Shown one piece after another: positions 1 to 49,748 of a DNA stretch of 49,748 nucleotides (within the stretch, counting starts at the first letter, position 1; every line of letters starts with the position of its first letter). The stretch comes from Arenicellales bacterium. GTDB lineage: Bacteria; Pseudomonadota; Gammaproteobacteria; BMS3Bbin11. A model generated the notes under the pieces. That model was not told the DNA's origin and did not search any database. It saw nothing but the letters and a program-made list of their open reading frames with translations. Both the position numbers and the translations under genes were made by a program. The stretch is taken from the NCBI GenBank assembly GCA_029287915.1, contig JARFQE010000126.1, forward strand, positions 1-49,748, in the 5' to 3' direction.

Positions 1-173
1 ATAACAAAACACGCCGCAGTTTTTTGCCCAACCTGCATTATCGCCGTTTCTGGGTGGAGTGCGAGAAGCGCTGGGTAAAACTGCGCGTTTCCAGCAAAGG
101 CTTGCGTATACTCGAGATGGGAGGTATCGATACTGTGCTGGCAGTATTACGTGCACGTGGCGAAATAGTCTGA
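1..173 (+). CDS. rpmB: 50S ribosomal protein L28, C-terminal part
   Basis: This is the end of a gene that enters from the left edge; the first complete codon is at position 3 and the stop TGA is at 171-173. The 56 visible residues include [16 protein letters not shown] and end in [11 protein letters not shown], which matches the C-terminal two thirds of bacterial L28, a small basic protein of the large ribosomal subunit. It is followed 23 bases later by rpmG, the usual L28-L33 order in proteobacteria, so the two are very likely co-transcribed. The start codon lies outside the window. Confidence 0.95.
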
Positions 174-196
174 TAATTAGACTCAGGAGAATAATT

Positions 197-352
197 ATGC
201 GTGACAAGATAAAACTAGTATCCAGTGCCGGCACAGGTCATTTTTATACTACCACCAAGAACAAACGCACTATGACCGAGAAACTGGAGATGAAAAAATT
301 CGACCCCGTTGTTCGTAAGCATGTGATCTACAAGGAAGCGAAGATCAAATGA
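197..352 (+). CDS. rpmG: 50S ribosomal protein L33
   Basis: The product is 51 residues, the normal length for L33, and begins [20 protein letters not shown]. It contains the [16 protein letters not shown] segment and a basic C-terminus (YKEAKIK), all typical of the family. L33 binds 23S rRNA near the E site. The start at 197 is preceded by AGGAG at 184-188, a good ribosome binding site. The frame is open upstream into the rpmB region, but nothing there resembles L33, so 197 is the right start. It lacks the four cysteines of zinc-binding L33 forms. It is the last gene of the rpmB-rpmG unit and is followed by a strong hairpin terminator. Confidence 0.96.
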
Positions 353-422
353 GGATCTAAAAAAGATCAAAGTAAAGAATTGCTGAATCTGCTACTGATC
401 CAATCCAGTCCAGCAGACCAAG

Positions 423-454
423 AAAAAAGCCGAATCATTTTGATTCGGCTTTTT
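423..454. terminator. Bidirectional intrinsic terminator between rpmG and prk
   Basis: A perfect stem of AGCCGAATC (428-436) and GATTCGGCT (442-450) is flanked by an A run at 423-428 and a T run at 450-454. It therefore has a U tract when read on either strand. It lies between the convergent genes rpmG (plus) and prk (minus) and probably serves both. Confidence 0.9.
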
Positions 455-480
455 ATTTGCACTGTTGCACATTTTATTAT

Positions 481-1374
481 CTACGATCTATTAGCAATCA
501 TATCCTCGATTATTGGTGCCAGAATTAATTCCATTGCATATCCCATCTTTCCTCCCGGTACGACTATAGTATTACGACGTGACATAAAGGAATTAGGAAC
601 CATGTTCAGCAGGAACGGGAAGTCAACATCAAATTTGGCCGGATCCTTGAAGCGGATAATAACAAAACTTTCATCCGGGGTAGGTATGTCTCTGGCAATG
701 AATGGATTTGATGTATCGACTGTCGCAACACGCTGCAGGTTTATATCAGTGCGTGAAAATTGTGGTGTAATAAAGTTCACATAATCGGGCATGCGGCGCA
801 GGATAGTATCGACAATTACATCAGCGGAATAACCACGCTGAGCGTTATCACGAAATATCTTCTGAATCCATTCCAGGTTTACAACAGGCACAACACCAAT
901 TAGTAGGTCTACATATTGCGCGACATCAATGTCGCCATCTATGACGCCGCCATGCAGTCCTTCATAAAACAGCAGGTCTGTTTCCTCATTGATATCCTCC
1001 CACGGGGTAAATTCTCCTGCAGTATAGGTCGTACCACCCAGTCTTTCATTATGAAATAGTGCTTCTTCGTCACTGTGGATATAGTAGCGACGTTTGCAGC
1101 CACCTGTTTCACCATAAGACTTGAAGGTTTCTGCAATCTTGTCGAAATGATTGGCTTCCGGACCGAAGTGGCTGAATGAATTGTTTCCCTTTTTGTCATT
1201 TTCGGCAACTGCTTTCTTGAATGCTGCACGATCCAGGCTATGGAAACTATCGCCTTCAACTACCAGTGGAGTAATTTTCTGGCGGAAAAAAATATGTTCG
1301 CAGGCATCTTTGACTGTTGTAGTGCCGGCACCTGAAGACCCGGTAATGGCAACGACTGGATGTTTTTTTGACAT
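481..1374 (-). CDS. prk: Phosphoribulokinase
   Basis: Phosphoribulokinase phosphorylates ribulose 5-phosphate with ATP to ribulose 1,5-bisphosphate, the CO2 acceptor of the Calvin-Benson-Bassham cycle. The 297-residue product matches the bacterial octameric PRK length. The P-loop GSSGAGTTT lies at residues 12-20 and an acidic residue in VEGDSFH at about 42. The segments YEGLHGG and NLEWIQKIFRDNAQRGYS are also characteristic of the family. The frame is open 18 codons further upstream, but the ATG at 1374 gives the usual N-terminus (MSKKHPVVAITGSSG) and has AGGG a suitable distance upstream. No RuBisCO gene or CbbR regulator lies nearby, so the Calvin genes are dispersed. Its presence is the main evidence for autotrophy. 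Confidence 0.95.
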   Translation of the reverse strand: MSKKHPVVAITGSSGAGTTTVKDACEHIFFRQKITPLVVEGDSFHSLDRAAFKKAVAENDKKGNNSFSHFGPEANHFDKIAETFKSYGETGGCKRRYYIHSDEEALFHNERLGGTTYTAGEFTPWEDINEETDLLFYEGLHGGVIDGDIDVAQYVDLLIGVVPVVNLEWIQKIFRDNAQRGYSADVIVDTILRRMPDYVNFITPQFSRTDINLQRVATVDTSNPFIARDIPTPDESFVIIRFKDPAKFDVDFPFLLNMVPNSFMSRRNTIVVPGGKMGYAMELILAPIIEDMIANRS

Positions 1375-1657
1375 GGAAATATCCCTGTTACTGATGTTGT
1401 AGTGAATCTGGTTAGTATTATGCGGCAACCTGACTGCTATAAAGCGGCGGCTCTGTCAAAGCAGCTAGCTGAACCCGATACTTTATCCCACAATGCACAT
1501 TTTTTCCAGAGCTAGAAGGTTGTTGGAAAACTACAAGTTCGATTGTGTAACTGAAGCGATCTCTATCTAACCATGAATGGCTACTGCGGGGGTAGAATTA
1601 CCGGATGGATGCCTGGTAATTTAGGAAATCAGGAAGAGGGTAGCCAGGAATATAACT

Positions 1658-1876
1658 TCATCGGGCGCGGTAAGTGATGCGACCCTTTGTCAGATCATAG
1701 GGTGTCAGCTGGACCGTCACCTTGTCACCGGTAAGAATGCGGATGTAATGTTTGCGCATTTTTCCGGATATGTGAGCAGTCACAATGTGACCGTTTTCAA
1801 GTTCAACCTTGAATGTAGTGTTGGGAAGAGTATCGATGATGGTACCTTCCATTTCAATTGATTCTTCTTTTGCCAA
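1658..1876 (-). CDS. infA: Translation initiation factor IF-1
   Basis: The product is 72 residues, exactly the family length. IF-1 is an S1/OB-fold protein that binds the ribosomal A site and helps IF-2 and IF-3 during initiation. [19 protein letters not shown], the [13 protein letters not shown] core and the C-terminal [14 protein letters not shown] are all hallmark segments. It lies downstream of the bpt-aat cluster on the same strand, the order seen in Pseudomonas and relatives, but the 256-base gap suggests it has its own promoter. That gap also holds an inverted repeat, TGGGTAA (1933-1939) and TTACCCA (1947-1953), with no T run, so it is not a clear terminator. Confidence 0.97.
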
Positions 1877-2132
1877 AGCTGTTTAGTCTCGTATTAAAAT
1901 ATTGGGCGCGTATGATGCACGAACAAGGGTCATGGGTAAAGGTCTGTTACCCAAACATATCGAAATTTTGACCATAATAAGCCGTTTAAAAGTGAAGAAT
2001 TACGATATAAGTTTATATTTTCATCCCGTACAGGTATTAATTTAGAATTTTCAGTTGCCAGATTCAAGGCTCAGGGCGAAAGAAAGGGCCAATAGCTAAT
2101 CTGTATTGTAAGATAGCAGTCTCTGTAAATCC

Positions 2133-2840
2133 TCAGTCATAGCCCCTGAGCCATTGTTGTCGCACAAACAGTTCATACGGACGATAGCGCGTCTTATAGG
2201 ACATTTTTGTACAGTCCTTTATCCAGTAGCCTAGATAAACATGAGGAAGAGCGATTTCCTGTGCTTTCATGATTTGCCATAGAATGGCATAAACACCCAG
2301 TCCTCGATTCTCATATTCCGGATCAAAAAAGGTGTACATAGATGAAAGTCCTGCGGGTAGCCAGTCAATAACAGCAACACAAAGCAGTATTCCCTCATGT
2401 CGAAACTCAACTAATCTTGTATCCAGCCCGTCGGCAGCAAAGAAACTCATGTATTTTTCACGATCATCTATATCCATGCTGCCACCAGTGTGTCGGATGG
2501 ATTGGTAGTGTTGATAGAGTTGGTAATGTTCCTCGTGAAATTCTAGTGGCAGGCTGGTGAGCTCCAGGTCACTGTTTTTTTTCCAAATGCGCCGTTGTCC
2601 ACGAGAAGGATGAAAGTTGATAACAGGTATACGGATGGCAATACATGCCTGGCATGCCCCGCAGTGTGGCCGATAGGCCATTCCTCCACTACGTCTAAAG
2701 CCCAGTTGAATTAAATCTGAGTAGTTTTTTGTTTCCAGCCTGATTGTCGGGTCTGCAACCAGGGATGCAGCCTCGCGGTCTGCCAGGTAACTGCATTCAT
2801 GTGAGGCTGACAGGAAAAAACTGAGATCAGACACTGACAT
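2133..2840 (-). CDS. bpt: Aspartate/glutamate leucyltransferase (N-end rule)
   Basis: Bpt transfers leucine from leucyl-tRNA to proteins with N-terminal Asp or Glu, marking them for the ClpS/ClpAP N-degron pathway. The 235-residue length fits the family. The N-terminal region has HECSYLADREA followed by a cysteine-rich motif, GMAYRPHCGACQACIAIRIPV, as in the ATE/Bpt superfamily. The C-terminal GNAT-like half carries the conserved VYLGYWIKDCTKMSYKTRYRP segment. It lies 81 bases after aat on the same strand, and the two transferases probably form an operon. Confidence 0.94.
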   Translation of the reverse strand: MSVSDLSFFLSASHECSYLADREAASLVADPTIRLETKNYSDLIQLGFRRSGGMAYRPHCGACQACIAIRIPVINFHPSRGQRRIWKKNSDLELTSLPLEFHEEHYQLYQHYQSIRHTGGSMDIDDREKYMSFFAADGLDTRLVEFRHEGILLCVAVIDWLPAGLSSMYTFFDPEYENRGLGVYAILWQIMKAQEIALPHVYLGYWIKDCTKMSYKTRYRPYELFVRQQWLRGYD

Positions 2841-2921
2841 ATGGGTACCTATAAGTAGTTATGGACGAGTCAGATTGGCATTCAAAAGTTTCAAGGGCAA
2901 TGCGTTATGTGTATGAAATAA

Positions 2922-3614
2922 CTATACATCAAGCGACCAATGTTCAGTAAGGTCTTCATGCTTTAGAGCGTCCTGAAGTATTGCCAGGTATTTTTTTCGA
3001 CTAATGTTTATTGCTCCCATGCTGGTCAAATGATCACTCGGCAACTGACAATCGATAAAGTCTATGCCATTACTAGACGCAAACTTTGCCAGGTACACAA
3101 GTGCAATTTTCGATGCATTCGGAACGTGACTGTACATGGATTCACCAAAGAAAGCAGAACCGAGAGCCAGTCCATATAAACCACCAACAAGTTTGTCATC
3201 GTTCCAGACCTCTATTGAGTGTCCATAGCCCATCTGATACAGCTGTGTATAGGTTTCTGTCATCTCCTCTGTTATCCAGGTGCCAGCTCCAGGTGATTGA
3301 GTGCGCGGTCCGGCACAGGCTTTGATTACCTTGCTAAATTCCTGGTCAGCAGTGACCTGGAAATTTTTTTTTCGCAATACCTTTTTGAGGCTGCGAGAGA
3401 TTTTTATATCATCAGGATAGAGAATTGCTCGTGGCTCTGGTGACCACCATAATACCGGCTGATCTTCGCTGTACCAGGGGAATATCCCCTGTCCGTAGGC
3501 ACTGAGTACACGTGTGACTGTGATTTCTCCACCAACAGCCACCAGCCCTTCCTCTGATGCCGAATATGGTGATGGGAACTGCGTTTCTGGAGTGTCTGTA
3601 GTGATCAGTTGCAT
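2922..3614 (-). CDS. aat: Leucyl/phenylalanyl-tRNA--protein transferase
   Basis: Aat adds Leu or Phe from aminoacyl-tRNA to proteins with N-terminal Arg or Lys, creating a primary N-degron in the cytosol. The 230-residue length is standard. Visible motifs are FPSPYSASEEGLVAVGG, YGQGIFPWYSEDQPVLWWSPEPR near the N-terminus, the central GGLYGLALGSAFFGESMYSH, and DCQLPSDHLTSMGA. It is directly followed on the same strand by bpt, so this locus supplies both branches of the bacterial N-end rule. The upstream acyltransferase gene ends 20 bases before its start, which suggests a three-gene unit. Confidence 0.96.
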   Translation of the reverse strand: MQLITTDTPETQFPSPYSASEEGLVAVGGEITVTRVLSAYGQGIFPWYSEDQPVLWWSPEPRAILYPDDIKISRSLKKVLRKKNFQVTADQEFSKVIKACAGPRTQSPGAGTWITEEMTETYTQLYQMGYGHSIEVWNDDKLVGGLYGLALGSAFFGESMYSHVPNASKIALVYLAKFASSNGIDFIDCQLPSDHLTSMGAINISRKKYLAILQDALKHEDLTEHWSLDV

Positions 3615-3634
3615 GGGAATTTAGTATAAAGTGA

Positions 3635-4783
3635 TTAATTACGAATTGGGTCATTCCTGAAAGGGCTATGCTCACTTAATAAGTGTTGGTAATGTTCCAC
3701 CTGTGCCTTTTCACGTTTAAGGAAGTCACTGATTGCCGGTGTCAGTCTTTTATTTGCCATCCAGTGGGCAGAGCAGGTGATAACTGGCAAAAAGCCTCGG
3801 CTGAGTTTGTGTTCCCCCTGGGCGCCTCCTTCAAAGCGTGAAAGTCCATTTCTAATGCAATAGCTTATTGCCTGATAGTAACAGGTCTCAAAATGCAGAC
3901 TGTGATATTCCTCAACAGCACCCCAGTAGCGCCCATATAATATTTTATCATGGCGGATATTCAGAGCTGCTGCGACAACTTTGCCCTGCAGATGAGCTTC
4001 GATCAATACGATATTATCAGCCATCCGCTCTGCGAGCATTAGAAAGAATTCCCTGCTGAGATAGGCCTGAGAGCCATGTCTCATGATGGTGCAGAGATAG
4101 AATTCATACATTCTTTCCATGTTTATACTAGATAACTGCTCACCACTGATTGTCCTGAATTCTATTCCTTTCTCCAAAACCCGCCTTCGTTCGCGTGCGA
4201 TTTTTTTTCGTTTTCGCGAAGTCATGGTAGCCAGAAAGCCTTTGAAATCAGCGTAGCTGCAGTTTTGCCACTGGAACTGGACATCGTGCCGAATTAGCAC
4301 TCCCTGTTGTTGCAGAAGATTACACTCCGTACTGGTAGGGAACAGATAGTGCAGCGATGAATATCCCTCTTTCTTTGCATAGTCAACGGCAGCCGCATGA
4401 AGATAGTTGATAATATCTTCACGATTATTATCCATGCTGATTAGAAAGCGATGGCCTGTAACCGGGGAAAATGGCACAGCAACCACCAACTTTGGATAGT
4501 ATGCCAGCCCGTATTGCTGCCAGGCATTGGCCCATGCCCAGTCAAACACATATTCGCCCCATGAATGATGTTTTTCGTACATCGGCAATGCACCGGCAAG
4601 ATTGCCGTTATTGTCCCATAACAGCAGATAGCGCGGTATCCATCCAGTTTCTCCTCCTATACTCTTTGATTCCTCGAGAGCAGTAAGAAAAGCGTGACTG
4701 GTAAAGGGATTGCCATCCTTATTTAGCTTGTTCCACTGAGTCGCGGGAATGTCGAGAAGTGTATCGGTGATTTCGATTTCCAT
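3635..4783 (-). CDS. GNAT/FemAB-like N-acyltransferase (COG3146, DUF482-type)
   Basis: The 382-residue product resembles the predicted N-acyltransferases of the DUF482/COG3146 group, which share the acyl-CoA N-acyltransferase fold and are often annotated as peptidoglycan biosynthesis/recognition-like. Supporting segments are WNKLNKDGNPFTSHAFLTALEES at the N-terminus, LPMYEKHHSWGEYVFDWAWANA, the basic TSRKRKKIARERRR, and SLHFETCYYQAISYCIRNGL followed by FEGGAQGEHKLSRGFLP near the C-terminus. The true substrate is unknown for the family. It is the first gene of the minus-strand run leading into aat and bpt, so a loose link to protein or envelope modification is possible, but I infer this only from position. 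Confidence 0.85.
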   Translation of the reverse strand: MEIEITDTLLDIPATQWNKLNKDGNPFTSHAFLTALEESKSIGGETGWIPRYLLLWDNNGNLAGALPMYEKHHSWGEYVFDWAWANAWQQYGLAYYPKLVVAVPFSPVTGHRFLISMDNNREDIINYLHAAAVDYAKKEGYSSLHYLFPTSTECNLLQQQGVLIRHDVQFQWQNCSYADFKGFLATMTSRKRKKIARERRRVLEKGIEFRTISGEQLSSINMERMYEFYLCTIMRHGSQAYLSREFFLMLAERMADNIVLIEAHLQGKVVAAALNIRHDKILYGRYWGAVEEYHSLHFETCYYQAISYCIRNGLSRFEGGAQGEHKLSRGFLPVITCSAHWMANKRLTPAISDFLKREKAQVEHYQHLLSEHSPFRNDPIRN

Positions 4784-4873
4784 CGATAGAGGTGTATTAT
4801 TCGCCTTAATTTATTTATCCAACATCATTTATTAGTGGCAGTGCTGCCACAAGTCAAAGCATAATTATCTCAT

Positions 4874-6517
4874 ATGAAGCAGAGTTTAAAAATTGCCCTT
4901 GCTCAGCATGACAGCCTGGTAGGTGACCTGCAGGGTAATGCAGACAAGATTCTTCAGTGGGTTGTGCAGGCCAGAGACAACCTTAAAGCGGACATTATAC
5001 TTTTCCCTGAACTGAATCTGACAGGCTATCCACCCGAAGACCTGCTGCTTCGTCATTCATTTATTACTGACACCAGCAAGGTCATGGACAAGCTGGCTAG
5101 TCAGATACATGATATAACAGCGATCATTGGCTGCCCAGTGATGGAAAATGGTTACCTGTATAACTCTGCGATGGTAATTCGTGATGGTATACAGATTGCC
5201 CGCTACGACAAACAGAACCTTCCAAATTACAGTGTGTTCGATGAAAAGCGTTATTTTATTGCAGGTGTTTCACCCTGCATCATCGAAACAGCGGCCGGTA
5301 AAATAGGGATAACTATTTGTGAAGATATCTGGCAGGAAGGCCCTGTCAGGCAGGCTGTGCATGCTGGAGCCAGCCTTATTCTCAATCTCAATGCTTCTCC
5401 CTATCACATGGGCAAGCGCGATGAACGTTTTGAAGCAGTCTCTCGTCAAGCCAGACAAAACTCTGTACCTGTCATTTACGTCAATATGGTCGGTGGCCAG
5501 GATGAGCTGGTTTTTGATGGAGGTTCTTTTGTTGTTGACGAAAGTGGCGAGCGGGTCATGCATGCTCCTGCCTTTTCTGAATCGCTTTCCCTGGTTGAGA
5601 TCTCCTGTACTGAAAAAGGTTTGCAGCCTGTTCGCTCTGAAATTGCAGAAGATTTGCCGGCAATAGAGAGTATTTATAATGCACTGGTACTTGGTGTGCG
5701 CGATTATGTACTGAAAAATGGATTTAAAGGCGCTGTCATTGGCCTGTCTGGTGGCATTGATTCTGCACTGACACTGGCCATCGCCTGTGACGCGCTGGGG
5801 CCTGAGAATATTGAAGTCATGCTGATGCCATCACGCTATACACAGTCGATGAGCATCGATGATGCCATAGGACAGGCGGAGGTACTGAGTGTGCATTATC
5901 ATGTTATTCCTATTGAGCCAATGTTTACAGCATTTCTGGACGGTCTCAAGGAGGTTTTTGCCTCCGCAGCGTTTGATGTCACAGAAGAAAACATACAGGC
6001 TCGATGCCGCGGAATTATTTTGATGGCGATCTCCAACAAGCAGGGCCGCATTGTCCTGACAACTGGTAACAAGAGTGAGATGGCGGTTGGCTATGCGACT
6101 CTCTACGGTGATATGGCAGGTGGCTATGCAGTAATAAAGGACGTGCCCAAGATGCTGGTGTATGAACTGGCAAACTGGAGAAATAGCCAGGGCCGAGTAA
6201 TTCCGCAAAGAGTCATTGATCGTCCTCCGAGTGCTGAACTTGCTGAGGATCAGAAGGATGAAGACTCTTTGCCCGCTTATGAAATACTTGATCCCATCCT
6301 CGAGATGTATATAGAACAGGATTGCGGGCTCGAGGAAATTGTTGCTGCAGGCTTTGAACGTGATACCGTGCGTAAGGTAATGCGGCTGGTTGATCTTAAT
6401 GAATACAAGCGTAAACAGGCGGCACCCGGTGTGCGAATAACAAAAAGAGCTTTCGGTCGTGACCGGCGTTATCCAATTACCTCCGGCTATATCAGTCACG
6501 TATTATCGAATGACTAG
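4874..6517 (+). CDS. nadE: Glutamine-dependent NAD+ synthase
   Basis: This enzyme amidates deamido-NAD to NAD using ammonia released from glutamine. The 547-residue product has two domains. The N-terminal carbon-nitrogen hydrolase domain (about 1-250) shows the Glu-Lys-Cys triad in FPELNLTGYPPE, YDKQNLPNYSVFDE and ICEDIWQE. The C-terminal synthetase domain has the PP-loop GLSGGIDSALTLAIA near residue 290 and the TTGNKSEMAVGYATLYGDMAGG and RPPSAELAEDQKDEDSLP motifs. The ATG at 4874 starts a canonical N-terminus (MKQSLKIALAQ). It is divergent from the acyltransferase gene and probably co-transcribed with the phosphopantetheinyl transferase 40 bases downstream. Confidence 0.97.
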   Translation: MKQSLKIALAQHDSLVGDLQGNADKILQWVVQARDNLKADIILFPELNLTGYPPEDLLLRHSFITDTSKVMDKLASQIHDITAIIGCPVMENGYLYNSAMVIRDGIQIARYDKQNLPNYSVFDEKRYFIAGVSPCIIETAAGKIGITICEDIWQEGPVRQAVHAGASLILNLNASPYHMGKRDERFEAVSRQARQNSVPVIYVNMVGGQDELVFDGGSFVVDESGERVMHAPAFSESLSLVEISCTEKGLQPVRSEIAEDLPAIESIYNALVLGVRDYVLKNGFKGAVIGLSGGIDSALTLAIACDALGPENIEVMLMPSRYTQSMSIDDAIGQAEVLSVHYHVIPIEPMFTAFLDGLKEVFASAAFDVTEENIQARCRGIILMAISNKQGRIVLTTGNKSEMAVGYATLYGDMAGGYAVIKDVPKMLVYELANWRNSQGRVIPQRVIDRPPSAELAEDQKDEDSLPAYEILDPILEMYIEQDCGLEEIVAAGFERDTVRKVMRLVDLNEYKRKQAAPGVRITKRAFGRDRRYPITSGYISHVLSND

Positions 6518-6556
6518 CCGATAGATATCAAAACAGGTCGCTATAAATTTCGGGCT

Positions 6557-7288
6557 ATGCATGCATTATCAGGCAATCAGCAGCAGGTGCCGACAGCAAA
6601 TAGTGTTCATATCTGGACTATTTCACTGGCTGATGCCGATCTGAATATCCCGACTCTGGATCTACCGGAATTATTATCTAATGAAGAAATTGCTCGTCTG
6701 GGAAGGATACAGAACCACAGCGCTAGAAAAAATTTTCTTCGAACCAGAGCGGCATTGCGGCTGATCCTGGGCAGTTACCTTCGTTGCCCGGCTGTAGATA
6801 TTTGCTTCAGGTATAACAATAACGGCAAGCCAGAACTTGTTCCTGGTACATCAGACTCTTTACGTTTCAACCTTAGTCATAGCGGCAGTTCCTGTCTGCT
6901 GGCAGTAACCAGGGACTGTGATGTCGGTGTTGATATTGAGCACTATCGGACGGGCCGTGATTATGAAGCTCTTGCACGGCGATTTTTTTCTCCCGGCGAA
7001 CAGCTGTTACTCGAAAATAACATGGGCGAGAACTTGTTTTACAGCATGTGGGTACTGAAAGAAGCCTCTATCAAAGCGCGTGGTATGAAGTTACTGGCAG
7101 GTCTGGACCGCTTCGAATGTATACTGACGCGAGATGGCGTTCTCGATATCGTGGATAAGCTTAGGCAGGGCGATCATGACAACTGGACCGTCAAACTGTG
7201 GCAAGCAGATGATAATTCAGTCGCAGCACTTGTGGCGAGATGTCCAGAAGCCAAAATTATTGAAAAAATGCTGACTGATTATTTGTGA
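6557..7288 (+). CDS. 4'-phosphopantetheinyl transferase, Sfp/Gsp type
   Basis: Enzymes of this superfamily move the phosphopantetheine arm of CoA to a serine of acyl or peptidyl carrier proteins. The 243-residue length fits the two-lobe Sfp-type enzymes rather than the short AcpS type. Key signatures are ARKNFLRTRAALRLILGSYL, FNLSHSGSSCLLAV, the metal-binding GVDIEHYR near residue 130, and the WVLKEASIKARGMKL motif. No polyketide, peptide synthetase or fatty-acid cluster is adjacent, so its carrier protein cannot be named. It may be the cell's general transferase. Confidence 0.92.
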   Translation: MHALSGNQQQVPTANSVHIWTISLADADLNIPTLDLPELLSNEEIARLGRIQNHSARKNFLRTRAALRLILGSYLRCPAVDICFRYNNNGKPELVPGTSDSLRFNLSHSGSSCLLAVTRDCDVGVDIEHYRTGRDYEALARRFFSPGEQLLLENNMGENLFYSMWVLKEASIKARGMKLLAGLDRFECILTRDGVLDIVDKLRQGDHDNWTVKLWQADDNSVAALVARCPEAKIIEKMLTDYL

Positions 7289-7411
7289 AAATCTGATAAG
7301 TGTATCAATGTGAGGAAAAGCGCATTATGGTTCAGCCTCTAAAGCGATTTCTTAAAAATTTCATTAAAGATTTCAGCGCTGGTCTATCAATGATGTACGC
7401 ATTGTTATCTG

Positions 7412-8200
7412 TTAGCTTTCTCCAGCTAATGCCTTCTCAACCCGTTTAATATAACGACTCTCAGGGAAGTTAATTTTCAGAACCCTGAGGCTGTCATTTG
7501 CCAGACCGGGCATGCCAATGGTTGCGTAGATGGTGGCCTGCAGGCCTAAGGCATCCTCAACTGATGGTGTTCGCTGATAATTTTCTATAACATATTTTGT
7601 CCTGTTTAGAGCAGCGACATAAGCTTCAATTTTGAGATAGTGACGCGCTACTTTAATCTCATGAAGAGCCAGTGCTTCCAGGATGAATCTAATGCGTTGT
7701 CGAGCATCGTCTGAATATTTGCTTTCTGGAAACTTTTCTATAAGTTCAGAGAAGTCCTTGTAGGCCTGCAATGCCGCTTTCGGGTCACGGTCTGAAAAAT
7801 CATAACCACCGGTAATTCTGTCTATTAGTGAATTACTATCTTTAAAATCGGCGAGCCCTTTCAGGTAATAGGCATAATCCAGATTTGGATGAGTAGGATA
7901 GTTATGAATGAAGCGTTCTACCGCGGCAATAGCGGATTCAGGCTCATTGTACTTGTAATAGGCATAGGCCAGCTCAATCTCGGCCTGTTGCGAATACTTG
8001 CCGAAAGGATATCTGGCAAGCAGCGCTTCATACTGCTTGATCGCTGCCTCCCAGTTTTTTGATGTTAATTCCTTCTTGGCGCGAGAATACAGTGTTTGTG
8101 CTGGTACTGTATCATCAAGCTTTTCATTGTCCTTAAACCAGGAACAAGCTGATAGAATTAGCGATAGTGATAGTATTAATAAGAGACTTGTGGCGCGCAT
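7412..8200 (-). CDS. bamD: Outer membrane protein assembly factor BamD
   Basis: BamD is an essential lipoprotein of the BAM complex that inserts beta-barrel proteins into the outer membrane. The 262-residue product starts with a lipoprotein signal ending in the lipobox LSAC (Cys at about residue 19). TPR-like repeats follow: YSRAKKELTSKNWEAAIKQYEALLARYPFG, IELAYAYYKYNEPESAIAAVERFI, and the family-specific YAYYLKGLADF and DRDPKAALQAYKDFSELIEKFPESKYSDDARQR. It lies divergent from rluD, the conserved bamD/rluD head-to-head arrangement of gammaproteobacteria. BamC is encoded elsewhere in this window, next to dapA, as in many relatives. Confidence 0.96.
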   Translation of the reverse strand: MRATSLLLILSLSLILSACSWFKDNEKLDDTVPAQTLYSRAKKELTSKNWEAAIKQYEALLARYPFGKYSQQAEIELAYAYYKYNEPESAIAAVERFIHNYPTHPNLDYAYYLKGLADFKDSNSLIDRITGGYDFSDRDPKAALQAYKDFSELIEKFPESKYSDDARQRIRFILEALALHEIKVARHYLKIEAYVAALNRTKYVIENYQRTPSVEDALGLQATIYATIGMPGLANDSLRVLKINFPESRYIKRVEKALAGES

Positions 8201-8276
8201 AGAAGGTTACTGCAATAGTGTTCAAAAATAGGAACGAAGGATAACCTGAAACAAGCCTACGGTGAAGCCAAAAGAT

Positions 8277-9248
8277 ATGCAACAAGATGAACTTACCCAA
8301 ATAAAAGAGGCAATACCCGAAAATTGCAACGGCTTTCGTCTCGACAAAGCATTAGCGACAATGTTCGATCAATACTCTCGCTCAGCAATCCAGCAATGGA
8401 TAAAGGAGGGTCTGGTTACTCTCGACGGGCAAATTGAAGGTCAAAAAACCAGGGTAAGAGAAGGGCAGTCGGTGGTTGTTAATGTGCCTGCCCCGGTAGC
8501 AACTGACTCACAGGCCCAGGAAATCCCACTTGATCTGGTGTACCAGGATGAGGATATTGTTGTCATCAACAAGCCAGCTGGTCTTGTCGTTCATCCCGGT
8601 ACAGGTAATCCGGATGGTACCTTATTAAATGCTCTGCTGCACTTCGACGAATCGTTATCTATCTTGCCGCGCGCGGGTATTGTTCATCGGATTGACAAGG
8701 AAACGACAGGCTTGCTGGTAATCGCTCGCAATGACAGGTCGCTTAAACGGCTGGTCGAGGCAATGCAGAAAAAACAGGTCAGGCGTGAATACCTCGCGGT
8801 GATTAGCTCCCGCATTGTTGCGGGTGGCACTATAGATGCGCCAATTGGTCGTCACAGCCGCGACCGAACCCGGATGGCTGTCAGCGAGCGCGGAAAGCCA
8901 GCCGTAACACACTACCGCGTTGAAGAAAAGTTTCGGGCCCATTCCCTGATTAGAGTAATACTTGAGACTGGCCGTACCCACCAAATTCGCGTGCACATGA
9001 GCTGGAAGGGCCATCCCATCACAGGCGATCCTGTCTATGGTAAACGTCTACATGTGCCGCCCGCATCATCTGAAAAGCTGGTTAAAACCCTGCGTGCTTT
9101 CAAGCGTCAGGCCTTGCATGCTGAAACACTGGCATTGCATCATCCAGTTAGTGGTGAACTGTTGAGCTGGACAGTTCCAATGCCATCTGATATGCGGGCT
9201 CTGGTTGATGCGCTTAGAGAGGATGCACAGGAACATGCTATTACATGA
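8277..9248 (+). CDS. rluD: 23S rRNA pseudouridine(1911/1915/1917) synthase
   Basis: RluD makes pseudouridines in helix 69 of 23S rRNA, at the subunit interface. The product has an S4 RNA-binding domain at the N-terminus (FRLDKALATMFDQYSRSAIQQWI) and the RluA-type catalytic core. The catalytic Asp lies in HRIDKETTGLLVIARND, followed by GRTHQIRVHMSWKGHPITGDPVYG. I chose the ATG at 8277 (323 residues), which has GGTGAAG upstream; a GTG at 8262 would add five residues but has no clear ribosome binding site. Gene order bamD, rluD, pgeF is conserved in many gammaproteobacteria, and the 3' end overlaps pgeF, which indicates coupled translation. Confidence 0.95.
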   Translation: MQQDELTQIKEAIPENCNGFRLDKALATMFDQYSRSAIQQWIKEGLVTLDGQIEGQKTRVREGQSVVVNVPAPVATDSQAQEIPLDLVYQDEDIVVINKPAGLVVHPGTGNPDGTLLNALLHFDESLSILPRAGIVHRIDKETTGLLVIARNDRSLKRLVEAMQKKQVRREYLAVISSRIVAGGTIDAPIGRHSRDRTRMAVSERGKPAVTHYRVEEKFRAHSLIRVILETGRTHQIRVHMSWKGHPITGDPVYGKRLHVPPASSEKLVKTLRAFKRQALHAETLALHHPVSGELLSWTVPMPSDMRALVDALREDAQEHAIT

Positions 9249-10005
9249 CTGGATAGTTCCTGACTGGCCAGCACCTTCCCATGTGCATGCCGTCACTACA
9301 ACACGTAGCGGAGGGGTCAGCCGGGATAATTACTACAGTATGAACCCCGCTAGCCATGTTAATGATGATGTCCATGCCGTTACTGCAAACCGGCTATTGA
9401 TACAACAGACACTGGGTTTTGCTATACAACCGCATTGGCTGAATCAGACTCATTCGACGAGAATCCTCGATCTTGACCATAAAAACGCCGACAGCAACGC
9501 GGATGGCAGTACTACAACACGGGATGGAGTTGTTTGCGTGGTGCTGACTGCTGATTGTATGCCCGTGTTGTTAACCGATAGACAGGGTCAACGCGTTGCC
9601 GCAATCCATGCGGGCTGGCGAGGTCTGGCAGCCGGAGTGCTTGAAGCCGGAGTTCGTCAGTTTTCCGGTGATCAGGATATCATCGCCTGGCTGGGCCCTG
9701 CTATTGGACCGGATAAGTTCGAAGTTGGAACAGAGGTTATCAGACAACTGTCAACAGGAGCTGTAACCGGGACAGACTGGTACAGAGAGTCGACAGACAA
9801 TGGTAAGTGGCTGGTTGATCTATATAAACTGGCAAGCTTACGTTTACAGAATGTGGGCGTCACTGAGCTCAGCGGCGGAGGATATTGCACATTCAGCGAT
9901 GAGAAACGTTTTTATTCTTATCGCCGGCAGGGGGACTGTGGCCGGATGGCAACTCTGATCTGGCTTGATCATCAGGCCGCCGACGGACAAATAAAACCAT
10001 CCTGA
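9235..10005 (+). CDS. pgeF: Purine nucleoside phosphorylase / YfiH-type polyphenol oxidase family protein
   Basis: This is a member of the YfiH/DUF152 family. Members have been described as multicopper-like oxidases and as purine nucleoside phosphorylases, and PgeF has been linked to peptidoglycan editing. The 256-residue product has the family's His/Cys metal site residues in QTHSTRI, VLTADCMPVLL and AAIHAGWRGLAAGV, and the GPAIGPDKFEVG and YSYRRQGDCGRMATLIWL segments. The ATG at 9235 overlaps the end of rluD by 14 bases and has AGGA upstream. An in-frame ATG at 9223 is possible. It is very likely co-transcribed with rluD. Confidence 0.9.
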   Translation: MLLHDWIVPDWPAPSHVHAVTTTRSGGVSRDNYYSMNPASHVNDDVHAVTANRLLIQQTLGFAIQPHWLNQTHSTRILDLDHKNADSNADGSTTTRDGVVCVVLTADCMPVLLTDRQGQRVAAIHAGWRGLAAGVLEAGVRQFSGDQDIIAWLGPAIGPDKFEVGTEVIRQLSTGAVTGTDWYRESTDNGKWLVDLYKLASLRLQNVGVTELSGGGYCTFSDEKRFYSYRRQGDCGRMATLIWLDHQAADGQIKPS

Positions 10006-10129
10006 ACCACAACCAGGCTGGCAGCAGTCCAAATAAAGCGAAACGCCATAGCATGCCAATGGTATCAGGCCAGTAACTGACTGATACCATTAACATGACA
10101 TAGAGCCAGCCAATGATGATTAAATGCAT
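9893..10129 (-). CDS. Small membrane protein, antisense-overlapping the 3' end of pgeF
   Basis: The 78-residue product begins MHLIIIGWLYVMLMVSVS and has two hydrophobic stretches (about 1-18 and 26-47) followed by a basic RRRPDDQAR tail. Short proteins of this layout (IGWLYV-LM start, GLLP then a W/F-rich helix and an arginine-rich end) occur next to pgeF in other proteobacteria, as far as I recall. The last 113 bases lie antisense to pgeF, so the C-terminal tail may be less conserved. The product has no known function. It could be a non-coding shadow, but only the tail lies opposite a gene, while the two hydrophobic segments are mostly outside it. Confidence 0.5.
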   Translation of the reverse strand: MHLIIIGWLYVMLMVSVSYWPDTIGMLWRFALFGLLPAWLWFRMVLFVRRRPDDQARSELPSGHSPPAGDKNKNVSHR

Positions 10130-10171
10130 ACAGGTTTCTGGTAGATTGTTAGTACCTTGGTTTTTTCAACA

Positions 10172-10462
10172 TTATTGTTGCCAGGCTGTATAGTAACCCA
10201 GGGCACAAAAGTGCAGGACATATGCCTTTTCTTTTTCAGTATTGGTCGCGCAATCAGGAACTTCCCTAATATAGACACCACATTCAATCGGCACTGGTCC
10301 TGCTGCAACAGGACAAGGATTATCATACACCTCCATCCAAGTGAAAGATTGTTCTGTCATTGACCTTCATCTACCAGGGTATACAGCGGTCCAGCAAATC
10401 AGTTTGCTCAGTCAGTCCTGACAGGCTATCAAGATATCCGGTGCCTGTATTGACTTGCATTA
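10172..10462 (-). pseudogene. Degraded DUF4936-like gene (frameshifted remnant)
   Basis: Pieces that recall DUF4936 proteins appear in different minus-strand frames. One frame starts at 10462 with MQVNTGTGYLDSL and reaches LLDRCIPW before a TAG. A second frame, 10360-10172, contains SFTWMEVYDNP, matching the family's TWMEVY signature. A third frame over roughly 10290-10190 reads ILKKKRHMSCTFVPW, resembling the family's C-terminal RHxExFVP motif. No single frame carries all three, so the gene appears broken by at least two indels and lacks its N-terminal part. The 62-codon ORF in the middle might still be translated. The family assignment comes from memory of the motifs and is not certain. Confidence 0.45.
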
Positions 10463-10465
10463 ACT

Positions 10466-12076
10466 TCATGGATGCTTCTGGGTTTCATTGTCAGAGAAAA
10501 TATCTGGCGAAGCATATCCGTGCATCAGCGCCAGCAGATGGTCAGTTATTGTTTTAATTGAAGTGGCCTCGGTCCTATCAATAGTGAAAGATTGTGATAT
10601 TTCACTTTTTGTTAGAGGGTCATGATTATCCTGCTGATGAATAAGTATATCTAATGTCGCCTCAGAGGCGTCACTGCCGTGTATCTGTCTATCGGTGATA
10701 CGCTGTTCCAGTATTGAACGTTCTGCATGGCAGTCAATAATGCGGAAAGGTATATCCAGTAGCGAGGCGAGTTTACTGAATTGCTGACGTTGTTCGGCGC
10801 GCAAAAAGGCAGCATCCACAATTACTGACATGCCAGCGAGAATAATGTGCTCGCAGAGTCTTTGTAGATGATCATAAGTTTGCTCAGATGATTTCTGGTC
10901 ATATATGCCACTGTTGATACCGGACTCGGTACTATCTGTAGGTTTGTGTCCGTGCAGGCGTTTTCGTTCGACGTCTGAGCGGATTCGAATTACAGGCAGG
11001 GCTTCAAGAATGAGCTGACTTATCGTTGTTTTTCCCGATCCACTGAAACCATGCATGATGATCAGTACGGGTTTGTGATCTTTTATGTATTCATTACCGA
11101 GATTGATGTAAGCCTTACATTCTTTGAGAACTGTATCTATTTGCCGCTGAGTTATATCAGCCTGTCCAAGTCGAAGCGCATTTACCTTGGCGCGTACCAT
11201 TGCGCGGTACAGCTTGTAGTATTGAAGTACTGCGAGACTGCTATAGTCTCCGGTTTGCTCAAGATATTTATTTAGTAAGCGCCTGCCAAGGTCTGATCGT
11301 TGATGGTCGTCTAGATCCATGACAAGGAAGGCAATTTCACTGAGGACATCTATCCAGCGCAGTTTTTCATTAAATTCGAGACAGTCAAAGGGTATGACTT
11401 TTTCATTCAATAAAATGATATTTCCCAGGTGCAGATCGCCGTGACATTCACGAATATATCCTTGCTGTTTACGTTTTCTAAATACTGGCTCCAGCTTTTC
11501 GGAAGCATGAGTGCTCCAATTCTCAATCATATCCAGCTTGCTCAGTAGCGCAGGATCCTTGATCTGATGCCGGATCTGATGAAAATTTTCCATCACGGGT
11601 TGTACAGCAGATGCCACAGTACCGAATTCAGATTCAGCTTCAGCGACACTGGCATCCATGTGAAAGTCGGCGATGACTCGTGCAAGCTGGTCTATATGCG
11701 GTTCTCGAAGATCGCCGGAGTCAAGCATAGTGCTGAGTAATGTTTGCGATGGAAACTGTTTCATCTTCACCGCATATTCAAGTGCCTCTCCTTTGCCATT
11801 AATCAGAGGCAGCTCTTCAGTACCAGTGATGGTGATGACATCCAGATAGAGTTCAGGGGCAAAGCGCCGGTTGAGGCGAAGTTCTTCCTGGCAGAAATGC
11901 TTACGCTTTGCCAGTGTTGAAAAATTGAGAAAGCCGAAATTAACCGGCTTCTTGATTTTATAGACAAAGTCACCGGTCAGAATAACCCATGAGATATGGG
12001 TCTCTATGAGTTCGATCTTGTCTACAGCATGGTCGTAGACAGATGGATTAAGCAGGGCATTAATGAGTTTAGTCAT
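10466..12076 (-). CDS. Bifunctional aminoglycoside phosphotransferase-like / P-loop kinase protein
   Basis: The 536-residue product fuses two domains. The N-terminal half (about 1-325) resembles APH/choline kinase-type phosphotransferases, with VYKIKKPVNFGFLNFSTLAKR, the catalytic-loop motif ECHGDLHLGNII and the metal-binding IPFDCLEFNEKLRWIDVLSEIAF. The C-terminal half (about 335-520) is an adenylate-kinase-like P-loop kinase (COG0645 type) with the Walker A motif GFSGSGKTT near residue 345 and RIRSDVERKRLHG. Such fusions are common in proteobacteria and their substrate is unknown; resistance is not implied. Two bases separate the stop of the DUF748-like gene from this start, with GGTCAGGG as ribosome binding site, so the two were once one transcription unit. 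Confidence 0.88.
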   Translation of the reverse strand: MTKLINALLNPSVYDHAVDKIELIETHISWVILTGDFVYKIKKPVNFGFLNFSTLAKRKHFCQEELRLNRRFAPELYLDVITITGTEELPLINGKGEALEYAVKMKQFPSQTLLSTMLDSGDLREPHIDQLARVIADFHMDASVAEAESEFGTVASAVQPVMENFHQIRHQIKDPALLSKLDMIENWSTHASEKLEPVFRKRKQQGYIRECHGDLHLGNIILLNEKVIPFDCLEFNEKLRWIDVLSEIAFLVMDLDDHQRSDLGRRLLNKYLEQTGDYSSLAVLQYYKLYRAMVRAKVNALRLGQADITQRQIDTVLKECKAYINLGNEYIKDHKPVLIIMHGFSGSGKTTISQLILEALPVIRIRSDVERKRLHGHKPTDSTESGINSGIYDQKSSEQTYDHLQRLCEHIILAGMSVIVDAAFLRAEQRQQFSKLASLLDIPFRIIDCHAERSILEQRITDRQIHGSDASEATLDILIHQQDNHDPLTKSEISQSFTIDRTEATSIKTITDHLLALMHGYASPDIFSDNETQKHP

Positions 12077-12077
12077 G

Positions 12078-12494
12078 TTAGCCCTGACCGATATTATATG
12101 GGCAACTCAACGCGAGGTTTGGCATCCTTGCTGTCATCGTCTGCAGCCGGGTTATCGCTGCTGTTTCGATAGCAATGCTTTTTAACAGGGACATCAAGCT
12201 GACATCAAGATATAGCAATGTGTTGGATATCACAGGCTTATCACTAATCGTGACGTCGAGTCCAGGTACGGCTGCGGTACCAGTAAAGGGATTGAAGTCG
12301 ATATTATCTATTGCAACTTTATCCGCACCATTATCGAGTAGGAAGGACTTCAGACTACTACTGATGATGTAAGGTGTTACTGTCAGAATAGTGACAAAAA
12401 GGAGTAGAGTAATGGAAATTACTCGAAGCCAGCGTCTTTGCCAGATCGGTTTTTGTTGAGTTCTATTATTATTTTCTAAACTACCATCAGGCAT
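12078..12494 (-). CDS. Truncated DUF748/AsmA-like protein (N-terminal fragment)
   Basis: The 138-residue ORF has one membrane helix (RVISITLLLFVTILTVTPYII, about 24-44) followed by KVAIDNIDFNPFTGTAAVPGLDV and LLYLDVSLMSLLKSIAIE. This is the N-terminal pattern of DUF748/AsmA-like envelope proteins, which are usually far longer (often near 1000 residues). After about residue 105 the similarity stops and the frame ends in CPYNIGQG. A neighbouring frame over the same DNA reads DNPAADDDSKDAKPRVELPI, which looks like a displaced internal DUF748 piece. I infer a decayed gene that lost most of its body. Its start is normal, with AGGA 8 bases before the ATG, so a short product may be made. Confidence 0.5.
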   Translation of the reverse strand: MPDGSLENNNRTQQKPIWQRRWLRVISITLLLFVTILTVTPYIISSSLKSFLLDNGADKVAIDNIDFNPFTGTAAVPGLDVTISDKPVISNTLLYLDVSLMSLLKSIAIETAAITRLQTMTARMPNLALSCPYNIGQG

Positions 12495-12658
12495 GAGCAG
12501 TTCCTGCTAGGAGAGACACGGTTCACTCAGATTATCTATTCTCTTTCAAGTCTATCGCTAGCGGAATCAGGAAACAAATCATATATTAAACCTGGAAAGG
12601 CAGCTGTTGCTCTATCCTGTGGAGTATATACATGGCGGGATGGCTAGCAGAAACACAA

Positions 12659-12683
12659 TGGCCCTGTCAGATGAGCAGGGCCA
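12659..12683 (-). terminator. Hairpin downstream of clpB, possible terminator
   Basis: TGGCCCTG (12659-12666) pairs perfectly with CAGGGCCA (12676-12683) around a 9-base loop, 38 bases beyond the clpB stop. Read on the minus strand, it is followed by a weakly T-rich stretch rather than a clean T run, so termination strength is uncertain. Confidence 0.5.
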
Positions 12684-12720
12684 ATATGTTAGATTTCGTG
12701 TCAGCAGCAGGAGAGTTTGC

Positions 12721-15303
12721 TTAATCCTGTTTCCTGTTGAAGATGAAAGTACCCTCCCTGGCATCGACCTCGATCATGTCGCCAGGTATGAATTTTCCAC
12801 CGAGAATTTCCTGGGCAAGAGGATTTTCAATCTCGTTTTGAATTGCACGTTTAAGCGGTCTGGCTCCATATACCGGGTCATAGCCTTCTGCGGCAATAAG
12901 ATCAAGGGCGTCTTCAGTGAATTCAAGTCCTAGATCCCTGTCTTCCAGTCTATTACTTAGATACTGAGTCTGGATGGCCGCGATACCACGCAGTTGCTCA
13001 CGATTCAGCGGGTGGAATACCACAATCTCATCTATTCGGTTGATGAACTCAGGGCGGAAATGTGTGCCGACGATATTGAGTACCGACTCCTTCATGGCGT
13101 CATAATTTTCCTCACCAGACATCTCCTGGATGACATCAGAGCCCATATTTGAAGTCATGATGATGACGGTATTGCGAAAATCAACAGTTCGTCCATGCCC
13201 ATCTGTCAGGCGGCCGTCATCCAGTACCTGTAGTAATATATTGAAGACATCTGGATGTGCCTTTTCGACTTCATCTAGCAAGATCACAGAATAGGGTTTT
13301 CTACGAACTGATTCTGTCAGGTAACCGCCTTCCTCGTAACCAACATAGCCCGGAGGTGCACCGATAAGGCGGGCAACCGAATGTTTTTCCATGAACTCTG
13401 ACATGTCTATACGCACCATTGCTTCCTCGGTATCGAACATGAAACTGGCCAGTGCCTTGGTCAGTTCAGTCTTGCCGACGCCTGTTGGCCCGAGGAACAG
13501 AAATGATCCAGTTGGCCGATTGGGATCAGATAGTCCGGCCCGCGAGCGGCGGATGGCATTGGAGACGGCAGTGATGGCTTCTTGCTGTCCAATAACACGG
13601 CTGCCGAGTGATTCTTCCATGCGCAGTAATTTGTCGCGCTCACCTTCAAGCATCTTGGATACAGGGATACCCGTCCACTTGGAGACAATCTCAGCGATCT
13701 CTTCTTCGGTGACCTTGTTGCGTAACAGGGACATCTCTTTTGTTTCTGCCGCTTCTGCAGATTCCAGTTGCTTTTCCAGTTCCGGGATGCGCCCGTACTG
13801 TATTTCGGACATGCGCCCGAGATCACCAGCACGACGCGCGTTTTCCAGTTCATTGCGTGCAGTTTCAAGCTCTTCCTTGATATGGGTAGCACCCTGTAGC
13901 GATGACTTCTCGGCCTTCCAGACTTCTTCGAGATCCGAGTAACGGCGTTCAAGGTCTGAAATCTCTGCTTCCAAATCTACAAGACGTTTTTTAGAAGCCT
14001 CATCACTGTCTTTTTTAACCGCTTCGCGTTCGATCTTGAGCTGGATCAGGCGGCGATCAAGTTTGTCCATTTCTTCCGGCTTGGAGTCAATTTCCATACG
14101 GATCATGGCACCGGCTTCATCAATTAGATCAATCGCCTTGTCCGGCAGATTTCGATCGGTGATATAGCGATGCGACAAAGTAGCCGCCGCTACCAGAGCT
14201 GGGTCGGAGATATCGATGCCGTGATGGACTTCGTAACGCTCCTGTAGTCCTCTTAAGATAGCGATCGTGTCCTCTACGCTGGGTTCATCGACCATGACTT
14301 TCTGGAAACGTCTTTCCAGTGCAGCATCTTTTTCTACATATTCACGGTATTCATCAAGTGTTGTAGCACCAACACAGTGCAGCTCACCGCGTGCGAGTGC
14401 TGGTTTCAGCATATTGCCCGCATCCATGGCCCCTTCAGCTTTGCCAGCACCCACCATGGTGTGTAATTCATCAATAAACAGGATGACATTGCCTTCCTGT
14501 TTTGCGAGGTCATTGAGGACTGCTTTTAAACGCTCTTCGAATTCCCCGCGAAATTTCGCACCCGCAATCAGGGCACCAAGGTCGAGTGATAACAGCCGTT
14601 TACCACGCATGCCTTCCGGTACTTCATTGTTGACAATGCGCTGTGCCAGGCCTTCCAGAATTGCTGTTTTTCCGACCCCTGGTTCCCCGATAAGTACTGG
14701 GTTATTTTTTGTTCTACGCTGTAATACCTGGATGGTACGGCGTATCTCATCATCGCGCCCAATGACCGGGTCGAGCTTGTTCTGCTCAGCACGTTCAGTC
14801 AGGTCGATAGTGTATTTCTGCAAAGCCTGGCGCTGTTCTTCGGCATTCGGGTCATCGACATTTTCGCCACCGCGGACGTCATCAATGGTTTTTTCGATTG
14901 CTCCGCGAATAGCGCCTGCTTTGCGCAGCAGATCGCCAAGAACATCTTTATCATCAACCGCAGCGAGAACAAAGAGTTCACTGGAGATATATTGATCATT
15001 GCGTTTTTGTGCCAGCTTGTCAGTGACATTTAGTAGACGTCCCAGATCATTCGAGAGATGGACATCTCCAGCCGCACCTTCGACTGTCGGGAGTCTATCT
15101 AGTGCTTCGTCAAGGCTGGAGCGTAAGGCGGCTACATTGGTACCTGACTGCGCCAGTATAGGGCGTATACTGCCTCCGTCCTGGTCCATCAACGCGGCCA
15201 TCAGATGGATAGGTTCTATATATTGATTATCACGGCCAACCGCCAGGCTTTGTGCATCAGCAATAGCCATCTGAAACTTGCTTGTCAGTTTATCCATTCG
15301 CAT
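12721..15303 (-). CDS. clpB: ATP-dependent disaggregase ClpB (Hsp104/Hsp100)
   Basis: ClpB is a hexameric AAA+ chaperone that pulls proteins out of aggregates together with DnaK/DnaJ/GrpE. The 860-residue product matches full-length ClpB. It shows the N domain ([20 protein letters not shown]), Walker A of AAA-1 (GEPGVGKT, residues 206-213), Walker [25 protein letters not shown], and the coiled-coil M domain at about 410-525. AAA-2 carries [15 protein letters not shown] and the sensor region [21 protein letters not shown]. The ATG at 15303 has AGGA about 10 bases upstream. ClpB is usually under sigma-32, but I did not find a convincing heat-shock promoter in the 90-base gap before it. Confidence 0.98.
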
Positions 15304-15392
15304 GTATTTTGGATCCTCAGGTATTTTTTCAACTGCAGAATATATGGGGCTGCTTGCGGCAGCTTCAATATGAAAGTAGTTGATTGATTACA

Positions 15393-16703
15393 CTATTCCC
15401 CTATCAGTGCTGCCTGCCGTCCGCGTCTCTCATTGACAGTTAGTAATACAACCAGTCCGATGACAAAAAACATCAAGGTCGAGAAGATAGCCTGCCGGTG
15501 ATCACCGTCACTGTACCAGGCAATCAAACCGTAACTCATGGGGCCAATGATGGCGGCCAGTTTGATTGACAGGCCCCAGAGGCCGAAAAACTCCGCCTGG
15601 CGATTTACCGGGGTGAAAAGGCCTACCAGGGCGCGTCCGGCGGACTGGCTGGAACCCATGGCAAGCCCTATCAGGTTGGCAGCGAGCCAGAACTGAGTCC
15701 GGCTATCACCTAACCAGGCGATTGTGATGGCAAGAATCCAGATCATCAGCGTCAGCTCCAGCGTTCGCTTTGCGCCTAGCCGGTCCTGAAATGACCCAAA
15801 AATAAAAGCACCTACGGCAGCAGTGATATTGACCACCATGATCATGATGATGTTTTCAGTTGTAGTGAAATTCATCACTTCCTGTGCATAGATCGCTGCG
15901 ATAACAATGACGGTATAAACGCCACAGCTGAAAATAGACAGAGAAACAAGAAAGCGGAACATATCTCTGAACTGGTGACGATGGCGGATAGTTTCCCGTA
16001 GTCGGGTAAAGCCAATGCGCGTGTAGACAAAGACCGAGGAGGGGGCGCCACCATTAGCCTCTGCTCGTTCCTTCAGGAAAAGAAACGTCGGTGCAGAGGC
16101 AAGAGCAAAAACTAATGCAGTAATCCATAGAGTAACTGGTACATATTGTTCAGCTGTGTGGCCAAGTGGTTTGACAGTTTCGATGTAGAGAATGCACATG
16201 GCGAGCACGAGTAAGCCGCCAATGTAACCGAGTGCCCAGCTGAAACCAGACACCTTGCCAATTTTCTCCGATGGTGCAATTTCCGGCAGAAAAGCAGCGA
16301 TGAGGTTCTCACCAGTACCAAACAGGAATGCAGATCCAGCGAGTAAAAACATGCTTAGATAAAGCTCGCTGGGTCCGGTAAAACCCAACAAGGCCGTCAT
16401 ACTGATGCACCCAATCGTACTGACGGCGAGCATTTTTTTCTTGGCAGCGGAGAAATCGGCTATTGCGCCGAGGATGGGTGCGGTGAGTAAAATCAATGTA
16501 TTTGCGGCGCCTACCGTCATGCTCCATAATAATGTGCCTGTGCCGCCATTGCTGCTGTCAACCGCTGCTGCGAGAACACCGACGAAATAGGCATTGTATA
16601 TGGCAGTTAAGACGACAGTGGTATAACCTGAATTGGCAAAATCATACATCGCCCAGGATATCAGTTCCCGGCGCGGGGCGAGGCTTCTGGTGATATAAGT
16701 CAT
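15393..16703 (-). CDS. MFS transporter, UMF1 (Atg22-like) family
   Basis: The 436-residue product has about 12 hydrophobic helices. Its N-terminal ELISWAMYDFANSGYTTVVLTAIYNAYF is the signature of the UMF1/COG2270 branch of the major facilitator superfamily, related to yeast Atg22. The GAIADFSAAKKKML loop between helices 2 and 3 and the FGSFQDRLGAKRTLEL loop in the second half are the typical MFS repeat motifs. Substrates are not established for bacterial members. It ends 90 bases before clpB on the same strand and starts 38 bases after egtD ends, so it may be transcribed with egtD; whether it moves ergothioneine or its precursors is speculative. Confidence 0.88.
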   Translation of the reverse strand: MTYITRSLAPRRELISWAMYDFANSGYTTVVLTAIYNAYFVGVLAAAVDSSNGGTGTLLWSMTVGAANTLILLTAPILGAIADFSAAKKKMLAVSTIGCISMTALLGFTGPSELYLSMFLLAGSAFLFGTGENLIAAFLPEIAPSEKIGKVSGFSWALGYIGGLLVLAMCILYIETVKPLGHTAEQYVPVTLWITALVFALASAPTFLFLKERAEANGGAPSSVFVYTRIGFTRLRETIRHRHQFRDMFRFLVSLSIFSCGVYTVIVIAAIYAQEVMNFTTTENIIMIMVVNITAAVGAFIFGSFQDRLGAKRTLELTLMIWILAITIAWLGDSRTQFWLAANLIGLAMGSSQSAGRALVGLFTPVNRQAEFFGLWGLSIKLAAIIGPMSYGLIAWYSDGDHRQAIFSTLMFFVIGLVVLLTVNERRGRQAALIGE

Positions 16704-16740
16704 GAACCAGTTTTATTATTTTTAATATACACTTTTTTCT

Positions 16741-17748
16741 TTATTTAAATTTGTTGCAACTTGAAAGTATGAGCATGAACTCATTGTTGTCACCAGTGTA
16801 CACTTGATGTGGTGAGAATCCGGCACTGATCAATAATTGCTGTATAGATTCTTTCGTGTATTTCCTGCTGTATTCGGTGACGATATGCTCTCCGTCATCG
16901 AATTTAATTTCGAGGTCTATCTCTCGTAGGGTAATGGTTTGCTCACGGGTGGATCGCAGTTGCATTTCGATGCGCGATTTATCTGTATCGAAAAAGGCAT
17001 GGTGTATGAAGTTGTCTGTATTAAAATCGCCGTCGAGGGACTGATTTAGAACATTAAGAAGGTTGAGATTAAAAGCTGCTGTGTAACCATCGCTGTCATT
17101 GTAGGCCGCATTTAAAACTGCTGCATCCTTGACCATGTCGACACCAAGTAAAAACCAGTCATCTTCACTTGCAGTTTCTCTTACATCACGTAGAAAACGA
17201 ATTGCCTGCTTATTTGAAAAGTTTCCCAGCGAACTACCCAGGAAAGTATACAGGCTACGCTCATGATGGTTTTCGAATCGCTGCATATCATGCAGAAAGT
17301 CGCCATGCCAGGCATCTATCGAAAGCCAGGGATAGCGGGCAATCAGTCTGCTGGCAGCTTCGATTAGAATTTCTTCACAGACATCCAGCGGCAGGTAGTG
17401 AACCCAGTCATTATGCTGATTGGCAGCCTGTATAAGTAGTTCGGTTTTTTCAGATGTGCCACTACCATATTCAACGATTGCGGCGGGCTTGACAGTTGCG
17501 ATGATATCATCAGCATATTTTCTTAGCAGAGCTGATTCTGCACGTGTTAAATAATACTCTTTTGTCTGGCATATCTGATCGAACAGCTTCGATCCTGTTT
17601 CATCATAAAAATACTTGGGTGGTAGTGAGCGCGGACTGCCTGTAAGTCCGGCATGAACATCTACGACCAGAGAATCAAGCTGTGGGCCCGGAGTTAATCG
17701 ATTTAGCTTAAATCTGTCAGTATTTACTGCATCTACTACATCATGCAT
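16741..17748 (-). CDS. egtD: L-histidine N(alpha)-methyltransferase
   Basis: EgtD trimethylates histidine with S-adenosylmethionine to give hercynine, the first step of ergothioneine synthesis. The 335-residue product has the family start LTPGPQLDSLVVDVHAGLTGSPRSLPPKYFYDETGS, the SAM-binding IVEYGSGTSEKTELLI, and the EgtD-specific YTFLGSSLGNFSNKQAIRFL. The C-terminal half contains TEYSRKYTKESIQQLLISAGF. It is divergent from egtC and egtB across a 78-base gap, which strengthens the assignment. The MFS gene follows closely on the same strand. The ergothioneine role is well known for this family, and the sequence gives no sign of damage. Confidence 0.95.
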   Translation of the reverse strand: MHDVVDAVNTDRFKLNRLTPGPQLDSLVVDVHAGLTGSPRSLPPKYFYDETGSKLFDQICQTKEYYLTRAESALLRKYADDIIATVKPAAIVEYGSGTSEKTELLIQAANQHNDWVHYLPLDVCEEILIEAASRLIARYPWLSIDAWHGDFLHDMQRFENHHERSLYTFLGSSLGNFSNKQAIRFLRDVRETASEDDWFLLGVDMVKDAAVLNAAYNDSDGYTAAFNLNLLNVLNQSLDGDFNTDNFIHHAFFDTDKSRIEMQLRSTREQTITLREIDLEIKFDDGEHIVTEYSRKYTKESIQQLLISAGFSPHQVYTGDNNEFMLILSSCNKFK

Positions 17749-17826
17749 GGTTATCCTTTACACATTTATGTTTATTTTCATTATACTGAGAGAAGTAACA
17801 CTGTCTAATATTGTTTCAGAGAGATC
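17749..17826. promoter_or_regulatory. Divergent promoter region between egtD and egtC
   Basis: This 78-base AT-rich gap must hold the starts of both egtD (minus) and egtC-egtB (plus). On the plus strand TATACT at 17782-17787 could serve as a -10 element, with TTTACA at 17757-17762 upstream; the 19-base spacing is longer than ideal. No clear operator palindrome is visible. Shared control of the two arms is an inference. Confidence 0.4.
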
Positions 17827-18606
17827 ATGTGCAGACTTGCTGCGTATATTGGCCCTAAATTACGTCTTGAGGATTTGCTCCTGAAGCCGGAACATAGTCT
17901 GTTCAAACAATCCTGGGCACCACGGGAGATGGTGGAAGCACGAATAAATGCTGATGGATATGGCTTTGGCTGGTTCGGTCCCGATCAGCATCCGTTGCGC
18001 TATCGTCATACTATGCCCATCTGGGCAGATCCTAACCTTCCGGAACTGGGGAAAGGACTGGAGTCCGATACCTGGGTTGCCGTCGTACGAAGTGCAACGA
18101 CCAATATTCCGATTAATCTAGCCAACACCATGCCTTATGCGGATGAGAAATATCATTTCATGCATAATGGTTATATCAATCATTTTTCCCGCACACTGCG
18201 ATCCTGCCTGAGGCGTGAATTTAAACCTGAGTTTGAAGATTTGATTGAAGGCAATACCGATTCAGAGCACCTTTTTATGCTGTTTAAGCAGATCATGTGG
18301 GAAACCGATAGTAATGATCCAGCTGAGGCGATGACTGAAATGGTAGCCCGCTTAAAAAAATGGTTAAAGGATGAGCGCGCCCTGCTAAATGTAGTTATTA
18401 CCATACCCGGAAAAATCTGGGCTATGCGCTGTGCAATTAACGGTAATTGCCCGTCGCTGTACTATTCACTCAATCCACCTCCCTTTCCTGAAGCCAGTGT
18501 GGTTGTTTCTGAGCCGTTGACTGATGAGGATGACTGGACAGAGGTTCCACCGCAGTCGTTACTGGTATTTGACGCATGCAATGAACCGGAACATATATAT
18601 TTTTAG
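17827..18606 (+). CDS. egtC: Ergothioneine biosynthesis amidohydrolase EgtC (class II glutamine amidotransferase)
   Basis: EgtC removes the gamma-glutamyl group from the sulfoxide conjugate made by EgtB. The 259-residue product starts MCRLAAYIG, so Cys2 becomes the N-terminal nucleophile of this Ntn-type hydrolase after Met removal. The class II amidotransferase motifs follow: NADGYGFGWFG (about 40-50), VAVVRSATTNIP, NTMPYADEKYHFMHNGYINHF and EGNTDSEHLFMLF. Similar proteins such as YafJ occur outside ergothioneine loci, but the immediate neighbours egtB and egtD support EgtC. The gene lies 11 bases before egtB. Its presence suggests that gamma-glutamylcysteine, not cysteine, is the sulfur donor here. 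Confidence 0.9.
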   Translation: MCRLAAYIGPKLRLEDLLLKPEHSLFKQSWAPREMVEARINADGYGFGWFGPDQHPLRYRHTMPIWADPNLPELGKGLESDTWVAVVRSATTNIPINLANTMPYADEKYHFMHNGYINHFSRTLRSCLRREFKPEFEDLIEGNTDSEHLFMLFKQIMWETDSNDPAEAMTEMVARLKKWLKDERALLNVVITIPGKIWAMRCAINGNCPSLYYSLNPPPFPEASVVVSEPLTDEDDWTEVPPQSLLVFDACNEPEHIYF

Positions 18607-18617
18607 AGATCATATCA

Positions 18618-19775
18618 GTGGATGATGAGATTGCTGATAGGCTCTCCACTTTGCATGGTCGCCTGATTAATCAGTTTTCGTTATATTCCGAAAACGATCT
18701 GCGTACACAATATCACCCTGACCTCAGTCAATTGGGCTGGCATCTTGCTCACATCGCCTTTATTGAACAATACTGGCTACGAGAAGTGGTGCTTGGCGAT
18801 GACAGCAGTACAAAAGATTTTCATCAATATTATTTTCCTGAGCTCATTGCCAGGACTGAACGTGGAGGCTTACTAGACATTGCAGACTTCGAGCGGCTGC
18901 AATACCACTTTTCAGATGCAGAAAAATTATGGACAGAGTTATCACGTATTCAATATGAACATCCTCTGTTGAAAAATGATTACCTGGGCTGGTTCCTGAT
19001 TCAGCATGCAGAGCAGCACTATGAAATCATGCATATGGTGCTACATCAAAGAGCAATAAACACAGTCCCTGAGACTCGCTATACAGCGGGACAATTCAAT
19101 GCACTGGATCCTGCTCTGCCAGCGTTGTTCATTGCAGAGGGTGAGTATGAAATGGGTTCAGATGATGTACTGGCCTGTGATAATGAGCAACCTGTGCACG
19201 TAGCGACGCTGCCTGCATTTTTGATTGCTGAGAAACCAGTAACTAATGCTGAATATCTTGGATTTATGCAGCAGGATGCATACCAGCGCCCTGAGTTCTG
19301 GTCTGATCAAGGATGGCAGTGGAAATTACAATCCAGAAGTATTGCACCAGATCACTGGCGGCAGGATGGGAGAGGCAACTGGTATAGTTTATCCCTCGAT
19401 GGCCCGACTGATATCAAAGCGAATGAAGCGGTATTTGGACTTAGCTGGTATGAAGCCGATGCTTTTGCCCGTTATGCAGCTTGCCGGCTGCCACATGAGT
19501 TTGAATGGGAGGCCGCAATGAAAGCTGATTCGATGCTGTTGAAATCGACAGGTCAGGCATGGGAATGGTGTGCCAATACTTTTTTTCCATATACAGGTTT
19601 TCAGGCTTTCCCCTACGAACGATATTCAACGCCCTGGTTTGATAATAAGCATTATATGCTGAAAGGAGCTGGCCCCATGACTGGAAATTCCGTACGCCAG
19701 CCCAGCTTCCGGAATTTCTATAATCCGGACAAGCGTCATATCTTTGCTGGACTAAGGCTGGCTTGCGGCTCATGA
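18618..19775 (+). CDS. egtB: Hercynine oxygenase / sulfoxide synthase EgtB
   Basis: EgtB is a non-haem iron enzyme that joins hercynine to a cysteinyl thiol with O2, giving a sulfoxide. The 385-residue product has an N-terminal DinB-like domain with the iron ligands expected from GWHLAHIAFIEQYW (about 40-53) and the HAEQH motif (HxExH, residues 130-134). The C-terminal FGE/sulfatase-modifying-factor domain contains EYEMGSDD, EKPVTNAEYLGFM, WEWCANTFFPYTGF and RNFYNPDKRHIFAGLRLA. Translation starts at a GTG at 18618, with AGAGA upstream; no in-frame ATG occurs before the conserved domain. It is slightly shorter than the mycobacterial enzyme. Its stop overlaps the start of the next gene (ATGA). 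Confidence 0.94.
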   Translation: MDDEIADRLSTLHGRLINQFSLYSENDLRTQYHPDLSQLGWHLAHIAFIEQYWLREVVLGDDSSTKDFHQYYFPELIARTERGGLLDIADFERLQYHFSDAEKLWTELSRIQYEHPLLKNDYLGWFLIQHAEQHYEIMHMVLHQRAINTVPETRYTAGQFNALDPALPALFIAEGEYEMGSDDVLACDNEQPVHVATLPAFLIAEKPVTNAEYLGFMQQDAYQRPEFWSDQGWQWKLQSRSIAPDHWRQDGRGNWYSLSLDGPTDIKANEAVFGLSWYEADAFARYAACRLPHEFEWEAAMKADSMLLKSTGQAWEWCANTFFPYTGFQAFPYERYSTPWFDNKHYMLKGAGPMTGNSVRQPSFRNFYNPDKRHIFAGLRLACGS

Positions 19776-20290
19776 CAGTACTAACAGGCTTCGACCCCAT
19801 TATTGCAAAGACCTGCAAGGTGTTGATTGTTGGTTCTATGCCAGGGGTAGCTTCCTTGCAGAGACAGCAGTACTATGCCCACCCACGAAATGCTTTCTGG
19901 CCGATCATGGCAGAAATATATGGTATTGAACAGGGTAGTAGCTATCAAGAACGTTGTTCAATACTGTCTGCTAAAGGAGCAGGGTTATGGGATGTGTTAA
20001 AGTCATGCAAGAGGTCTGGTAGCCTGGACTCTAATATTGAATCAGCTTCTGAACAGGCGAACGATTTCGAGAGTTTATTTTCCATAAATCGTTCTATTAG
20101 CGCTGTTTTTTTTAATGGTGGAACTGCTGAACGTTTGTTTAAAAAACATATTCTCAGCTCACAAATGATTAATAACCAGAACCTGTTTTACCGGCGTCTG
20201 CCATCAACCAGTCCTGCTTATGCGTCGATGAAATTTGAGGAAAAGCTTGAGCTATGGCGAACAGCGCTAGTGTTAGCTAACAATGGATAA
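19772..20290 (+). CDS. DNA-deoxyinosine glycosylase (Mug/TDG superfamily)
   Basis: The 172-residue product (start at 19772) belongs to the uracil-DNA glycosylase superfamily. Its GFDPIIAKTCKVLIVGSMPGVASL start and QYYAHPRNAFWPIMAEIYG segment match the hypoxanthine-DNA glycosylase branch, which removes deaminated adenine from DNA. SAVFFNGGTAERLF and RRLPSTSPAYASM complete the family pattern. The ATG overlaps the egtB stop as ATGA, so the gene is translationally coupled to the ergothioneine arm; an ATG three codons earlier is possible. The pairing may reflect shared response to oxidative or nitrosative stress, which is an inference. Its last 14 bases overlap the convergent ABC gene. Confidence 0.9.
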   Translation: MTVLTGFDPIIAKTCKVLIVGSMPGVASLQRQQYYAHPRNAFWPIMAEIYGIEQGSSYQERCSILSAKGAGLWDVLKSCKRSGSLDSNIESASEQANDFESLFSINRSISAVFFNGGTAERLFKKHILSSQMINNQNLFYRRLPSTSPAYASMKFEEKLELWRTALVLANNG

Positions 20291-21053
20291 CTACTCGATC
20301 ATCATTCTGCTGGATTATTTTTAGTCGGCAACCATAAAGTACTTCCAGTCGATCAGTAGTCAGCATCTCATCAACAGTACCAAATTCTGTAGATCCGTCC
20401 GGAAACAACAATAGGGCATGGCTGGTATAGCGCCATGCCTGGTTTATATCCTGCAAAACTACTAGATTAAGCCGTCGATGGTTATCACATAGTAGTTGCA
20501 GAATGTTATTCTGATGTTTCAAATCCAGGTGGTTGGTGGGTTCATCGAAAAGACGGACAGGGGTATTCTGTGTCAGGCAGGCAGCTATCGATACACGCTG
20601 ACGCTCACCTCCTGAAAGGCTTAAAATATCTCTGTCTTCAAAGTCACCCAAATCTACATCATGGAGCGCCTGTCGGGCGATCATGTAGTCAGCAGCAGTC
20701 TCAGTTTGTAAATATGGAATATGCGGATGGCGACCTGATAACACCGTTTCCATTACCGTGGCTGGGAAAGCATCTTCGATATTCTGAAACAGCATGCAAC
20801 GCCGAAGTGCCAGCTCGCGGTGGCGAAGAGATGAGACAGGTTCGCCGCCAAGCAGGATCTCACCAGAGCTAGCAGGTCTCAGACCTGCCAGTGTTTCCAG
20901 CAGGGTCGTTTTGCCTGAGCCATTAGGTCCCAGTACAGACCATGTTTCACCTTCGGACATTGACACAGATAAAGATCGGCAGAGCAATCGGTTTTCGATT
21001 TCAAGTGTCAGATCGATGACGTCCAGGAAAGCAGGGGAAGATGAGGTCGTCAT
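20277..21053 (-). CDS. ABC transporter ATP-binding protein (iron/cobalamin type)
   Basis: The 258-residue product is a single ABC ATPase domain. It has Walker A GPNGSGKTTLL (about 39-49), a Q-loop in CMLFQNIEDAFPATV, the signature LSGGERQRVSIAACL, and Walker B VRLFDEPTNHLDLKHQ. The overall pattern is closest to FecE/BtuD-like importers of metal chelates. No permease or binding protein is encoded next to it, so its partners must be elsewhere. It converges with the glycosylase gene, overlapping it by 14 bases. The substrate cannot be inferred from the sequence. Confidence 0.88.
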   Translation of the reverse strand: MTTSSSPAFLDVIDLTLEIENRLLCRSLSVSMSEGETWSVLGPNGSGKTTLLETLAGLRPASSGEILLGGEPVSSLRHRELALRRCMLFQNIEDAFPATVMETVLSGRHPHIPYLQTETAADYMIARQALHDVDLGDFEDRDILSLSGGERQRVSIAACLTQNTPVRLFDEPTNHLDLKHQNNILQLLCDNHRRLNLVVLQDINQAWRYTSHALLLFPDGSTEFGTVDEMLTTDRLEVLYGCRLKIIQQNDDRVVIHC

Positions 21054-21421
21054 ATGGTTTCAAAGACAGGATGGTGATAGTCAGTCGTGTTCGGCAGGAT
21101 ACTGATCGTGTATGAAAGTTCTGACTTTGTCATCAGCGACATACAATATCATATATGCCATTCAGGAAACGAAATAAATTAAGGGTACATTATGGAGGCA
21201 ATAAATTTGAATGACAAACCTGTCAGAAACGAATCCTGCCATATGCAATAGCTGGACAATGACGGGTCTGGCAAGAAATGTTCCATGCTATCGACTGACT
21301 TACCCGGATTTCGAAGGCGTGCTCGGGACAATTTCAGGTTTGCTAGATGAATACTAATTATTATATATACTTACGTTTTATATTTTACGTAAATTCTAAA
21401 CTGTAAAACGTAAGACTTTCA
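21054..21421. other. Intergenic region with clustered palindromes
   Basis: This 368-base gap lies between the ABC ATPase start and the end of the small membrane protein gene, both on the minus strand. I see no convincing gene. It must contain the ABC gene promoter and holds the TTACGT-type palindrome cluster at 21370-21414. Confidence 0.6.
21370..21414. repeat. TTACGT-type inverted-repeat cluster
   Basis: CTTACGTTTTA (21370-21380) and TAAAACGTAAG (21404-21414) form a perfect 11-base inverted repeat. Between them lies a perfect 10-base palindrome, TTTACGTAAA (21384-21393). The same core therefore occurs three times in 45 bases. It lies just beyond the stop of the small membrane gene, but no T run follows on that strand, so an operator is at least as likely as a terminator. 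Confidence 0.7.
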
Positions 21422-21652
21422 CTATTTATCTTGCAACTGAATCACCCCCAGCCGTATCAGCTTGATGGCGAGCAAGGCCCATGGTGTACCATGAAGCAGC
21501 AGGTCGAAGATATCGATCGGGCGAGATAGAGAGCCACTGAATAGCATGCCCAGTTTTTCCACTATATGAGGCTGTGGGGTAAATGGTGCGAGCCCAAGGG
21601 TCAGTGCAATCGCTATCAGCACCGTGAGCGGCAGTTGGTCTATAAACTTCAT
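21422..21652 (-). CDS. Small membrane protein (often labelled 'RND transporter' in databases)
   Basis: The 76-residue product begins MKFIDQLPLTVLIAIALTLGLAPFTPQPHIVEKLGMLFSG and has two hydrophobic helices (about 7-24 and 50-70) joined by a loop with RPIDIFDLLLHG. I recall very similar short proteins in many proteobacteria that carry a misleading RND transporter name; their role is unknown. The tight conservation of PxPHxVEKLxMLxxG and the complete, correctly sized frame support a real gene. It is divergent from the antitoxin-like gene, 159 bases away. Confidence 0.8.
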   Translation of the reverse strand: MKFIDQLPLTVLIAIALTLGLAPFTPQPHIVEKLGMLFSGSLSRPIDIFDLLLHGTPWALLAIKLIRLGVIQLQDK

Positions 21653-21733
21653 TATTCATGTCTCATTTGTATTCATTGCAAAATTGCCTGTATTTCAGGT
21701 GGTGCACTAATCCGCATATTGTGTATGTGATTT

Positions 21734-21805
21734 ATCCACTGATGTTATGTGGATGATTATACCTGAGGTAAAAAGTCAGATATAATCGGCATCCTTACGA
21801 GGTGG
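21734..21805 (+). promoter_or_regulatory. Promoter and possible operator of the MbcA/ParS-like gene
   Basis: A perfect TATAAT lies at 21781-21786, about 25 bases before the start codon; no good -35 box is visible. Upstream, ATCCAC (21734-21739) and GTGGAT (21749-21754) form an inverted repeat that could bind a dimeric regulator. GAGGTGG at 21799-21805 is a strong ribosome binding site. Confidence 0.45.
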
Positions 21806-21811
21806 TATCCC

Positions 21812-22213
21812 ATGAATGAAGAAACACTAAAACATAGACTTGAATTAACGCAGAGCATAATACGTATGCTCGATCAGTTCGGCCTTGATGCCGAGCAGCA
21901 GATTCGGGTTCTTGGATTCCCTGAAGGAACCCGTACACGTACTCTAAGACAGCATCGCGAGAACAAGCCATTTCCTGATGATGCAGTAATTCAGGAACGT
22001 GTTGGCCTGCTGGCCCATATCAGTGATGCACTTCGAACGACCTATCCGACAAATCCCCAGATGGCGTTATTCTGGATCAAGCAGAAAAACCGTCACCTGG
22101 ATAATGTTAGACCTGTAGAGGTTTTGAGTCGAGGTGGCCGCAATGATTTGATTTCAGTCCTGTCATTACTTGACTGCACTGTTCATTGGGATGTGAGCAG
22201 TCCGACGAAATAA
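21812..22213 (+). CDS. MbcA/ParS/Xre antitoxin-like protein (DUF2384-type), orphan
   Basis: The 133-residue product has an N-terminal helical region (about 1-65) and a C-terminal segment resembling the MbcA/ParS toxin-binding domain: FWIKQKNRHLDNVRPVEVLSRGGRNDLISVLSLLD. In known systems such antitoxins pair with a RES-domain toxin that acts on NAD. Here the next gene is on the opposite strand and is a histidine kinase, and no RES gene is within the window. It may be a solitary regulator or the survivor of a lost pair. A strong GAGGTGG ribosome binding site and a TATAAT box precede it. Confidence 0.7.
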   Translation: MNEETLKHRLELTQSIIRMLDQFGLDAEQQIRVLGFPEGTRTRTLRQHRENKPFPDDAVIQERVGLLAHISDALRTTYPTNPQMALFWIKQKNRHLDNVRPVEVLSRGGRNDLISVLSLLDCTVHWDVSSPTK

Positions 22214-22269
22214 AAATTCTATGTCTCAGGCATTATGGATTACGTCAAGCATAATTCTATTCGTGTTTT

Positions 22270-24453
22270 TTAAGCCAGTGGTAGCTTGATCTCGAACACA
22301 ACCCCATTGTTTGCCTCATTATTCCTTGCCCTGATTGAGCCACCATGTGCATTAACAATCAGTCGCACTATGTGCAAACCCATTCCTAGATGAGATCTAT
22401 CATCTCCTGTCTGGCGCAATGATACCATGGGATCAAATAGTCGTTCCTGCATCCCCTCAGGCAGCGTCTTACCGATATTCATTACCTTTATGATTGCTTG
22501 TTGGTGCCAGACGCTGAGAGATAACGAGATGGGTTGATCCTTCGCGCAAAAATCCATCGCATTATCCAGCAGCTTGTCCATCATTTGCGCGATGTGGTCC
22601 GGGCTTCCCTTAAGAATAACCTGATGCTGGGGAAGCTGCGTGATGAACCCCTGTTTGAATTCAGGGTGGCTCTCTTGATAACCTTCTATGAACATCGATA
22701 ACATTTTATTGAGATTAAATTTCTCATGGTGTTCAGTCGCCAGCGCCTCTTCCAGGTTACCGGCTTCTGTAAGACTTGCCAGCAATGATCCCAGTCTGTT
22801 AACACCATTTCGTGCACGTGACATATATTTACTTAAGCCTATATCAGGATGCTGGGTGCCAAGGTTTTCCAGAGAGGAATTTACAACATTCAGTGGATTA
22901 TTGAGCTCATGGGCAAGCGTGTCAGGCATGCGTTCAAGATACCGCGTGTAATGCGACAGGCGAGCCAGCATTCCTGAAATACTACGTGACAGGTCACCGA
23001 TCTCATCACCTGCTTTTACATCAGGTATCGCATGTTCGTCTCGCAGTCGCCCCTCCGGGTTGATGGCATGTCCACTGGCCTTGCTGAGGCGACGGATACG
23101 TCTGGTCAGCCTCCAGGCAAAGGTCATCAGAGCTGCAGCAACCAATACGAACACAATAACAGTAATGGCGATCAGGTTTTGTAGTAGCTGGCTTTGCAGG
23201 GCGACAACATTATTGCTGCTGCGTTCTACAATAACTGCACCCATGATTTTATCCTCATTCAATATTGGATGTGCAGCCATAAGCAGTTCAGCTTTCTGGT
23301 CGACACTAGAACGCCGGTCGGTAGAGGGTTTCCCCTCAAGCACTTGATAGATTAGCGCTTCATTACGTTTACGTGTGTCATCTGGTAAATCTTTGAATTC
23401 AGAGGCAGGAGATTTGAGGATTTTTCTGAACACCGGGCCAAGCAGTTTATTCATCCACTGCTGTAATGACTTCATGTTTGAACCACTGAGTATACTTGCC
23501 TCATCATCTGCTGTTGACAGATCACCTACAAGTGCGCGAACGTATTTGTTCTTGTCTAGAATCCATATCCTGGTACCAGGCTTGTCCAGACCATGGAGTA
23601 TCCTGTCAATCTCTGGTGAAGGAGTCACTACCCTTCCAAGTTCGGTAGTGTTTTTCGCGGCTGAGGTACCGAGTACTGTCTCCAGCTTTCTATCCTTAAT
23701 GTTGTCGATATCAGCAATGGCCATGGCCAGGCGGGCATCACCGGATACCATGTTTTGTAGTAGTCGAAGTTCTATCGCATAGCCATCTTCCAGAGGCTGG
23801 AAGTAACCGACAATACTGTAAATGGGATCTCCAGTTAACGGGTAGCGCCATTCTTTGTCCATGGCATAGACATCCATACGACCGGATTTTGCGGCAATCA
23901 CGGCATATCTTGTCATCTGGTCGTTGGCATCGCGTAGATAAATTCGCAAATAATCACTGTTATCCAGCCTCCGGTAACTGGGATCACGTAATACGACTTT
24001 GTCATCCTGAACGATGAACAGGGCATAAAGATACCGTCCCCAGCTTCCCAGAACGTGATTAAATGATAAATCGCTTTCCTTGTTTTCCCTGTTTTCCGGG
24101 TTTCTTAAAAGTTTAGGTATCGAGTAATGCCCCGCGCTTTCCGCTAGCGGACCCCAGTCATCAAGCTTACCATCCATTGTTAATGGATGGTCGAGTCTCA
24201 TTACTTGTAGATCACTAATTTCACTTTCAATGTCGGGGACATTGGTTTCAGCGGAAAACAATTCCGGTCGGTCGTGCAGTACAGTTGCAATGGCGCCAGC
24301 GGTCAGCAGCAGAGCTTCCTCCTGACCTTGCAGGGCAAAGGATTTCATTTCCCTTACATATTGATAGCCCATCCACGGAATCAACAGCAGGGTCAGCGTG
24401 ACCAGCAGTAGCTTGTAGCGAATACTTATCCTGATCATTCTGAGTTTCCTCAA
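22270..24453 (-). CDS. pdsS: Sensor histidine kinase, proteobacterial dedicated sortase system type (PdsS)
   Basis: The 727-residue product has an N-terminal membrane helix (KLLLVTLTLLLIPWMGYQYV), a long periplasmic domain (about 40-430), and a second helix (LIAITVIVFVLVAAALMTFAW). A HAMP-like region and a kinase core follow. The phosphorylated His is expected at about residue 515 in LAHELNNPLNVV; the ATPase has DKLLDNAMDFC and HLGMGLHIVRLIVNAHGGS. The N-terminus and the large sensor domain match what I recall of TIGR03785, the kinase of the dedicated sortase system. It overlaps the regulator gene by four bases (ATGA), so they are coupled. The frame is intact. No sortase or LPXTG-type target is present in the window. 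Confidence 0.85.
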   Translation of the reverse strand: MRKLRMIRISIRYKLLLVTLTLLLIPWMGYQYVREMKSFALQGQEEALLLTAGAIATVLHDRPELFSAETNVPDIESEISDLQVMRLDHPLTMDGKLDDWGPLAESAGHYSIPKLLRNPENRENKESDLSFNHVLGSWGRYLYALFIVQDDKVVLRDPSYRRLDNSDYLRIYLRDANDQMTRYAVIAAKSGRMDVYAMDKEWRYPLTGDPIYSIVGYFQPLEDGYAIELRLLQNMVSGDARLAMAIADIDNIKDRKLETVLGTSAAKNTTELGRVVTPSPEIDRILHGLDKPGTRIWILDKNKYVRALVGDLSTADDEASILSGSNMKSLQQWMNKLLGPVFRKILKSPASEFKDLPDDTRKRNEALIYQVLEGKPSTDRRSSVDQKAELLMAAHPILNEDKIMGAVIVERSSNNVVALQSQLLQNLIAITVIVFVLVAAALMTFAWRLTRRIRRLSKASGHAINPEGRLRDEHAIPDVKAGDEIGDLSRSISGMLARLSHYTRYLERMPDTLAHELNNPLNVVNSSLENLGTQHPDIGLSKYMSRARNGVNRLGSLLASLTEAGNLEEALATEHHEKFNLNKMLSMFIEGYQESHPEFKQGFITQLPQHQVILKGSPDHIAQMMDKLLDNAMDFCAKDQPISLSLSVWHQQAIIKVMNIGKTLPEGMQERLFDPMVSLRQTGDDRSHLGMGLHIVRLIVNAHGGSIRARNNEANNGVVFEIKLPLA

Positions 24454-25082
24454 CTCTTCCAGCGGTAGCCAACACCAAAAACGGTTTGAATGGAATCGAA
24501 ATTGCTGTCAATTGCTTTAAACTTGTTGCGAATACGTCGGATGTATCCATTTATCGTGTTGTGTTCTACCAGGCTTTGACGAGTAACCTGCATCATATGA
24601 TCATAGGTACGGACATGGCCGGGGTGTCGAGCCATTGATTCGACCAGCCAGTATTCAGTCAGGGTCAGGTTCAACGGCTGATTCTTCCAGTGTATGGACA
24701 TGCTTTGCTGGTCAACCGTCAGATCACCAAGACGGTAGATCTTGTCAATGGTTTCAGTCTTTGCGCTAAGTGTGTCTACGATTCGAAATAGAGATGAAAC
24801 CCGCACCGCAAGATATTGCAGGTTAACTGGTTTGGTAAGGTAGTCCCATGCATCCAGGCGCAGACCTGATACAGTATCAATATCACTGTCGCGAGCAGTG
24901 AGAAAAATAATTGGCAGATTTTTAGACATGCTGCGTAGCTCACGACAAAGATCAAACCCTCCATCCGGTTCATCTTCCAGCATAATATCCAGAATTGCCA
25001 GATCCGGTAGTGCTTCTTTGAAGCCTTTAAGAGCCTCAGGTCTATTCGGGTATGTAGTTACATCGAAGACATGCTTTTTCAT
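24450..25082 (-). CDS. pdsR: Response regulator of the PdsRS type, N-terminally cut by a stop codon
   Basis: The 210-residue frame encodes most of a receiver domain and a winged-helix OmpR-type DNA-binding domain. The phospho-acceptor Asp is in LAILDIML, followed by LTARDSD and a conserved Lys in YLTKP. The C-terminal half has LTLTEYWLVESMARHPGHVRT and GYIRRIRNKF. DEPDGGFDLCRELRSMSKNLPIIFLTARDSD resembles TIGR03787. The first strand and the acidic pocket (VEDD) of the receiver lie upstream in the same frame but behind a TAA at 25092-25094. GAGG followed by the ATG at 25082 could allow reinitiation, but the product would lack the Mg-binding acids. It is probably impaired or a pseudogene. Confidence 0.8.
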   Translation of the reverse strand: MKKHVFDVTTYPNRPEALKGFKEALPDLAILDIMLEDEPDGGFDLCRELRSMSKNLPIIFLTARDSDIDTVSGLRLDAWDYLTKPVNLQYLAVRVSSLFRIVDTLSAKTETIDKIYRLGDLTVDQQSMSIHWKNQPLNLTLTEYWLVESMARHPGHVRTYDHMMQVTRQSLVEHNTINGYIRRIRNKFKAIDSNFDSIQTVFGVGYRWKS

Positions 25083-25145
25083 CGCATCCTCTTAATTCTC
25101 CCGCTGTTCAGGATCGTCCTCGACGATGGCAATTTTTCTACTCAT
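25083..25145 (-). pseudogene. pdsR: Severed N-terminal segment of pdsR
   Basis: An ATG at 25145 opens the reading MSRKIAIVEDDPEQREN, then a TAA (25092-25094), then EDA, and continues in frame into the 210-residue regulator ORF. The text matches the start of the receiver fold, including the acidic VEDD pocket. A Tyr codon probably stood at the stop (an ENYxDA-type context), so one substitution explains it. With the stop ignored, the protein would be 231 residues, a normal length. Confidence 0.85.
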
Positions 25146-25391
25146 TTAATGCTTGTTCTCCGTGATTGAATGCTCATACTCATTTTGTTTCGCGCGCAAC
25201 AATATATCAGTAATATAGTGATGTCAGCGGTCAGTGAAAAAACCATCTTTTTGCCACATTTACACACTATATTGCCATTCTCTCGAGATTCTGTCGCCAG
25301 TCTGGTTTGCTTTACTATGTCTAACCGTGTGGGCAGCTATTCAGTATGCTGAATTCTACCCGTAAAGTCTTAGATATCAGGAGTAAATATC

Positions 25392-25607
25392 ATGAGCATG
25401 AATGTCTTTGTACCACTAACTGACGAAATCCTGTATGAACATCCTGAGTTATTTGATGGGCTGGTTCCTTATCGATCCGACCTGCCTTGCTTTCATTGGC
25501 TAAAGGATGCAGAAGTCGAGATTGAATATGCCAGTGGACGAAAGGAATTGATCAGCATGCCCGCCAATTCACTAAAAATTGAATCAATCACTGAACACGC
25601 AGCGTAG
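25392..25607 (+). CDS. Small conserved-looking protein of unknown function
   Basis: The 71-residue acidic product reads MSMNVFVPLTDEILYEHPEL at its start and contains LVPYRSDLPCFHWLKDAEVEIEY. I do not recognise a named family. It has no membrane segment or signal peptide. A good ribosome binding site (AGGAG, 8 bases before the ATG) and a terminator-like hairpin about 35 bases after the stop make a real single-gene unit likely. A second ATG two codons in is an alternative start. It lies next to the broken pdsR gene but on the other strand. Confidence 0.7.
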   Translation: MSMNVFVPLTDEILYEHPELFDGLVPYRSDLPCFHWLKDAEVEIEYASGRKELISMPANSLKIESITEHAA

Positions 25608-25642
25608 TCAGTTTCTGTATTTTAAATTTTTCTTCTCTTGTT

Positions 25643-25673
25643 GACGCCTTGCTTCCCTGCAGGCGTCTTTTCT
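25643..25673 (+). terminator. Terminator after the small unknown gene
   Basis: GACGCC (25643-25648) pairs with GGCGTC (25662-25667) around a 13-base loop and is followed by TTTTCTT. The stem is short, so moderate strength is expected. Confidence 0.65.
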
Positions 25674-25894
25674 TGTCAATCACCCGGTAGCACAGTAATA
25701 TTGCCTGCTCATTTTAAATAGCAGGAAAACCTGAGCAGCTCTAGCAGTTCTGGATATGCCTGATTATGATTTAAAAACGGACATATCTGAATAAGAATCG
25801 TGCGTAATAGTCTGGCTATTGCGAAGATACCTTGATGTAGAGATGGCAGGTTCTGGACTCAATATGCTAATTCAAGAATTATTAGGGTGCCCAG

Positions 25895-26770
25895 ATGATA
25901 TACGGTAGTCTTGTCGCCCTCGTCACGCCAATGGATACGGATGGCAATGTTGATCAGGAAGCTCTCGAGCGTCTGGTTGAATTTCACGTTGAAAACAAAA
26001 CGGACGCTATTGTTGCAGTTGGTACCACTGGTGAATCCTCCACTCTGGATGTAGATGAACATTGTGATGTTGTCAGGCAGGTGGTCAGGCTGGCCAAAGG
26101 CCGAATTTCTGTTATTGCAGGTACCGGTGCGAATGCAACGAGAGAAGCCATCACACTGACTGCCAAATCTGCTGAGCTGGGCGTTGATGCCTGTCTTCTG
26201 GTTACGCCTTACTACAATAAGCCGGGACAGGAAGGCCTTTATCAACATTACAAGGCTGTGGCAAAAGCTGTTGATATTCCGCAAATACTTTATAATGTTC
26301 CCTCGCGTACTGCATGTGACATGTCTGACGAGACAACAATGAGGTTGGCTGATATAGCCAATATAGTGGGTCTCAAGGATGCGACTGCAGACCTTGATCG
26401 TGCTGCCTGGCTCGTAAAACACAGGCCGGATGGTTTTGCCCTGTATTCTGGCGATGATGCTACAGCGTTGAATTTCGTGCTGGCAGGTGGTGATGGGGTA
26501 ATCTCTGTTACAGCAAATGTGGTGCCAGCAGCCATGCATGAAATGATAACGGCAGCGCGAAATGGTGACCGGCAACTTGCTGAGTCGATTAATCAGCCAT
26601 TAACAGCTTTACATAGAGACCTGTTTGTTGAGGCGAACCCGATACCTGTAAAATGGGCATTGCAACAGATGGGATTGATCGGCCAGGGTATACGTCTGCC
26701 ACTTACAGGTCTGGCTAGTGAAAACCATCAGATGGTAAGAGATGCAATGATCAAGGCCGGTGCTCTTTAA
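25895..26770 (+). CDS. dapA: 4-hydroxy-tetrahydrodipicolinate synthase
   Basis: DapA condenses pyruvate with aspartate semialdehyde in the lysine/diaminopimelate pathway. The 291-residue product is the usual length. It shows VALVTPMDTDGNVD, the GTTGESSTLD motif (about 43-52), PYYNKPGQEGLYQHY with the catalytic Tyr, and the Schiff-base Lys in IVGLKDATADL at about residue 161. The ATG at 25895 lies a few bases after an AGGG. bamC follows 94 bases downstream on the same strand; the dapA-bamC order is conserved in gammaproteobacteria, and the two are probably one operon. Confidence 0.97.
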   Translation: MIYGSLVALVTPMDTDGNVDQEALERLVEFHVENKTDAIVAVGTTGESSTLDVDEHCDVVRQVVRLAKGRISVIAGTGANATREAITLTAKSAELGVDACLLVTPYYNKPGQEGLYQHYKAVAKAVDIPQILYNVPSRTACDMSDETTMRLADIANIVGLKDATADLDRAAWLVKHRPDGFALYSGDDATALNFVLAGGDGVISVTANVVPAAMHEMITAARNGDRQLAESINQPLTALHRDLFVEANPIPVKWALQQMGLIGQGIRLPLTGLASENHQMVRDAMIKAGAL

Positions 26771-26864
26771 TGTACGCGCTGATATTGGAATAACAATGCA
26801 AGTTAATTTACTGGCAAATCCGTATATTTTTATTTTGAAAATCTAACTGTTAAAAACAGACACA

Positions 26865-28043
26865 ATGAAAAAAACTCTTTATAGAAGCATTTTACTTATT
26901 TTGCTGATTGCATTGGCGGGCGGCTGCAGCTGGTCAAAAAAGGATAAAGAACCTAAGCAGAAAGCGCTCACAGATTATCGTGAAAGCAGAGAAATATCAG
27001 CGCTGGAAATTCCACCTGATCTCAGTTCTGATTCCGTAGAGAAAAGCCTTACTGTACCCAAGTATCAGCAAAAAACTACTACGGCTACTGATGCACAACA
27101 GGCAGTTCCAAAAGTGATAGCAGGTGACACGACAGAAGGCACAACTGCAGCTGATTCAAGCGTATCTTCCACTGCCGTTAAAAGCGCACCAAAGATGTAC
27201 ATCGAGCGTTCCGGCTCTCAGCGCTGGCTGGTAATTCATCAGTCATACTCTGCAACATGGTCTGATGTTCGGGATTTTATTCTATCCTCAGGTCTGGCAC
27301 TGGAACGGGAAGACAAGGAAGCAGGAATACTGGAAACCACCTGGGCAGATAACTATGCAAAGAGTGTTCTAAGTGGTACACAAAAATATTTGGGTAAGTG
27401 GATAGGTTCAATGTACACCTCTCCCAGCAGAGACAAATTTCGGATAAGAGTAGAGCCAGGCCGCGTAGCTGGAACTTCTGAGGTTTTTCTGTCGCATAGA
27501 GGTATGATTGAAAAGGCAGTTATTGACAACAATGTTGACCCGGTCAGGACAATATGGGAACCCATTCCTCCCGATACAAGTATTGAAGCTGAAATGCTTA
27601 CACTGTTGATGGTTGATTTGGGTGCCAGCGAATCAGAAGCTTCTGCCAGCTTTGCTAAAGCGGAGGATTCTGTAGATCGTGCTCGTATTGTCAAAGGGGC
27701 AACTGGACAGCCAGCACTGATCGTAGATGATACCATCGATATTGCCTGGCGCAGGGTAGGGCAGACGCTGGACAGGGTTGGCTTCAGCGTTGAAGACCGG
27801 GATATTTCCAAACGGGTATATTTCGTCGAGTATGCAGACCCTGAACTTAGTGACAAGAAGCCAGGCTTCTTTAGCAAGATGTTCAAGAAAGACAAGAGTT
27901 CAACAGATGATGATATCTACCAGATATTGTTAATTGAACAGGGGGATAAGACGGCGGTGGAGGTAACAGCAAAAGATGGCACACCAGCGCCGGAAAAAGT
28001 AACCGAGCAGATCGTAAAATTACTGTATGAACAACTAAAATAA
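26865..28043 (+). CDS. bamC: Outer membrane protein assembly factor BamC
   Basis: BamC is a lipoprotein of the BAM complex that binds BamD. The 392-residue product begins with a lipoprotein signal whose lipobox is AGGC (Cys at about residue 21). A flexible segment with the BamD-contacting pattern YRESREISALEIPPDLSS follows, then a Ser/Thr/Ala-rich linker. Two helix-grip domains come next: about 115-240 (RWLVIHQSYSATWSDVRDFI) and about 275-392 (TIDIAWRRVGQTLDRVGF). A strong terminator follows. Position after dapA is the classical one for this gene. Confidence 0.95.
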   Translation: MKKTLYRSILLILLIALAGGCSWSKKDKEPKQKALTDYRESREISALEIPPDLSSDSVEKSLTVPKYQQKTTTATDAQQAVPKVIAGDTTEGTTAADSSVSSTAVKSAPKMYIERSGSQRWLVIHQSYSATWSDVRDFILSSGLALEREDKEAGILETTWADNYAKSVLSGTQKYLGKWIGSMYTSPSRDKFRIRVEPGRVAGTSEVFLSHRGMIEKAVIDNNVDPVRTIWEPIPPDTSIEAEMLTLLMVDLGASESEASASFAKAEDSVDRARIVKGATGQPALIVDDTIDIAWRRVGQTLDRVGFSVEDRDISKRVYFVEYADPELSDKKPGFFSKMFKKDKSSTDDDIYQILLIEQGDKTAVEVTAKDGTPAPEKVTEQIVKLLYEQLK

Positions 28044-28073
28044 GGTCTGTTTTTAAGTGTTTCAAAACGATCC

Positions 28074-28103
28074 AAACCCGTCTGCTTAAGGCCAGGCGGG
28101 TTT
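28074..28103 (+). terminator. Intrinsic terminator after bamC
   Basis: AACCCG (28075-28080) pairs with CGGGTT (28097-28102 region), extended by inner complementary bases, and a T run follows. It closes the dapA-bamC unit before purL. Confidence 0.85.
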
Positions 28104-28324
28104 TTTATTTTGAGTGCTAATGGGGCACCACAAAGTTGATGAGTATCATAAAAATCTATATCGAGCATTTGCTGCGTTCACAAAACCGGCCATCTCTGCG
28201 TTTAGCTCTATTGCAAGAGCGAGCTCACAGAATAAACTTCCCATTATTATGACAGCTTTTAATTGATAATCTGACCTATCCAGAATGAATAGAGTATCCT
28301 GTCAATGAGGTTGAGTTCCCGATC

Positions 28325-31300
28325 ATGAGTTTTCTGTCTTTACAAGGCGCTCCGGCAATTTCTGATTTTCGACTCAGCAAGCTGCAACAGCAGCTGTCGG
28401 AAAAAATCCCTGATGTTGATGCAATATCAGCAAGTTACTGGCATTTTATCAAGACAACAAGCGAGCTTGATGAGCAGGAACTTGAGCATCTAAATAGTAT
28501 TCTTGACTATGGCCCCAGACGACATGAAATGGATGTAACCGGTCAGCATTTTCTGGTCATTCCTCGCCATGGAACCATTTCTCCATGGTCTACCAAGGCA
28601 ACAGATATAGCCCGTCACTGTGATCTTGAAAAAATACAACGAATCGAACGTGGTGTGGTCTGGCATATCAGCACTAAACAACACCGCTTACTGGAGGAAA
28701 ACGAAAAGGAGAGTGTTCGTCTACTGATTCATGACCGTATGGTGGAATCGGTTTTTGACTCCATGGAACAGGCACAACTGTTATTTGATGAGCACAGTCC
28801 TGCCAGAATGCGCTGTGTAGATCTGATGAATGACGGTAGACAGGCATTATTGCAGGCTAATCAGCAATGGGGACTGGCCCTGTCAGATGATGAAATAGAC
28901 TACCTTGTTGATTCCTTTACTGAAATGGATCGAAATCCGACAGATGTGGAACTGATGATGTTTGCCCAGGTGAATTCAGAGCACTGTCGTCACAAGATAT
29001 TTAATGCTGAATGGATTGTTGATGGTGAAAAACAGCCACATTCATTGTTCGACATGATACGAAATACCCATCAAGTGAACCCACAGGGAACAGTCGTCGC
29101 CTACAGCGATAATTCTTCAGTCATTAGCGGTTACGAAAGGACAAACTTCCAGCTTGATGACACAGGTCGCCACTATCGCTGGTACGAGAATGATGCGCAT
29201 ATTCTGATGAAAGTGGAAACCCATAATCACCCTACAGCCATAGCTCCACACCCGGGGGCTGCAACAGGTTCCGGAGGCGAGATACGCGATGAAGGGGCAA
29301 CTGGCCGCGGTAGCAAACCCAAGGCCGGTCTTTGCGGCTTCAGTGTTTCCAATCTCAGGCTGCCCGGTGCAGTGCAGCCATGGGAAAAAGACTATGGCAA
29401 GCCGGAACGCATTTCCAGTGCGCTGGACATCATGCTAGAAGGGCCGATTGGATCCGCGTCATTTAATAATGAATTTGGTCGTCCTAATATCTGTGGCTAT
29501 TTCCGCAGTTACGAGCAGGCACTGCCTTCTGGTGAAGTACGGGGCTATCACAAACCGATAATGCTCGCCGGTGGCCTCGGCTCTATTCATTCTGAACTGA
29601 CCGACAAGTCAACAATTCCTCCCGGTACACGGATTGTCGTACTGGGTGGTCCCTCGATGTTGATAGGTCTGGGCGGTGGTGCTGCATCGAGTATGGCATC
29701 GGGTTCGAGCTCGGAGGACCTGGACTTTGCCTCGGTTCAACGTAGTAATGCTGAAATGCAGCGTCGTTGCCAGGAAGTGATCAACCGCTGCTGTGAGCAG
29801 GGCAACAACAGCCCAATACTCTCAATTCACGATGTCGGAGCAGGGGGGATCTCCAATGCCCTGCCGGAACTGGTAGATGACTCTGGGCGTGGTGGCAGTT
29901 TTGAATTACGCAATGTGTTGAATGATGAACCGGGCATGTCACCGATGCAATTGTGGAGCAATGAGTCACAGGAGCGCTATGTGCTGGCAGTTCGCAATGA
30001 CCACTGGCCTGTCTTTCAGCAAATCTGTGAACGTGAACGATGCCTCTATGCAGTGGTGGGTGAGGCTACAGAAGAACGTGAGCTCAAGTTGCATGATGAC
30101 TATTTTGCTGCAGAAAATGATGTTGATTCAACGTCCTGTCGTGACCTTGCCTGGCCGATTGATATGCCAATGGATGTACTGTTAGGCAAACCACCAAAAA
30201 TGTTGCGAGATGTCCAGCACAGACCTGCTGAATTGAACGCATTTAATACCGAAGGGATTGATCTCACTGATGCCGCCCTGCGTGTACTCAGATTACCTAC
30301 AGTAGCCAGCAAGTCATTCCTGATTACTATCGGTGATCGTAGTGTTACCGGCCTGGTGTGTCGTGATCAGATGGTAGGCCCCTGGCAGGTGCCAGTTGCC
30401 GATGTAGCGGTAACGGCAACAAATCTTAAAGATAATACCGGTGAAGCCATGGCTGTGGGAGAGCGCACTCCACTGGCCCTGATAAATGCTCCTGCCAGTG
30501 GACGCATGGCTATCGGTGAAGTGCTGACCAATATTGCTGCATCGCGCATCAATACATTGTCTGATATCAAATTATCCGCCAACTGGATGGCGCCTGCCGG
30601 CCATTACGGTGAGGACGCCAAACTATTCGATACCGTGCAGAGCATCGGAATGGAACTTTGCCCGGCACTGGGTTTGTCCATACCTGTCGGCAAGGATTCG
30701 ATGTCAATGCGAACAGCGTGGCTGGAGCACGGTGAAGAGCGCTCTGTTACCGCACCTTTATCATTGATTATTTCTGCCTTCACCCCGGTGCTGGATGTTC
30801 GCAAGACACTGACACCACAATTGATGCTCGATCAGGGTGAAACCGATTTGCTCTTTATTGATCTGGGACGTGGGCGTAACCGTTTGGGGGGATCGAGCCT
30901 GGCTCAGGTCTATGGTGAACTCGGCGATCAGTGTCCTGACCTGGATCAGGCTTCTGATATGGCAGGTTTCTTTACTGCCATCCAGCAGCTGAATGAAGCA
31001 GGGTGTCTACTAGCCTATCATGACCGCTCCGATGGCGGACTGTTTGCCTGCCTGCTCGAGATGGCCTTCGCCGGGCATTGCGGGCTGGCAATTACCCTCG
31101 ACACCCTGGGTAACAATGTCGCAAATATTCTGTTCAATGAAGAGCTGGGTGCGGCCATACAGATTCGAAGAACTGAACTGGAAAAAGTGCTTGCTGTTTT
31201 TGCCGATGCAGGTCTTTCCGAATGCACACATGTCATCGGTGAGCCCAATAACGGTGATGAAGTCATTTTCTCACAGGCTGGCAAGGTTTGTCTGCATGGG

Positions 31301-32248
31301 TCTAGAACTGATTTCCATCGTAGCTGGTCGGAGACCAGCATGCGGATGCAATCACTGCGTGATAATCCCGATTGTGCAAAGCAGGAGTTTGACGGCTTGC
31401 TTGATATGGAAGACCCTGGTTTGCATGTTAAGCTGACTTTCGACCCTTCTGATGATATTTGCCTGCCGTATATCAATCGTGGCGAACGTCCACAGATGGC
31501 GATATTAAGAGAGCAGGGAATCAACTCGCAACTGGAGATGGCAGCTGCCTTCGATCGTGCTGGCTTCGATGCGCTCGATGTCACCATGAGCGACATCCTC
31601 GCAGGGCGCGAGAAGCTGGAGTCGATCCAGGGACTGGTGGCCTGTGGCGGGTTTTCCTATGGCGATGTCCTGGGCGCCGGTGGTGGCTGGGCAAAGTCGA
31701 TTCTTTATAACAACCGCGCACGAGATGTGTTCAGTCGCTTTTTTGAGCGAGAGAACAGCTTTGCGCTCGGTGTCTGTAACGGTTGCCAGATGATGGCATC
31801 GCTAAACGAAATTATTCCGGGTGCCGAAAACTGGCCGCGATTTGTAACAAATCTGTCAGAGCAATTCGAAGCCCGCAGTTCACTGGTCGCTATCCCGGAA
31901 AATCCTTCAATATTTATGTCTGGAATGGCCGGATCAACCATGCCGATAGCTGTCGCACATGGAGAAGGGCATGCAGAGTTCGCTACCAATAAAGCTCAGC
32001 AGGAGGTACTGGTAGCTATGCAATTTGTAGATAATTACGGCATAAAAACAGAAAAGTATCCCGCCAACCCCAATGGTTCACCTGAAGGTATCACCGGTGT
32101 CACGACGGATGATGGCCGTTTTACCATCATGATGCCGCACCCAGAGCGTGTTTTCCGAACTATCTCTAATTCATGGCACCCCGCTGACTGGGGTGAAGAC
32201 AGCGGCTGGATGAGGTTGTTCCGAAATGCGCGAGTCTGGCTCGGCTGA
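28325..32248 (+). CDS. purL: Phosphoribosylformylglycinamidine synthase, single-chain
   Basis: PurL converts FGAR to FGAM in purine synthesis, using glutamine and ATP. The 1307-residue product is the large single-chain form of gammaproteobacteria. It has the N-terminal PurS-like part, the ATP-binding synthetase core with [16 protein letters not shown] and [34 protein letters not shown], and a second half-site around [16 protein letters not shown]. The C-terminal class I glutaminase carries the nucleophilic Cys in [13 protein letters not shown] and the catalytic His and Glu in MPHPERVFR. The gene stands alone between terminator-bounded neighbours. Confidence 0.98.
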
Positions 32249-32387
32249 GTTAAGCGGGTAACAATGAGGAATTTTTGATAATCACCATTGTCCTGGCGCG
32301 TACTTCGAATAAGCATTGATGTTGTATCATGCTGAATTTTAATTCAAGGCCTGCTTTTTGGCTGCAGTTTTACAGATCGCAACAACA

Positions 32388-32885
32388 CTATTCAGCGAAC
32401 TCCAGTCGCTCCATGACAACTTCCAGCGCTTTTGCTGCACAGACTTCATCTTTTTCCCCACCGGGAGCCCCACTGACACCAATGGCACCAATACGACTGC
32501 CGCCTGCGTCGATCGGTAGTCCCCCCTGCATAATGATAATGCCATCAATATGATTGAGTTCAGGTCTTATATCTCCCCGGTTGTCACGAAACTGTCCCGA
32601 AGGTATCCCTGCCATAACAACGGCATTGGCCTTTTCCTGGGCAATCTGCAGTGTAAAGCGCGATGCGATGTCATCCCGCAAGGCGGCACGAAGGTTCCCG
32701 AAGCGGTCTACAACGACAACACTGACATGATAGCCGTCCTTACGGCAGGCGATGATTGCTTCATTGGCCAGATCACGTGCCAGGTCCATGCCGATATAGC
32801 GGTGTGAGATGACATCACTTGCCTGGCTAGTAAATGTAAAAAGTCCAAGCATGAGAAGCGTTACGGGAATTATGGTTCTAATCAT
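32388..32885 (-). CDS. Secreted GlcG/HbpS-family haem-binding-like protein
   Basis: The 165-residue product starts with a signal peptide (MIRTIIPVTLLMLGLFTFTSQASD, cleavage near residue 22) and continues with a GlcG/HbpS domain: ARDLANEAIIACRKDGYHVSVVVVDRFGNLRAALRDD, then IDGIIIMQGGLPI and GAIGVSGAPGGEKDEVCAAKAL. HbpS binds haem in Streptomyces; the function of the proteobacterial members is less clear. It is monocistronic, convergent with purL across a 139-base gap. Periplasmic location is inferred from the signal. Confidence 0.88.
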   Translation of the reverse strand: MIRTIIPVTLLMLGLFTFTSQASDVISHRYIGMDLARDLANEAIIACRKDGYHVSVVVVDRFGNLRAALRDDIASRFTLQIAQEKANAVVMAGIPSGQFRDNRGDIRPELNHIDGIIIMQGGLPIDAGGSRIGAIGVSGAPGGEKDEVCAAKALEVVMERLEFAE

Positions 32886-33309
32886 TAGATATCTCCTGTT
32901 CGCATGGATAGATGAATATCGAAATGTTCAGGCTGGTGAATAGAGTAAATGGATGTGGTTTTGGATTGTAACAGCTAATTTACCGGTAATTATGGGCTGG
33001 TCGCTACTGCGTGTAAAACGATGTTGCCACCTTCGACAATTGAGGTAGACATATCAACATGTTCACATTCTGTGCTTGTACCACAGTTAGTATACATCTC
33101 ATTAACATTAAGTATAGGCAAGTAGAAAATATTGCTGATTCAGCAAATTATTCCCTGTTTATATTCAATCGAGGGACCACTATTTATGGCATGGAGCTTG
33201 AATAGCTTGTCAATGACCGTAAATAAAAGGAATAGGTCAGGTGGGCATTTGGAACTAAAGCGACCTGTTTCTGTCATAATGAAAGTTTTTTGAACAGGAG
33301 AGAATATTG
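32886..33309. other. Intergenic region upstream of the Bat operon
   Basis: This 424-base gap must contain the promoters of the divergent HbpS-like gene and the MoxR-Bat operon. On the minus strand, 33097-32990 holds a 35-codon open frame (MYTNCGTSTECEHVDMSTSI and onward), open further upstream; it may be a gene remnant, but I cannot assign it. On the plus strand, AGGTC (33234-33238) and GACCT (33261-33265) form a small inverted repeat close to the operon start. Confidence 0.5.
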
Positions 33310-34323
33310 ATGGATTCACAATCGGCGCTGCAGAAAAATATAACTACTTCCATGACAGCGGCTTTCACCTCATTTGATCAGCTACGCAGACAACTTCGTG
33401 AGAAGATATTCGGGCAAGGGGCGCTGGTTGATAACCTGCTAATCGCTCTTCTGGCCGATGGGCATTTGCTGGTGGAGGGTGCGCCGGGCCTCGCGAAGAC
33501 GACCGCCATCAAGGAACTGGCTAATCGTATTGAGGGTGATTTTCATCGACTGCAATTTACACCTGACTTATTGCCGGGTGACCTAACCGGTACCGAGGTC
33601 TACAGGCCGCAGACAGGAGAATTTAAATTCCAGCGCGGGCCAATTTTCCATAATCTGCTGCTCGCTGATGAAATCAATCGTGCACCTGCCAAAGTACAGT
33701 CTGCCTTACTTGAGGCCATGGGAGAGCATCAGGTCACAGTAGGGCAAACAACCTACACTCTTGAACGTCCTTTTCTGGTGATGGCAACGCAAAACCCGAT
33801 AGAACAGGAAGGAACATACCCGTTACCCGAAGCACAACTTGACCGTTTCCTGATGCATATCAGTATTGATTACCCGGCGGTGGAGTCAGAAAAACAGATA
33901 CTAGCGCTGGCAAAAGAACAGGCAAGAATGGAATATGAGCATGAGCCAGCTGTTGACAATATTCTGAGCAGAGAACAGCTCCAGCAGGCGCAGACCGAAG
34001 TGCTGGATCTTCATATGGCGGAAGCTGTAGAGGATTATCTGGTGCAGCTAATCATAGCCAGTCGCAACCCGTCGGCCTATGGAAAAGATCTCGCTCGCTG
34101 GGTTAACTATGGGGCCAGTCCACGCGGAACTATTGCTCTGGACCGTTGTGCCAGGGCACATGCCTGGTTGCAGAAGCGGGATTATGTTTCACCAGAGGAT
34201 GTTCAGGCGGTGATCCATAATGTTCTCCGTCATCGTGTGCTACTTTCTTTTGAGGCTGAGGCAGAAGGCGTGTCGGCCGACGATATTATTCGAGAACTTA
34301 TCAGGCGAGTACCCGTTTCCTGA
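33310..34323 (+). CDS. MoxR-family AAA+ ATPase
   Basis: MoxR ATPases act as chaperones for assembly of VWA-domain proteins. The 337-residue product has Walker A VEGAPGLAKTTAIKEL (about 55-70), Walker B LLLADEINRAPAKVQSALLEAMGEHQVT, the sensor FLVMATQNPIEQEGTYPLPEAQLDRF, and the C-terminal lid with YGASPRGTIALDRCARAHAWL. The ATG at 33310 has AGGAGA 8 bases upstream; a TTG one codon earlier is possible. It heads a six-gene operon and its stop overlaps the next start by one base (TGATG). Confidence 0.95.
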   Translation: MDSQSALQKNITTSMTAAFTSFDQLRRQLREKIFGQGALVDNLLIALLADGHLLVEGAPGLAKTTAIKELANRIEGDFHRLQFTPDLLPGDLTGTEVYRPQTGEFKFQRGPIFHNLLLADEINRAPAKVQSALLEAMGEHQVTVGQTTYTLERPFLVMATQNPIEQEGTYPLPEAQLDRFLMHISIDYPAVESEKQILALAKEQARMEYEHEPAVDNILSREQLQQAQTEVLDLHMAEAVEDYLVQLIIASRNPSAYGKDLARWVNYGASPRGTIALDRCARAHAWLQKRDYVSPEDVQAVIHNVLRHRVLLSFEAEAEGVSADDIIRELIRRVPVS

Positions 34324-35384
34324 TGTTAAAGAGGTTTCAGCATTGGTTAGGTTCTGCGAGAACCCAGGCTTACGATGTCTACCAGACGAATGCTTCAGTT
34401 GAACATGGATCAGATAAACAATCTGTGGTAGCAGTAAGTATTGATGAGCTGATTTCTCTTAAGTCAGCCATTCGTGGCATCAGTCTGTTATCCACGCGGG
34501 TTAAAAATAATTCTATTACTGGCGCCCATCCATCACGATTTCGTGGTCGTGGAATGGATTATCAGGAATCACGAGCCTATCAACCTGGAGATGATGTTCG
34601 CAGCATGGACTGGCGAGTAACAGCTCGTGCTGGTCTGCCATATGTAAAAATGTATGAGGAAGAACGGGAGCGGCCAGTGATGCTACTGGTTGACCTGAAT
34701 CCCGGAATGTTTTTTGCAACACGAGGTGCTTTCAAATCGGTTGTTGCAGCGCGTATGGCTGCCCTCATTGCCTGGGCAGCTGTAGCAAATGGTGATCGTA
34801 TCGGGGGATTATTCTTCAATGGCAAGCACCAGGAAATGCAACCCCGTGGTGGCTCAAGGGGGGCATTGCGGCTGTTTCGTCTACTGATACAGGCAACAGA
34901 TCCTGTGAAGGGTATGCAGGTCCCGATGGAGAACACCAAAAATACAGGCCTCAATAGTGCATTGAAGAGATGTCGCCGGGTAGCAAAGCCGGGTAGTCTT
35001 ATTTTTATCATCAGTGATTTTTATCATATTAACGACGAGACGAAAGCACAGTTATTACGCTTGCGACAACATAATGATGTTGTGGCAATACAGACAGTTG
35101 ATCCACTGGAACAGTCACCACCACCCGCTGCCGTTTATGGTGTCAGCGATGGTCAGAAGAAAGGAATTATTGATACACGTAAGCGAAGCCAGCAGCTTGG
35201 TTATGTAAAATGGTGTAATGAGCATCATGCCGTCGTTGCACAGACTATGCAACAGCGTGCCATTCCACTGTTACGAATATCTACAACAGATGATGCCGCA
35301 ACGTCTTTACGCCGCTTTCTGGCAAGCCCTGTTTCCACCAGTCTTCACAATGCTATCAGTGCAGCAGAAAAGGTGGCTGTATGA
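34323..35384 (+). CDS. DUF58 domain-containing protein
   Basis: The 353-residue product carries the DUF58 core: FRGRGMDYQESRAYQPGDDVRSMDWRVTARAGLPYVKMYEEERERPVMLLVDLNPGMFFAT (about 80-140), a signature of proteins encoded next to MoxR. The last part of that segment resembles a VWA-like fold, followed by SLIFIISDFYHI. DUF58 proteins are thought to work with MoxR in envelope stress or maturation, but the biochemistry is not settled. It starts one base inside the moxR stop and its own stop overlaps the next start (ATGA). Confidence 0.93.
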   Translation: MLKRFQHWLGSARTQAYDVYQTNASVEHGSDKQSVVAVSIDELISLKSAIRGISLLSTRVKNNSITGAHPSRFRGRGMDYQESRAYQPGDDVRSMDWRVTARAGLPYVKMYEEERERPVMLLVDLNPGMFFATRGAFKSVVAARMAALIAWAAVANGDRIGGLFFNGKHQEMQPRGGSRGALRLFRLLIQATDPVKGMQVPMENTKNTGLNSALKRCRRVAKPGSLIFIISDFYHINDETKAQLLRLRQHNDVVAIQTVDPLEQSPPPAAVYGVSDGQKKGIIDTRKRSQQLGYVKWCNEHHAVVAQTMQQRAIPLLRISTTDDAATSLRRFLASPVSTSLHNAISAAEKVAV

Positions 35385-35866
35385 ATCCATCAGTTATTGG
35401 TACAGAAGATGCACTGCAAATCAGAGATGTTCATCTCCCCGTTAGTCCTGAGATTTGGCCACCGGCACCAGGCTGGTGGCTGCTGGCAGTCACAGTGCTT
35501 GTTTTACTGCTGTGGATCACTATCCGGCTGCTCAGGCTCTGGCGGCGCAGCCGACTGCAAAAAGAAATCCTTGCATCGCTGGACAAATTACAGCGAGAGT
35601 ACAGTGATGAACAGATTCCACATTTTCTGGCCGAGGTATCGATTTTGTTGCGCCGGGTTGCGCTGATGAAATTTCCTCGTCAACAGGTGGCAGCTCTGAC
35701 CGGTAAGGGCTGGCTATCTTTCCTTGATCAGCATGGTGGGGATGGCGAGTACTCTAACGGTGTGGGTAGTGTCCTGGCAGCCGGGCCCTATGCTCGACAT
35801 TGTGAAGTAGATAAGAATGCTTTGCTGTTACTGACCCGAAAGTGGATTAAACGTAATACACGTTGA
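35381..35866 (+). CDS. DUF4381 domain-containing membrane protein
   Basis: The 161-residue product has one membrane helix (WWLLAVTVLVLLLWITIRLL, about 28-47) after a short N-terminal part with IRDVHLPVSPEIWPPAPG, and a cytosolic helical domain with LQREYSDEQIPHFLAEVSILLRRVALMKFPRQQVAALTGKGWLSFLD. That pattern is typical of DUF4381, a regular member of proteobacterial Bat operons between DUF58 and BatA. Its start overlaps the DUF58 stop by four bases, and BatA follows after 15 bases. Confidence 0.92.
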   Translation: MNPSVIGTEDALQIRDVHLPVSPEIWPPAPGWWLLAVTVLVLLLWITIRLLRLWRRSRLQKEILASLDKLQREYSDEQIPHFLAEVSILLRRVALMKFPRQQVAALTGKGWLSFLDQHGGDGEYSNGVGSVLAAGPYARHCEVDKNALLLLTRKWIKRNTR

Positions 35867-35881
35867 GATTTTTGATTAGCA

Positions 35882-36898
35882 ATGATGGATATTGAATTTG
35901 CACTTCCGCTTATTTTTCTAACGCTGCCGCTGCCATTGCTGGTAATGTGGCTTTTGCCGAGGGCATCTTCATGCCAGCCAGCGACTATACGCATTCCATT
36001 TTATGCACAAGTACAGACACAGCTGCTGCAGCAGGCGAATAATCAATCTCGGCTGCAGTCGTTCATCGCGATCATTGTCTGGCTGCTGCTGGTGTCATCT
36101 GCTGCACAGCCTCAGTCTATAGATGACCCGGTACAGCTGCCTGTAATGGGTAGAAATTTAATGCTAGCAGTCGATCTCTCCGGCAGCATGGATGCTGATG
36201 ATATGGTGATTGGCGATCGACAGCTGACGCGTCTGTCAGCTGTTAAAGTGGTTGCCGGTGAGTTTATAGACCGACGCGTTGGTGATCGCCTCGGACTGAT
36301 TCTATTTGGAGACAGGGCGTATTTGCAGGCACCTCTGACACTGGATAGAAAAACGGTAAAAACCCTTCTTAATGAATCGGTTATTGGTCTGGCAGGTAAA
36401 AAAACAGCCATTGGTGATGCCATTGGCCTGGCCGTGAAGCGACTACGTAATGAGCCTGAACAAAACAGAGTGCTGATATTGCTTACTGATGGTAGCAATA
36501 CTGCTGGAAGTATCGATCCGTTGAAGGCTTCTGATCTCGCTGCACAGGAAAAAATAAGAATCTATACCATTGGTGTCGGTGCTGACAGCAGAATGGTGCG
36601 CGGTGTATTTGGAATGAGCAGAATGGTCGACTCTGATATCGATGAAGAGACATTACAGGCGATATCAGACAAGACCGGTGGACAGTATTTCCGTGCCAGA
36701 AATATCGAATCACTGATGCAGATCTATAGCCTGCTCGATGAAATCGAACCCATAGCTGAAGATGCTGAGGTTTATCGCCCTGTCAATGAGTTGTATTTCT
36801 GGCCATTATCAGTAGCACTGATCCTTTCTCTGTTTATAGCAATATTAAAATTACCGTTGTTAAGCTTTTTGACACGGAGGAAGGTGGAACATGCCTGA
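35882..36898 (+). CDS. batA: VWA domain protein BatA
   Basis: The 338-residue product has an N-terminal helix (LPLIFLTLPLPLLVMWLLP), a second helix near 60-75, a von Willebrand A domain and a C-terminal helix (LYFWPLSVALILSLFIAIL). The metal-ion-dependent adhesion site is intact: LAVDLSGSMDADD (DxSxS, about residues 95-99), a Thr in the LQAPLT region and LLTDGSNTAG. Bat proteins were named from the Bacteroides aerotolerance locus; the complex is thought to lie in the inner membrane facing the periplasm. The next gene begins eight bases before its end. Confidence 0.92.
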   Translation: MMDIEFALPLIFLTLPLPLLVMWLLPRASSCQPATIRIPFYAQVQTQLLQQANNQSRLQSFIAIIVWLLLVSSAAQPQSIDDPVQLPVMGRNLMLAVDLSGSMDADDMVIGDRQLTRLSAVKVVAGEFIDRRVGDRLGLILFGDRAYLQAPLTLDRKTVKTLLNESVIGLAGKKTAIGDAIGLAVKRLRNEPEQNRVLILLTDGSNTAGSIDPLKASDLAAQEKIRIYTIGVGADSRMVRGVFGMSRMVDSDIDEETLQAISDKTGGQYFRARNIESLMQIYSLLDEIEPIAEDAEVYRPVNELYFWPLSVALILSLFIAILKLPLLSFLTRRKVEHA

Positions 36899-38909
36899 TT
36901 CCTTCCACTTTTTACAACCGGACTGGTTTTTTCTATTGATCCCGCTGGCAGTCATTGTTTTATTGTTCCTGAAGTCAGATACAGGAACCAGTGACCCATG
37001 GCAGAAGATTATTGATAAAGACCTGATGCCCTGGTTGCGAGTGAAGACAGCAGGTCGGGGTACTATGCTGCCAATCTGGTTATTGACTGCCGGATGGATC
37101 ATAGCAGTCATAGCACTGGCCAATCCTGTGTGGGAGAAACTCCCGCAACCTGTTTTTCAGACCGACCAGGCAACAGTGATAGTTATGGACCTCTCTCTTT
37201 CCATGAATAGTAGCGATCTCAAACCCAGCCGCATGGAGCGGGCACGATTCAAGGTCAGCGATATACTTGCAAAACAGCAGGAAGGTGTTATCGGTCTGGT
37301 GGTATTTGCTGGAGATGCTTTTGTCGTGTCACCGCTAACTCGTGATGGGGTAACCATTTCGGCAATGCTACCAGCACTAAAACCAGACATTATGCCAGTA
37401 CAGGGGAGCCGGGCTGACCTGGGTCTGTTAAAGGCCGCGGAATTATTGAAACAGGCTGGAAGGATGAGAGGTGAAGTGCTGCTGCTGGCAGATTCCTATA
37501 CCGATGATCGGGCACTCAAGGCAGCCAAAGAGTTGCGGCAACAGGGGATAATTACATCGGTACTGGGTATAGGTACTGAACAGGGCGCACCTCTGCCCAC
37601 TGGTCGTGGTGATTTTGTTCGAAATAATGACAACGAAGTCATCACTACTAAACTTGACGTGCCGGCGATGAGAGAGCTTGCCAGTGCTGGGGGCGGGGAC
37701 TATGTCAGTCTTACTGCCAGTGATGAAGATATCAGTCAATTGATGGCCGCACGTGTGCAAGCTACTCGTCATCGCACTGATGACAGGTTTAATCAGACCA
37801 GCCGCTGGAAAGAAAACGGACCATGGCTGGTCGTTCTTTTGCTACCGCTGGCAGCGCTGGCTTTTCGCCGCGGCTGGCTGCTTAGCATTGCCGTGCTATT
37901 TGTTACAGGAATGCCAACTGAACCGGCAATGGCTTTTACAATGAACGATCTATGGCAGCGTCAGGATCAGCAGGCTCATCAGGCACTTATCGAAGGCGAT
38001 ATAGAAAATGCAGCAAAACTGGCGCAAGATCCATTGCGAAAGGGCGTAGCAGAATATAAACAGGGGAATTATCAGTCTGCGCTGAAAGATTTTGCTGCTG
38101 CTTCGGGTGCCGAAGCGGCTTATAACAAAGGAAATGCGCTGGCAAAACTTGGTAAATACAAAGAAGCGATCGATGCCTATGAGCAGGCGCTTGAAGAACA
38201 ACAAGATATGGAAGATGCCAGGTACAACAAGGGAGTAATTGAAAAGCTACTGCAGCAGCAACAGCAGAGCCAGAACAATGATAACGATGAGAATCAGGAT
38301 CAGCACAATCAACAAGGTCAGCAGGGCAAGCAGGATAAGCAAAGCGGGGATAGCAACGGTCAGCAATCAGAATCTAATGAAAGCCATGGAGAATCTCAGC
38401 AGGGAGAATCTGGCCAGCAACAGATAAAACAAGGGGAATCAGGCAAGGGAACCAGCGAACAGGAGCAGGACAGTACCTCTGCATCTTCTCAGGATGAGCA
38501 AATGCAGACAGATGAGCAAAATGCATTCTCGGATGCCGCACAGCAGGCGGCAGCCCAGGCAGAAGAGGATGCAAGCAAATCCGAGCAGGGAATGTCAGGT
38601 AATGAAAGCAGTCAGCAGGAAGATACGACGACTGTTCAGAAAGAGCATAGTGGACAGGGAAAAGAGGGTGAAGGGGATGTAAAATCAATGACAGAAGCGG
38701 AGCAGCAGGAGAGACAAGCAGATAATAAAAGCATTTCTGCGAAGCCTACGACGGCAGAGAGTTTGAACTCAGAAGAGCAGATTGCAGCAGAACAATGGTT
38801 ACGAAGGATTCCCGATGACCCGGCAGGCCTGCTGCGTCGAAAACTGCGTTATCAATACATACAGCGTGGTGGTCAGGCTGGCAATGCTGGAGAAGCACAA
38901 GCATGGTAA
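36891..38909 (+). CDS. batB: VWA and TPR domain protein BatB/BatC-type
   Basis: The 672-residue product combines several parts. Two N-terminal helices precede a VWA domain with an intact DxSxS site (VIVMDLSLSMNSSD, near residue 100) and LLLADSYTDD. A helix pair at about 305-345 leads to TPR repeats (about 383-455: YKQGNYQSALKDF, YNKGNALAKLGKYKEAIDAYEQALEE). A long Gln/Glu/Ser/Asn-rich tail (about 455-620) follows, then a short conserved end, EQWLRRIPDDPAGLLRRKLRYQY. It thus joins BatB and the TPR protein BatC in one chain, as in many proteobacteria. It overlaps both neighbours slightly. Confidence 0.93.
   Translation: MPDSFHFLQPDWFFLLIPLAVIVLLFLKSDTGTSDPWQKIIDKDLMPWLRVKTAGRGTMLPIWLLTAGWIIAVIALANPVWEKLPQPVFQTDQATVIVMDLSLSMNSSDLKPSRMERARFKVSDILAKQQEGVIGLVVFAGDAFVVSPLTRDGVTISAMLPALKPDIMPVQGSRADLGLLKAAELLKQAGRMRGEVLLLADSYTDDRALKAAKELRQQGIITSVLGIGTEQGAPLPTGRGDFVRNNDNEVITTKLDVPAMRELASAGGGDYVSLTASDEDISQLMAARVQATRHRTDDRFNQTSRWKENGPWLVVLLLPLAALAFRRGWLLSIAVLFVTGMPTEPAMAFTMNDLWQRQDQQAHQALIEGDIENAAKLAQDPLRKGVAEYKQGNYQSALKDFAAASGAEAAYNKGNALAKLGKYKEAIDAYEQALEEQQDMEDARYNKGVIEKLLQQQQQSQNNDNDENQDQHNQQGQQGKQDKQSGDSNGQQSESNESHGESQQGESGQQQIKQGESGKGTSEQEQDSTSASSQDEQMQTDEQNAFSDAAQQAAAQAEEDASKSEQGMSGNESSQQEDTTTVQKEHSGQGKEGEGDVKSMTEAEQQERQADNKSISAKPTTAESLNSEEQIAAEQWLRRIPDDPAGLLRRKLRYQYIQRGGQAGNAGEAQAW
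38245..38720 (+). repeat. Low-complexity CAG/GAA-rich stretch inside batB
   Basis: This stretch is dominated by codons for Gln, Glu, Ser, Asn and Lys, for example QQQQQSQNNDNDENQDQHNQ, encoding a disordered tail. It is imperfect rather than a tandem repeat of fixed unit, but could vary in length between strains. Confidence 0.75.
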
Positions 38910-40753
38910 AAATGTACTTTTCAAGAAGTGCTATGATCTTTACACAGTGTCTGGCAATCTTCGGATGTTTGCTGATAACAACGGTAAGTCTGGCATTCGT
39001 AGAAGCAACAATCGACAGATCGAAAGTATATGAAGGAGAGAGCTTTACCCTGACAATAACTAGTGATGCGGCACAACGCAGTACGCCGGATCTTTCTTCT
39101 CTGGAAAAAGATTTCTACATTCTTGGCAGCGGAAGTAGTCAGCAGGTACAGGTTATAAATGGTGCCATGACTGCTAAAACCTCGTGGAATATCCAATTAC
39201 AGGCCAAAAGCCCAGGCCAATTTCACATACCATCACTCAGGGTAGGTAAAGAACTCACAAACCCGATACAGATAAATGTGTCAGAGCCGCCCGAAGTATC
39301 TGCTGGCAGTGAAGGGCAACCTGTATTCATCGAGGTTGAAACGAGTTCACCTGATAATTCTGTCTATCTACAGCAACAAGTTCTCTACACTGTACGACTG
39401 GTTTTTAAGCGACCTTTGCTCGATGGCAATCTATCTTCTCCAGCACCAGACAATGCACTGGTTGAACAGCTTGGGGAAGATAATCAATATAACGTAAAGC
39501 GCGGCGGAGACTTGTTCAGAGTAATAGAACGCCGCTATGCCATTTTCCCGGAAAAAAGTGGGCAATTGACGATACCGCCAATCCGTTTTAGCGGCAGGTT
39601 GAAAAGTACGCCTGCCAGGAAACGTCCACCCGGCAGTACTACTCCTGGATTCGATGAGCGGATGAAACGTTTCTTTGGTGGTGATCCCTTCGGTGGTAGA
39701 GATTTTGATAGCTTCTTTGATAGAGGAGAACCTGTAACACTACAAAGCAAGGCAATTGATCTCAATGTATTACCACGGCCATCAACTTATAATTCAAATC
39801 ACTGGTTGCCTGCAGCAGGACTTGAGCTGGAAGATAGCTGGTCCGAACAGCCACCTGAGTTCAAGGCCGGTGAACCCATCAGCCGAACTATATCGATCAA
39901 GACAAAAGGGCTATTGGCCACATTACTGCCAAAACTAGAAATTGGAGATATTGATGGAGTCAGTATATATCCTCAACAGCCCATTTCTGAAACACGTACA
40001 GATGGTACCTGGGTCTATGGCCAGAGCAGTCAGAACATTAGTTATATGCCGACAAAAGCCGGAGCACTCATTATCCCTGAGATTAAACTTGCTTGGTGGG
40101 ATACAGAAGCAGGTGTAGAGCGCACAGCAGTATTACCAAAATGGACTGTCGACGTGTTGCCCGGAAAGGATTTGCCTGAGGAGCCAGTTGTTCAGGCAGA
40201 GGGTAGAGGGTCTATAGATGAACAGCCGGAGTCTGCATATATTGAAGAAAAAGAATCCGGCGAAAACTTGCATGAAGTACCCTGGACAAGGCATGTGCAG
40301 GAATATTGGCGATGGCTACTGGCGGTAATAGCGGTGACCGTTATATTATCCTTTATGCTGTGGCGTCGAAAATCCACAGGTAAAATGCTTTCAGGCGATC
40401 AGAATACACCTTCGACCGATGAAAACGGCACAGCACATGGAGAAAGTCAACGAGAGTTAAGACAAAGATTACAGAAGGCCTGTAGTGAAAATGATGCAAG
40501 CTTGGTAGCAGATATATTGTTGCAGATGGCAGCAGTTGCCAAGCCTGATGATCCACCAAAAAACCTGCCTGCACTGGCTGCCATTGTGCAATCAGGCAGT
40601 GAAGAAATCTATCGTCTGGACAGGTTTTTGTATGCCACCGGTGATACACAATGGAATGGCGAGAGTTTCTATGAATTTTTCAAGCAGGGGCTGGTATTCA
40701 AAATCTCAGGCAAGGAAAATCATCAATCATTGGCGCCGCTATATCCTTCTTGA
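38903..40753 (+). CDS. batD: BatD-like oxygen tolerance protein
   Basis: The 616-residue product has an N-terminal signal/anchor (about 8-30, ending near VSLAFVEA). The BatD region then begins, with SKVYEGESFTLTITSDAAQRSTPDLSSLEKDFYILGSGSSQQVQVING, a family hallmark, and repeated Ig-like beta-sandwich modules including FPEKSGQLTIPPIRFSGRL and MPTKAGALIIPEIKLAWWD. A single membrane helix (WRWLLAVIAVTVILSFMLWRR, about 472-492) and a small cytosolic tail end the protein. It would be mostly periplasmic. It is the last gene of the MoxR-Bat operon and overlaps batB by seven bases. Confidence 0.93.
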   Translation: MVKMYFSRSAMIFTQCLAIFGCLLITTVSLAFVEATIDRSKVYEGESFTLTITSDAAQRSTPDLSSLEKDFYILGSGSSQQVQVINGAMTAKTSWNIQLQAKSPGQFHIPSLRVGKELTNPIQINVSEPPEVSAGSEGQPVFIEVETSSPDNSVYLQQQVLYTVRLVFKRPLLDGNLSSPAPDNALVEQLGEDNQYNVKRGGDLFRVIERRYAIFPEKSGQLTIPPIRFSGRLKSTPARKRPPGSTTPGFDERMKRFFGGDPFGGRDFDSFFDRGEPVTLQSKAIDLNVLPRPSTYNSNHWLPAAGLELEDSWSEQPPEFKAGEPISRTISIKTKGLLATLLPKLEIGDIDGVSIYPQQPISETRTDGTWVYGQSSQNISYMPTKAGALIIPEIKLAWWDTEAGVERTAVLPKWTVDVLPGKDLPEEPVVQAEGRGSIDEQPESAYIEEKESGENLHEVPWTRHVQEYWRWLLAVIAVTVILSFMLWRRKSTGKMLSGDQNTPSTDENGTAHGESQRELRQRLQKACSENDASLVADILLQMAAVAKPDDPPKNLPALAAIVQSGSEEIYRLDRFLYATGDTQWNGESFYEFFKQGLVFKISGKENHQSLAPLYPS

Positions 40754-41290
40754 CAATATTAGCCGTTAAATGGTCTGAACAGATCCTTTTTCTAGCGTCA
40801 AAGACATGTTGATTTTCATGCATTTGTTAAATAATCTCTCATTTTTACAGATTAGCAAGCCGCTCAGAATGGGCATCCAGATATGTTTTTTAAAACGGCA
40901 CAATGCGCTTTTGCCTGAATCGAAAATTGCAGAACTCTCGAAGTTGTTAAATATACCGGCACCTGTTTTGGTCACACCACGGTGTATTACAAAACAGAAA
41001 GACAGTTGATTGCAGCAGATTGTGGAAAAGCAAAAGGTGGCTATTTTATAGGGCTGCTATTAGCCCTGAACAACAATTCTTATAAAAAATATAAGCATAA
41101 TTTTTCAAAACATGTCGCGCCAGGCATTGTTTATAAAGTCAATTGATTGGCATGATTTGTCAAGTTTTTCTCAGTTGCTTCGGCTATTATTTTTCAAATG
41201 AAAATGTATTGGTATTTTAAGCGATAGAATAGCAATTTATTTTGTGGCAGTTATTATATGGAAATGTTTCAAACATGGAGGTATTGATTC
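40754..41290. other. Gene-free stretch between batD and the small unknown gene
   Basis: This 537-base AT-rich gap shows no convincing gene. Short open frames on both strands lack a family pattern or ribosome binding site. It contains a small hairpin, AGGGCT (41050-41055) with AGCCCT (41062-41067), not followed by a T run. A GGAGG at 41276-41280 serves the next gene. Confidence 0.6.
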
Positions 41291-41542
41291 ATGGAACATG
41301 AAGAAAAAAGAAAAGGGATAAAACCAGTACCCGATGACCCACTCGGATATATGAACGAAGCGCAGCGATTTACTTACCATCGAATGAAAGCATCTGGCTG
41401 GCGCATTAAATTCATCAGACGTCCTATGTATCAAAATCCAGTCTGTGTTATGACTGATTCAGATGACACCTCACTGGCACTTATTGAGCGCAATGGGTTT
41501 TTTAACAATAATCCAGACATCCCGCTGCGTCGTGACGAATAA
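41291..41542 (+). CDS. Small basic protein of unknown function
   Basis: The 83-residue product has the core QRFTYHRMKASGWRIKFIRRPMYQNPVCVMTDSDDTSLALIERNG, which I believe recurs in other gammaproteobacteria, but I cannot name the family. There is no signal peptide or membrane helix. The start at 41291 has a near-perfect ribosome binding site (GGAGG). It stands alone, facing ctaA, which is convergent. The mix of basic and aromatic residues in the centre could suit nucleic-acid binding, which is speculation. Confidence 0.75.
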   Translation: MEHEEKRKGIKPVPDDPLGYMNEAQRFTYHRMKASGWRIKFIRRPMYQNPVCVMTDSDDTSLALIERNGFFNNNPDIPLRRDE

Positions 41543-41630
41543 TCGACTAATGAATATTTTCAAATGCTAATTGTTATTACCTGAACACCAATAGTGCCTG
41601 GAAGCTCTACTACTCAGGCTATGAAAATGC

Positions 41631-42704
41631 TCATCTGGGTTTTGTACTTGTCAGATGATGAAGCAACAAAACCAGTATAGTGAGCAATACCAGGGCGCCT
41701 GCCTGATGACTCGCCGCAATGGGTACAGGTACCCTTAACAGCAGGGTAGTGATGCCCAGGCTGACCTGGATGATACTGGCAATGATTACCAGGCTAAAAA
41801 GCATGTTTGTCCTTGATGGCAGGTTCAATCGAAGCTGATAGAGGTATACGGCGACAACTAGAAATAATGTTGTAAGGGCTATTACCCGGTGATTGAATTG
41901 TACGGTTATCGCATCATCCAACATTGCCAGATACCAGGGCTGCGTGCTGTAGACTCCAGGCGCCATGAGGCTGTCACCCATCAAGGGGAAGGTGTTGTAG
42001 ATCAATCCTGCTTTGAGCCCAGCGACAAAGCCACCTGAGACCATGGTGATGACGACAAAAATCACCAGCATCAGTGTTTTGCCACGAAGTTTTAACATGT
42101 CGGGCATGAATTCGTAGAATGGTTTTTCCCGCGCAATCAGATTAAGGGCGGTCCAGAGTACATAGCAATAAATTGCCACCGCCAGCATCAGGTGAGCAGT
42201 TAAGCGGTACTGGCTGACGTGAGGATCATCGACCAGGCCGCTCTTGACCATGTACCAGCCAAGCAGACCCTGTAAGCCTCCAAGTATGAACATCACGATG
42301 AGTTTCGGAGCCAGGTTTCTCGGGATCATTCCACGAATCATGAAGAACAGGAAAGGCACCAGAAAGACGATACCAATTATTCGACCGAGTACACGGTGCA
42401 GAAACTCAAGCCAGAAAATATCTTTAAATCCCGCAAGATCCATATCCTGATTTACTTTCATGAATTCAGGAAATTGTCGGTATCTGTCAAATAGTTCCTG
42501 CCAGTCGGATTCAGTAAAGGGGGGGATGAAGCCAGTTAACGGTTGCCATTCCACCATGGAAAGGCCAGAGCCTGTTAGCCGTGTGACGCCTCCAAGAACC
42601 ACCATCAGGAATACCAGCAGGCATATGGTTAGCAACCAATATGCAATTTTCATGGCACCTTTGTCAATTCTGTCCGAGTTATCTTGTAGTTCAATTGTTG
42701 TCAT
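41631..42704 (-). CDS. ctaA: Haem A synthase (COX15/CtaA)
   Basis: CtaA oxidises the C8 methyl of haem O to the formyl group of haem A, the cofactor of aa3-type cytochrome oxidase. The 357-residue product has eight predicted membrane helices in two four-helix halves. Haem-ligand and conserved motifs are visible: GGVTRLTGSGLSMVEWQPLTGFIPP (about 39-63), FWLEFLHRVLGRIIG (first half), RLTAHLMLAVAIY and QFNHRVIALTTLFL (second half), and SHQAGALVLLTIL. Haem O synthase and the oxidase genes are not nearby. The length fits the longer COX15-type proteins of proteobacteria. It implies an aa3 oxidase elsewhere in the genome. Confidence 0.95.
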   Translation of the reverse strand: MTTIELQDNSDRIDKGAMKIAYWLLTICLLVFLMVVLGGVTRLTGSGLSMVEWQPLTGFIPPFTESDWQELFDRYRQFPEFMKVNQDMDLAGFKDIFWLEFLHRVLGRIIGIVFLVPFLFFMIRGMIPRNLAPKLIVMFILGGLQGLLGWYMVKSGLVDDPHVSQYRLTAHLMLAVAIYCYVLWTALNLIAREKPFYEFMPDMLKLRGKTLMLVIFVVITMVSGGFVAGLKAGLIYNTFPLMGDSLMAPGVYSTQPWYLAMLDDAITVQFNHRVIALTTLFLVVAVYLYQLRLNLPSRTNMLFSLVIIASIIQVSLGITTLLLRVPVPIAASHQAGALVLLTILVLLLHHLTSTKPR

Positions 42705-43005
42705 ATCAGGGCAATAATTATATGAACCTCCGGTGAAATCCTGTCAACGACCGACTTGAAAAACTGTGACCGTTAAAATATCTATCAATTACGTTGGGTT
42801 TCAATGGAGAAATAGCAGATTTTAAAGTCATTATGTATTTTATTAAGTGAGTTAAATAGGCATATCCCAAAATGTTATAATTACTATCATTGATAATACA
42901 GATTCTGATTATAGCAGTAACCAGGTGTATTAATGTGACCTGAAATCTTCAGGTAATATTAGTCATGGCAAATCTCTGACTGCATAGGCCAACCCGGAGT
43001 TTTAG
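42705..43005. other. Divergent intergenic region between ctaA and the thioredoxin-HEAT gene
   Basis: This 301-base AT-rich region holds promoters for two divergent genes. TATCA-T-TGATA at 42885-42895 is a perfect interrupted palindrome followed by ATAATA, loosely like a Fur or other dimeric-regulator site. GGAG at 42994-42997 is the ribosome binding site of the gene at 43006. I see no additional gene. Confidence 0.5.
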
Positions 43006-43641
43006 ATGAATGATGCAAAATTACTGATTGGGCCCGGCTGTCCGCATTGTGCAACGATGATCAGCTTACTGGCTGATCTGCTAAAAGAAGGAAAGATTGG
43101 GCGACTGTTAATGATAAATATTGCCGAGCAGCCTGATGAGGCCGCTAAACACAATGTACGTTCTGTACCATGGTTGAAACTGGGTGAAATGGAGTTTGTC
43201 GGAGCGCAATCTCGTGCTGAACTCGAACATGCTATCGAAATGTCAGTGAGTGAGGATGGCAAGCAGCGATATTTATATGAGCAGCTTAAAAATGGCAGAC
43301 TTGATGATGTCACTGAGCTTGTTGAGCGTGATAAAAGTCGGTTATCTGATCTCATTGCATTGTTAAAAGGAAATGAGGTGCCAATGACAGTGCGTATCGG
43401 GATTAGTGCTATTCTCGAGCACTTTCACGGAAATTCATCTGCACTTAAAGATATTTTGCCTGCTTTAATTGAACTGTCTGAGTCTGCGAACGAATCAATA
43501 CGAGCGGATGCCTGTCATTTTTTATCACTGGAGGGAAGTGATGTGGCGCGCAAAAGGCTACAGCAATGTGTTAATGATGATTCAGCAATGGTGCGGGAAG
43601 TCGCACTAGAATCTCTTCAGACTATCTCGAGGGATACATGA
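43006..43641 (+). CDS. Thioredoxin-fold protein with C-terminal HEAT repeats
   Basis: The 211-residue product has a short thioredoxin/glutaredoxin-like domain (about 1-80) with a CPHC redox motif at residues 12-15 and the cis-proline element RSVPWLKLGEMEFVGAQS. The C-terminal part (about 105-205) contains HEAT-like helical repeats: MTVRIGISAILEHFHG, LPALIELSESANESIRADACHFLSLEG and CVNDDSAMVREVALESLQTI. There is no signal peptide, so it is probably cytosolic. The combination suggests a redox-active adaptor that binds a partner through its HEAT surface. The partner is unknown. It stands alone, divergent from ctaA and convergent with the GGDEF/EAL gene. Confidence 0.85.
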   Translation: MNDAKLLIGPGCPHCATMISLLADLLKEGKIGRLLMINIAEQPDEAAKHNVRSVPWLKLGEMEFVGAQSRAELEHAIEMSVSEDGKQRYLYEQLKNGRLDDVTELVERDKSRLSDLIALLKGNEVPMTVRIGISAILEHFHGNSSALKDILPALIELSESANESIRADACHFLSLEGSDVARKRLQQCVNDDSAMVREVALESLQTISRDT

Positions 43642-43717
43642 GAATGGAGGAGTCTTATTTAACCAGAGAAAAGTGTTATTTACAGTATTTGTCCCGAAAA
43701 ATGAAACGTGGAACTGA

Positions 43718-46171
43718 TTAATGAGTGGCCAAATTGTCATCCGGTGGCCTTTCTTCGCTGATCGCTTCAGGGTAGCCAATGGCAAAACCCTGGGCATAGT
43801 CGACACCTATCTGTCCTAACAGCTCCAGAATGTCATCATTTTCCACATACTCTGCAATAGTCTTCTTATCAAGAATATGAGCAATTTCATTAATTGAATT
43901 TACCATTGCAAGATCAATAGGATCATTAACAAGATCACGTACAAATATCCCATCTATTTTAATGTAGTCGACAGGTAGATGTTTCAGGTAAGTGTATGAA
44001 GACATGCCCGAGCCAAAATCATCCAGTGCAAACTGGCATCCCTCAGCCTTCAGGTTTCTGATCAATCGACCTGTTTTTGCCAGATTGGATATAGCCTCCG
44101 TTTCAGTAATTTCGAAGCAAATCTTTTCCGGTGGTATTTCAGACTCCTCCATGCTGTAAAATACGAAACGTGCAAAGGTTTCATCATTGAGTGTCTGCCC
44201 GGACAGATTGATCATGCAGGCTTTGAGTTGATGTAATTGCTGTGGGTTGCGTGCCAGCCATTGAAAAATGTTCTTAACGATCCACCGGTCCATTTGTGGC
44301 ATCAAATTATATCTTTCAGCTGCTGGCAGAAAAGCAGCTGCTGGTATTCGCTCCCCGTTATTGCCTTGTAGACCAATCAATATTTCATACATAGATTTAT
44401 GATTCTGATTAGACCCGACCTGTACAATAGATTGCCTGGCTAGCACCAGAGAGTTGTTTTCCAGTGACTTTCTCAGGCGCGATACCCATTGTGTGTCACG
44501 ATTACGCCTCACCATCTCAATATCATTAGGTTGATACATGCATATTTTGTTACGCCCTGTATCCTTGGCAGAATAGCATGCACGGTCAGCCATACTTAGG
44601 AGAATATCAGGACTTTCGCTATTCTTATCAATCATTACGACACCGATGCTGATTCCAAGGCTAAAGGTTTTTTCTTTCCACTGAAATCTAAAACTCTCCA
44701 CTTCTTTTCTTAATTCATCTGCTACTCTATGCGCTATTTTTCTATTACAGTTTTCAACCAGCACGCCGAATTCATCTCCACCAAGACGGGCAATAGTACC
44801 TGTGTCTGATACACGTTGTTTTAGACGATCGGAGATATGCCTCAGTAACTCATCACCAGCCATGTGACCACAACTGTCATTGACTATCTTGAACTGATCA
44901 AGATCCATGTATAACAGGGCATGTTTGTTTGGCTTTCTGGATGTTTGTAGACGATTAAGCAAAAGATGAATTCGATGGTCAAATTCAGCTCTGTTAATTA
45001 GACCTGTCAGGCTGTCATGGGTAGCCTGGTAAGAAAGCTTTTTCGTCATTGCGAGGGTATCGGTTATATCATGCAGTATGATGACGCTACCCCTGATACC
45101 ACCTTCGCGATCAAGAATTGGCGCTATGTTGTATTTAACATTCAATTTCCTGTTTTTTTGATTGATCAGGATGCAGGTCCCTTTCAGAGGAACAAGAAGA
45201 GTGTCTGTATTTGTGTGTACAGATGCATTCACTGGGAGCGTCAGTGGTGTGATTCCATCATCAAAATGAAGATTGAACGCTTCACTGACTTCTTTACCAT
45301 ACATGCTTGAGGCATCATGGCCGGACAATTCTTCAGCAGCGCGATTCATATAATCAATATGGCCAGAGCGTGAAGTAGTGATGACGGTATCTGAGATTGA
45401 GTAAAGGGTGATTTCTACGCGTTCCTTTTCACGAGATAGAAATTGCTCAGCGATTTTCTTACCAGAAAGTGTGTTTTCCAGTTCCTGTTGTTTGGTAGTT
45501 AGATGATCGAGTACTCGATTGATAAATTTCCCCAGAAAACCGAATTCATCATTTCTTTTGTCATTAAAGCGTAAGCTACTATTGCCTTTAACTATACTAT
45601 CAGCAGTGTTAACCATGTCAGTGATAGGACGAGAGAGGACTTGTTTCAGGATAATTTGGAGAATAAACCCAAATCCCAGAAAGATCATAGCCATAATTAC
45701 AATAATATTCTTTCGTGCACTTGAAAGCTGGTCTCGTAATGGTAGCAGGGAGATTTTTACTCCAACCGGTTGCTGGACATTTCCACGTTTATTAAGCAGG
45801 GTGTTGGACAGAAAACTCCGATCGATGCTATCCAGCCCAGATTGCTGTTCTCCAACGCGTACGACTTCGCCTTTATAAGTCACTTCAATAGCGACGAAGC
45901 CAAAACGGGCCTGTAGAAATTCGAGTGCAGGAATAAGTTCGGCAGCAGAATCGCTTTCCAGTGTATAAACCAGCTGTTCCAGTGTATCCTGGGTAAGATC
46001 AAGTTTAAGTTCTCGTTCTGCAGCTAGTCGCGATTCAAGAAAACTGATAAATATAGCTGCTGCAATAAGACCAACGAGGGCAAGTCCCCAGAAAACAACG
46101 CCTGTTATTTTTAATGGGAGTCTGGAGTATTTTGTCCCTAGGTCTTCAGGATTGTCTGGATTGCCAGTCAT
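43718..46171 (-). CDS. Membrane GGDEF/EAL cyclic-di-GMP turnover protein with HAMP and PAS
   Basis: The 817-residue product has two membrane helices (about 24-45 and 155-175) around a periplasmic sensor, then HAMP (RPITDMVNTADSIVKG), PAS (ISDTVITTSRSGHIDYMNRAAEELSG), GGDEF and EAL domains. The cyclase motif is intact (ARLGGDEFGVL). The EAL signature reads EIL (YEILIGLQ), but other phosphodiesterase residues are present: NLSGQTLND, CFEITETEA, LDDFGSGMSSYTYLKHLPVDYIKID and AEYVENDD. It may therefore have both activities. The start at 46171 overlaps the DUF2892 stop (ATGA), so the two are coupled; an open frame upstream runs inside that gene and is not coding. Confidence 0.92.
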   Translation of the reverse strand: MTGNPDNPEDLGTKYSRLPLKITGVVFWGLALVGLIAAAIFISFLESRLAAERELKLDLTQDTLEQLVYTLESDSAAELIPALEFLQARFGFVAIEVTYKGEVVRVGEQQSGLDSIDRSFLSNTLLNKRGNVQQPVGVKISLLPLRDQLSSARKNIIVIMAMIFLGFGFILQIILKQVLSRPITDMVNTADSIVKGNSSLRFNDKRNDEFGFLGKFINRVLDHLTTKQQELENTLSGKKIAEQFLSREKERVEITLYSISDTVITTSRSGHIDYMNRAAEELSGHDASSMYGKEVSEAFNLHFDDGITPLTLPVNASVHTNTDTLLVPLKGTCILINQKNRKLNVKYNIAPILDREGGIRGSVIILHDITDTLAMTKKLSYQATHDSLTGLINRAEFDHRIHLLLNRLQTSRKPNKHALLYMDLDQFKIVNDSCGHMAGDELLRHISDRLKQRVSDTGTIARLGGDEFGVLVENCNRKIAHRVADELRKEVESFRFQWKEKTFSLGISIGVVMIDKNSESPDILLSMADRACYSAKDTGRNKICMYQPNDIEMVRRNRDTQWVSRLRKSLENNSLVLARQSIVQVGSNQNHKSMYEILIGLQGNNGERIPAAAFLPAAERYNLMPQMDRWIVKNIFQWLARNPQQLHQLKACMINLSGQTLNDETFARFVFYSMEESEIPPEKICFEITETEAISNLAKTGRLIRNLKAEGCQFALDDFGSGMSSYTYLKHLPVDYIKIDGIFVRDLVNDPIDLAMVNSINEIAHILDKKTIAEYVENDDILELLGQIGVDYAQGFAIGYPEAISEERPPDDNLATH

Positions 46172-46560
46172 CTGAATCCTAGCCATTTCAGGGAAATATA
46201 CATTGGACAGACACCACTCAGACCCGCACCAAATATGGCAAAACCCATAAACCAGGCGAGATACCAGACCTGGTCGAAAAATATGACATAGACCAGGATC
46301 AACATGGTACCCAGTAAAAGTCTCCACGCCCGTTCTGCTTCAAAGTTAAAACGTTGCTTAAACGCCAGGCCAAAAGCATCCTCAGACATGTCACGCGAAT
46401 TGTCGACGCGGACTTTTGATAGCATGATTGGTATGCGAAAGTTTGTGATTCCTTCTAGCATGACAACCGTAATCAATGCATAGATTAGTTCAGGCAGGTC
46501 AAGATAAAGACCAGTAAGCAGAATCAGTCCTACAATCAAACGGTAAAGTCGTTTCGACAT
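46168..46560 (-). CDS. DUF2892-family inner membrane protein
   Basis: The 130-residue product (start ATG at 46560) has about four hydrophobic segments. The C-terminal half, RFNFEAERAWRLLLGTMLILVYVIFFDQVWYLAWFMGFAIFGAGLSGVCPMYISLKWLGF, is a clear DUF2892 module with the conserved GVCPMY motif, also found attached to rhodanese domains in YgaP. The N-terminal half, with YRLIVGLILLTGLYLD, looks like a diverged copy of the same helix pair. No enzymatic role is known. Its stop overlaps the start of the GGDEF/EAL gene, suggesting that this membrane protein may belong to the same signalling unit. Confidence 0.85.
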   Translation of the reverse strand: MSKRLYRLIVGLILLTGLYLDLPELIYALITVVMLEGITNFRIPIMLSKVRVDNSRDMSEDAFGLAFKQRFNFEAERAWRLLLGTMLILVYVIFFDQVWYLAWFMGFAIFGAGLSGVCPMYISLKWLGFR

Positions 46561-46770
46561 TAGATACACCGAGCCAAAGAATTCTCAATTCATCATTTTA
46601 TTTCTACTCTTGTCCTGCTCATGATTTTATTGTCGTATTGATCAGGGATCAGGCTCACGCCTACATATAATCATAGACTAAAACGCTGGGTCAAAAAATG
46701 GCTATTGCCTTATTGGTAAAATAAAATGAAAAGGCTTATGTACTTTTTGTAAAAAAATGAGATTCATTGC

Positions 46771-46800
46771 TTGACAGTCATGAATCGACCTTGGCAGAAT
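46771..46800 (+). promoter_or_regulatory. Probable sigma-70 promoter for the EamA leader
   Basis: A perfect -35 box TTGACA (46771-46776) is followed after 18 bases by CAGAAT (46795-46800), a four-of-six match to the -10 consensus. Transcription would start near 46807 and run through the leader at 46807-46966. Confidence 0.55.
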
Positions 46801-46806
46801 GAAACC

Positions 46807-46966
46807 ACTATGTCTATACGTAATTCGATCAAATTCGTAATGTTCCCGGTGTGCCGCATCTGGCTGGCACGCTGTGGCCTTTACATGGACGGAATTATGT
46901 AAATCGATAGATACTAAATCATTTGTCAAAAGGCCACAGTTCATCGGACTGTGGCCTTTTTTATTT
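46807..46966 (+). ncRNA. Untranslated leader with attenuator/riboswitch-like structure
   Basis: This leader of about 160 nt precedes the EamA gene and contains: hairpin A, 46849-46855 with 46866-46872 (7 bp, one G-U); hairpin B, TTTACAT (46880-46886) with ATGTAAA (46897-46903); and the terminator at 46928-46962. CTGTGGCCTTT (46872-46882) is a perfect complement of AAAGGCCACAG (46929-46939), the 5' arm of the terminator, and can act as antiterminator. A 30-codon frame, 46810-46902, spans the antiterminator arm but lacks a ribosome binding site. I do not recognise a known riboswitch class. Confidence 0.6.
46928..46962 (+). terminator. Strong intrinsic terminator just upstream of the EamA gene
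   Basis: AAAAGGCCACAGT (46928-46940) pairs perfectly with ACTGTGGCCTTTT (46948-46960) around a 7-base loop and is followed by more T. It ends only 20 bases before the EamA start codon, so it would block that gene unless disrupted. Confidence 0.92.
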
Positions 46967-46982
46967 TTATAGAGGGCGCAGC

Positions 46983-47930
46983 ATGTCAGTGCCGATTTCA
47001 TACCTGACAGTAATATTAATCTGGACCACCACACCACTGGCGATAAAGTGGAGCGCTGAGGGCGCTGGTTTTGTTTTTGCTGTTTCCAGCAGAATGTTGC
47101 TTGGTGCTGTGTTGGGTATGTCGATGGCCATATTACTGCGACTGGAAATTCCCTGGCATAAAAGTGCAGTAAAAACTTATCTGTATGCTGGTCTGGGAAT
47201 AGCCATTTCCATGATGTTTGTCTACTGGGCAGCGCAATATATACCTTCAGGCTGGATATCGTTGATATTTGGCCTGTCGCCGATTATTACTGGCCTGCTG
47301 ATGTACGCTCTGCACGGGGAGAATGAATTTAGCAAAGACAAGCTGTTCGGCCTGTTTCTTGGCTTGTCAGGATTGACTGTGATATTTACTACGGGCCTTA
47401 CGCTTAGTTCAGAGGCTGTATTGGGTATAGCTGCGGTATTGGCTTCAACTATCTTATATTCATTTACAGCAATTAAGATCAAACAATATAACGACGGTAT
47501 CCCTGCGTTGACTATTACAGCAGCAGGGCTCATGTTTGCTGCACCATTTTATGGCTTGTGCTGGTATCTAATGGATGGTGAGATCCCCGATTTAGTCACC
47601 AGTCGTGCAGCAATTTCTATTCTTTATCTGGCAATTTTTGGATCGGTGATTGGGTTTGCCCTGTTCTTCTATATCCTCAAACATGTCAGTGCGTCACGAG
47701 TATCATTGATAACATTAGTAACACCCGTTACAGCACTTTTTCTCGGTAGATTCTTTAATAATGAGCCTCTCACTATGGAGCTGCTGACTGGCGCTATCAT
47801 GATCCTTATGGGCCTGGTTTTCTATCAATTTGGCATCAATGTAAGGCAGCAGAGAGCTGGTCCACAGTTAGCTGTAGAGATGGCCATTAAAAATACAAAT
47901 AGTAAAAATACAAATAGAAAGTGTGGTTAA
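46983..47930 (+). CDS. EamA-family (DMT superfamily) transporter
   Basis: The 315-residue product has about ten hydrophobic helices in two EamA repeats. The first begins ISYLTVILIWTTTPLAIKWSAEGAGFVFAVSSRMLLGA, the second GIAAVLASTILYSFTAIKIKQYNDG, and the end of the second repeat reads LITLVTPVTALFLGRFFNNEPLTMELLTGAIMILMGLVFYQFG; all are typical of drug/metabolite exporters. Such proteins export amino acids, metabolites or drugs, and the substrate cannot be read from sequence. I chose the ATG at 46983, with GAGGG upstream; the frame is open further upstream but runs through the terminator hairpin. Expression probably depends on read-through of that terminator. Confidence 0.9.
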   Translation: MSVPISYLTVILIWTTTPLAIKWSAEGAGFVFAVSSRMLLGAVLGMSMAILLRLEIPWHKSAVKTYLYAGLGIAISMMFVYWAAQYIPSGWISLIFGLSPIITGLLMYALHGENEFSKDKLFGLFLGLSGLTVIFTTGLTLSSEAVLGIAAVLASTILYSFTAIKIKQYNDGIPALTITAAGLMFAAPFYGLCWYLMDGEIPDLVTSRAAISILYLAIFGSVIGFALFFYILKHVSASRVSLITLVTPVTALFLGRFFNNEPLTMELLTGAIMILMGLVFYQFGINVRQQRAGPQLAVEMAIKNTNSKNTNRKCG

Positions 47931-48139
47931 TTCATCTTTTTCGATCTATCTGGATATTTATATATCTCTTCAGTCCTCTATTGTGGCGTTTGTTGGAACA
48001 GTGGGATATCGATTGACGGCGCGACTAGCCGATAGTCTGCATCCGGCTCACCGGGTTGATAGAAATAATAAGAAAAAAAATGACTATACTATAAAAAATA
48101 TAGTGAGTAGTCAGAAGTCTGTGCAGTGGTGGGGAGTCT

Positions 48140-49748
48140 ATGAGTTTTTTTTCAAGGCGGAAGCAATCAATACAATTTACATTCATGAGTGTATTGATAC
48201 CCTCGCTTGCCATTACGCTTATCATTGTGGCTACACTGATCGGTATATACGTCAATCAGTCGACACAGAAGAAGTCAATAGCTTCACAGAAATCATTCAT
48301 AATATTACTTGAACAGGCCCTGTCACAGGGTCTTTCGAAAGGTGATCCCGCAAGTGTAGATGGACTGATTAAGCTCGCTGGATTAAGCAATTCTGTCCAG
48401 TTTCTGGAGCTCAGTGATAAATTTGGAAAAATTATCGCAAAAGTCGGCCAGCCTGATATACAACAGGGTGGAATTGCATCGAGGGAGATCAATACAGGTG
48501 GATCAGGCGACCTGAAACAAGTTGGTAAAATTCGTTATCAATTCTCATCAACGAGTTATAAAGAAAATGTGATTTCTGAGATCATCAAAGCTTTATTGAC
48601 ACTTGTGATCTCACTTATTGTTATTTCAGTTGTCATGTATCTTGTATACCGTCGCCACATCCACGCTCCAATTCATCAATTCATGAAGACCCTTCTTGCA
48701 TATGGTAAAGGTGATAGTACGGCGCTGGTTAGCTGGAAAAGTAATGATGAATTCGGCACTCTGGCCACGGCATTTAATTCCATGCAACGAACGCTGATTG
48801 ATAATCAGCGTGTTTTGATTGATAGCGCGCAGCGCTATCAGGATCTCTATAATAAGACACCCGCTTTGTTATTTTCGATGAATACAGATGGTGTAGTCAC
48901 GGATGCAAGCGTCTATTTTTTACATAAGCTGGGTTACAAAAAAGCCTCGCTGATTGGGCTCCCGATGTCTGATATGGTCTGTGAAAATTTTCCCGGTGCT
49001 GGAAATGAGTTTACTGAACGGCTTGCAAACGGAGGCCGATTGACAAATTTTCAGACCTGTATAAGGAGCAGGGGCGGAGAAAAAATGGATGTACTGATCA
49101 ATACCATATCCATGTCATCTTCTCGTGACGATGATTCATCAAACACCAGCCTGTGCGTAATGACAGACATCAGCAAACAGGTGCATGCTCAGGATACAGT
49201 TTTCAAGCAGGCAAACTATGATGTTGTAACAGAATTACCAAACCGATTTTTCTTCAATAACCGATTCCGTTCATTACTCGATTCTGCGCTGAGAGTCAAG
49301 AGTCCGGTGACAGTGGTTTTTATAGATCTTGACCGCTTTAAATGGGTCAATGATACTTTCGGCCACAGTGTTGGTGATGCTTTGCTGGCAGAGGCAGGTG
49401 CTAGAATAAGAAAGGCGGTTGACGAGAGGGCGCTGGTCTGTCGATTTGGTGGTGATGAATTTATTGTGGCATTACATAGATCACGTGAAGCAGTTGAAAA
49501 ATCAAAGGTAGCTACCTATCTGTTGCGTACTCTGGCTGATCCATTTCGTATCCAGCAACATGAAATACATCTTTCAGCCAGTATTGGTATTTCCTCTTTC
49601 CCGTCAGACGGAGAAAACCCTGATGAACTAATCGGTGCAGCTGATACTGCGATGTACCATGCTAAAAACCGGGGTGGTGATGCCTATGAGTTTTATGAAG
49701 GCGATATGCATGAGCGGATTGAAAAGCAACTACAGCTTGATCATGTTT
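48140..49748 (+). CDS. Membrane GGDEF protein with HAMP and PAS, partial (probably GGDEF-EAL)
   Basis: The gene runs off the right edge; 536 residues are visible. It has an N-terminal helix (FMSVLIPSLAITLIIVATLIGIYV), a short periplasmic sensor, and a second helix (LLTLVISLIVISVVMYLVYRR, about 151-171). HAMP (APIHQFMKTLLAYGKGDS) and PAS (LYNKTPALLFSMNTDGVVTD) come next, then GGDEF with DVVTELPNRFFF, VVFIDLDRFKWVNDTFGHSVGD and an intact RFGGDEF motif. The last residues (MHERIEKQLQLDHV) resemble the linker into an EAL domain. The ATG at 48140 has GGGGAG just upstream, and a stop codon not far upstream limits alternatives. Confidence 0.9.
   Translation, partial: MSFFSRRKQSIQFTFMSVLIPSLAITLIIVATLIGIYVNQSTQKKSIASQKSFIILLEQALSQGLSKGDPASVDGLIKLAGLSNSVQFLELSDKFGKIIAKVGQPDIQQGGIASREINTGGSGDLKQVGKIRYQFSSTSYKENVISEIIKALLTLVISLIVISVVMYLVYRRHIHAPIHQFMKTLLAYGKGDSTALVSWKSNDEFGTLATAFNSMQRTLIDNQRVLIDSAQRYQDLYNKTPALLFSMNTDGVVTDASVYFLHKLGYKKASLIGLPMSDMVCENFPGAGNEFTERLANGGRLTNFQTCIRSRGGEKMDVLINTISMSSSRDDDSSNTSLCVMTDISKQVHAQDTVFKQANYDVVTELPNRFFFNNRFRSLLDSALRVKSPVTVVFIDLDRFKWVNDTFGHSVGDALLAEAGARIRKAVDERALVCRFGGDEFIVALHRSREAVEKSKVATYLLRTLADPFRIQQHEIHLSASIGISSFPSDGENPDELIGAADTAMYHAKNRGGDAYEFYEGDMHERIEKQLQLDHV

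Follow-up and report, generated by a model that had tools for sequence, protein, structure and literature searches.

A probable ribosome-mediated transcription attenuator with a (near-)leaderless leader ORF upstream of EamA-family transporter genes

Background

The classical transcription attenuators, such as trpL of E. coli, use runs of the regulatory codon. Among the leader peptides that act in other ways, TnaC acts through Rho and needs conserved residues at fixed distances. In the Trp attenuator of Sinorhizobium meliloti, trpL (rnTrpL, with the peptide peTrpL), the leader ORF is leaderless, and the 5' end of the RNA coincides with its ATG (PMC7298713). As for the transporters of the EamA family, a cis-regulatory RNA located upstream of their genes has been described in the form of the ykkC subtype 2d orphan riboswitch (phn_DUF6/EamA) (PMC7266159).

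Here we describe the leader of an EamA gene found in a window of 49,748 nt (the whole stretch of DNA that was analyzed) from an Arenicellales bacterium, together with its counterparts in other genomes. They appear to represent a widespread attenuation system, a variant of ribosome-mediated attenuation, that is apparently undescribed. No report of this attenuator was found in the open-access literature (subscription journals were outside the search), and no EamA case was seen in the accessible part of a 2010 survey of premature terminators (PMC2965389). The leader ORF is below the length that routine gene finders catch, so that the system would be missed in ordinary annotation.

The regulated gene and its leader in the window

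The regulated gene (46983–47930, + strand, as are all features of the leader) encodes an EamA-family (DMT) transporter of 315 amino acids, as judged from Pfam PF00892 (110 bits) and its orthologs. A Shine-Dalgarno-like AGAGGG at 46971–46976, recognized by sequence, belongs to this gene and is separate from the leader ORF. The preliminary description of this DNA called the product an EamA exporter; the family assignment holds, and the exporter role is putative. Identity with YddG was rejected (30.7 bits, versus an equivalog cutoff of 300), as were YedA and the O-acetylserine/cysteine exporter, for which the gene fails the curated cutoffs. The gene neighborhood was considered as a clue to the substrate, and no conserved partner was found in it, the exception being adjacency of EamA and argD in one genome. 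Elsewhere in the window, an ergothioneine-type cluster occupies 16741–19775; its EgtD and EgtC score above the curated cutoffs, and its EgtB/SenA-like sulfoxide synthase scores below both of the relevant ones (267 versus 420 and 260 versus 360 bits), so the product may be ergothioneine or selenoneine. A phosphoribulokinase gene (PRK15453) at 481–1428 on the - strand suggests an autotrophic host.

An intrinsic terminator precedes the transporter gene. Its stem (46928–46942/46946–46960) has 15 pairs, a 3-nt loop, a U-rich tail and a folding energy of -22.4 kcal/mol, and the EamA ATG at 46983 is 22 nt past the stem end at 46960; the 13 bp and 20 bases given in the preliminary description were close to these values. 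The 5' arm (strand 3, 46928–46942) is common to the terminator, in which it pairs with strand 4 (46946–46960, the element extending to 46967 with the U-rich tract), and to an antiterminator, in which it pairs with strand 2. Strand 2, CTGTGGCCTTT at 46872–46882, is the perfect 11-nt upstream copy of the terminator 3' arm that had been pointed out before, and it pairs with the 5' arm at -21.4 kcal/mol. Among 20,000 first-order Markov sequences modeled on this region, with its composition, none had such a copy of CTGTGGCCTTT, and the folding of the whole leader is stronger than that of its dinucleotide shuffles (z = -3.6). The earlier proposal that the terminator and the pairing with the upstream copy are mutually exclusive structures is thus supported, and the exclusivity is conserved in evolution. 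Two hairpins said to flank the upstream copy are present in the predicted fold, but among orthologs the conservation of the 1:2 pairing is weak (z = -2.6).

The promoter-like TTGACA of the preliminary description is found at 46771–46776 as the -35 element and, with a spacer of 18 nt and the -10 element CAGAAT (46795–46800), gives a promoter match of 10/12. Nine nucleotides after this -10 element begins an ORF (46810–46902) that the first reading had overlooked; it has 30 codons, encodes MSIRNSIKFVMFPVCRIWLARCGLYMDGIM followed by a stop, and encloses strand 2. Its presumed control codons are Arg16 (46855–46857) and Trp18 (46861–46863), which end 14 and 8 nt before strand 2, respectively. When the RNA was folded with a ribosome placed at Trp18 or Arg16 and strand 4 not yet made, the 2:3 pairing formed, and with the ribosome at the stop codon the terminator alone formed. 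With strand 4 present, the thermodynamic minimum was the terminator in every case, and the choice would therefore be kinetic, as it is in the known attenuators.

Conservation among EamA orthologs

EamA orthologs were collected from three sources, namely relatives, the class (in which 110 of 369 genomes contributed) and named genomes, and they provided 176 distinct upstream regions. A terminator was present within 190 nt of the gene in 145 of these regions and was lacking in the scan of the other 31, and the full layout was recognized in 137. This layout consists of TTGAC, 16–18 nt (mostly 17–18), a -10 element (CAGACT or CACACT), mostly 6–7 nt and an ATG, followed by about 31 codons, a median of 26 nt and (A)AAGGCCRCAG...CTGYGGCCTTTTT. 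This anatomy is shared by the leaders of orthologous EamA genes in numerous families of the class, and it also occurs in a second class of the phylum. Cultured hosts that have the leader include Thiorhodococcus mannitoliphagus and Imhoffiella purpurea. In a sister species (L018; G001:C23:68790-69476), the leader is kept and the EamA frame is apparently interrupted, with piecewise matches and one in-frame stop.

Among the 137 leaders, TTGAC is kept in 120 and the spacing from the -10 element to the ATG is 6–7 nt in 104; where it is 6 or 7 nt, the base preceding the ATG is C in 83–89% of the leaders. No Shine-Dalgarno sequence was seen before the ATG of the ortholog leaders. This combination of promoter spacing, C at -1 and missing Shine-Dalgarno sequence suggests that the transcript most likely starts at the A of the leader ATG, or within a few nucleotides of it, and that the ORF is leaderless or nearly so. 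The promoter-plus-ATG pattern alone gave 82 matches in the host's own genome, versus 87 for a reversed-pattern control, and is therefore unusable as a detector.

Strand 2 has the consensus CTGYG(N)GCC and starts about 70 nt past the ATG, and strand 3 has the consensus AAGGCCRCAG. The strand 2 motif is found in all three reading frames, which indicates that it is conserved as a signal at the RNA level. In 122 nonredundant leaders, the terminator arm pairs with its own leader at -13.4 kcal/mol, versus -11.5 kcal/mol when arms are swapped between species (z = -11.1), and no permutation of this set reached the native value; for the whole leader, native against swapped pairing gave z = -10. Covarying pairs, which the preliminary description had named as the supporting evidence to look for, were found in the antiterminator: both sides had changed at 6 of 8 pairs in the alignment, at or above both controls, and Y–R covariation was seen at 56/128 (CG 20, UA 18, UG 18). 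The loss of the upstream arm in relatives, which would have told against the proposal, is not what is observed; the alternative pairing expected of an attenuator is conserved among them by covariation. The slow change of strand 3 between families would be understandable, since it must pair with both strand 2 and strand 4. Outside the promoter, the Trp/Arg codons, strand 2 and the terminator, sequence conservation in the ortholog leaders is about zero. In many ortholog leaders, one base (often U) is bulged out of strand 2 between its CUGYG and GCC parts (alignment A2, columns 57–59), and strand 2 is followed by a purine-rich GGAGGAA-like stretch that could pair with a UUUUCC tract ahead of strand 3.

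The leader ORF and its presumed control codons

For an ORF-openness check, leaders were picked only for having the promoter and an ATG preceded by a pyrimidine (CATG or TATG), with no condition on the ORF. In all 110 such leaders, frame 0 was open for at least 26 codons and had its stop ahead of the terminator, versus 7 for frame 1 and 50 for frame 2. An open ORF overlapping or abutting the antiterminator strand, as an attenuator should have, is thus general, and in the orthologs with the full layout it is 31.4 ± 3.3 codons long.

In-frame TGG occurs at codons 15–22 in 94 of the 122 nonredundant leaders; the corresponding counts for the other frames are 32 and 6. The enrichment of Trp is greatest 9–14 nt upstream of strand 2 and is confined to frame 0. 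Arg makes up 13–23% of frame 0 at 9–33 nt upstream of strand 2, versus 3–13% in the other frames. The EamA leaders usually have a single Trp codon together with Arg codons and no tandem run, and about 14 of the 122 have no Trp in codons 11–25, some of them through misassignment of the ORF. The presumed control codons thus lie upstream of strand 2 by roughly the distance from codon to ribosome edge. A ribosome stalling on a Trp codon about 12 nt ahead of strand 2 would be expected to leave that strand only just uncovered; in E. coli trpL the control codons are about 14 nt from the antiterminator strand.

Otherwise the sequence of the peptide is not conserved. Its dN/dS of 0.74 (14 independent close pairs) does not support strict conservation, the pN/pS of 0.76 is indistinguishable from that obtained by frame-blind relocation of the same changes (0.83 ± 0.13), and no residue other than Trp is conserved at a fixed distance in a W-anchored profile of the leaders. 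Such a pattern fits a role for codons at certain positions, and not for residues. The peptides avoid acidic residues and have a net charge of +4.5.

Other genes preceded by the same leader

A covariance model built on the region from strand 2 to the terminator gave matches (E ≤ 0.001) in 97 of the 369 sampled genomes of the class; most are before EamA, and some of the weak ones are due to chance. Weak matches without a leader ORF, at several loci, were taken as chance terminators. The exact terminator sequence works as a detector: nearly all of its matches precede EamA genes, and those remaining are either terminators of the ordinary sort or new targets of the leader. Complete leaders were found ahead of the gene of a secreted alpha/beta hydrolase in three genomes, which belong to two families (L219 in G052, L330 in G192 and L323 in G138), ahead of an uncharacterized secreted protein of about 128 amino acids, with no Pfam or NCBIfam match, in two genomes (L322 in G240 and L332 in G125), ahead of an ORF that is transglutaminase-like as annotated by eye (L340), and ahead of argD (acetylornithine transaminase) in two genomes (L221 and L329).

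The two argD leaders, MNNLKPMALRMRFMLRLRGVNTVLCVLGKG and MTIQPCTHASRRRRPPLRVVASPCACRERYIRGLG, are Arg-rich and Trp-free, and where EamA and argD are adjacent (G033:C15), the leader is likewise without Trp and contains RR two times. EamA leaders of the other class, for example MNKHHAHKKIAPFGWLVARRIASLCPGVFII, have an Arg pair after the Trp, nearer to strand 2. To judge from their codons, the argD leaders, few as they are, and those of the other class would favor the sensing of codons.

Proposed mechanism and alternatives

We consider it probable that the leader is a ribosome-mediated transcription attenuator whose (near-)leaderless ORF senses slow decoding of Trp and Arg codons. RNA polymerase would initiate at or just ahead of the leader ATG, and a ribosome would load on the 5'-terminal AUG and trail the polymerase. 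If translation continued to the stop, the ribosome would cover strand 2, strands 3 and 4 would pair, and transcription would stop some 20 nt short of EamA. A ribosome slowed or stalled at the Trp/Arg codons 8–14 nt upstream of strand 2 would instead leave strand 2 exposed, 2:3 would form, and readthrough into EamA would follow. The most likely signal would be that charged tRNA-Trp, charged tRNA-Arg or both run short, or that an agent imitates this condition. Several observations count against this reading: the single Trp codon, where the classical attenuators have runs; the roughly 14 Trp-free leaders of 122 and the 31 of 176 regions without a terminator; the weakly conserved 1:2 hairpin, which would serve when there is no translation; the acid-poor peptides of charge +4.5, which hint at a nascent-chain role; and the presence of non-amino-acid genes (the hydrolase and the secreted protein) under the same leader.

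The basic and acid-poor peptides, and the hydrolase among the targets, make a nascent-chain or drug-sensing leader the main rival. It would be an attenuator with a regulated arrest peptide, in which an R/K-rich chain ending at Trp stalls on a ligand or a ribosome-targeting drug, and the transporter exports the compound. D and E are nearly absent around the Arg–Trp stretch, R is enriched in frame 0 only, the transporter and the hydrolase resemble a detoxification pair, and upstream ORFs that sense several classes of ribosome-targeting antibiotics are known (PMC12121999). We nevertheless regard this explanation as unlikely, because only Trp is fixed in distance, the dN/dS is not below the frame-blind expectation, the order of Arg and Trp is reversed in the other class, and the argD leaders suggest an amino-acid logic.

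The preliminary description had read the architecture as that of a riboswitch or attenuator, with an aptamer that it did not recognize, and had judged a new ligand-sensing RNA plausible; the architecture stands, and the reading as a riboswitch is not supported. In a true riboswitch, a ligand would bind an aptamer located upstream of strand 2 and thereby set the terminator, the ORF being there by accident; the mutually exclusive structures and the flanking hairpins would fit this reading. The region in question, however, is a translated-looking ORF, open in one frame in 110 of 110 leaders and with in-frame Trp/Arg codons, and no core of sequence or structure is conserved outside strands 2, 3 and 4. 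The Rfam search that had been suggested for the aptamer gave no match at gathering or permissive thresholds, the best sub-threshold score being 24 bits against a cutoff of 59, and we hold this to be the least probable explanation. It is also very improbable that the terminator is an ordinary one, ending a small transcript (a small RNA or that of a small protein) and lying by chance before an EamA gene with its own downstream promoter. The leader transcripts would then be released constitutively, and the Shine-Dalgarno-like site of EamA itself would fit; but in many families the orthologs have the terminator right next to the EamA start, the antiterminator pairing is conserved, and in the window the approximately 20 nt between terminator and ATG leave no room for a promoter.

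Returning to attenuation by a translating ribosome, we tentatively suggest a wider scheme, which is possible but which we would not yet favor: a single leaderless chassis, present in two classes and apparently movable, may be re-addressed by the codons before strand 2 (Trp plus Arg ahead of EamA and the secreted hydrolase, Arg only ahead of argD). Initiation of the 70S/leaderless kind would in this way be tied to a stress-type attenuation regulon, with an EamA transporter that responds to the charging of tRNA-Trp and tRNA-Arg as its main member. If the proposed mechanism is true, the 5'-terminal control ORF would be a natural system for initiation at a 5'-terminal AUG coupled to transcription, and the leader would offer an initial clue to the signal for an orphan subfamily of EamA transporters, and perhaps to their substrate as well.

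Comparison with known systems

With regard to the protein, YddG, an exporter of aromatic amino acids (5i20), and other EamA/DMT transporters are of the same family as the regulated gene, with a weak profile match. The ykkC subtype 2d RNA is based on an aptamer and is unrelated to the leader in the window, which is based on an ORF and has no Rfam match. TnaC, SpeFL and ErmDL are similar in that a short leader peptide has a functionally placed Trp (TnaC) or Arg and the position of the ribosome sets downstream expression; the residues at fixed distances and the purifying selection on the peptide that would be expected of a TnaC-like leader, however, are absent here, as shown by the W-anchored profile and dN/dS. 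The trpL of S. meliloti differs in that a 14-aa peptide controls trpE(G), and its sequence, class and target are different. The anatomy resembles that of E. coli trpL and the other classical attenuators (his, leu, ilv, phe and thr), in which, as here, control codons are located just upstream of the antiterminator strand, the 2:3 and 3:4 pairings are alternatives, and an intrinsic terminator precedes the structural gene. In contrast to these, the leader AUG is predicted to be at or beside the 5' end of the transcript, a single Trp codon and scattered Arg codons replace the run, an ORF of about 31 codons encloses strand 2, no Rfam leader family matches, and the controlled gene is an uncharacterized transporter and not a biosynthetic operon.
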